NCBI GenBank assembly: GCA_021767785.1
Contig: JAASSR010000014.1
Coordinates: 1-34,396 of the forward strand
Direction of reading: 5' to 3'
DNA length: 34,396 nt
Origin: Methanolobus sp.
GTDB taxonomy: Archaea > Halobacteriota > Methanosarcinia > Methanosarcinales > Methanosarcinaceae
Below the pieces are notes generated by a model. That model did no database searches and was not told where the DNA came from. It saw only the letters and a program-made list of their open reading frames with translations. Each line of letters begins with the position of its first letter. Positions within the stretch are counted from its first letter, which is position 1. Below, piece after piece: positions 1 through 34,396 of this stretch. Position numbers and translations under genes: made by a program.

Positions 1-942
1 TGTATAGTCACCCTTCTCAAGATTTCCTACGATCGTAGAAGTACTTCCTGTGGCCTGAAAATTATCCTGCTCCGGTATCGAAACCTTGACAGAGTAAGCC
101 TCGTTATTACCTACATTTGCAAGTGACAGAGAAACCTCACCTTCATCACTCTCTGAGTAGCTGAGGTCAAAGTCAGTGGTGCCCCCTACAAACATTCCTG
201 CTTTGGTCTTTATTTGTGTTGAATTGGAATTGTAGTCATCGAACTCCAGTGTAATGTCAAGCTGGTAAAGACCAGGATCCGCATTTACATCAGCCATAAC
301 GGAATACACTACTGTGGCTGATTCGTTAACCCCAAGGTAATTTATGTACTTGGTGTTGGATGAGTATACAGGAAGTATTACACCTGTGGATTCGTCCCAT
401 GAGATTTCCATATTCTTGAGTGGAGATGAACCTGTGTTGGTTATGACAAACTCAAGAGGTTCCACGGTTGCAACATCTATGCTGGAGTCACTGATAGTGA
501 CGATCTGAGCATATTCCTTACCCTGCACTTCTACTTCAAGGGTTTTTACAGAGCTTGAATCAGATTCGCTGTCCCTAACAATTACATCGATATCATAGGT
601 ACCATCCGATACATCAGAATCTACTTTCAGTTTGAACTTCAGAAGTGTTGCATCCTCTTCATCCTGACGGGCTTCAAGAAATGAGATAGTTTTGGTAAGT
701 GACTGTCCAGAAACATCACTGAAAGGATAATCTGCATCGATACTTACAATTACATCAGAAAGGTCATTACTACCCTCGTTCTGAAGACTTAAGGTTAATT
801 CTACGGTCTCACCAGGTCTTGCTGGATACGGACTCTGTGTCATCAGATCCACATTCACACCTGATGAACCTGCATTTATACCTGCTGATGCGCTTGACAT
901 TGATAGTATCAGCACTAAAACCAATAAAAGATTTCTTCTCAT
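1..942 (-). CDS. Secreted COG1361/CARDB-like S-layer-type protein (C-terminus cut by window edge)
   Basis: The frame is open from an ATG at 942 to the window edge (314 codons, no stop), so only the N-terminal part is present. Residues 1-22 form a signal peptide (MRRN, a Leu/Val-rich core, then SMSSASA). The rest is a series of beta-sandwich repeats typical of COG1361/CARDB proteins, with phrases such as PARPGETVELTLSLQNEGSN and FVITNTGSSPLKNMEISW. Such proteins are exported and cell-surface bound, and in methanogens often sit beside MacB/LolD-type ABC genes. The start lies 5 bases after the stop of the upstream ABC ATPase, and GTGAGG near the end of that gene can serve as its ribosome binding site, so the two are co-transcribed. 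An ABC permease may follow beyond the window (inference). The exact ligand is unknown. Confidence 0.85.
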   Translation of the reverse strand, partial: MRRNLLLVLVLILSMSSASAGINAGSSGVNVDLMTQSPYPARPGETVELTLSLQNEGSNDLSDVIVSIDADYPFSDVSGQSLTKTISFLEARQDEEDATLLKFKLKVDSDVSDGTYDIDVIVRDSESDSSSVKTLEVEVQGKEYAQIVTISDSSIDVATVEPLEFVITNTGSSPLKNMEISWDESTGVILPVYSSNTKYINYLGVNESATVVYSVMADVNADPGLYQLDITLEFDDYNSNSTQIKTKAGMFVGGTTDFDLSYSESDEGEVSLSLANVGNNEAYSVKVSIPEQDNFQATGSTSTIVGNLEKGDYT

Positions 943-947
943 TGATA

Positions 948-1697
948 TCACATTGCCTCACGTTTTATAATCTCTATATCATCGATGGTTCCGTCTATGA
1001 TATGGACAACACGATCCGCATATTTTGTAAGATCAGGATCGTGGGTGATCATGATGATAGTTTTACCTTCTTTCTGGTGAAGGTCATTTAAAAATTCAAG
1101 AATGTAACTTCCCGTTTCACTGTCCAGGTTTCCTGTTGGTTCATCAGCGAGAATTATTTGTGGGTCTACTGCAAGGGATCTTGCAATAGCAACCCTCTGT
1201 CTCTGTCCTCCTGATAGTTGCGAGGGAAGATTATATTTTTTGTCAGAAAGAGATACAATATCGAGAAGTTGTTCTGCTCTCTTCCACGAACTATCGGCGT
1301 CTTCCTCCTGAAATTCAAGGGGAAGCATCACATTTTCTATTGTGTTCAAAGTAGGCATCAGATTGAATGTCTGAAAAATAAAACCAATGAGCTGACCTCT
1401 TATCTGAGCAAGTTCCGATTCACGCATTCTGGAAATGTCCCTGTTATTGAGTTGAACAATCCCCTTGCTCGGAAGATCCAGACATCCCAATAGGTTCATC
1501 ATTGTACTCTTACCGCTTCCACTGGGTCCCAGAATCACTACAAATTCACCGTGAAATATCTCCAGGTCAATACCTTTTAAAGCTGCAAAATCAACTTCTC
1601 CCATTCTGTAGATCTTCCATATGTCAGTAAGTCGCATGAGAGGACCTGAGTTTCCATTCTGGAATTCTTTATTTGATATATTGAGATTCTCGTCCAT
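948..1697 (-). CDS. ABC transporter ATP-binding protein, LolD/MacB family
   Basis: This is the ATPase of a MacB/LolD-type exporter or mechanotransmission complex, cytoplasmic and attached to a membrane permease. With the chosen start it has 249 residues: Walker [10 protein letters not shown] at 57-65, Q-loop Gln109, signature LSGGQ at 161-165, Walker B IILADE at 181-186 followed by PTGNLD, and H-loop His219. The longest frame would begin at a TTG at 1733; I chose the ATG at 1697 because GAGGT lies 5 bases upstream of it. The next gene (COG1361 protein) starts 5 bases after this stop, giving an operon. The gene is preceded by a long, structured untranslated leader (1775-1933), so post-transcriptional control is plausible. 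Substrate not deducible. Confidence 0.93.
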
Positions 1698-1774
1698 AAT
1701 AGACCTCAATTGTTCTGTAAAATAATTCTTCAATAATGTGTGAGATTAGATCCTGTTGATCATTATGTTGCTGG

Positions 1775-1933
1775 TTTTCGGATAAGAGACACCTGCCGGA
1801 TAGAAAGCATGTGCCTCTTATACGAAAAGGGGTTGTTGGTACATTGGTGGCACCTAGCTGGATGTGGTTGGATTTAAGGGGGGGGAGGTGCCACCTTGGT
1901 GGGTGGTGCCTGCCAGATGATCACTGACAGGCA
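1775..1933 (-). ncRNA. Three-hairpin leader RNA upstream of the ABC operon (candidate cis-regulatory RNA)
   Basis: Read on the minus strand the RNA forms (i) a 9-bp stem, 1933-1925 with 1915-1907; (ii) a perfect 10-bp stem GGTGGCACCT/AGGTGCCACC, 1895-1886 with 1855-1846, whose 30-base loop contains C8; (iii) an 18-position stem, 1828-1811 with 1792-1775, with an 18-base loop, one G.U pair and one mismatch. Stems (i) and (iii) each contain a position that is a G.U wobble in minus-strand RNA but a C/A mismatch in plus-strand RNA, which supports minus-strand transcription. GGCACC, present twice, could compete for the single GGTGCC, so alternative folds are possible. No known riboswitch class was recognised. 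Confidence 0.55.
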
Positions 1934-2007
1934 ATAACCGTGTAGGATAGTTTTGAATAAAAGAATACTTATTGGGAAAAAGCCATAAAATAAACAATAA
2001 AATCAAA

Positions 2008-2020
2008 TGAAGCTTTATAG
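2008..2020 (-). promoter_or_regulatory. TATA-like element CTATAAAGCTTCA for the ABC operon
   Basis: Minus-strand CTATAAAGCTTCA lies 311 bases upstream of the ABC start. The 12-base core (plus strand TGAAGCTTTATA) recurs exactly at 4247-4258 upstream of the secreted-protein gene ending at 4005. If used as a TATA box, transcription would begin near 1985 and include the whole hairpin leader. Confidence 0.4.
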
Positions 2021-2184
2021 AGAATAAAATAGAAAAACCAGAATTTATAAGTCACTCAAAAGCTTATTAAGACATAATAAGACTTCAAAAATTCCTAAAA
2101 AGATCTATTGGGCATCATATCTAAAAGATATAATTCTATCCGGAACTACCACACTAACATAATGAGAAAAATTAATAAGAAGGA

Positions 2185-3072
2185 CTATTTTTCAGATTCA
2201 ACAAGGAAAAGTACATTCCCACGCCCCTTCTTAAATTTACGGATCTTACCTCTTTTTTCAAGATCCAGCAGCATTAGGCTGACCTTTCCTTCGGAATATT
2301 TCAAACGCTTGCGCATATCCTTTTGCGTCATTCTTCCTCCTTGTGACTTGAGAATATCCAGGATCTCCTGAAGATCAGAAGGTACTGGTTCATCGGGTGG
2401 TATGACCGGTTCCTGTATCGGATTATCAGCTTTTTTCGAAGTTACCGCTTTCTCTTCCGGCTCATTTGTAGTTTTTTCCTTATCCTGAACAGGATCTTCC
2501 GTGCCTGAACCTGAATTCTCAATTACAGCTCCCCCTGCATTTGAAGCAGTACTCCTGTGAGCTTTGAACTTTATTTGTTTCTGTATCTGAGGTTTTTTTG
2601 GCTGTTGTTTCATTTGATATATCAGTAAGATCAGAAGAACAATAACAACAATAATGGACCCTGATATCAGCGAGCTATTGTTTGTTCCGGTGGAATTTGT
2701 TTCAACTTGCTGAGCCGATGTATCAGAATTCTCTGAACCTGAATAAGAAGGCAGGAGCAGCAAGTCCAGCACATAGCTACCTTCGTCCGAGACTTTTATG
2801 ACATCCTCTGCATAATAAGTAAGCTGCTCATCCTCATAGTAACTTGCAGTTATCTGATAGGTACCGTTTGTTAATTCAAATGAGTAGACACCGTATTTTG
2901 CAACCATCGATTGTGCCGGAGTGGAATTCACCTCAATTATGGCATTATCCAGAGGTTCAAAAGTGCTCCATTCATATGCCACACCATGTACTGTTGCAAT
3001 ACTTGAAGCTGAAACAATCCCTGACAGAAGCAGAACCATGGCAATAAAAACGGTGCAGTATATAACTTTCAT
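2185..3072 (-). CDS. Membrane-anchored winged-helix protein with extracellular domain
   Basis: A 295-residue protein of the COG2512-like archaeal type: membrane-bound with a C-terminal DNA-binding fold. Residues 1-22 are a signal peptide or first membrane segment; 25-110 is a small beta-rich extracytoplasmic domain like carboxypeptidase-regulatory or PEGA folds, with several Asn glycosylation sequons; a Ser/Asn/Thr linker follows; a transmembrane helix spans about 135-153; then a basic/acidic low-complexity linker; and a winged helix at about 232-292 (LQEILDILKSQGGRMTQKDM, ending KKGRGNVLFLV). It could link an envelope signal directly to transcription. It lies 24 bases after the stop of the secreted-protein gene 3097-4005 and is probably co-transcribed with it. 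Its DNA target is not deducible. Confidence 0.75.
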   Translation of the reverse strand: MKVIYCTVFIAMVLLLSGIVSASSIATVHGVAYEWSTFEPLDNAIIEVNSTPAQSMVAKYGVYSFELTNGTYQITASYYEDEQLTYYAEDVIKVSDEGSYVLDLLLLPSYSGSENSDTSAQQVETNSTGTNNSSLISGSIIVVIVLLILLIYQMKQQPKKPQIQKQIKFKAHRSTASNAGGAVIENSGSGTEDPVQDKEKTTNEPEEKAVTSKKADNPIQEPVIPPDEPVPSDLQEILDILKSQGGRMTQKDMRKRLKYSEGKVSLMLLDLEKRGKIRKFKKGRGNVLFLVESEK

Positions 3073-3096
3073 GTCATGTAACCCTATATTTGTTTA

Positions 3097-4005
3097 TCAT
3101 TCAACCTCGAATATCGGTGCAATCCAGACATTTTGTGCATCCTGGGAAGGAACCCTGTCTGAATTATACGTTCCTTTACCCACCAGTTCTACTTCACCGG
3201 TACCCTTTGCAACTATCTCTATCCTGTCAGCCATTATGGCAACAGAAAAAGACGATCCTGACATGGATACATTACCATTGACATCAACATACGAGATTAT
3301 ATCATGATGACTTAACATATCTGATACAGGTACCCTGTGGGGCACGGATCCCCGCTCATATTCATACTCATTACCTATTACAACATCATCTGCAAAATCA
3401 ACAACAGAGAACTTACCTTCAGATAATGATAAACTAATATCGAAACTTCCCGACAATATTGCAATGCCACTTCCCTGAGCTACCAGAGTATTATTGCTCA
3501 TTTGTATGGGACCCGGAAGATATGTTTTGATACCATCCATAATGGGCTTCAATCTGGAATTTGCATCAATGATTCTCTCTCTCGATAGCTCAAGATATTT
3601 CTGCCTGCCAGAATCTGATGATGAGTTCTCGGCCATTTCAAAGTATTTTCTAGCCTCTGATACAAGAACGTCATAATCATATACCATCTGTTCAAGCTCC
3701 CGGACATCATTACCTTCTTCTTTAAGACGCCTGATGACATTATTCAGACGTTCCACAACTGTTTCTGATTTCTCAATATTGTCTTCAAGAAAGGATCTTC
3801 TGTCCTCAGAAGCAGATGAATACATAAAAAAGAACATGCGTTTCTCTTCAGGTGATTCTCTCATATCAAAAGGCGGAGGTAATAACAACCCCTCATGCTC
3901 CTGCCTGCCATCAGAATATTGTTGCATATCACCCGGCTTGCTCACACCTGAAATTACTACGAGCAAAATAAGGAGTAGCAGCACTATAAGAGGCATTCTT
4001 TTCAT
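3097..4005 (-). CDS. Secreted protein of unknown function, paralogue A
   Basis: I do not recognise the family. The 302-residue protein starts with a Leu-rich signal peptide (MKRMPL, core to about 20). Residues 66-155 are strongly helical and charged, likely a coiled coil, containing FLEDNIEKSETVVERL and LELSRERIIDANSRLKPI. Residues 165-302 are beta-rich, with repeating phrases GSGIAILSGSFDISLSLSEG and MSGSSFSVAIMADRIEIVAK. The gene at 4369-5250 encodes a clear paralogue with the same order of parts (shared cores: LADNIKKSEE/LEDNIEKSET, SEGKF..VDFA.D, SGSS..VAIM). The next gene downstream is a membrane-anchored winged-helix protein. Probably exported and cell-surface associated; function unknown. 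Confidence 0.75.
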   Translation of the reverse strand: MKRMPLIVLLLLILLVVISGVSKPGDMQQYSDGRQEHEGLLLPPPFDMRESPEEKRMFFFMYSSASEDRRSFLEDNIEKSETVVERLNNVIRRLKEEGNDVRELEQMVYDYDVLVSEARKYFEMAENSSSDSGRQKYLELSRERIIDANSRLKPIMDGIKTYLPGPIQMSNNTLVAQGSGIAILSGSFDISLSLSEGKFSVVDFADDVVIGNEYEYERGSVPHRVPVSDMLSHHDIISYVDVNGNVSMSGSSFSVAIMADRIEIVAKGTGEVELVGKGTYNSDRVPSQDAQNVWIAPIFEVE

Positions 4006-4368
4006 TTGACATCACATTCCTGAAACATGATCAATTGGCAGAAAACATGTATTCTTAAGCAGAGAGATATAGCAGCCTTAACTATTTTCTTCATTTTGAT
4101 ATATGTTAGTAATATAAATAAATACCCACGGTGCTGCTAAAGAACGCTGATCAAAAATATAGGCCTGCATAATCGTTTTGACTATTATGTGCACCTTTAT
4201 CAGTTAAGAGATACCGAGAAAAGGTATGAAAAATCAAAAGATTCAGTGAAGCTTTATAAGTATGTTAACAAGTAATCTATACGACAATATATTTGCAAAT
4301 AAAAATTACAGCATAACTGATCTTTTTTTACAAATCCTATAATATTTGTATATTTTGCAAATAATTAT
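4006..4368. other. Intergenic region upstream of paralogue A
   Basis: No gene is seen. On the minus strand it holds two possible TATA boxes: TTATAAAGCTTCA (4247-4259, identical in its 12-base core to the element upstream of the ABC operon) and a TTTATTTATATTAC-like stretch near 4110-4122. The DNA is AT-rich and has no strong hairpin that I could find. Confidence 0.5.
4247..4260 (-). promoter_or_regulatory. Shared TATA-like element TTATAAAGCTTCA
   Basis: Plus-strand TGAAGCTTTATAAG lies 242 bases upstream of the paralogue A start. Its 12-base core matches 2008-2019 exactly, and a degenerate relative (TGAAGCTTTTTTA, 5434-5446) lies upstream of paralogue B. It may be a shared promoter or operator of this envelope block. 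Confidence 0.35.
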
Positions 4369-5250
4369 TTATCGTTTCATATCAAATACAGGCGAAATCC
4401 ATATACCTTTCTCATTCATGCTTTCATTGGATAGCATATAGGTTCCGTTACCATATAATTCAACCTTCCCGGTACCAGTTACATTAAAGTTTATATTATT
4501 GCTCATAATGGCTACTGTCAGACTTGATCCCGAAAGTATGACATCACCCCGAACATCATTATAAGAGAGTATCTGCTGCATACCATCACCATGCGGTACC
4601 ATAACCTGTCCTGACTTAATTTCAGAGCCATTCAATTCCGTCGTATAAATATCCAGATCACCTGCAAAATCAACTGTTGTGAACTTACCCTCTGAAATAC
4701 TCAGATCAATATCAAGATCCCCTGATAATATAGCCATACCTGCCCCTGATGCATTCAGACTTTCATTTCCGTACAGAGTTAAAGGTTCCGGAAGATAAGA
4801 CTGCATTCTGGTAAATATCTTTTTTAGCTCCATGTCTGCATAAATGATCTTTTCCCTTGAAAGATACAGATATTTTTGTTCTTCAGAAAAGGAAGTGGAA
4901 TTATCGGCCTTTGAAAGATAATCTCTGGATAGAGACACAAGCAACCTGTAATTTTCAACCATCTCTTCCAGTTTCTTAACATCATTATCTTCTTCCATGT
5001 GATGAACTATATCCTCCAGATGGTCTGCCATTTCTTCTGATTTTTTTATATTATCAGCCAGGAACAACTTCTCATCTCCGGGGAAAGCAAGTTCTTTATC
5101 AGGCGAAGCTGTACCTACACAAGGTACATATTTTGAGAAAAATTCATGGCGTTCACTTTTGCCACCGGAATCTTTAGATGAGTCGGCCACGCCCATAATC
5201 AGTACAATGGAGATGAGAAACAATATCATAACAAGCGGCATTTTTTTCAT
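4369..5250 (-). CDS. Secreted protein of unknown function, paralogue B
   Basis: The 293-residue paralogue of the product of 3097-4005. It has a signal peptide (MKKMPL, core to about 21), then a charged helical region (about 60-150, with KLFLADNIKKSEEMADHLED and LYLSREKIIYADMELKK), then a beta-rich C-terminal half with GAGMAILSGDLDIDLSISEG and LSGSSLTVAIMSNNINF. It ends in a basic tail FDMKR. Several Asn-X-Ser/Thr sequons fit an exported glycoprotein. A 363-base gap separates the two paralogues, so B probably has its own transcript. The tandem arrangement indicates local duplication. Function unknown. Confidence 0.72.
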   Translation of the reverse strand: MKKMPLVMILFLISIVLIMGVADSSKDSGGKSERHEFFSKYVPCVGTASPDKELAFPGDEKLFLADNIKKSEEMADHLEDIVHHMEEDNDVKKLEEMVENYRLLVSLSRDYLSKADNSTSFSEEQKYLYLSREKIIYADMELKKIFTRMQSYLPEPLTLYGNESLNASGAGMAILSGDLDIDLSISEGKFTTVDFAGDLDIYTTELNGSEIKSGQVMVPHGDGMQQILSYNDVRGDVILSGSSLTVAIMSNNINFNVTGTGKVELYGNGTYMLSNESMNEKGIWISPVFDMKR

Positions 5251-5584
5251 TTCGATCTCACCATACCGGACCTGTCTTCACATAGCTATCTTTGTTGTTA
5301 TGTATTGGCATTTTGTAATACACCTTAACATTTTTACTATGCTCAAAGAAGAGAAATTTAAATATAAACATACTTAAACAAAAGGAAGGGTACTCAATAT
5401 AAATAAAGGAATAAATTGCAATTTCAAGCTTTATGAAGCTTTTTTACAAAATAAAAACTCAAATAAACCGATATTGATTTTTAAAATACATAAACATTTA
5501 AAATTGGCATTTTTTTTTATGTTTTTGATATTTAAAACGGTTTATATGAAGATAATTCTGTAAAAAATTAATAATACTCTGAAC

Positions 5585-5610
5585 TGAGATAGGATGAAGA
5601 TCCTATCTCA
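5585..5610. repeat. Perfect 11-bp inverted repeat (hairpin) in intergenic DNA
   Basis: TGAGATAGGAT, a four-base loop GAAG, then ATCCTATCTCA. It lies about 200 bases upstream of the reductase gene and over 330 bases from paralogue B, so it is not an obvious terminator of either. A TATA-like GGTTTATATG ends about 35 bases upstream on the plus strand. It may be part of a small RNA or an operator. Confidence 0.5.
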
Positions 5611-5696
5611 CAAAAACTTTACTTGCCATTTTCTTTTTTTGATGATCACTGATAGCACATAAATACTACCAGTTATTAAAGTAAATAATGAGTTAC

Positions 5697-5705
5697 TATA
5701 TATAT
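5697..5705 (+). promoter_or_regulatory. TATA box of the F420:NADP reductase gene
   Basis: TATATATAT about 110 bases before the ATG at 5814, predicting a start of transcription near 5727 and an untranslated leader of about 85 bases. Confidence 0.45.
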
Positions 5706-5813
5706 CATGACATTGATTAACACAATCAGATTGTCCGCCGAATAGCGGTGAATACCAAAAGCATTAACACATAATAGGATATCACTACACCCTCACAAAG
5801 CAGGAGAAATGTC

Positions 5814-6533
5814 ATGAAGATTGCGATACTTGGAGGCACAGGTAACATAGGCAAAGGCTTTGCTCTTCGCTGGGGCCGGAAACATGAAATAATCATCGGC
5901 TCCAGGAAGGAGAAAAAAGCCGAAAGGTTTGCTGCACAATATAATGAATTACTTGAAAAATACGGGCATACTCCCGCAATATCAGGTACAGACAACAAAA
6001 AAGCTGCCGAAAAAGCAGACATCATCGTTGTTGCCATCAGATATAACCAGCTTGCTCCTGTAATGGAACTCATTCGTCCGGTAATCGAGGAAAAGATAAT
6101 TATCAGTGTAGTGGTGCCTATGGAAAGGAATATGTGTTACATTAGTCCTGCAGATGAACACCCCAGAACTCCTATTAAAAGTGAGGAGTTCAATACCGAA
6201 TATTATTGTTTCTCATTACCGGAGGCCGGTAGTGCTGCTCAGGAGATAAAGAACATGCTTCCTGAAAATGTGGAATTGGTTTCTGCTTTCCATACCGTAC
6301 CCGCAAAAAAACTGGCTGATCTTGATATGGAACTTGACTATGATATTGGTGTCTGTGGAAATTCCATGTACTCAAAACAAATAGTGTTTGATCTTGTAAG
6401 AGACATATCCAATATGAGACCACTTGATATTGGACCACTGGAAACTTCATCGATGGTTGAATCCCTTACTCCCCTGCTGATAAATGTTGCGGCAAGGAAC
6501 GAAATGAAAGACGTCAGTCTGAAATTCGTTTAA
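5814..6533 (+). CDS. npdG: F420-dependent NADP reductase (NADPH:F420 oxidoreductase)
   Basis: This cytoplasmic enzyme exchanges hydride between reduced coenzyme F420 and NADP+, supplying NADPH for biosynthesis. The 239-residue length is usual for the family. The N-terminal Rossmann fold carries the glycine loop GGTGNIGKGFALRW (7-20), which is characteristic, and GSRKEKKAE after the second strand, whose Ser/Arg suits the NADP 2'-phosphate. The ATG at 5814 has AGGAG (5802-5806) seven bases upstream. It is a single gene between the envelope block and the first glutamine synthetase, which begins about 150 bases downstream. Family assignment is strong. Confidence 0.92.
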   Translation: MKIAILGGTGNIGKGFALRWGRKHEIIIGSRKEKKAERFAAQYNELLEKYGHTPAISGTDNKKAAEKADIIVVAIRYNQLAPVMELIRPVIEEKIIISVVVPMERNMCYISPADEHPRTPIKSEEFNTEYYCFSLPEAGSAAQEIKNMLPENVELVSAFHTVPAKKLADLDMELDYDIGVCGNSMYSKQIVFDLVRDISNMRPLDIGPLETSSMVESLTPLLINVAARNEMKDVSLKFV

Positions 6534-6618
6534 ACCTTTTTTTGATCTTTACAGACCAAAGTCTTCTAAAGTCTGCCCTGATAATTTCCATGGCAATCTA
6601 TAATTGTATGGAGTTAGA

Positions 6619-6653
6619 TATGCAAGAAGGGTTTTGCATATATACGTGCAAAA
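6619..6653. promoter_or_regulatory. Three TGCAA half-sites over the first glnA promoter (operator candidate)
   Basis: TATGCAA (6619-6625) and TTGCATA (6634-6640) form a perfect inverted repeat, and TTTTGCA (6632-6638) with TGCAAAA (6647-6653) forms a second that shares the middle half-site. Possible TATA boxes (CATATATAC 6637-6645 and AAATATATAG 6651-6660) lie within or beside them, so a bound protein would block or aid transcription of glnA. This differs from the NrpR-like site at the other glnA. Confidence 0.45.
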
Positions 6654-6680
6654 TATATAGGAAGAATAGCAGGCGATTTA

Positions 6681-8018
6681 ATGATAATAAATGACAAAGA
6701 AGATGTTATCAAAGCCATTGAGACACATAACGTTAAGTTCATACGTTTACAGTTTATAGACATCCAGGGAATCGTTAAAGATGTAGAGATTCCCGTAACA
6801 CAGATAGAAAAAGCCTTAAGCACCGGAATATCCTTTGATGGTTCATCTATTGAGGGTTTTGTCAGGATAGACGAATCGGACATGGTCCTGAGGCCGGACA
6901 TCAATACTTTTGCAATACTACCATGGAGTAATAACGACGACGACAGAAGTGTTGTTGCAAGATTGATATGTGATATCTATATGCCGGATGGAAACCAGTT
7001 CGAAGCTGATCCGCGATATGTCCTTAAAAAAGTAATGAAAGAAGCCCGGGAGATGGGATATACCCTCAACGTGGGCCCGGAACTGGAATTTTTCCTTTTT
7101 GAAAAAGTAGACGGTAAAGCAACAACAAAACCTCATGATTACGGGCGGTATTTTGAGTTCGCACCTACAGACCTTACAGAAGATATCAGAAGAGACATTG
7201 TCCTGACACTTACGGATATGAACTTCGATATAGAGGCATCACATCATGAAGTTGCATTCGGACAGCACGAGATAGATTTCAAGTACGGCGGAGCTCTTGA
7301 AACTGCAGACAATGTGATGACGTTCAAATACGTAACGAGAACCATTGCAAAATTATATGGACTGCATGCTACTTTCATGCCAAAACCAATTTCCACCGAG
7401 AACGGATCAGGAATGCACGTTAACCTGTCACTTACCCGCGGAGATGAGAATGCATTCTATGACCCAGAAAGTGATATGGAAATAAGTGAGACTACAAAAT
7501 ATTTCGTTGCCGGTGTTCTAAAGCACATAAAAGCCATATCCTGTATAGCAAATCCACTTGTTAATTCATACAAGAGACTTATCCCCGGATATGAAGCACC
7601 TGTTTATATTACATGGTCCGGTGCTAACCGAAGTTCACTCATTCGTATACCTTCAGCAAGAGGAATGAGCACAAGGGTAGAGCTTCGCAGTCCGGATCCT
7701 TCATGTAACCCATATCTCACATTTGCAGCCATACTTGCTGCGGGACTGGATGGCATAAGGAACCAGCTGGATCCGGGAGACATGATGGATTATAACGTAT
7801 TCGACCTTACAAAGAAAGAGCGTGGAGAAAGAAGTATAGATACACTCCCATCCACCATCAATGAAAGTGCTCATTATCTGGAAAATGACGAGCTACTTAA
7901 AAATACACTTGGAGAACATGTTCATGATAACATTCTCAGGCTTGCAAGGGCTGAATGGGACGCATACAGAACACAGGTTCATGACTGGGAGATCCAGCGC
8001 TATCTAAATACAGTCTGA
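6681..8018 (+). CDS. glnA: Glutamine synthetase type I (first copy)
   Basis: ATP-dependent amidation of glutamate to glutamine; a cytoplasmic dodecamer. It has 445 residues, normal for GS-I-alpha. Visible: the N-terminal GSSIEGFVRIDESDM (55-69), where Arg62 matches the residue linked to glutamine feedback in the Bacillus enzyme; metal ligands in GPELEFFLF (132-140) and HHEVAFGQHEIDF (188-200); NGSGMHVN (241-248); NRSSLIRIP (316-324); RVELRSPDPSCNPYL (332-346). The adenylylation Tyr of GS-I-beta is replaced by Phe374 (YNVFDLT). In the usual EVAPGQHE loop, Phe193 stands where Pro is normal. An acetyltransferase gene follows after 3 bases. It is clearly diverged from the copy at 13282-14622. Confidence 0.95.
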   Translation: MIINDKEDVIKAIETHNVKFIRLQFIDIQGIVKDVEIPVTQIEKALSTGISFDGSSIEGFVRIDESDMVLRPDINTFAILPWSNNDDDRSVVARLICDIYMPDGNQFEADPRYVLKKVMKEAREMGYTLNVGPELEFFLFEKVDGKATTKPHDYGRYFEFAPTDLTEDIRRDIVLTLTDMNFDIEASHHEVAFGQHEIDFKYGGALETADNVMTFKYVTRTIAKLYGLHATFMPKPISTENGSGMHVNLSLTRGDENAFYDPESDMEISETTKYFVAGVLKHIKAISCIANPLVNSYKRLIPGYEAPVYITWSGANRSSLIRIPSARGMSTRVELRSPDPSCNPYLTFAAILAAGLDGIRNQLDPGDMMDYNVFDLTKKERGERSIDTLPSTINESAHYLENDELLKNTLGEHVHDNILRLARAEWDAYRTQVHDWEIQRYLNTV

Positions 8019-8021
8019 AAA

Positions 8022-8534
8022 ATGAAAACCGGTTTTTCAATCCGGGAAGCAAAAAGAACTGATTATCAGCAGGTTAAAGAATTCATTGAACTTGTCGATA
8101 ATGAGTTCTGCCCTCCACTTAGCGAAAGGGGAAAAGGCATTCCCGAAAGGATCGATTCATGTCTGGACAGACCTGAAAGCAATTATCTTGTTGCCACTTT
8201 ACCGGAGAAGAAAGAATCCGGTACATACAACAGGTTTGTCGGCATGATAGGCTACACACAAAAATGGAAAAAAGATGATAAAGCTTACATAAACTTCCTG
8301 GCAACACATCCTGAATACAGGAACTTGGGAATAAGTAAGAAACTATGTTTAAAACTTGAAGATTTCCTGTCAAATAGGGATTGTAGATCAGTCCATGTTT
8401 GCACATGGTCAAGCAACCCTGCAGCAATGAGGTTCTACAGAGAACTTGGATACCATACATATACTGTAGTTCTCAATGACAGAGGAAGAGGAATAAATAC
8501 AATATATTATAAAAAAAGGATCTGTATAAAATGA
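8022..8534 (+). CDS. GNAT-family N-acetyltransferase
   Basis: A 170-residue acetyl-CoA-dependent transferase. The GNAT core is visible: strand FVGMIGY (about 67-73), then YINFLATHPEYRNLGISKKL (about 87-106) with the acetyl-CoA loop in variant form (R-N-L-G-I-S), then VHVCTWSSNPAAMRFYRELG, a typical C-terminal GNAT motif. The start codon lies only 3 bases after the glnA stop, so it is translated from the same mRNA. Substrate unknown; it could modify a small amine or a protein. Whether it acts on glutamine synthetase is speculation from position alone. Confidence 0.85.
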   Translation: MKTGFSIREAKRTDYQQVKEFIELVDNEFCPPLSERGKGIPERIDSCLDRPESNYLVATLPEKKESGTYNRFVGMIGYTQKWKKDDKAYINFLATHPEYRNLGISKKLCLKLEDFLSNRDCRSVHVCTWSSNPAAMRFYRELGYHTYTVVLNDRGRGINTIYYKKRICIK

Positions 8535-8540
8535 TGCAAA

Positions 8541-8601
8541 CAATGATATAAGATTGGCTTCTCGATTAAAGCGTCTTTTTTAAAAAAGATCACTATCATT
8601 G
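8541..8601 (+). terminator. Probable transcription end of glnA-GNAT (T-rich, nested inverted repeats)
   Basis: Just after the acetyltransferase stop, CAATGATA (8541-8548) can pair with TATCATTG (8594-8601), enclosing the palindrome TCTTTTTTAAAAAAGA (8574-8589). The T6 run suits archaeal termination, which depends mainly on T-tracts. Confidence 0.45.
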
Positions 8602-8656
8602 TGGGATCTTTGATGGTCTTGTTTCCCGAAGTTCCCGCTTTGATTGAAAAAAGACA

Positions 8657-8716
8657 GGACACGAGTGCCTATTGCATGGTTAGGAAGAATAGAGGAAGCG
8701 GATAGGCACCGTGTCC
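8657..8716. repeat. Long hairpin between convergent genes
   Basis: GGACACGAGTGCCTAT (8657-8672) pairs with ATAGGCACCGTGTCC (8702-8716): 15 base pairs with one bulged base, and a 29-base loop that is purine-rich on the plus strand. It sits between the GNAT gene and the end of the glutamate synthase operon. It may end the latter operon or be a separate structured RNA. No matching copy was seen elsewhere in the window. Confidence 0.55.
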
Positions 8717-8748
8717 ATAAATTTGATATTTTCTGATACTTCCGTTAT

Positions 8749-9771
8749 TTACTCCTCTGGCATCCGTTCAAGCTTTCTTTTAGATAGCTTTTCAACTAAT
8801 TCCAGATTAACATCATCTTCAATTGACAGCTTACCGTTGTCCACAGCACTTGTTACAAATTGCTTACCCACATGGTTACGTATTAAAAGAGTTGTGTACC
8901 CCTTTTCGCTGCCAATGGAGCCTGCCGATACATCTGCATCAAGGGCAGTAAAGTCGGTACATATATGACATCCCGGGCGCACGCAATCTTCCACATCCTT
9001 AAGCGAGATAATCGTCATACTTCCATCTTTCAGGGTGATCTCAAGCTTACCCTTTACGTCAAAATGTATGATATCAAGAGGGTCTATCTGACGTTCTGCT
9101 ATAAGCTTGTCCTGAACAAGTTTTTCATAGTCAAACGTCTCCGTACAGAAAAGCCCCAGAACAAGGCGTATGTATTTTCTGAAAGGGCGCAAAAGATCAA
9201 GTTCGCTTTTACGCATCTGCGCCACAGCCTGTACCACACAGGGAACCCCTACAACTGCTATGCTGGAGAACTTACGTTTCATTACAGCTTCCTTAAGAGA
9301 GGCTACAAGAGGTACCCACCAGTTATAACGACTACCTGCCTGGTGAATGAGTACTTCCGACGAAGTAATTACGGCAGAAGAAGGTCTGAGTGTCCAGGGG
9401 TCTTCCACAACAGTGACAACTGCATCTATCATACCCTCATCAAGAGCGTTAGTTAGTATTGCTGTCACAGCACCACCGCTCTGCTTTCTTGGGACTTCCA
9501 TCTTTGCTTTTGCAGATACTACATCTATGTAGCTCCCAAGAACCTCAGATGATGCTTTATTAATTCTCGGGCACACTTCATAACATGCACCACACGGAAC
9601 TCCGTCGTTTACATCTTTACAATAACCACTGTTCATAGGATGCGTGGAGTCTTTTCCGATTTCAAAATAAATTGCATCTGCAGGACATACAGCCACACAT
9701 GCACCACATGCTGCACATTTTCCTGTATCCCAAACATTTGCTTTAAGATCAAGATAATTTTTACCTGCCAT
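8749..9771 (-). CDS. FrhB/FpoF-like F420-binding iron-sulfur flavoprotein of glutamate synthase operon
   Basis: A 340-residue member of the coenzyme F420 hydrogenase/dehydrogenase beta-subunit family, which uses FAD and Fe-S clusters to oxidise F420H2. Two ferredoxin-type clusters are visible: Cys19, 22, 25, 29 (CAACGACVAVCP) and Cys51, 60, 63, 67 (CGACYEVCP). The family signature KQSGGAVTAIL follows at 96-106, then VVGVPCVVQA and a C-terminal CHICTDFTALDADVSAGSIG. I use the ATG at 9771: GGAGTGAT lies 4-8 bases upstream, and it lies 5 bases after the stop of the GXGXG subunit gene. As the last gene of a tight operon, it probably feeds electrons from F420H2 into glutamate synthase (inference). 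Confidence 0.88.
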   Translation of the reverse strand: MAGKNYLDLKANVWDTGKCAACGACVAVCPADAIYFEIGKDSTHPMNSGYCKDVNDGVPCGACYEVCPRINKASSEVLGSYIDVVSAKAKMEVPRKQSGGAVTAILTNALDEGMIDAVVTVVEDPWTLRPSSAVITSSEVLIHQAGSRYNWWVPLVASLKEAVMKRKFSSIAVVGVPCVVQAVAQMRKSELDLLRPFRKYIRLVLGLFCTETFDYEKLVQDKLIAERQIDPLDIIHFDVKGKLEITLKDGSMTIISLKDVEDCVRPGCHICTDFTALDADVSAGSIGSEKGYTTLLIRNHVGKQFVTSAVDNGKLSIEDDVNLELVEKLSKRKLERMPEE

Positions 9772-9776
9772 TGTGA

Positions 9777-10523
9777 TCACTCCCATGTGTATTTACCTGC
9801 GAACGGCCTGCTACTAGAAGGAACAATTCTGCAATAGTGAGTATCCAAAAATTTAGACGGATCCAGGTCGAATCTCTCACAGAATTCTTTTATCACCGGG
9901 GAAATCCTTTCAAGGTCTTCTTCGGTAAACTCAACTTTCATGGCTCCGACACCAAGCAGTCTTTCGCTCACATCACCTCTTATAACGATCTCCCCTCCGT
10001 GTATCCCACTTCCGATACCACGGTCCCGGACTGCCGGGTCATGACCAATTCCAAGTACAAGGATAAGTCCGCCTGCCATATATTCTCCAAGAAATGCATG
10101 GGATGTCCCACCTATTGCAAGTATTGGACGTTTGTCCTCATATTCCTTCATATGGATGCCACCACGGTAGCCTATATTTCCCTTTACGAAAACACTTCCA
10201 CCACGCATACTGTGTGCCACTGCATCTCCGGCACTTCCGTGGATGACCAGTGTTCCGCTGTCCATAGTATTTCCAGGAGCATGTTCTGCATCCCCGAAGA
10301 CTTCACATTCTGGACCACTCATAAACATTCCAAGGTCCCCACCGGGAACTCCGTTGACGGTGATCCTGACATCACCCCTCAATCCGTTAGCTATGAAACG
10401 CTGACCCAGAACATTATTAAGCACTATTTCCCTGACACCGGAAGCCACTGCAGCCCTTATCTGCTTGTTCAAAGGAGTATAATGCATACCTTTTACGTCT
10501 ATTACCAAAGGTTCCACCTGCAT
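9777..10523 (-). CDS. Glutamate synthase GXGXG-domain subunit (archaeal split GltB C-terminal part)
   Basis: 248 residues matching the right-handed beta-helix (GXGXG) domain that forms the C-terminal structural part of the large glutamate synthase chain. Repeating glycine-rich turns are plain: NGVPGGDLGMFMSGPECEVF, SGTLVIHGSAGDAVAHSMRG, GSVFVKGNIGYRGGIHM and MAGGLILVLGIG. In bacteria this is fused to the synthase domain; in methanogens it is a separate gene. Its ATG shares one base with the stop of the FMN subunit (TGATG), giving tight translational coupling, and the F420 subunit follows after 5 bases. It has no catalytic residues of its own. Confidence 0.93.
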   Translation of the reverse strand: MQVEPLVIDVKGMHYTPLNKQIRAAVASGVREIVLNNVLGQRFIANGLRGDVRITVNGVPGGDLGMFMSGPECEVFGDAEHAPGNTMDSGTLVIHGSAGDAVAHSMRGGSVFVKGNIGYRGGIHMKEYEDKRPILAIGGTSHAFLGEYMAGGLILVLGIGHDPAVRDRGIGSGIHGGEIVIRGDVSERLLGVGAMKVEFTEEDLERISPVIKEFCERFDLDPSKFLDTHYCRIVPSSSRPFAGKYTWE

Positions 10524-12031
10524 CAGGCCCCCACGGATTTAACTTTAAGTACATCAAGTAAACCTTCGTCAAGCATATAGCCACGCAGACGTTCACGATT
10601 TCCGCGAAGACTCTCTATACTGTTAAGACCTGCAGCACCCATGAGCTCACTCAATTCAAGTGTCCAGGCCCTGATCAGGTTTGCCACATTCTGTGACCCG
10701 ATCTCCGGATCGATACGTCCTACAAGTTCAGGTTTCTGTGTGGCAATTCCCCAGGGACATAGTCCCCGATAGCAATTACCACAAACACGACATCCAAGTG
10801 CTATAAGCGAAGCAGTACCAATGTATACCGCATCTGCACCTAATGCTATGGATTTTGCAAGATCACCACTATTACGGATACCACCACTTGCTATGATGGA
10901 AACTTCGTTCCTGATCCCCTGATCATTCAGCTTTTCATCAACTGCAGAGATTGCAGCTTCGATGGGTATACCAACATTGTCTCTGAAAACTTTCGGAGCC
11001 GCACCGGTTCCTCCACGGAACCCATCAATTACCACTGCATCGGCAGATGATCGTGCAATACCAGCGGCTATTGCAGCTACATTATGCACTGCAGCTATTT
11101 TGACAAATACAGGCTTTTCCCAGTTAGTAGCCTCCTTAAGACTGCGGACAAGCTGGGCAAGGTCTTCTATACTGTAAATATCATGATGAGGAGCCGGGCT
11201 GATAGCATCCGATCCCAGAGGGATCATACGAGTGCAGGACACATCAGAACATACCTTTTCTCCCGGAAGATGTCCTCCTATTCCTGGTTTTGCACCCTGT
11301 CCAACTTTGATCTCAATGGCCGCACCGCGCTCAAGATAATTGATATCAACACCGAAACGTCCAGAAGCTATCTGAACTATTGTATGATCCTGATACGGAT
11401 AGATCGCTTCGTGCATTCCTCCTTCTCCCGTACCCATAAAGGTCCCTGTTTCCGCAACAGCCTTTGCAAGACTGAGCTGTGCATTAAGGCTTATAGCACC
11501 ATAACTCATATGACCTATCATGAGAGGAGTATCAAGTTTGAGATTAGGAGTAAGATTTGTCTTAAGGTCAATGTCACCATTGCTCTTTGTAAATTCAAGC
11601 CTTGAAGGCTTCTTACCAATATACGTTCTCAGCTCCATGGGTTCCCTGAGAGGATCGATACTTGGATTGGTGACCTGACATGCATCCAGCACCAGCCTGT
11701 CGAAAATAATGGGATAATCAACCGCATTACCCATACCTGCAAGGATGATCTTTCCTGTACGTGACTGGTTGATAACATCTTCACGTGCCTCTGCTGTCCA
11801 CAATGGATGACTGCGGTAATCCACAGGCCTTTCCTGTAGCATTATGGCATCTCTCGGACACATGGATAAGCATCGATGACATGCAGTACATTTCCTTGAA
11901 TCTATCAGGATCTTATCATCCTCTATTCTGTAAACCCCATATGAGCAATTGTCTACACAGCGCATGCATTTCATGCATTGGTCCCGGTCAATACTTATCC
12001 TGTATTTGAGAGGGACACTTCCAAGTGTCAT
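10523..12031 (-). CDS. Glutamate synthase FMN/Fe-S catalytic subunit (archaeal type, with N-terminal ferredoxin domain)
   Basis: 502 residues. This subunit makes glutamate from 2-oxoglutarate and ammonia channelled from glutamine. Residues 10-65 form a two-cluster ferredoxin domain: Cys19, 22, 25, 29 and Cys48, 51, 54, 58. The rest is the FMN-binding TIM barrel, with GTGEGGMHEAIYPYQDHTIV, IKVGQGAKPGIGGHLPGEKV, VIDGFRGGTGAAPKVFRDNV and IIASGGIRNSGDLAKSIALG. The cysteine group CRVCGNCYRGLCPWG near 410-425 matches the 3Fe-4S site of glutamate synthases. It overlaps the upstream amidotransferase gene by 4 bases (ATGA) and the downstream GXGXG gene by 1 base. The ferredoxin domain would accept electrons from the FrhB-like partner (inference). 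Confidence 0.95.
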   Translation of the reverse strand: MTLGSVPLKYRISIDRDQCMKCMRCVDNCSYGVYRIEDDKILIDSRKCTACHRCLSMCPRDAIMLQERPVDYRSHPLWTAEAREDVINQSRTGKIILAGMGNAVDYPIIFDRLVLDACQVTNPSIDPLREPMELRTYIGKKPSRLEFTKSNGDIDLKTNLTPNLKLDTPLMIGHMSYGAISLNAQLSLAKAVAETGTFMGTGEGGMHEAIYPYQDHTIVQIASGRFGVDINYLERGAAIEIKVGQGAKPGIGGHLPGEKVCSDVSCTRMIPLGSDAISPAPHHDIYSIEDLAQLVRSLKEATNWEKPVFVKIAAVHNVAAIAAGIARSSADAVVIDGFRGGTGAAPKVFRDNVGIPIEAAISAVDEKLNDQGIRNEVSIIASGGIRNSGDLAKSIALGADAVYIGTASLIALGCRVCGNCYRGLCPWGIATQKPELVGRIDPEIGSQNVANLIRAWTLELSELMGAAGLNSIESLRGNRERLRGYMLDEGLLDVLKVKSVGA

Positions 12032-13080
12032 TCTACAACCCTCCCTACAACCGGTTCACCTGCTCTTGGCATATATATTGTTTCAACATCAGGATCCATT
12101 GTACGTATTGCTGCCTCTTCACTTGATATGTAAAGACGTGAGCCGTTCTCTCCTGCAACAAGTGGGCGAAGCTTGATCCTGTCTGAAAAACCGACTATTC
12201 CGTCATTTGTTGCAACAACTATAGCAAACGGACCATTCATAAGTGCAGGACCATATGTCAGACGTATTGCACGCATGAGCTCCTGCTGCTTCTCAGGCAT
12301 CTCATCGATCTCATCCCAGAAAGGAGGAGCAAGTGCTTCAACTACCATCTCTGAGGTAAGACCGTGTCTTCTGCCGAGAAGATCAAAAAGATAAGCCACA
12401 ACTTCCGTATCAGTTAACATAGTACACTGATACCCATGACCTTCCACATAACGGCGATTGGTTCCGTAAGATGTAATTTCACCGTTATGCACAACTGACC
12501 AGTCAAGCAGATTGAACGGATGAGCTCCGCCCCACCATCCAGAAGTATTGGTAGGATAACGATTATGTGCAAGCCATATATATCCCTTGTAATCCTCTAT
12601 TCTGTAAAAGTTGGCTACATCCTCTGGCCAGCCGGAAGCCTTGAAAACTCCCAGATCTTTTCCGGATGAGAAGATAAGAGCACCTTCTACATTTGCATTT
12701 ATATTCATCACAAGCCTTTTGACATTATCATCATCAGGATTCTTAGTACCTACCATGAGGTCTGTATATGGCTTGAAAAAATATCTCCAGGGAATATGTT
12801 CTCTTTTAAGATCGGGTTGCTCGTAAGTTGGTATCTCTTCCTGATAGACTACCCTCCCCCATTGTTTCAGTATTTCATCCACCCTGGTCTTTGGTTCTAA
12901 CAAATTGTCAAAAAATACGTGGATTGCGTAGCAATCTGCATAATCAGGATATATACCATAGGCTACATACCCTGCGCCTTCTCCACTTCCTCTTTCATCC
13001 ATCAGACTCAGAGCTTCCTTTATACTGGAGCCGTCCATTCTGGACATGGTCCGATCGATTACGCCTATAATTCCGCACAT
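12028..13080 (-). CDS. Glutamate synthase glutamine amidotransferase subunit (class II)
   Basis: A 350-residue Ntn-type amidotransferase domain that hydrolyses glutamine and passes ammonia to the synthase subunit. The ATG at 13080 gives MCGIIGVIDR, exposing Cys2, the obligatory N-terminal nucleophile; GTGATC six bases upstream matches the 16S rRNA 3' end. The longer frame (to 13146) would bury the nucleophile and is rejected. Other class II landmarks are HNRYPTNTSGWWGGAHPFNL and VVHNGEITSYGTNRR. It is the first gene of a four-gene operon (amidotransferase, FMN subunit, GXGXG subunit, F420 subunit) that corresponds to one bacterial GltB chain plus a new electron donor. Confidence 0.94.
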   Translation of the reverse strand: MCGIIGVIDRTMSRMDGSSIKEALSLMDERGSGEGAGYVAYGIYPDYADCYAIHVFFDNLLEPKTRVDEILKQWGRVVYQEEIPTYEQPDLKREHIPWRYFFKPYTDLMVGTKNPDDDNVKRLVMNINANVEGALIFSSGKDLGVFKASGWPEDVANFYRIEDYKGYIWLAHNRYPTNTSGWWGGAHPFNLLDWSVVHNGEITSYGTNRRYVEGHGYQCTMLTDTEVVAYLFDLLGRRHGLTSEMVVEALAPPFWDEIDEMPEKQQELMRAIRLTYGPALMNGPFAIVVATNDGIVGFSDRIKLRPLVAGENGSRLYISSEEAAIRTMDPDVETIYMPRAGEPVVGRVVE

Positions 13081-13178
13081 GTTGATCACTATAATATTTG
13101 GTTTTGGGGCTATTAGATAGTATTTACCTGATATGAACTTAACCATGCAAAAATTCAGTCAGGAAAAGCCCTGTTTTT

Positions 13179-13199
13179 CGTGAACAACCTCTATTCACG
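13179..13199 (-). repeat. Small hairpin in leader of the glutamate synthase operon
   Basis: CGTGAA (13179-13184) and TTCACG (13194-13199) form a 6-bp inverted repeat with a 9-base loop, in the roughly 150-base leader between the TATA box at 13251-13260 and the ATG at 13080. Weak evidence for regulation. Confidence 0.3.
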
Positions 13200-13250
13200 T
13201 TTTATCAGCCTAAAAAAGATGCTGAATCAAATATATTCAAAGATATTGAA

Positions 13251-13260
13251 TTATATAAAG
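13251..13260 (-). promoter_or_regulatory. TATA box of the glutamate synthase operon
   Basis: CTTTATATAA on the minus strand, predicting a transcription start near 13230. It lies immediately downstream of the T-tract of the glnA terminator. No GGTA-N6-TACC site was found nearby. Confidence 0.55.
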
Positions 13261-13285
13261 TAAAAGTAAGGGAAAAGACCCTTAC
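13256..13285 (-). terminator. Terminator overlapping the glnA stop codon
   Basis: On the minus strand GTAAGGG (13285-13279), a six-base loop and CCCTTAC (13272-13266) form a perfect 7-bp stem followed by TTTTACTTT. The first arm includes the TAA stop of glnA (13284-13282). The T-rich tail runs into the TATA box of the next operon. Confidence 0.6.
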
Positions 13286-14622
13286 AATACACTTAGATAG
13301 GTATCAAGTTCCCATTGGTGAACCTGTGCCTTGTATTCATCCCATTGGGCTGTCTTTGCAGCTATATAGTTCTCGAATACATGGCTTCCGAGTGAATTCT
13401 TTACGAACTCGCTTCCTGCCATGAAGTCCAGTGCTTCTTTCAGGTTACCTGGAAGTGTGTCAATACCTCTTGATGCTCTTTGTTCTTCCGTGAGCTCGAA
13501 AATGTTCACATCAGTTGATCCTGGTGGTTCGATCTCATTCTTAATACCTTCAAGACCTGCCCTGAGCATTATTGCAAAAGCAAGGTATGGATTACATGCA
13601 GGATCAGGACATCGCAGTTCTACCCTGGTACCTGCCCCTCTTGTTGCCGGGATTCTTATTAGGGAACTGCGGTTTACACCTGACCATGTGCAGTATATCG
13701 GAGCCTCGTAACCAGGAACAAGTCTCTTGTATGAGTTTACAGTGGAGTTGGTTATTGCAGCGAACTCTTTGACGTACTTCAAAAGACCGCCAATATAGTG
13801 CATTGCATCTGATGAAAGCCCATTCTCAGAATCCGGGTCGTAGAATGCGTTCTTGCCATCCTTCATTAGTGACTGGTTGGAGTGCATTCCTGAACCGTTT
13901 ACACCGGAAAGTGGTTTTGGCATAAATGTTGCATAGTATCCCTGATGATATGCAATGGATTTAACTACATACTTAAAGGTTACAACGTTATCAGCAGTTG
14001 TGAGTACATCACCGAATCTGAAGTCGATCTCATGCTGGGAAGGAGCTACTTCATGATGAGAAGCCTCGAGTTTAAAGCCCATTTCCTCGAGAGCATAGTC
14101 GATCTCTCTTCTTACATCCTGTGCGAGATCAAGAGGCGCGAAATCAAAGTATCCGCCCTTGTCAGTGAGTTTTGTTGTTGGATGCCCGTTCTCATCAAGT
14201 TCGAACAGGAAAAACTCAAGCTCTGGACCAACATTCATTGAAAAGCCCATATCCTCAGCATCTGCGATCGCACTCTTCAGAACGTATCTTGGATCTCCTT
14301 CAAATGGAGTTCCATCGGGTTTCATTACATCCCCAATGATACGTGCAACAGCACCTTCTGATGGCCTCCATGGAAGAACTCTGAATGTTGATGGATCTGG
14401 CATGAGCATCATATCGGATTCTTCAATTCTTGTAAATCCTTCTATTGATGAACCGTCAAACATCACACCTTCTTTGAATGCATTCTCAAGATCTTCTGCG
14501 GGGATAGCCCAGCTTTTGATCATACCAAGAGTATCGGTGAATTGAGTTCTTATGAATTTGACATCGCACTCGGTTACAGCCTGTAACACTTCTTCCTTTG
14601 TTGCTGGATTTGATTTTACCAT
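13282..14622 (-). CDS. glnA: Glutamine synthetase type I (second copy, next to glutamate synthase operon)
   Basis: 446 residues from the ATG at 14622, which has GAGGAG about 8 bases upstream; the longer frame to 14664 lacks this support. Motifs: GSSIEGFTRIEESDM (58-72, with the feedback-linked Arg65), GPELEFFLF (132-140), HHEVAPSQHEIDF (189-201), NGSGMHSN (242-249), NRSSLIRIP (317-325), RVELRCPDPACNPYL (333-347). The adenylylation Tyr is Phe375 (VNIFELT), so control by adenylylation is not expected. It has its own promoter with an NrpR-like site and its own terminator. With the glutamate synthase operon just downstream it makes a GS-GOGAT ammonia assimilation unit, likely the main copy (inference). 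Confidence 0.96.
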   Translation of the reverse strand: MVKSNPATKEEVLQAVTECDVKFIRTQFTDTLGMIKSWAIPAEDLENAFKEGVMFDGSSIEGFTRIEESDMMLMPDPSTFRVLPWRPSEGAVARIIGDVMKPDGTPFEGDPRYVLKSAIADAEDMGFSMNVGPELEFFLFELDENGHPTTKLTDKGGYFDFAPLDLAQDVRREIDYALEEMGFKLEASHHEVAPSQHEIDFRFGDVLTTADNVVTFKYVVKSIAYHQGYYATFMPKPLSGVNGSGMHSNQSLMKDGKNAFYDPDSENGLSSDAMHYIGGLLKYVKEFAAITNSTVNSYKRLVPGYEAPIYCTWSGVNRSSLIRIPATRGAGTRVELRCPDPACNPYLAFAIMLRAGLEGIKNEIEPPGSTDVNIFELTEEQRASRGIDTLPGNLKEALDFMAGSEFVKNSLGSHVFENYIAAKTAQWDEYKAQVHQWELDTYLSVL

Positions 14623-14654
14623 TTTGACTACTCCTCTATTCACTAAGGGGTGTA

Positions 14655-14668
14655 AGTATCCCATTACC
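14655..14668 (-). promoter_or_regulatory. NrpR-like operator of glnA (GGTA-N6-TACT)
   Basis: On the minus strand GGTA ATGGGA TACT matches the Methanosarcina NrpR operator form GGTA-N6-TACC at 7 of 8 defined bases. It lies over the transcription start predicted from the TATA box at 14678-14686, the right place for repression. An overlapping inverted repeat ATTAC-N4-GTAAT (14663-14676) is also present. Confidence 0.5.
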
Positions 14669-14677
14669 TATGTAATA

Positions 14678-14686
14678 CTATATAAA
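14678..14686 (-). promoter_or_regulatory. TATA box of glnA (second copy)
   Basis: TTTATATAG on the minus strand, predicting transcription start near 14657 and a leader of about 35 bases to the ATG at 14622. Confidence 0.6.
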
Positions 14687-14979
14687 TATTTCTGTCAGAG
14701 GGATTTTAAACTCCCACTTCCCAAACAAAGATAAAATCCAGGAATAATTAAAACTTCTCTTTCAAAAAGGATAAGATTAAAGAAAGAAAGACACCATAAC
14801 ATATGAGATTAAATATCGGCAATATATGCCTATCACATAATAGTCGGAGTAGATATACCTGAAAAAAGCTTAAAGTTAAAGAGAAAGGATGCTTATGTCC
14901 ATGTTGCCGCAGCCTAAAATGACTACGGAAAGTTTATTTTACTTGCATGAATACTGATTTCAGATAAGAGGATCAAGAC

Positions 14980-15510
14980 ATGGAAGAGAAAGATGCAGAT
15001 GGAAACAGGCTGCTTGAAAATCTACGGGATGCTTCTGCCGGCGCTTTCAAGTGTATACAATGTGGAATCTGCAGCAGCAGTTGTCCCTCGGGAAGACATA
15101 CGAATCTGAACATACGGAAACTTGTAAAGATTGCAGGCAGGACTACAGAGATTCTGAGTAATGAAGAGCTCTGGATGTGTACAACCTGTTATAATTGTCA
15201 GGAACGATGCCCAAGGAACATAGACATTGTAGATGTATTGCTTAAGATCCGGGCCATATCCGTGCATAAAGGGATAATACTTCCCGAACACAGAGAGGTC
15301 TGCCAAATGCTCATAGAAAAGGGACATGCTGTACCCATTAATGATGCGAACAAAGAGAAAAGGATAGAAATTGGTCTGGAAGAGTTGCCTGAAACTGTCC
15401 ATAAATATGAGGAAGGGCTTGAAGAAGTAAAGAAACTTATCAATTCCTGTGGATTTGAAGAACTGATACAAAAAAAAGAAGGCACTGATGCCAGAGGAGC
15501 AAAGACATGA
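14980..15510 (+). CDS. hdrC: Heterodisulfide reductase subunit C (HdrC-like)
   Basis: A 176-residue iron-sulfur subunit that passes electrons to HdrB for reduction of the CoM-S-S-CoB heterodisulfide, the last step of methanogenesis. Two 4Fe-4S motifs are visible: Cys25, 28, 31, 35 (CIQCGICSSSC) and Cys67, 70, 73, 77 (CTTCYNCQERC), both followed by Pro. It has no membrane segment, so it belongs to the soluble type. GAGGATC sits 5-8 bases before the ATG. The final four bases overlap hdrB (ATGA), so the two are coupled. No hdrA lies in the window, and the C-terminal 70 residues are charged and variable. Confidence 0.92.
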   Translation: MEEKDADGNRLLENLRDASAGAFKCIQCGICSSSCPSGRHTNLNIRKLVKIAGRTTEILSNEELWMCTTCYNCQERCPRNIDIVDVLLKIRAISVHKGIILPEHREVCQMLIEKGHAVPINDANKEKRIEIGLEELPETVHKYEEGLEEVKKLINSCGFEELIQKKEGTDARGAKT

Positions 15511-16409
15511 AAGGATTATCACTTTTTCTGGGCTGTCTGGTACCTAACAGGTACCCGGGAATTGAGATGGCAACAAAGTTATGTCTTGCGAAACTTGACA
15601 TCGACTGTATTGATCTTCCAGGTGCTTCATGCTGTCCGGCTCCGGGAGTATTCCGGTCCTTTGACAGGACCACATGGATGACACTTGCAAGCCGGAATAT
15701 AGTGCTGTCTGAAAAGATGGAAAGGGACGTGCTGACCATATGTAACGGATGTTTCAGCACCCTTGAAGATGTAAATCGTATAATTAAGAATGATGAGATC
15801 GCAAAAGCGGAAGTAAACGCACATCTCCAAAAAGTGGATAAAGAGATTAAGGGTAAAATTGATGTCAGACACATAATAGAATATCTCTATGAAGAATACG
15901 GTCCTGAAAAAATACGATCATCTGTAGAAAGACAACTGAAACTGAGAGTTGCTGTGCACTACGGGTGTCATCTTATAAAACCCACAAGAGACAGAGGCCT
16001 GGGTGGTTTTGAAAGACCTACATTCTTTGATGAGCTCGTTACCGCAATTGGAGCAACAAGTGTTGAATACCCTGACAAGGCAGCATGTTGCGGCGCCGGA
16101 GGTGGTGTACGTTCTGCACTTAAAGAGAGTTCCCTCAAGATGACAGAAGCAAAACTTTCCAGAATAAAGGAAAGCGAAGTGGACTGTATAGTCAATTCAT
16201 GTCCTTTCTGCCACATGCAGCTTGACAGCGGACAGAACGAAATAAAGGAGATGAAAGGTACGGAGTTTGATATACCTGTACTTCACTATACACAACTCCT
16301 CGGACTTGCACTGGGATTCCCACCTGAAATGCTTGGTATTGACACTGACATTGAAAAGAACAATAAACTTATGGAATTACTTGATTCACAGACACAAAAT
16401 GAAAAATAG
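15507..16409 (+). CDS. hdrB: Heterodisulfide reductase subunit B (HdrB-like)
   Basis: A 300-residue catalytic subunit of soluble heterodisulfide reductase, carrying two CCG domains that hold non-cubane 4Fe-4S clusters at the site of CoM-S-S-CoB cleavage. Domain 1: Cys10, Cys42-43 (GASCCPAPG), Cys79 and Cys82 (CNGC). Domain 2: Cys154 (HYGCH), Cys194-195 (ACCGAGGG), Cys232 and Cys235 (SCPFCHMQ). All ligands for both clusters are intact, so this is likely an active subunit. It is translationally coupled to hdrC. The partner HdrA must be encoded elsewhere. Alternative: a paralogue serving another disulfide or quinone-like acceptor. Confidence 0.93.
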   Translation: MKGLSLFLGCLVPNRYPGIEMATKLCLAKLDIDCIDLPGASCCPAPGVFRSFDRTTWMTLASRNIVLSEKMERDVLTICNGCFSTLEDVNRIIKNDEIAKAEVNAHLQKVDKEIKGKIDVRHIIEYLYEEYGPEKIRSSVERQLKLRVAVHYGCHLIKPTRDRGLGGFERPTFFDELVTAIGATSVEYPDKAACCGAGGGVRSALKESSLKMTEAKLSRIKESEVDCIVNSCPFCHMQLDSGQNEIKEMKGTEFDIPVLHYTQLLGLALGFPPEMLGIDTDIEKNNKLMELLDSQTQNEK

Positions 16410-16479
16410 ATTCCTGCAAGAAAGTATTTTCACCAATAACTTTAAGAGAAAGAATGTTATTACGTGAGTAGCACAACGT

Positions 16480-16554
16480 GAGCGTGTGGCCTAGTCAGGA
16501 TATGGCGGCAGCCTCCTAAGCTGCAAGCCGGGGGTTCAAATCCCTTCACGCTCG
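16480..16554 (+). tRNA. tRNA-Arg (anticodon CCT)
   Basis: A cloverleaf can be drawn: acceptor GAGCGTG (16480-16486) with CACGCTC (16547-16553) and discriminator G16554; D arm GCC...GGC; anticodon stem GCAGC (16508-16512) with GCTGC, loop CTCCTAA giving anticodon CCT (16515-16517) for AGG codons; T arm with loop TTCAAAT and two G.U pairs. CCA is not encoded. No intron. It follows hdrB by about 70 bases. Confidence 0.95.
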
Positions 16555-16604
16555 CTATTTCTCTTTTTGATGATTAGAGATTAACAAATCCCGGAGATTT
16601 TTGA

Positions 16605-17057
16605 TTGATAATAAGAAAGGCTACTGTTGAGGATATACCAGAGATAAAGAACATCATAGACCATTATGCAAAGCAGGAGATGATGCTTCCACGCTCGTTA
16701 AGTGAGCTTTATGAGTTTACACGCAGCTTCTATGTCTGCGAGATCGACAGAGAGATCATAGGTTGCTGTGCCCTTCAGGTAAGCTGGGAAGATATGGCAG
16801 AAGTGTTGTCCTTTGCAGTCAGAGAAGATTTCAGGGAGAAAGGAATAGGCACACAGTTGGTGAAAACCTGCATAGAAGAAGCAAAGGATCTGGGAATTAA
16901 AAGTGTATTCACACTGACCTATGCAGTTCCTTTCTTTAAAAAACAGGGATTTGAAATAATAGACAAACAAAGGCTTCCGCACAAGATCTGGGCTGGCTGC
17001 ATTAAGTGTCCGAAATTCCCTAATTGTGATGAAGTGGCAATGTTAAAGGCAATTTAA
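16605..17057 (+). CDS. ArgA-like GNAT acetyltransferase (probable N-acetylglutamate synthase)
   Basis: 150 residues. The form resembles the short, stand-alone GNAT domain of N-acetylglutamate synthases, which start arginine synthesis by acetylating glutamate. Visible: PRSLSELYEFTRSFYV (29-44), strand MAEVLSFAV, acetyl-CoA loop REDFREKGIGTQL (73-85), and the C-terminal LPHKIWAGCIKCPKFPNC (124-141) with Cys132, 135 and 141, which recurs in short ArgA-like proteins. The start is TTG at 16605: GGAG (16593-16596) is 8 bases upstream. argB lies 5 kb away in the same window, supporting the pathway. It may alternatively acetylate another amino acid. Confidence 0.72.
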   Translation: MIIRKATVEDIPEIKNIIDHYAKQEMMLPRSLSELYEFTRSFYVCEIDREIIGCCALQVSWEDMAEVLSFAVREDFREKGIGTQLVKTCIEEAKDLGIKSVFTLTYAVPFFKKQGFEIIDKQRLPHKIWAGCIKCPKFPNCDEVAMLKAI

Positions 17058-17063
17058 TACCTA

Positions 17064-17501
17064 CTATTCAAATGTCTTTTCAAAATATACAGTACCCTTT
17101 TCTTCTTTTACCTTAACAAAACCACATTGCAGGTATATTGATATGGCTTTTTTCAAAGACTTATCGGTTTTAAGCTTTACCAGTGAATAATTCTCAGAGG
17201 CAAAGTCCAGCGCTTTAAAAAACAAAGCAAAACCAATGCCCTGCCCACGGAACTTCTTATCCACATATAATCTTTTTATTTCACACACTTCCCGATCAAT
17301 GTGTTTTACTGCAGAAGTACCTGCAACCGTACCGTCACGAAGATACAGGAAGAAAGCACCTTCTGAGAGGTAATTGCATTTTATGTCATCAAGGTCGTAA
17401 TCTTTTAACGGATCATAATCAAATCCTTCTTCAGAAAGCACAGAAAGAACGAATTCTTTGACCTGTGCAGCATATTCAGGTGAAAAGGGCAATATACTCA
17501 T
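17064..17501 (-). CDS. GNAT-family N-acetyltransferase
   Basis: 145 residues with a clear GNAT core: GTVAGTSAVKHI (57-68), EIKRLYVDKKFRGQGIG (74-90) with the acetyl-CoA pyrophosphate loop R85-G-Q-G-I-G90, then FALFFKALDFA and a C-terminal AISIYLQCGFVKV. The start ATG overlaps the stop of the M20 amidohydrolase gene by 4 bases, so the two are co-translated. The pairing of an acyl-adding and an acyl-removing enzyme suggests related N-acyl substrates (inference). Confidence 0.85.
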   Translation of the reverse strand: MSILPFSPEYAAQVKEFVLSVLSEEGFDYDPLKDYDLDDIKCNYLSEGAFFLYLRDGTVAGTSAVKHIDREVCEIKRLYVDKKFRGQGIGFALFFKALDFASENYSLVKLKTDKSLKKAISIYLQCGFVKVKEEKGTVYFEKTFE

Positions 17502-18697
17502 TCAAGGTATTCTCCGGGGTTTTTCAAAAAATCAAGGGCTATACAGTGAAGCAGTTCAATGCCGGATAAAAGAACATCCTCATCTATATCAAATTCAGAG
17601 GAATGATTCCCGTCAACAATACCCTTATCCTCATTCCTGGTCCCTATAATGGCATACATACCCGGTACTTCACGCAGATAATATGCAAAATCCTCTGCAC
17701 CAAATGTCCTGTCCGCATAGTTGTTCACAACAGGGAATTTTGATTTTAACAGCCGTGAAGCAGTATTTGTAAAAACCGGATAATTATAAAGTACAGGATA
17801 TCCGTGCTGGACATCAAGATCATAGTAAGGAATATTATCATAATTCGGACCTGAATAGGAATTCATAAGATAATCAAGGATTGAGGACATTATCTGTTCA
17901 ATATTAATTATATCCTCATCAGCAAATGTCCTGAAGCTGCCTACTATTTCAATCTCATCTGGCGTCCTGTTGAATTGTTCACCACTTTTAACAGAACCAA
18001 AACCAAGCACATACTCTGAAGGGTCGATCTTCCGGGAAACAGCAGGGTTTAACGCTGAGATGAATTCAGCAGCTATATGTACAGGATCTATACAGAGTTC
18101 CGGTGTTGAGTGATGACCACCTTTACCGAATATTTTTACTGTGAAACGATTAGAACTGGCCATGAAAGGGCCTTCACGGATATTGATGGCACCTATATCC
18201 ACATCTCCGAATATATGAAGGCCTATTATCGCATCCACATCTTCAAGACCACCTTCTTCAATAACCCTGACAGCTCCCCCGGGCGGGATCTCTTCTGCAG
18301 GCTGGAAAATAAACCTTACACTACCACAGATGTCATCCTGATTTTCCTTAATTAAGCGGGCAACTCCGAGCACTATTGCCATATGCCCATCATGACCGCA
18401 TGCATGCATTACCCCCGGATTCCTTGAAATATAATCTTCATTTAACTCTGTCAGTGACTCAGATACCGCAAGTGCATCAATATCAGAGCGTATAGCTATG
18501 CAGGGACCATTTTTGCTTCCACGGATATCTCCGACCACTCCTGTATCAGCAATCTTTCTGCAGTCAATTCCAAGTTCTTTCAGAATTGAAATTATCATGG
18601 CCTGAGTACCATATTCATGATAACTCAGTTCAGGGTTCCTGTGGAACTCACGGCGGATATTCATTACCCATCTGTCAAGGGATTCCAAATTATTCAT
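17498..18697 (-). CDS. M20D-family amidohydrolase (N-acyl-amino-acid/aminoacylase type)
   Basis: 399 residues, normal for the family of metal-dependent amidohydrolases that cleave N-acyl amino acids (hippurate/IAA-amino acid hydrolase type). Metal-binding and catalytic residues are visible: Asp72 and Asp74 (IRSDIDAL), HACGHDGHM (98-106) with Cys100 and His102, then QPAEEIPPGG with Glu135-Glu136, GLHIFGD, and the dimerisation-domain GKGGHHSTPE. No signal peptide, so cytoplasmic. It lies upstream of and overlaps an acetyltransferase gene. Substrate not deducible; it could release acetylated amino acids or a compatible solute. Confidence 0.88.
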   Translation of the reverse strand: MNNLESLDRWVMNIRREFHRNPELSYHEYGTQAMIISILKELGIDCRKIADTGVVGDIRGSKNGPCIAIRSDIDALAVSESLTELNEDYISRNPGVMHACGHDGHMAIVLGVARLIKENQDDICGSVRFIFQPAEEIPPGGAVRVIEEGGLEDVDAIIGLHIFGDVDIGAINIREGPFMASSNRFTVKIFGKGGHHSTPELCIDPVHIAAEFISALNPAVSRKIDPSEYVLGFGSVKSGEQFNRTPDEIEIVGSFRTFADEDIINIEQIMSSILDYLMNSYSGPNYDNIPYYDLDVQHGYPVLYNYPVFTNTASRLLKSKFPVVNNYADRTFGAEDFAYYLREVPGMYAIIGTRNEDKGIVDGNHSSEFDIDEDVLLSGIELLHCIALDFLKNPGEYLE

Positions 18698-18827
18698 CTT
18701 TAATAACCCGTTTCAGAACTATTTTTATGTAAAAAGGCATTTAACCTGTACAAATATCTGCCGGAAAAGTACTAAAAACGATTTAAAAAACATTATAAAA
18801 TACTGAGGACCACAAGGAAAGATAAAC

Positions 18828-19769
18828 ATGATAAAAACAAGACTCAGAGATTTTCTTGTTACAAAAGATGATTGGATCTTTGCAGTTTCCGATTATTTCC
18901 ATTCCAATGGTATCAGGTCAACAATGAGATACGTACCTGATGAGAACGGAGAACGCGAACTAAATGGAAAACGTTATAAAAAATATGATTTTGATGTAGC
19001 TTTTGACTTCATGCGCAAGAATCGCCCGGAATGGGTGGAGGACGTGCATGTAGTACCGGAAGACCAGATCAAAAAAGTGCTTTCGCCATCAAAAGCCATC
19101 GAAAAATGGTATGGTATTGACAGTCGTGTGACTGCTGTTGTGGACACGCTTGAAAAAGCAGGAATTAAAAGAGATATGATGGGAATTACGGGTTCATTCC
19201 TGCCGGGACTTCAAAACGAAGGATCAGACATTGATTTTGTTGTTTACGGCAAGTATTGGTTCATTGCAAGGGATGCCATCGCAAAGGCAAAAACAGAGCC
19301 CGGTCCCATAGAAGATATTGACGATAAAATGTGGGAACGCATATATAAAAAACGCATTCCTGAGATCTCATTTGAAGAATTCATAGTCCATGAAAAGAGA
19401 AAAGGTAACCGCGGAATGGTAGAAGGAACCTATTTTGATCTTCTTTTTGTCAGGAACTGGGAACAGATCAAAGAACCTACCCTTAGGGGAAAGGATATCG
19501 GAACTATGAAGATCGAAGCAAGGGTAACAAATGATGACCTGGCATTTGACAGTCCTTCAGTTTATAAGGTAGATCACGAGGAGATAGATCATGTGCTCTC
19601 ATACACACATACATATGCCGGACAGGCCGTTGAAGGTGAGATAATTGAAGCACAGGGTGTTGTTGAGCAGGTTGGTAACATTAAAAGACTTGTTGTGGGC
19701 ACATCACGTGAACCAAAAGGTGAGTGGATACGCTCTTTGACACTACTTGAAAAAGAGGGTTTTATCTGA
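18828..19769 (+). CDS. Archaeal nucleotidyltransferase-fold protein (COG1665-like)
   Basis: 313 residues. A polymerase-beta-type nucleotidyltransferase motif is visible at 120-141: Gly122-Ser123, then a spacing of ten, then Asp134-Ile-Asp136 in SDIDFVVYG. The N-terminal 100 residues hold a basic domain with KRYKKYDFDVAFDFM. The C-terminal 90 residues (from about 225) form a beta-rich domain ending in EWIRSLTLLEKEGFI. I recognise the overall layout as the archaeal COG1665 group; its substrate is not established to my knowledge. AAGGAAAG lies 6-13 bases before the ATG. A TATA-like CATTATAAAAT stands near 18790. It converges on the DUF2098 gene. Confidence 0.75.
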   Translation: MIKTRLRDFLVTKDDWIFAVSDYFHSNGIRSTMRYVPDENGERELNGKRYKKYDFDVAFDFMRKNRPEWVEDVHVVPEDQIKKVLSPSKAIEKWYGIDSRVTAVVDTLEKAGIKRDMMGITGSFLPGLQNEGSDIDFVVYGKYWFIARDAIAKAKTEPGPIEDIDDKMWERIYKKRIPEISFEEFIVHEKRKGNRGMVEGTYFDLLFVRNWEQIKEPTLRGKDIGTMKIEARVTNDDLAFDSPSVYKVDHEEIDHVLSYTHTYAGQAVEGEIIEAQGVVEQVGNIKRLVVGTSREPKGEWIRSLTLLEKEGFI

Positions 19770-19797
19770 AAATATTGTTGAAAATATATGTAGGCGG

Positions 19798-20115
19798 TTA
19801 ACCACCGCCTGTCACCTGTCCTATATCAAAGTCAGCATCACTTTCAGCACCATAAGTACGCACATAGGACTCTGCGTTCTCTGCTGAGCTGCGGGATTTG
19901 ATCTCTCCTTTAAGATCACTTTTATCAGCGATCACAAGCGTCTCTGGTCTATAGAAAAGACCGGTATTATCAACCAGTACCCAGATACCATCTTCATCTT
20001 CTTTTATATCGAGAACTCTGCCCACCGTACCTGTGTTCATATATCTGACAACGGACCCAATCTTGATGGGATTTCCATCCATGGCCAGAGCTTCGATATT
20101 TTCCGTATCTTCCAC
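19798..20115 (-). CDS. DUF2098-family protein
   Basis: 105 residues of the methanogen DUF2098 group. The central part is a small beta-barrel-like fold: IKIGSVVRYMNTGTVGRVLD followed by DGIWVLVDNTGLFYRPETLV. The C-terminal 30 residues are polar and probably disordered, ending in glycines. The start is GTG at 20115, fixed by AGGAG 7 bases upstream. It follows mptA by about 60 bases on the same strand and is probably co-transcribed with it. Role unknown; the neighbourhood hints at a link to methanopterin synthesis. Confidence 0.75.
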   Translation of the reverse strand: MEDTENIEALAMDGNPIKIGSVVRYMNTGTVGRVLDIKEDEDGIWVLVDNTGLFYRPETLVIADKSDLKGEIKSRSSAENAESYVRTYGAESDADFDIGQVTGGG

Positions 20116-20175
20116 AATATAACTCCTGTAAGTTCAGTTATTATGAAGATTATATGGAAACAAACTAATTAATAA

Positions 20176-21132
20176 CTAAGCATCCTGAGCTATTTCCAGA
20201 CGCAGGTCACCAAGACTTGCGACCCTTTCGGCAAATGCGTTATGTCTGTGTATACTTTCCTCATTGATCTGCTTGATGGTAACAACTGCTTCATCAGGCA
20301 GATGTGCAAAATCTTTGACAATATTCTTTGCCATGGTTCTCACACAATCTTCAACGAATTTAGGATTGTTATGCGCGGTCTGAACAACCATTGCCTCATC
20401 AGAACGCTTGAGAAGCTCGAACACACTTGAACTCATTGATTTTTCAATAATCTCAATTATCTTTTCAAGAGAAACAAAAACATTGCCAACAACTTCTATA
20501 GATATTACACCACGTCCGCGCTGATTGTGTGTTGCCATTGGAACCCGGTGAAGGAATTCAGCAATATGTCGGTTATCAACACCAATGTTTTCCAGTTCAT
20601 GCTTTGCATTATCCATCATTATTTCCTGGGCACAGGGACATGCGGTCATTCCCACAACTTCAGCACCAATGAGTTTTTTGACCTTCATACTTTCAACATC
20701 ATCACGCATGGCAATGGCTTCTGCAAAAATATCCACAACCTCCTGACATTCCATCTTTGTGGAAGGAGATTCTCTCCTGACAACATACTCGCTCTTCAGG
20801 ATCACTTCCGCCTGGGTAGCGTACTCATGACGTTTCAAAAGACTCTGGGCAACATCACTGCATAGCTGCTCGATTTCATAAACAGGCATATTGACTGCCA
20901 TTTCAAGAACTTCATCGACTGCCTCGAAATTACGTGACAGGTTAGCACCTTTAAGATGAGAAGGGAGATCTACGAATATATCAAAGGTACATATCAGAAT
21001 TATCGGACGTTTATCCCTCCTCTTGATCTCTACTAACTTTTTTACGTTTGTAACACCGACACGTGTCAGGTTAATGGGTATCTGCGGCTTGTTAGCCTGT
21101 ATATCTGGTAGTTTAACAACAGGGACTTCCAT
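20176..21132 (-). CDS. mptA: GTP cyclohydrolase MptA (type IV, FolE2 family)
   Basis: The Fe(II)-dependent enzyme converting GTP to 7,8-dihydroneopterin 2',3'-cyclic phosphate, first step of tetrahydromethanopterin/sarcinapterin synthesis. From the ATG at 21132 it has 318 residues; GAGGT lies 8 bases upstream, whereas the longer frame to 21171 lacks such support. Family landmarks: the start [20 protein letters not shown] (8-27), the metal-site cysteines in TACPCAQ (163-169, Cys165 and Cys167), and HNQRGRG (202-208). DUF2098 follows on the same strand. Confidence 0.93.
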
Positions 21133-21425
21133 GTTAATAACCTCTAGATCAAACAAAAGATAATGATCCATTCTGAAAAATGGATATCAAATAGTAAGCA
21201 TACCTTGCTCAAAGGGTTTCATTACATGTAAATGTTGTGTTGAATTCCATGAATGATAAAAAGGAAGAATGTCCAGATTGAACTGTGGCGAACATAAATA
21301 CATACATATATCCAAACTGAGCAAAGGTGCAAGAACATCCTATAAAATAAAGTTGACTTGACATGTTACCACATCCTGCTCCATTAAAAGATTAAACTTA
21401 TTCAAAATAATATATAAATAATGCA

Positions 21426-21440
21426 TATTCACCGTGAATA
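21426..21440. promoter_or_regulatory. Palindrome TATTCACCGTGAATA downstream of a TATA box
   Basis: Perfect 7-bp arms around a central C, 8 bases after TATATAAA (21411-21418), so it would cover the start of a transcript from that box. It is a classic layout for a dimeric repressor site. It is more than 125 bases from the MC1 ATG, so it may serve an upstream promoter of MC1 or a short RNA. Confidence 0.45.
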
Positions 21441-21500
21441 AATGCTCTAAATTGCGGAAAATAACATAAAACAAGAACAAAAGACGACATTAAAAGAAAA

Positions 21501-21510
21501 ATATATATAC
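21501..21510 (+). promoter_or_regulatory. TATA box of the MC1 gene
   Basis: ATATATATAC, predicting transcription start near 21535, directly before the leader hairpin at 21538-21556. Confidence 0.5.
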
Positions 21511-21537
21511 TCCATATACTAAATACGGTTAGCAGAG

Positions 21538-21563
21538 GTAATCGCATAATGATTACGAGGTGA
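21538..21563 (+). promoter_or_regulatory. Leader hairpin abutting the MC1 ribosome binding site
   Basis: GTAATC (21538-21543) and GATTAC (21551-21556) form a perfect 6-bp stem with a 7-base loop. The Shine-Dalgarno GAGGTGA (21557-21563) begins at the very next base, and the ATG follows at 21568. The hairpin may protect the 5' end or tune translation of this abundant protein. Confidence 0.5.
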
Positions 21564-21567
21564 CATC

Positions 21568-21858
21568 ATGTCTGAAACAAGAAATTTTGTGTTAAGAGAT
21601 AAAAAAGGAAATGAGCATGGGGTATTCACAGGTAAACAGCCAAGACAGGCTGCACTCAAGGTAGCTAACAGAGGAAAAGGTACCAAATCAAAGCCTGAAG
21701 AGATCAGACTCCGTGAGCGCGGAACAAAGAAAGTACATGTATTCAAGGGATGGAAACAGAAGGTAGACGCCCCTAAGAACAAACCGGACTGGATGCCTGA
21801 CAAGATCAACAAGCCTTTTGTCAAGAAGCAGGGCATCGAGAAACTTGAAAAAGTCTGA
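21568..21858 (+). CDS. Non-histone chromosomal protein MC1
   Basis: 96 residues; the DNA-bending chromatin protein of Methanosarcinales and some haloarchaea. The sequence is easily recognised: TRNFVLRDKKGNEHGVFTGK (4-23), QPRQAALKVANRG (24-36), IRLRERGTKKVHVFKGWKQK and the proline-bearing arm VDAPKNKPDWMP, ending KPFVKKQGIEKLEKV. It is rich in Lys/Arg and binds DNA as a monomer with a sharp bend. It has a full Shine-Dalgarno (GAGGTGA), its own TATA box and a strong terminator, fitting a highly expressed single gene. Confidence 0.98.
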   Translation: MSETRNFVLRDKKGNEHGVFTGKQPRQAALKVANRGKGTKSKPEEIRLRERGTKKVHVFKGWKQKVDAPKNKPDWMPDKINKPFVKKQGIEKLEKV

Positions 21859-21883
21859 TTTTATCAGAACTGATCTCAGGTAC

Positions 21884-21911
21884 GGACCCTTAAATGGGTC
21901 TTTTAGTTTTT
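21884..21911 (+). terminator. Terminator of the MC1 gene
   Basis: GGACCC (21884-21889), six-base loop, GGGTCT (21896-21901; one G.U pair) then TTTAGTTTTT. It begins 25 bases after the stop. Confidence 0.75.
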
Positions 21912-22069
21912 AATTGGTATTCTACTCATCTTTTACTAACTTTATTCTTAATTGTCCATTTTGGTCTGCAACTAAAATAACTTTTAAATCATTTGGGCAT
22001 ATAAGTAAGCAGCTCCGGCTATTCAAACTCTGACAGGCCGAACACATAACAAAGTCACAGGTATGCAAC

Positions 22070-22963
22070 ATGACACTTAATCGAGAGAATGTATTGATCG
22101 AGGCATTACCATATATAAGGGATTTTTACGATTCCATAATGGTCATAAAAGTGGGAGGCCATGCAATGGTAAACCCCGAGGTAATGAATGACATCATACA
22201 GGATGTCGTTCTTCTCAGATTCGTAGGGATACATCCCATCATAGTCCACGGGGGAGGACCTGAGATTTCCGAAAAAATGAAACGTATGGGAAAAGAATCA
22301 CAATTTGTAGGCGGACTGAGGGTAACTGATGATGAAACACTGGAGATCGCACGCATGGTACTGGTGGGTAATATAAACACTGAGATCGTCGCCCTGATAG
22401 GAAAACACGGCGCTAAAGGAATAGGACTTTCAGGAAAGGACGGGAAGATGATCATAGCAAAGAAGAAGCCTTTCCAGAAAGTGATGATTGAGGATGTTGA
22501 ACACGAAGTGGATCTCGGATGGGTAGGAGATACCGAAATAATCAATCCTGAATTGCTTAACATACTGATAAAAGAAGATTATATACCTGTGATTTCACCC
22601 ATAGCAATGGATATAAACGGAAAGGAATTGAACATTAATGCAGACACTGTAGCAGGCGATATTGCAGCTGCGCTGCAGGCTAAAAAGCTCATACTCATGA
22701 CCGATGTACCCGGCCTGTTGAGAGACATCAACGACAGAAATTCACGCATATCAAGGGTTGCCACAGAGGATATAGACAATATGATATGCAGTGGCCTGAT
22801 ATCAGGTGGCATGATCCCGAAAATGAGAAGTGCGGCAGGTTCGGTTACAGGTGGAGTCGGAAAAGTGCATATCATAGATGGAAGTATTTCCCACTCAATT
22901 TTACTTGAACTGTTCACTGATACCGGCATTGGTACAATGGTCTATAAAAAAGAATATGAATGA
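22070..22963 (+). CDS. argB: Acetylglutamate kinase
   Basis: Phosphorylates N-acetylglutamate in the second step of arginine synthesis; cytoplasmic amino-acid-kinase fold. 297 residues, normal length. Visible: phosphate-binding VIKVGGHAM (25-33), the substrate loop VHGGGPEI (59-66), GLRVTDDETLEIARMVLVGN, GLSGKDGKMI, and the C-terminal GMIPKMRSAAGSVTGGVGKV with the catalytic Lys. AGGT stands about 8 bases before the ATG. It is transcribed alone and converges on the RaSEA gene. The N-terminal helix is short, so the arginine-binding ring-forming extension of some family members may be absent. Confidence 0.95.
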   Translation: MTLNRENVLIEALPYIRDFYDSIMVIKVGGHAMVNPEVMNDIIQDVVLLRFVGIHPIIVHGGGPEISEKMKRMGKESQFVGGLRVTDDETLEIARMVLVGNINTEIVALIGKHGAKGIGLSGKDGKMIIAKKKPFQKVMIEDVEHEVDLGWVGDTEIINPELLNILIKEDYIPVISPIAMDINGKELNINADTVAGDIAAALQAKKLILMTDVPGLLRDINDRNSRISRVATEDIDNMICSGLISGGMIPKMRSAAGSVTGGVGKVHIIDGSISHSILLELFTDTGIGTMVYKKEYE

Positions 22964-23007
22964 AAATCCATCCAGAGAATATTTCAGACTTCGAGAACAT
23001 CGTATTT

Positions 23008-24048
23008 TTAGTCTGTAATGGGACTGCCGAATGTGTGACCCTCAAGTTCAAGTACCTGCTCCCACAGATCCTTACACTCACAGGAAAGATGGTCCAGACA
23101 TGAAAGATCCTGTGTTAATGAGAACTGCCTGATGGCATCCGCTACATCATGACTGCACTCTCTGCAGTTGTGAGGTCCTCTTTTTGAGCCTGCACCAACG
23201 GGATCGGATGTAATTATCAGATCAGGAAACTCTTCTTTTGTTCTTTGCAGTATGGAAACGATACTCCAGAGCCATGGAGGACGATACTGTTGCCTGTCCC
23301 ACAGATATTCAACGAATGTGCCGCGCTGGACATTGCAAAGATTGATGGAAAAAGTATCCGAATATTCAGCAGCATCACGAATTGTTCTTATAATATCTTC
23401 AAGAGCATCTTTCTCTGACAAGAACGGAGGCTTCAACAGGAGATATGATTTTACAGTAGCACCGTTCTTCTTTGCCACTGTTGCGGCATCAATAAAATTC
23501 TGGAATGTAAATCCTTTATTGACAGACTGCTTTCTTATGATATCGGAGCTCGTTTCAAGACCCACTGCAACTTCAAAAGCAGTGTTCTTAAGAGTGCTTA
23601 CACAATCCTTAACACTTTCTTCGGTTACAAATTCAGGTCTTGTTTCAGCCAGCACTTTTACTATCCTTTCATCCTCATCGAGCTCTTCGAGTATTCTGTG
23701 TCTGACATCAAGCGGGACCTCCCTGGTATCGAGAAAGCTGCCTGATGTGAAGATCTTTACCATAAAACGCTCAAGTTCGGATGCTTTTTTCATAGCTTTT
23801 GTAAGCTGAGACAGCAGGTCATTATTTGAAGGATCGGTCTGTGCACTGTCATAGACATAACCGCACATGGTACATCCTCCTGCCTTGCCCCACCAGCATC
23901 CTGAAGTCTTGAAAATGATAGTGATGGTTTCTACAGGACCTGTTTCAAGGAGATCCTTACCTGTCCACACAGCACAGGGCTCACTGGAAGGAGAAGGCTT
24001 TATCCTTTGCCTGTTACGTATGTCAAGAACCACTTTATTTAGTGACAT
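23008..24048 (-). CDS. Archaeosine-synthesis radical SAM protein (RaSEA-like)
   Basis: 346 residues of the COG1244 radical SAM group, whose archaeal members act with ArcS to convert preQ0-lysine tRNA to archaeosine at position 15 of tRNA. The cluster motif is non-standard, Cys51-X7-Cys59-X2-Cys62 (SGCWWGKAGGCTMCGY), as in this family. Next come FMVKIFTSGSFLDTREVPLD and ETRPEFVTEE, then AVGLETSSD. The C-terminal tail has further cysteines (HNCRECSHDV, LSCLDHLSCECKDL) that may bind metal. It lies 32 bases after the GMP synthase gene on the same strand; shared purine-nucleotide supply is a possible reason. ArcS is not in the window. Confidence 0.87.
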   Translation of the reverse strand: MSLNKVVLDIRNRQRIKPSPSSEPCAVWTGKDLLETGPVETITIIFKTSGCWWGKAGGCTMCGYVYDSAQTDPSNNDLLSQLTKAMKKASELERFMVKIFTSGSFLDTREVPLDVRHRILEELDEDERIVKVLAETRPEFVTEESVKDCVSTLKNTAFEVAVGLETSSDIIRKQSVNKGFTFQNFIDAATVAKKNGATVKSYLLLKPPFLSEKDALEDIIRTIRDAAEYSDTFSINLCNVQRGTFVEYLWDRQQYRPPWLWSIVSILQRTKEEFPDLIITSDPVGAGSKRGPHNCRECSHDVADAIRQFSLTQDLSCLDHLSCECKDLWEQVLELEGHTFGSPITD

Positions 24049-24080
24049 TTGTCTGAACTCTGATCTGTAATACTTAATAA

Positions 24081-24995
24081 TTACTCAAATTCAATAGTTG
24101 CAGGAGGTTTAGGAGTAAGATCATAAAGAACCCTTGCAACTGATGGTATCTCTGCCGTTATCCTTGATTCGATCCTTTTCAGAACATTCCACGGAAGCTC
24201 CATTGCTTCTGCGGTCATGCCGTCCCTGGAACCCACTGCTCTGACAGCTACGATCCAGCCGTGGACCCTTACATCACCTTTGACACCTGTGCCTTTGCCA
24301 ACAATTGCAGCAAAGGTCTGCCATGGGTGGAACTGCTCCACCAGTTCATCTTCAACTATTGCATTTGCTTCCCTTACCGCATCTATAAGCTCTTCGGTAA
24401 CCTTGCCAACTACCCTCACTGACAGACCAGGACCAGGGAAAGGCATTCTTTCGCATATCTCCTCCGGAAGATCAAGTGCACGGGCAACTTCACGGACCTC
24501 ATCCTTGTAGAGATCATCTATAGGTTCCACTATTGACTTGAAATTCATTACAGAAGGAAGACCACCTACGTTGTGATGGGATTTGATGCCACCTTCAGAT
24601 TCGATCCTGTCCGGGTAGATTGTTCCCTGTATCAGATATTCTGCCTGCAATAACTTCGCCTCTTCTTCAAAAACACGTATGAAGGTCTCACCGACTGCCT
24701 TACGTTTCTCTTCAGGATCCTCCACACCTTCAAGTGCCGCCAGGAAACGGTCCTTTGCATCTACTATCTCAAGGTTCATGTAGGAGAATACTTCCTTGAT
24801 ACGCTCTGTCTCTCCTTTGCGCATGAGTCCCGTATCAATATATATGGGAGTCAGTTCATCACCGATGGCACGGTGTGCAAGAACGGCACATACCGAACTG
24901 TCCACACCCCCTGAAAGTGCCATGATGGCTTTGCCATCGATCTGCTGCTTTATTTTATCTATTGCTTTAGGAATGAATTTGTCTGCTTTTACCAT
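24081..24995 (-). CDS. guaAB: GMP synthase subunit B (ATP pyrophosphatase and dimerisation domains)
   Basis: The synthetase half of split archaeal GMP synthase; it adenylylates XMP and aminates it with ammonia from the separate glutaminase subunit. 304 residues. The PP-loop is SGGVDSS (28-34); then [51 protein letters not shown] and the C-terminal [20 protein letters not shown] and [20 protein letters not shown] with final PPATIEFE, all standard. GGAG stands 10 bases before the ATG. The glutaminase gene is not in the window. Confidence 0.96.
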
Positions 24996-25120
24996 AAATG
25001 AGAACTCCGAATATGGGATTTTTATCCTGAAATAGTGTTTCGTACATATTAATGCTCGCCTGAAAATAAAATACTTTCACCCTGCTTACCTCACTATTAT
25101 ATGAAGGGACATATATATGC

Positions 25121-27235
25121 ATGAAAAACAAGTATGGTCAAAAGATGCACGAGACACTCCGGAAATATTTTGGTTATTCTGATTTTCGTCCCCTGCAGGA
25201 AGATATAATAAATGATGTAGTGGATGACCGGGACACCTTTGTTCTCATGCCCACTGGCGGTGGCAAATCACTCTGTTACCAGCTTCCTGCCCTGCTAAAG
25301 GATGGAATCACAATTGTTGTTTCCCCGCTTATCTCACTTATGAAGGACCAGGTTGACAGCCTGAAAGAGAATGGTATCGATGCGGCATACCTTAACAGCT
25401 CACTTAAACCAGCCGAATCCAGAAAGATATATGAGGAGCTAAAAAGAGGAGAGATAAAGATCCTCTATGTAGCTCCTGAAAGACTTACCATGTCACATAC
25501 CATTTCTCTTCTTAAAGATCTGGACATAGGTCTTTTTGCTATCGATGAGAGCCATTGCATATCCGAATGGGGACATGACTTCCGACCTGAGTATCGAAAG
25601 CTAAACATGCTTAAGAAAAAATTCCCTGAGGTTCCAATCATCGCACTTACCGCCACTGCAACACCAAAGGTCAGAGAAGATACGATAGACCAGCTCGGTA
25701 TCAATGAATGCCGGACATATGTTGCAAGTTTTAATCGTAAGAATCTTTTCTACAGAGTCAGGGCAAAAAAGGACACATATAACAATTTACTCAGATACCT
25801 GAGGAAAAAGAAGGGAGAAAGCGGCATAATATATTGCCAGAGCCGCAGGACAGTTGATAGTCTTGCCAAAAAGCTCAGAAAGGACGGTTTCAATGCACTG
25901 CCATATCATGCAGGCCTTAGTGATATGCAGAGAGCGAAGAACCAGGAACTGTTCATAAAGGACAGAGCAGAAATAGTAGTAGCCACCATTGCATTCGGGA
26001 TGGGGATCGATAAACCTAATGTCCGTTTTGTGATCCATTATGACCTGCCAAAGAACCTTGAGAGCTATTATCAGGAAACTGGAAGAGGTGGCAGGGACGG
26101 CCTTGAGTGCGAATGCATATTATTTTTCAGTCGCGGTGACAGATATAAAATAGAGTATTTCATCAAACAAAAAGCTAAAAAAGAAGAAAGGGACATCGCC
26201 CTAAAACAACTGAGCGAAATGGTGGATTACTGTGAAAATAATGTCTGCCGCAGGAAAACATTATTGGGATATTTCGGCGAACAGACTTCAGAAGATAACT
26301 GCGGAAAATGTGATGTTTGTTTGCAACCTCGTATAGAAGTTGACGGAACTGATGATGCAAAGCTTCTTATAAACTGTATCAAAGAGCTTGGTCAAAGATA
26401 TGGAATGAATCATGTTATCGATGTGCTTACAGGAAGCCGCGCAAAGAAAATCACATCCAGAAAGCATCATCTCCTCAAAAATTACGGACAGGGTGATATG
26501 CATGCCAAAAAAGAATGGCAGGACATAGCAAGGGAAATGGTGAGACAGGACATTATCAAAGTAGAAGGGGCACGCTATCCACTGCTAAAACTGACACGTA
26601 AGAGTGATGAGGTACTTGGTGGCAAAAGAATTGTCACCTTCACACGTATGGTCGAAGAAGAATCTCAGGAAGATTATGAGCGTGTTTCGACTTTATCTGA
26701 TGAAGTAACAGATAATTATGAGCATCCTTCGCCTGTGATTCATCGAAAGATAAGTGATGACCCTGACAGGGTTCTTTTCGATCGGCTGAAAGAATTACGT
26801 ATATCCATGGCGCAGATGCAGGATGTCCCACCATATATTGTTTTTGCCGACACAAGTCTCCGCCAGATGGCTGCCAGAAAACCGCAGAACAGGGAAGAAA
26901 TGTTAAAAATCACCGGTGTCGGAGAGTACAAACTTCAAAAATACGGAGACATCTTCCTCAGGGAAATAGCGAAATACTGCGAAGAAACAAAGAAAGGACA
27001 GTATGAGGATAAAGAGGATAGAACTGTCGGGTCGGGAATAAAAGAAAGTATAACTGGGACAAGAAGGACAAATACACCACCTGTTCCAAAACCTGAACTC
27101 AAAAAAGAACTCGTGATCAATGCACTGGACTCCATGGAGGATGAAATTATCGATATGGTAAGAACTAAACTGGGCGGAGTTTATTCTGATGAAGAGATAA
27201 AGAATGTGTATTACTCAATAATTAAAAATGAATAG
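25121..27235 (+). CDS. recQ: RecQ-family ATP-dependent DNA helicase
   Basis: 704 residues; a 3'-5' DNA helicase for repair and recombination. Domains in order: helicase core with MPTGGGKS (43-50), DESH box (142-145) in IDESHCISEWGHDFRPEY, TATATPKVR, and motif VI in QETGRGGRDG (318-327); RecQ zinc site Cys371, 376, 394, 397/400; winged helix about 405-500; HRDC domain about 549-622; then a 70-residue charged tail ending in a helical segment not usual for RecQ. Start uncertain: ATG 25121 gives the longest frame, but Met9 (25145) begins the family-like HETLRKYFGYSDFRPLQ; neither has a clear ribosome binding site, and nearby TATA-like sequences suggest a leaderless mRNA. Confidence 0.95.
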   Translation: MKNKYGQKMHETLRKYFGYSDFRPLQEDIINDVVDDRDTFVLMPTGGGKSLCYQLPALLKDGITIVVSPLISLMKDQVDSLKENGIDAAYLNSSLKPAESRKIYEELKRGEIKILYVAPERLTMSHTISLLKDLDIGLFAIDESHCISEWGHDFRPEYRKLNMLKKKFPEVPIIALTATATPKVREDTIDQLGINECRTYVASFNRKNLFYRVRAKKDTYNNLLRYLRKKKGESGIIYCQSRRTVDSLAKKLRKDGFNALPYHAGLSDMQRAKNQELFIKDRAEIVVATIAFGMGIDKPNVRFVIHYDLPKNLESYYQETGRGGRDGLECECILFFSRGDRYKIEYFIKQKAKKEERDIALKQLSEMVDYCENNVCRRKTLLGYFGEQTSEDNCGKCDVCLQPRIEVDGTDDAKLLINCIKELGQRYGMNHVIDVLTGSRAKKITSRKHHLLKNYGQGDMHAKKEWQDIAREMVRQDIIKVEGARYPLLKLTRKSDEVLGGKRIVTFTRMVEEESQEDYERVSTLSDEVTDNYEHPSPVIHRKISDDPDRVLFDRLKELRISMAQMQDVPPYIVFADTSLRQMAARKPQNREEMLKITGVGEYKLQKYGDIFLREIAKYCEETKKGQYEDKEDRTVGSGIKESITGTRRTNTPPVPKPELKKELVINALDSMEDEIIDMVRTKLGGVYSDEEIKNVYYSIIKNE

Positions 27236-27245
27236 TATGATTTTT

Positions 27246-27263
27246 AATGATCTCTGGATCATT
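27246..27263. terminator. Hairpin between convergent recQ and a small gene
   Basis: AATGATC, loop TCTG, GATCATT: 7-bp perfect arms. It follows the recQ stop by 10 bases, after a T5 run, and on the minus strand contains the stop codon of the small reading frame (27261-27259). It may end one or both transcripts. Confidence 0.4.
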
Positions 27264-27387
27264 CACATGTGTCAAGTAAATGCCTTCTGCTGTGACCTCT
27301 TGTATCCCCCGGATGCACCGGATTTACTTTTGCTTTCTTTTCATCATCTTTTTTCTGCTTGTTATTCCGGGAACCTTGTTCATCCAT
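27259..27387 (-). CDS. Small charged protein candidate (42 residues)
   Basis: Too short for usual gene-finding. Translation begins MDEQGSRNNKQKKDDEKKAK and goes on through NPVHPGDTRGHSRRHLLDTCE; strongly hydrophilic, disordered, with two His and a penultimate Cys. GGAG lies 12 bases upstream of the ATG at 27387 with more matching bases between (GGAGATGGG); an in-frame ATG at 27405 gives a 48-residue alternative without a binding site. A TATA-like TTTTAATATTTC (near 27428) fits. It lies downstream of the prepilin peptidase gene on the same strand. I do not recognise the protein; it may be spurious. Confidence 0.45.
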   Translation of the reverse strand: MDEQGSRNNKQKKDDEKKAKVNPVHPGDTRGHSRRHLLDTCE

Positions 27388-27455
27388 AATATAACCCATC
27401 TCCATTTGATAATTAGAAGTACGAAATATTAAAACTTAATGAAAAGAAAAGCAAT

Positions 27456-28214
27456 TCACATCATCATGAATTGCATTGTGAGATAGAATATCAGGTCTCC
27501 GAATACAACAGCTGTGATAAAACCCGCAGTTATCGGGATCATGAATGGGAGTCCTGGAGTTATCCAGACTCCGTCTTTGATCTTACCCTCTTTCCTGTAC
27601 CTTTTAAGTTCAGAAATAACCTCTGATGAAAGTTCGGTACCTGACCTTGTGAACCGGAATTTAACACCATCTTTTGTCTTTTCATAGGAATCGATCATGC
27701 GGAAATGTCCTTTTTCCAGTTTTGAAACAGGCATGATGTAGCCGATGAACATATATAATGGACGTTTCAGGGATTCATAAGGATTTTTAATCAGATTGTA
27801 CAGGAAAAGGCCTATTGGAACTATCACGGTGAGTATAACTGAGTTACCAAAAACACTGAAAGCGAACAGGTTGATAGGTGGCACTCCGTTGACAGGAAAT
27901 TGCTCAGAGGCAAGTTCGATTGCAGGGAAAGTAGGTATGATCAATGAGATCACCATCAGAACCTTTGCGTCCGCACCGCCGAAAGCACCGAACTGAAAAA
28001 GTATGTATACAAAAGCAAATATGAACAGAAAAGACAGAATATTGCGTACAAGATAGGGAAGACCGTATATGATCAGATCATGCATAATAAAAATGAATCC
28101 AACGCCGAACATCATTACCCAGACCTCATTTGCCACCCGCCTGGTTCTGATATCAGCATAACATGCATATAATAGAAAAGGCATGCATGCAAGCACTTTG
28201 AGTATTTCTATCAT
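27456..28214 (-). CDS. Archaeal prepilin peptidase (A24 family, FlaK/PibD/EppA-like)
   Basis: A 252-residue integral membrane aspartyl protease that trims class III signal peptides of archaellins and type IV pilins. The two catalytic Asp are visible: Asp21 in YADIRTRRV and Asp82 in the GxGD-type motif FGGADAKVL (78-86). Hydrophobic helices occur at about 4-20, 32-50, 58-75, 84-100, 115-138 and 225-248. Between them, residues 150-215 form a soluble insert with KFRFTRSGTELSSEVISELK, as in the archaeal subfamily with a C-terminal extra domain. Its ATG lies one base after the stop of the hexulose-phosphate synthase gene. No pilin genes are seen nearby. Confidence 0.88.
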   Translation of the reverse strand: MIEILKVLACMPFLLYACYADIRTRRVANEVWVMMFGVGFIFIMHDLIIYGLPYLVRNILSFLFIFAFVYILFQFGAFGGADAKVLMVISLIIPTFPAIELASEQFPVNGVPPINLFAFSVFGNSVILTVIVPIGLFLYNLIKNPYESLKRPLYMFIGYIMPVSKLEKGHFRMIDSYEKTKDGVKFRFTRSGTELSSEVISELKRYRKEGKIKDGVWITPGLPFMIPITAGFITAVVFGDLIFYLTMQFMMM

Positions 28215-28215
28215 G

Positions 28216-29514
28216 TCAGTGTTTCTCCCATTTCTTAAGTTTCATTACCTCTGAAAGAGTTGAACCTCTGCGGATCTCCTCAAAGAGACGCTGTTCGGTC
28301 TTTTCGACCTCTTTTGCACGTCTTGCTATTTCATAGGCGCGTTCCTTAGGGATAACAACAACACCATTATCATCACCCACAATATAATCACCAGGATTCA
28401 CTGTCTGGTTGCCGCAGACTATTTCGGAATTTATCTCACCGAATCCTTTTGGTTCACCTGCATTGGGTACGTGACAGGTTGCAAATACGGGCAGACCTAT
28501 CTTGCGTACTTCATCTATATCTCTCACGGCACCATCTACAACAACTCCGGCAAGACCTTTACTAAGGCAGCTCAGGGTTGCAAGACCTCCCCAGGGTGCC
28601 ACATGCCTGCTTCCATTATAAATAACAAGCACGTCACCCTCTTTTGCCTCATCAATAGCTTCAACGGCTTTAGCCCAGTCGCCTTTGAAGGTCTGGACTG
28701 TGACCGCTTTGCCTATCATCTTTTTTCCTGGCAACATAGGAAAAATATCCTGCATGGCTCCTTTACGGTGCATTGCATCTGAAATATTAGGAGTTGAAAC
28801 ACTTTCAAGTATCCCACGTATCTCTTCATCATGTGATCTTTTGGCTACGGGATCGGATGAAAGAGAATCCACACTTTGTCTGATGGCTTTTGCAGATGCC
28901 GTTACATCAGATGAGCGAACAATATTTCCTCCTACTATCACAATATCAGCACCTGAAGCAACGGCTTCAGAACATGAGGAAGCATTGAGTCCGCCAGCTA
29001 TGGCGACAGGCACACTGACCTTCTGTATAACTTCCTTCATGATAGCAAGTGAGTCCTGACCTTCCATCTGCTGGTCGATTCCGGCATGTACATTGATATA
29101 ATCGACACCCAGTTTTTCCAGCTCTATGCTGCGGGAAACGGGATCATTTGCAGATATCAGATCCGCCATGATCCTTGCACCATATTTTCTGGCAGCACGT
29201 ATGGATTCAAGAATAGTGGAATTATCTGCATTTGCCAGAACAACAATGATATCTGCACCTGCCTTGGCACCCATCTCAACTTCCATTGCACCTGTATCGG
29301 TTATTTTCATATCGGCAACGATGGTCCTGTCTGGAAAATTCTCTCTCAGTTTGCGGATTACATCCATGCCCTCGCTTTTTATAAGAGGCGTACCGGCTTC
29401 AAGCCAGTCTGCGCCACCTTCTATGGATTCTTCTGCTATCTGTATTGCTCTGTCCGCTTCTAAAAGGTCCAGAGCTACCTGGATGATCGGTTTGATATGG
29501 TCTCCTTTGGACAT
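28216..29514 (-). CDS. 3-hexulose-6-phosphate synthase fused to RraA-like domain
   Basis: 432 residues. Residues 1-215 form the OMP-decarboxylase-type barrel of hexulose-phosphate synthase: [12 protein letters not shown] (12-23), [14 protein letters not shown] and the active-site ADMKITDTG (67-75; Asp68, Lys70, Asp73). In archaea lacking the pentose phosphate pathway this enzyme, run in reverse, gives ribulose 5-phosphate and formaldehyde. Residues about 225-425 are an RraA-type domain ([52 protein letters not shown]) of uncertain role, a fusion common in methanogens. A TATA-like stretch near 29540-29550 is so close to the ATG that the mRNA may be leaderless. Confidence 0.92.
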
Positions 29515-29603
29515 ACTTACACTACTAAAATACTTGAAAACCTATAAATTTAATCACGTTAAAGTTGGATATAGAATTGCATCTTAAATGACCGGAAGTC
29601 AAA

Positions 29604-30050
29604 ATGAGTGAAAATCAGGAAATATCGGAAAAGGAAAGACAGAAACTGCTGAACAGTCTTCACAAAAGTCTTTTCTGGGTTGGGGAGCAGATCCCACATA
29701 AAGTTTCCATTGAAGGAAAAGAGGTCCATCTTCATGAAATCGTCTGGGAGATTGTTAACAAGCAGGAACTTGAAGAGGATGACCTTAAAAATATAGATAG
29801 TTTTCTTGAAGTTCTGTGCAATAAAGAACGTGAATATGAAGAACGCCTTGAACACGAACATCTGAGCTATGAAAAAGCCCGGGAACTTTTTGATATTGCC
29901 GCAGGTATAAGAAGGGCAATAATGGACCTGAAAAAGCTCACAATCGCATCAAAAAGAAAAGCAGTCTTTAAAAATCGTCATATATGTGAAGATGTGAATA
30001 CCCATGAATGGGACAAACTTGTTGAGAATATGAAGAAAAGAGAACATTGA
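29604..30050 (+). CDS. Conserved alpha-helical archaeal protein (DUF5788-like)
   Basis: 148 residues, almost wholly alpha-helical and highly charged. A short strand region VSIEGKEVHLHEIVWEIVNK (34-53) follows an N-terminal helix; about 65-110 is a coiled-coil-like segment with EREYEERLEHEHLSYEKARE; then FDIAAGIRRAIMDLKKL. The layout resembles DUF5788 of euryarchaea; I am only moderately sure of the name. No catalytic motif is visible. GGAAGT precedes the ATG by about 6 bases. It is divergent from the hexulose-phosphate synthase gene and lies just upstream of pyrB, with about 57 bases between. Confidence 0.6.
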   Translation: MSENQEISEKERQKLLNSLHKSLFWVGEQIPHKVSIEGKEVHLHEIVWEIVNKQELEEDDLKNIDSFLEVLCNKEREYEERLEHEHLSYEKARELFDIAAGIRRAIMDLKKLTIASKRKAVFKNRHICEDVNTHEWDKLVENMKKREH

Positions 30051-30107
30051 ATCTCTATGCTCTTTATCAGGCAAATATTATATTCAATGCAATGCCTTTA
30101 TTAGTCG

Positions 30108-31034
30108 ATGAAATTCACGGACCAACCTATCATTTCTATGAATGACTTCTCCAGAGAGATGATCGATCACATTCTCACCACTGCTGAAAAGATGGAGCCC
30201 ATTGCACTCGGGAAACAGAAATCTGACCTGCTCTCAGGAAAGATCCTTGCAGTCCTCTTTTTTGAACCAAGCACAAGGACAAGGATGTCCTTTGAAACGG
30301 CAATGTTCAGACTTGGAGGAGATATTTTAAGCCTGGGATCGGTGGATGCAAGCTCCATAGCAAAAGGTGAGACGCTGGCAGACACCATCAGAGTTGTGAA
30401 CGGTTATGCAGATGCAATCGTGTTACGCCATCCTAAAGAAGGAGCTGCGCACCTTGCATCAGAATTTTCAAGTGTTCCAATACTAAATGCAGGAGACGGA
30501 GCAGGTCATCATCCCACACAGACCTTGCTCGATCTTTACACGATAAAGCGAGAAAGCCATCTTGAAGATCTGAAGATAGCTCTTGCCGGGGACCTCAAAT
30601 ATGGAAGAACAGTACATTCACTATGTTACGCACTGTCACTATATGGTGCACAGATAACACTCATATCTCCAAGAGAACTGAGTATGCCTGAAGAGATCGT
30701 GAGTGATATCGTTACCAGGGGAGCAAAGATCAACGAAGTCGAATATATTGATGATGCCATTAAAGATGTCGATGTGCTTTACATGACACGCATACAAAAG
30801 GAAAGATTCCCTGATCCTGCCGAATATCACAAAGTTGCCAACAAACTGAAAATAACAACCGATTCACTGAAAAACGTGAAAAAGGAACTTAAGATCATGC
30901 ATCCGCTTCCAAGGGTCAATGAAATAGACACTACTATCGATCAAACTTCACATGCATGTTATTTTAAGCAGGCATTCTATGGGGTGCCCGTTCGCATGGC
31001 TTTACTGGGAATGGTGATGGGGGCAATAGAATGA
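30108..31034 (+). CDS. pyrB: Aspartate carbamoyltransferase, catalytic chain
   Basis: Condenses carbamoyl phosphate with aspartate, the first committed step of pyrimidine synthesis. 308 residues. Visible: carbamoyl-phosphate motif FFEPSTRTRMSFE (51-63), Ser/Lys loop ASSIAKGET, LRHPKEGAA (107-115), HHPTQTLLDLY (134-144) and HPLPRVNEID near the C-terminus. The ATG at 30108 has no ribosome binding site, while a TATA-like AATATTATATT lies about 25-35 bases before it, so the mRNA is probably leaderless. The last four bases overlap pyrI (ATGA), so the two chains are made together and form a dodecamer. Confidence 0.97.
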   Translation: MKFTDQPIISMNDFSREMIDHILTTAEKMEPIALGKQKSDLLSGKILAVLFFEPSTRTRMSFETAMFRLGGDILSLGSVDASSIAKGETLADTIRVVNGYADAIVLRHPKEGAAHLASEFSSVPILNAGDGAGHHPTQTLLDLYTIKRESHLEDLKIALAGDLKYGRTVHSLCYALSLYGAQITLISPRELSMPEEIVSDIVTRGAKINEVEYIDDAIKDVDVLYMTRIQKERFPDPAEYHKVANKLKITTDSLKNVKKELKIMHPLPRVNEIDTTIDQTSHACYFKQAFYGVPVRMALLGMVMGAIE

Positions 31035-31501
31035 ATGATGTGGAAAAAGAGCTCCGGGTACGCAGGATCGAAAACGGAACCGTTATAGACCACATAACAG
31101 CAGGTAAAGCCCTGAGTGTACTTAAGATACTGGGACTTCCAGACTCTTCGCAGGGGGTTGTGAGTGTGCTTATCAATTCACAAGGAAAATACGGAAAAAA
31201 AGATGTGGTCAAGGTGGAAAACCGTGAGTTAAAGGTAGAAGAAGTAGATCGCATAGCACTTATCGCACCCAACGCAACCATAAATATCATTCGTAACTTT
31301 AACGTTACCCGCAAGAACAGAGTTCATATCCCTTCCTTTGTAGAAGGTATTGTCAGGTGTATAAATCCGAACTGTATATCCAACAGCAACGAACCTATAT
31401 CTTCTAAATTCGCTGTTGATACCGAAAACATCAACCTTAAACTCAGATGTTATTACTGTGGGAGGGTAATCTCGGAAGATATTGACAAGAACCTTCTCTA
31501 A
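31031..31501 (+). CDS. pyrI: Aspartate carbamoyltransferase, regulatory chain
   Basis: 156 residues; binds CTP/ATP for allosteric control and holds the catalytic trimers together. The N-terminal allosteric domain begins at RRIENGTVIDHITAGKAL (11-28), with the nucleotide-binding stretch continuing to about 95. The zinc domain has four Cys ligands: Cys110 and Cys115 (CINPNC), Cys140 and Cys143 (CYYC). All ligands are intact, so feedback control should operate. Overlaps pyrB by four bases. Confidence 0.97.
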   Translation: MNDVEKELRVRRIENGTVIDHITAGKALSVLKILGLPDSSQGVVSVLINSQGKYGKKDVVKVENRELKVEEVDRIALIAPNATINIIRNFNVTRKNRVHIPSFVEGIVRCINPNCISNSNEPISSKFAVDTENINLKLRCYYCGRVISEDIDKNLL

Positions 31502-31550
31502 GCACATTAAAAAAGAAAAAAAAGGAAGAAACATTTGGAGGTAGTAACAA

Positions 31551-31580
31551 ATGGCACCAAGAACACAAATGCTACAATAA
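31551..31580 (+). other. Nine-codon mini reading frame with a full Shine-Dalgarno
   Basis: GGAGGT (31537-31542) is followed 8 bases later by ATG and the frame MAPRTQMLQ, then TAA. It lies 50 bases after pyrI on the same strand and could be a minigene, a leader peptide without a known target, or the surviving start of a decayed gene. An AT-only palindrome (31582-31609) follows directly. Confidence 0.35.
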
Positions 31581-31581
31581 A

Positions 31582-31609
31582 ATATTATATATTTACAAAT
31601 ATATAATAT
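31582..31609. terminator. 13-bp AT-only palindrome between convergent operons
   Basis: ATATTATATATTT, two-base spacer AC, then AAATATATAATAT. Perfect arms, symmetrical, between pyrBI (plus) and dapAB (minus). It may be a bidirectional terminator, though no G/C pairs are present and no T-tract follows directly. A further inverted repeat GAACACAA (31647-31654) / TTGTGTTC (31685-31692) lies nearer dapB, and T7 on the minus strand (31699-31693) just after the dapB stop can end that transcript. Confidence 0.4.
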
Positions 31610-31706
31610 GAATGGCCATTGTTAACGATTTATCATGCTGATATATGAACACAAATTCTGATAAATGACCTACAAATGAACAAATTGTGTTCAAAAAAAG
31701 TCAACA

Positions 31707-32498
31707 TCAAATGCCAAGTATATCCTGCATGGTATAAAGACCCGGTTCTGCATTTCCGATCCATGCAGCGGCCTTTACTGCCCCGCCTGCGAAAGCCTGT
31801 CTGGAATGAGCCTGGTGTTTGATCTCTATCCTTTCACCTTCAAGAGCAAACAGAACTGTGTGATCACCGGCAATGTCACCACCGCGGACAGCATGTATAC
31901 CTATTTCTTTTCCACGTGGTGAAAGACCTTCACGACCATAAACATATTCCTTGCCACCCATTACCTCACTGATAACATCAGCAGCCCTAAGGGCAGTACC
32001 ACTCGGAGAATCTTTCTTGTGTTTATGATGAGCCTCTATAACTTCAACATCAGCCTCATCAAGATACTTTGCAGCTTCACTCAGAATCTTGAAAAAGACG
32101 TTCACACCTATTGAATAATTGGGTGAGATTATGGCTGGCACGTTATTACTTATTATAGATTCTTCAATTGTTCTTTTCTGTTCCGGGGACAGACCGGTGG
32201 TGCCTATGACAAGACCCACACCACAGGATGCGGCCCTTGGAGCATTTGCTGCGGTGGCATCCGCGATGGTAAAATCGATAAGTACCTGTGTAGCACTCTC
32301 CTTCAGAACTGATTCCATATCGCTTACATCGGATATCATTACATCCAGATTACCGACCTGAGCAACTTCCCCTGCATCCATTCCGATGTTCGTGAGGTCA
32401 AAAGCAGATACAAGACAGACATCTTCAGATCTGATGATGTTGTCAATGATCAATCTGCCCATCCTTCCGGATGCACCTGTAACTCCTACATTAATCAT
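31707..32498 (-). CDS. dapB: 4-hydroxy-tetrahydrodipicolinate reductase
   Basis: NAD(P)H-dependent reduction in the lysine/diaminopimelate pathway. From the ATG at 32498 it has 263 residues; GGGGTG lies just upstream and the ATG overlaps the dapA stop by four bases. The nucleotide loop is GVTGASGRMGR (5-15), followed by VIGTTGLSPEQ (98-108), PNYSIGVNVF and the family signature EAHHKHKKDSPSGTA (155-169) with catalytic His157 and Lys161/162. The C-terminal KHQAHSRQAFAGGAVKAAAW is standard. A T-rich stretch directly after the stop suits termination. Confidence 0.96.
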   Translation of the reverse strand: MINVGVTGASGRMGRLIIDNIIRSEDVCLVSAFDLTNIGMDAGEVAQVGNLDVMISDVSDMESVLKESATQVLIDFTIADATAANAPRAASCGVGLVIGTTGLSPEQKRTIEESIISNNVPAIISPNYSIGVNVFFKILSEAAKYLDEADVEVIEAHHKHKKDSPSGTALRAADVISEVMGGKEYVYGREGLSPRGKEIGIHAVRGGDIAGDHTVLFALEGERIEIKHQAHSRQAFAGGAVKAAAWIGNAEPGLYTMQDILGI

Positions 32499-33370
32499 GC
32501 AATACACCCCAGTTTGCGCAGAGCGTTCTCAAGTGTGACACTATTCTCCTCACTAAGCGGTGCAAGAGGCAGTCTTACACTTCCACTTGAAAGACCTATG
32601 AGTTCCACAGCACGCTTTACAGGGATCGGATTGGTCTCTGTGAACAAAGCACGCATGAGAGGTGCCATTTCAAAGTGAGCCTTTCTTGCAGCCTCGATGT
32701 CTCCTGCATTCACAGAATCCACAAGCTTTACCATGAGTTCCGGGACAATGTTGGCAACCACGGATATAACGCCCGAGCCACCCAGAGCAAGAGTCGGGAA
32801 GGTCAGACCGTCTTCACCTGAGAGAACCTCAAAATCCTCATCAACGGTATATTCGATTATCTGAGAGATCTTCCCAAGATCACCACTTGCATCTTTGACG
32901 GCTACGATATTATCGACCTTTGAAAGTTCAACAATGACTTCCAGAGGCATGTCCTGACCTGTGCGGGAAGGTACATTGTAAAGCACAATGGGTATATCCG
33001 CAGATTCTGCTATTTTCTTAAAATGAGCGATCAGCCCTGCATTGTTGGGCTTTGTATAATAAGGAGATATAATAAGAGCACCATCTGAACCCGAATCCGC
33101 TGCGTGTTGGGTGAGTTCTACTGCTTCAACAGTGTTATTAGAACCGGTACCGGCTATCACAGGAACCTTCGCAGAATCAATACAGAGATTAATCAGTTCT
33201 TTGTGCTCTGCAGTTGACAGAGTAGCGGACTCACCGGTAGTGCCACAGACAACAACTCCGGAAACACCACCTTCTTCTACATAGTTTATGATGTTTTTGA
33301 AACTTTCAGTATCAATGGTGTTTTCGTGTGTGAATGGCGTTACAAGAGCAGGTAAAACTCCTTCGAACAT
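32495..33370 (-). CDS. dapA: 4-hydroxy-tetrahydrodipicolinate synthase
   Basis: Condenses pyruvate with aspartate semialdehyde in the lysine pathway; a TIM-barrel Schiff-base aldolase. From the ATG at 33370 it has 291 residues beginning MFEGVLPALVTPF, the usual family start; GAGAGGGGAT precedes it, whereas the longer frame starts with TTG inside that region. Visible: GTTGESATLS (43-52), SPYYTKP (102-108), Tyr131 in YNVPSRTG (131-138) and the Schiff-base Lys159 in VAVKDASGD. It overlaps dapB by four bases and lies 25 bases after the S17e gene. Aspartate-semialdehyde dehydrogenase, often next in such clusters, is not here. Confidence 0.96.
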   Translation of the reverse strand: MFEGVLPALVTPFTHENTIDTESFKNIINYVEEGGVSGVVVCGTTGESATLSTAEHKELINLCIDSAKVPVIAGTGSNNTVEAVELTQHAADSGSDGALIISPYYTKPNNAGLIAHFKKIAESADIPIVLYNVPSRTGQDMPLEVIVELSKVDNIVAVKDASGDLGKISQIIEYTVDEDFEVLSGEDGLTFPTLALGGSGVISVVANIVPELMVKLVDSVNAGDIEAARKAHFEMAPLMRALFTETNPIPVKRAVELIGLSSGSVRLPLAPLSEENSVTLENALRKLGCIA

Positions 33371-33395
33371 AGGATATCCCCTCTCCAAGAAACTC

Positions 33396-33590
33396 TTACT
33401 CTAGTGGCTTATGTGTCATCTTTCTTGTCACGTAACCTGCTACACGGTTCCTTATAACCTTACTTTCGATGGTTGTGTGCTTTGTTACAAGATGCTTGTT
33501 TGTATCGAAGTCTGTTGTAAATACGTTACCGTGATTTTCGGTTAAGCGAATTGCAATTCTCTTGATATTGGTTTGTCTGATATTTCCCAT
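33396..33590 (-). CDS. rps17e: 30S ribosomal protein S17e
   Basis: 64 residues, the usual length of the archaeal short form. The start [20 protein letters not shown] and the tail [19 protein letters not shown] are characteristic: a basic helical protein of the small subunit, present in archaea and eukaryotes but not bacteria. It is the first gene of a minus-strand cluster with dapA and dapB, an order known from other Methanosarcinaceae. The link to lysine synthesis is positional. Confidence 0.97.
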
Positions 33591-33702
33591 AATAATTCTC
33601 CATTATAAGATGAAACTCTATAATAGTAAATTGTATCGGGATTATAATAAATACCCTTGCATTTATACCTTTTGGATTAGCAGAACAGCATCTGAGACCT
33701 TA

Positions 33703-33990
33703 TCATACATCAGTTTTTCCCAGAAGACGATCAATTGCTTTCGCATCTTTGAAAACACGCTCTCTTGGGCCTTTCTGATTGAAGAAAAGAGCAATGAGCA
33801 CAATAAGTAATCCCAGGTTTGGGTTATGAAAAGAAAATACTATACCAAGCATCACAAGTGCTGAAGAAAAAATGCCTTTAATGGCACCTTTACGATAAGA
33901 ATCAATGCGGGTTCTCTTGTAGATACGAATATCACGAAGTGTTAAAAAAAGAACTACTACGTAAGCCAACATTGCTATATACTCATACAT
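33703..33990 (-). CDS. Small membrane protein of unknown function
   Basis: 95 residues from the ATG at 33990, chosen because GGTG lies about 6 bases upstream; the longer frame to 34023 begins with TTG and lacks support. A membrane helix spans about 4-19 (IAMLAYVVVLFLTL), followed by a basic loop (RDIRIYKRTRIDSYRKGAIK), then two closely spaced helices (IFSSALVMLGIVFSF and LGLLIVLIALFF) and a charged cytoplasmic tail (KGPRERVFKDAKAIDRLLGK). By the positive-inside rule, the loop and tail are cytoplasmic. I do not recognise the family. It lies between S17e and the divergent polymerase gene. Confidence 0.65.
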   Translation of the reverse strand: MYEYIAMLAYVVVLFLTLRDIRIYKRTRIDSYRKGAIKGIFSSALVMLGIVFSFHNPNLGLLIVLIALFFNQKGPRERVFKDAKAIDRLLGKTDV

Positions 33991-34130
33991 TTCAGACACC
34001 GCTGTAAAATATAATTTGTTCAAGGTATGTGATATTATATCAGGATTCCGTTAAGGTGAAATTGCCTGCATACAAGTTAGAACGAACTCCGAATAATTTA
34101 ATTAAAGACATAAATATACATTGGTTCTGA

Positions 34131-34396
34131 ATGGAAAGCTCAGCAAGAGAAAGAATAACACTGCACCTGGACATGGACAGTTTCTACTCCTCCGTAGAAG
34201 TAAGAGAAAGACCTGAACTTGAAGGTTTGCCGGTGGTAGTGGGATCTGATCCTAAAGAAGGAAACGGTAGAGGTGTTGTGAGTACATGTTCATACGAAGC
34301 AAGAGAATATGGAATACATTCCGCGATGCCAATATCGAAAGCTTACAGACTCTGCCCTGATGCAGTTTATCTCAGAGTGAACATGAAGCTTTACAA
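34131..34396 (+). CDS. dinB: DNA polymerase IV (Y-family), N-terminal part
   Basis: Open to the window edge (88 codons). The start [20 protein letters not shown] includes the catalytic metal ligands Asp14 and Asp16 (LDMDSFY); then [30 protein letters not shown] with the template-contact and steric-gate-region residues, and [17 protein letters not shown]. This is a translesion polymerase. The ATG has no ribosome binding site; a TATA-like TAAATATACA lies about 15-20 bases before it, so the mRNA may be leaderless. It is divergent from the small membrane protein gene. Confidence 0.95.

Follow-up and report, generated by a model that had tools for sequence, protein, structure and literature searches.

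In a window of 34,396 nucleotides from Methanolobus sp., by which we mean the whole stretch of DNA analysed, the minus strand ahead of an ABC-exporter operon carries a ~160-nt element with conserved secondary structure and compensatory base changes, and judging by comparative sequence analysis it is probably a cis-acting regulatory, structured 5' leader of the operon mRNA. We favor this reading because of the covariation, the strand bias of G.U pairs, the co-occurrence with the operon and the fixed spacing between promoter and first stem, and further because of the adjoining ribosome-binding site, the selection on the small ORF behind it, the leaders at the same place in six other genera and the portability of the leader module. 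A sequence-only reading of this DNA had already proposed a three-hairpin leader here; it is partly supported by what follows, and it did not contain the small ORF behind the RNA, the usual presence of two copies, or the conserved promoter common to other genes.

Results

Inverted repeats were found at the three sites that had been named as stems, and the MFE and centroid structures of the minus-strand RNA both show three separate hairpins (-62.9 kcal/mol; Table 1). The fold is unusually stable (z = -7.69, with 0/200 shuffles equally stable), bearing out the claim of a structured minus-strand leader, whereas the plus-strand RNA folds less well (z = -2.62). Stem 1 does contain its U.G pair and stem 3 its G.U pair, from which the strand had originally been argued, and the argument holds when extended to 27 aligned Methanolobus copies, which contain 71 G.U cells versus 7 A.C cells; since these roles would swap on the opposite strand, the selected RNA is the minus-strand one. 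We rejected a plus-strand RNA on account of its poorer fold and the wrong G.U asymmetry.

RNAalifold recovers the three stems from the same 27-copy alignment. Standard pairs make up 97.8% of the pair cells and 14 of the 32 pairs have changed on both sides, a combination reached by 0/500 shuffles; the two copies in one genome are related, so that the sequences are not independent, and the changes occur in all three stems. When the 3' arms were slid as a control, just 39–46% of cells were paired. The stems are conserved and covary in relatives, the point on which the sequence-only reading had made itself depend.

The most conserved parts of the element in the alignment are its unpaired segments. 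The single strands separating the hairpins are conserved, G-poor and C-rich, the C-rich segments kept between stems being ACCACCC, AACCACATCCAGCC, TGTACCAACAACC and CTATCC; AACCACAUCC, UGUACCAACAACC and CUAUCC can be named as the unpaired parts of the RNA. The C8 run singled out earlier does lie in the stem-2 loop, but a special role for it finds no backing, as it is an insertion seen in the window only, with about CCCC as its counterpart in relatives. GGCACC repeats do stand beside both stem 1 and stem 2, but the one at stem 1 is not kept in relatives, where GGUACC, GGCAACC, GGCAUACC or GACACC replaces it; conservation is lacking for the suggested competition of these repeats for one GGUGCC, and the fold that prevails is the three-hairpin one.

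Table 1. Features of the leader region and adjoining genes (window coordinates)
Feature	Position	Strand	Remarks
COG1361-like surface protein	1..951	-	truncated by contig end
LolD/MacB-type ABC ATPase	948..1697	-	Pfam ABC_tran 1e-31
Remnant spacer at small-ORF position of relatives	1698..1774	-	ORF lost here
Stem-loop 3, terminal stem	1775..1828	-	arms 1807-1828/1775-1796; 6/16 consensus pairs changed on both sides
CUAUCC in stem-3 loop	1798-1803	-	conserved (alignment)
UGUACCAACAACC linker	1831..1843	-	unpaired, conserved (alignment)
Stem-loop 2	1846..1895	-	arms 1886-1895/1846-1855; 99.2% of cells paired; 3/9 pairs changed on both sides
AACCACATCC in stem-2 loop	1860-1869	-	conserved (alignment)
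C8 run in stem-2 loop	1878-1885	-	insertion present in window only
ACCACCC	1896..1906	-	unpaired, conserved (alignment)
Stem-loop 1	1907..1933	-	arms 1924-1933/1907-1916; 5/7 consensus pairs changed on both sides
Predicted transcription start	1937	-	from TATA position; few nt either way
TATA/BRE-like box AAGTATTCTTTTATT	1956..1970	-	conserved in all copies
Proximal AAGCTT(CATT) site	2010..2015	-	at -41 to -45 from TATA motif in 27/27 Methanolobus copies
Distal AAGCTT site	2060..2065	-	about 94 nt 5' of TATA motif
wHTH (DUF7343) protein with signal/TM segment	2185..3072	-	Pfam DUF7343 1.7e-17

The TATA/BRE-like box (AAGTATKCTTTTATTYAAA) lies 5' of stem 1, which follows the TATA motif after 38±1 nt in 25/27 copies; in the other two, the search expression for the motif matched a few nucleotides early. 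Given this position and fixed spacing, transcription would start within a few nucleotides of stem 1 and not near 1985, where the 5' end had been placed before. AAGCTT-like sites stand about 44 and 94 nt 5' of the TATA motif; among the Methanolobus copies whose extracted sequence reached far enough, most have the distal one at -91 to -95, and a CAATN6ATTG-like palindrome is found near the start in several copies; Methanosarcina-type genera have AAAAGCTTCATT at the distance of the proximal site from the TATA motif. Among 13 genomes the promoter motif AAGTATBCTTWTATT occurs 0–7 times per genome versus 0–1 for its reversed control, and once in the genome of the window.

The same motif is also found ahead of secreted coiled-coil proteins, a VTC-domain operon and a beta-helix lipoprotein, among the loci before other genes (L166, L169, L170, L173, L174, L177–L179, L181, L182, L184, L188 and L189). 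Most of the leaders of these other genes begin with a possible 5' hairpin, often with a CAATN6ATTG-like palindrome near the start, and the hairpins differ in sequence. The genes with this common promoter motif likely constitute an envelope regulon.

Comparison with relatives places the start of the ATPase at ATG 1697 after GAGGT instead of at TTG 1733 as assigned before; the best NCBIfam match of the protein is LolD_lipo_ex, below that model's cut-off. The order in most relatives is RNA, small ORF, ATPase, COG1361 protein and MacB_PCD/FtsX permease. On the 5' side of the leader, the wHTH gene is a conserved neighbor in Methanolobus and its product a candidate regulator. In most Methanolobus relatives a ribosome-binding site follows a few nucleotides after stem 3, and then the small ORF of about 54–78 codons. 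Neither Pfam nor NCBIfam has a match to this ORF; by its dN/dS, mostly 0.1–0.4 with 2 of 12 pairs near 0.6–0.7, it is under purifying selection. The small proteins (about 54–78 aa; loci L021–L035 and L066–L070, for example G042:C1:1743135-1743335 on the minus strand) have the consensus MKDTxKQFIxxR..YVASALIRKLTPEQMxRLLxISP, and many finish in DF(K/H/Q)W right before the stop, a sequence that might serve as a signal for arrest or recognition.

Most genomes hold a second cassette of wHTH gene, RNA and related small ORF, situated upstream, ahead of a p302-like secreted protein. The window has lost it, and its leader ends 78 nt 5' of the ATPase start; no homologous small-ORF frame was found in the intervening spacer, and no small-protein match in G000. 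At 3097–5250 the window encodes two related secreted proteins of 302 and 293 aa, neither with a Pfam match and the latter with no NCBIfam match either; in relatives the corresponding genes are separated by a wHTH gene and an RNA copy, neither of which is present in the window.

The element is present in 19 of 27 Methanolobus genomes, which are exactly those with the ABC operon, and in 19/19 of these it lies consistently 5' of the same genes. The ATPase was counted as absent where no match reached E <= 1e-95, and in the eight genomes without it neither the element nor the small ORF was found; G047, which has the element, falls below this cut-off because the reading frame of its ATPase is broken. 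A DNA search of the family located the element in 13 further members of the genus, with two copies each, and the copies are about 2.5–2.9 kb apart where both sit on one contig. A covariance model built from the 27 copies brought in further, more distant ones, and the small-protein search added one genome whose leader that model had missed. A class-wide search gave matches in Methanosarcinaceae only, barring one 41-nt partial match in G227 that we take as chance. Reverse-strand matches of the covariance model within the same elements reflect the self-complementarity of stem 3.

In six other Methanosarcinaceae genera the orthologous ATPase is preceded by the same TATA motif and, behind it, a structured leader, and the AAAGCTTCATT site recurs there in most of them. 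A fold z < -2 was obtained for 19 of 25 leaders outside Methanolobus, many of which are terminated by a GAGGCAYC/GGRUGCCUC hairpin. Because the leaders differ between genera in length and shape, sequence contributes less to the case for their homology than do promoter, position and terminal hairpin. UACCACC was rejected as a universal motif, being present in just 8 of these 25 leaders. In Methanosarcina-type genomes the leader lies 200–440 nt 5' of the ATPase start, and its 5' segment is able to pair either locally or distally, the two being mutually exclusive. These exclusive pairings are not universal: L129 has no distal partner and the L143/L148/L154 group no local one. In L155 and L156 (g7 genomes), stem-1 CCUCCUCUCAAGGUGG is fully complementary to the downstream CCACCUUGAGAGGAGG, again exclusive with the local stem, and by its sequence this pairing is possibly a switch.

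One Methanosarcina-type genome, G081, has two tandem Methanolobus-like copies ahead of unrelated genes (L065, G081:C1:2214000-2232000), which we take to be a gene for a DUF1566-like protein and an operon of DUF4405-like/FAD flavoprotein genes. This locus suggests that a leader module was transferred; with two copies preceding unrelated genes, we regard the module as portable. A transposase-like gene lies near the tandem leaders.

Discussion

Let us consider how such a leader might work. The conserved TATA box ahead of stem 1 would direct the start of transcription, and the transcript would fold into the three hairpins supported by covariation, with conserved C-rich single strands between them. 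In most relatives the terminal hairpin ends a few nucleotides before the ribosome-binding site of the small ORF, with the ATPase, COG1361 and permease genes behind it. Control would then perhaps be post-transcriptional and in cis, with a ligand or RNA-binding protein recognizing the conserved unpaired segments and thereby altering start-site access beside stem 3, or mRNA stability, and with it the output of the operon. The trigger might be a ligand, a protein or temperature. The common promoter and the upstream AAGCTT sites might add transcriptional control, possibly via the neighboring membrane-anchored wHTH proteins. In the window, where the small ORF and its Shine-Dalgarno sequence are lost, the ATPase would be the leader's direct target; alternatively, this copy may be decaying.

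We looked for two alternative folds that such a mechanism might use. Neither the GGCACC competition nor the Methanosarcina-type pairings are general, as described above. Masking of the Shine-Dalgarno site 3' of stem 3 by a C-tract 5' of that stem is predicted in many copies, and we rejected it since it is not stronger than in 40 dinucleotide shuffles per leader.

Other readings of the same element need to be weighed. It might be a free-standing sRNA with its own promoter, whose C-rich strands base-pair elsewhere, with ribosome-binding sites that are G-rich, the operon being incidental or served by another promoter. The promoter at stem 1, the conserved C-rich unpaired segments, the two copies per genome, the G081 copies ahead of unrelated genes, the large distance from the ATPase in Methanosarcina-type genomes and the many intergenic sRNAs reported from M. 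mazei and M. psychrophilus (PMC5378194, PMC3510493) would all suit an sRNA. We nevertheless consider it unlikely, given that no U-tract was found 3' of stem 3 in the Methanolobus copies, that a few nucleotides separate the RNA from the ribosome-binding site serving a conserved ORF, and that linkage to the operon is strict in seven genera.

A second possibility, to which we assign a rather low probability, is that the structure is a passive 5' end, protecting the mRNA or keeping translation at a constant rate without sensing anything. Long structured 5' UTRs are common in Methanolobus psychrophilus, where 24% of mRNAs are reported to have a 5' UTR above 150 nt (PMC5378194); this makes it plausible that the element is a leader, and possible that its role is passive. 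Other genes under the same promoter also start with a hairpin at the 5' end, unlike this one in sequence; however, the strongest conservation lies in the unpaired segments, beyond what protection would need. Finally, the inverted repeats could be protein-binding operators in DNA, the RNA fold being a by-product. The promoter region does contain repeated AAGCTT sites and, in several copies, the CAATN6ATTG-like palindrome, but compensatory stem changes, with G.U tolerated and A.C not, would not be seen at DNA sites, and we reject DNA inverted repeats as the explanation of the stems; operators are a very improbable account of the element.

Returning to the cis-regulatory leader, we can extend it to a scenario in which a new, Methanosarcinaceae-specific riboswitch-like or protein-responsive leader family couples an envelope signal to a MacB-type exporter and a small protein, within a promoter-defined secreted/envelope regulon; as a whole we hold this to be doubtful. 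The small ORF and the common promoter do hint that methanogens may have an envelope regulon. As relatives of the leader occur in genetically tractable Methanosarcina species, and covariation is strong and the promoter position fixed, its function is directly testable.

How does the element compare with known RNAs? To our knowledge, archaea have so far yielded few structured cis-regulatory RNAs, and our literature search found no description of a leader at this ABC operon. With Rfam 15 the window gave no match at curated or permissive thresholds apart from a tRNA gene at 16480–16554, in keeping with the earlier statement that no known riboswitch class fits, and the leaders of the other genera matched no Rfam family. 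Like the leaders and riboswitches in Rfam, the element is a structured region 5' of a transporter operon and has unpaired segments that are conserved; it differs in matching no Rfam 15 covariance model. The bacterial Downstream-peptide motif is likewise a structured RNA directly 5' of a short conserved ORF. It has another structure and gave no cmscan match, whereas here an ABC operon stands behind the small ORF; the motif is one of the 104 listed in PMC2864571. The long 5' UTRs of M. psychrophilus, of the same genus and likewise structured, are reported to include predicted stem-loops over ribosome-binding sites, some of them temperature-dependent (PMC5378194); searching the main text of that paper by terms gave no mention of ABC transporters. 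Those UTRs are individual predictions, whereas the element described here is a covarying RNA kept across the genus. Like sRNA162 and sRNA154 of M. mazei, it would belong with the structured regulatory RNAs of Methanosarcinaceae; those two differ in being trans-acting and encoded at other loci. The element is, by these comparisons, a new RNA family of a known kind of leader.
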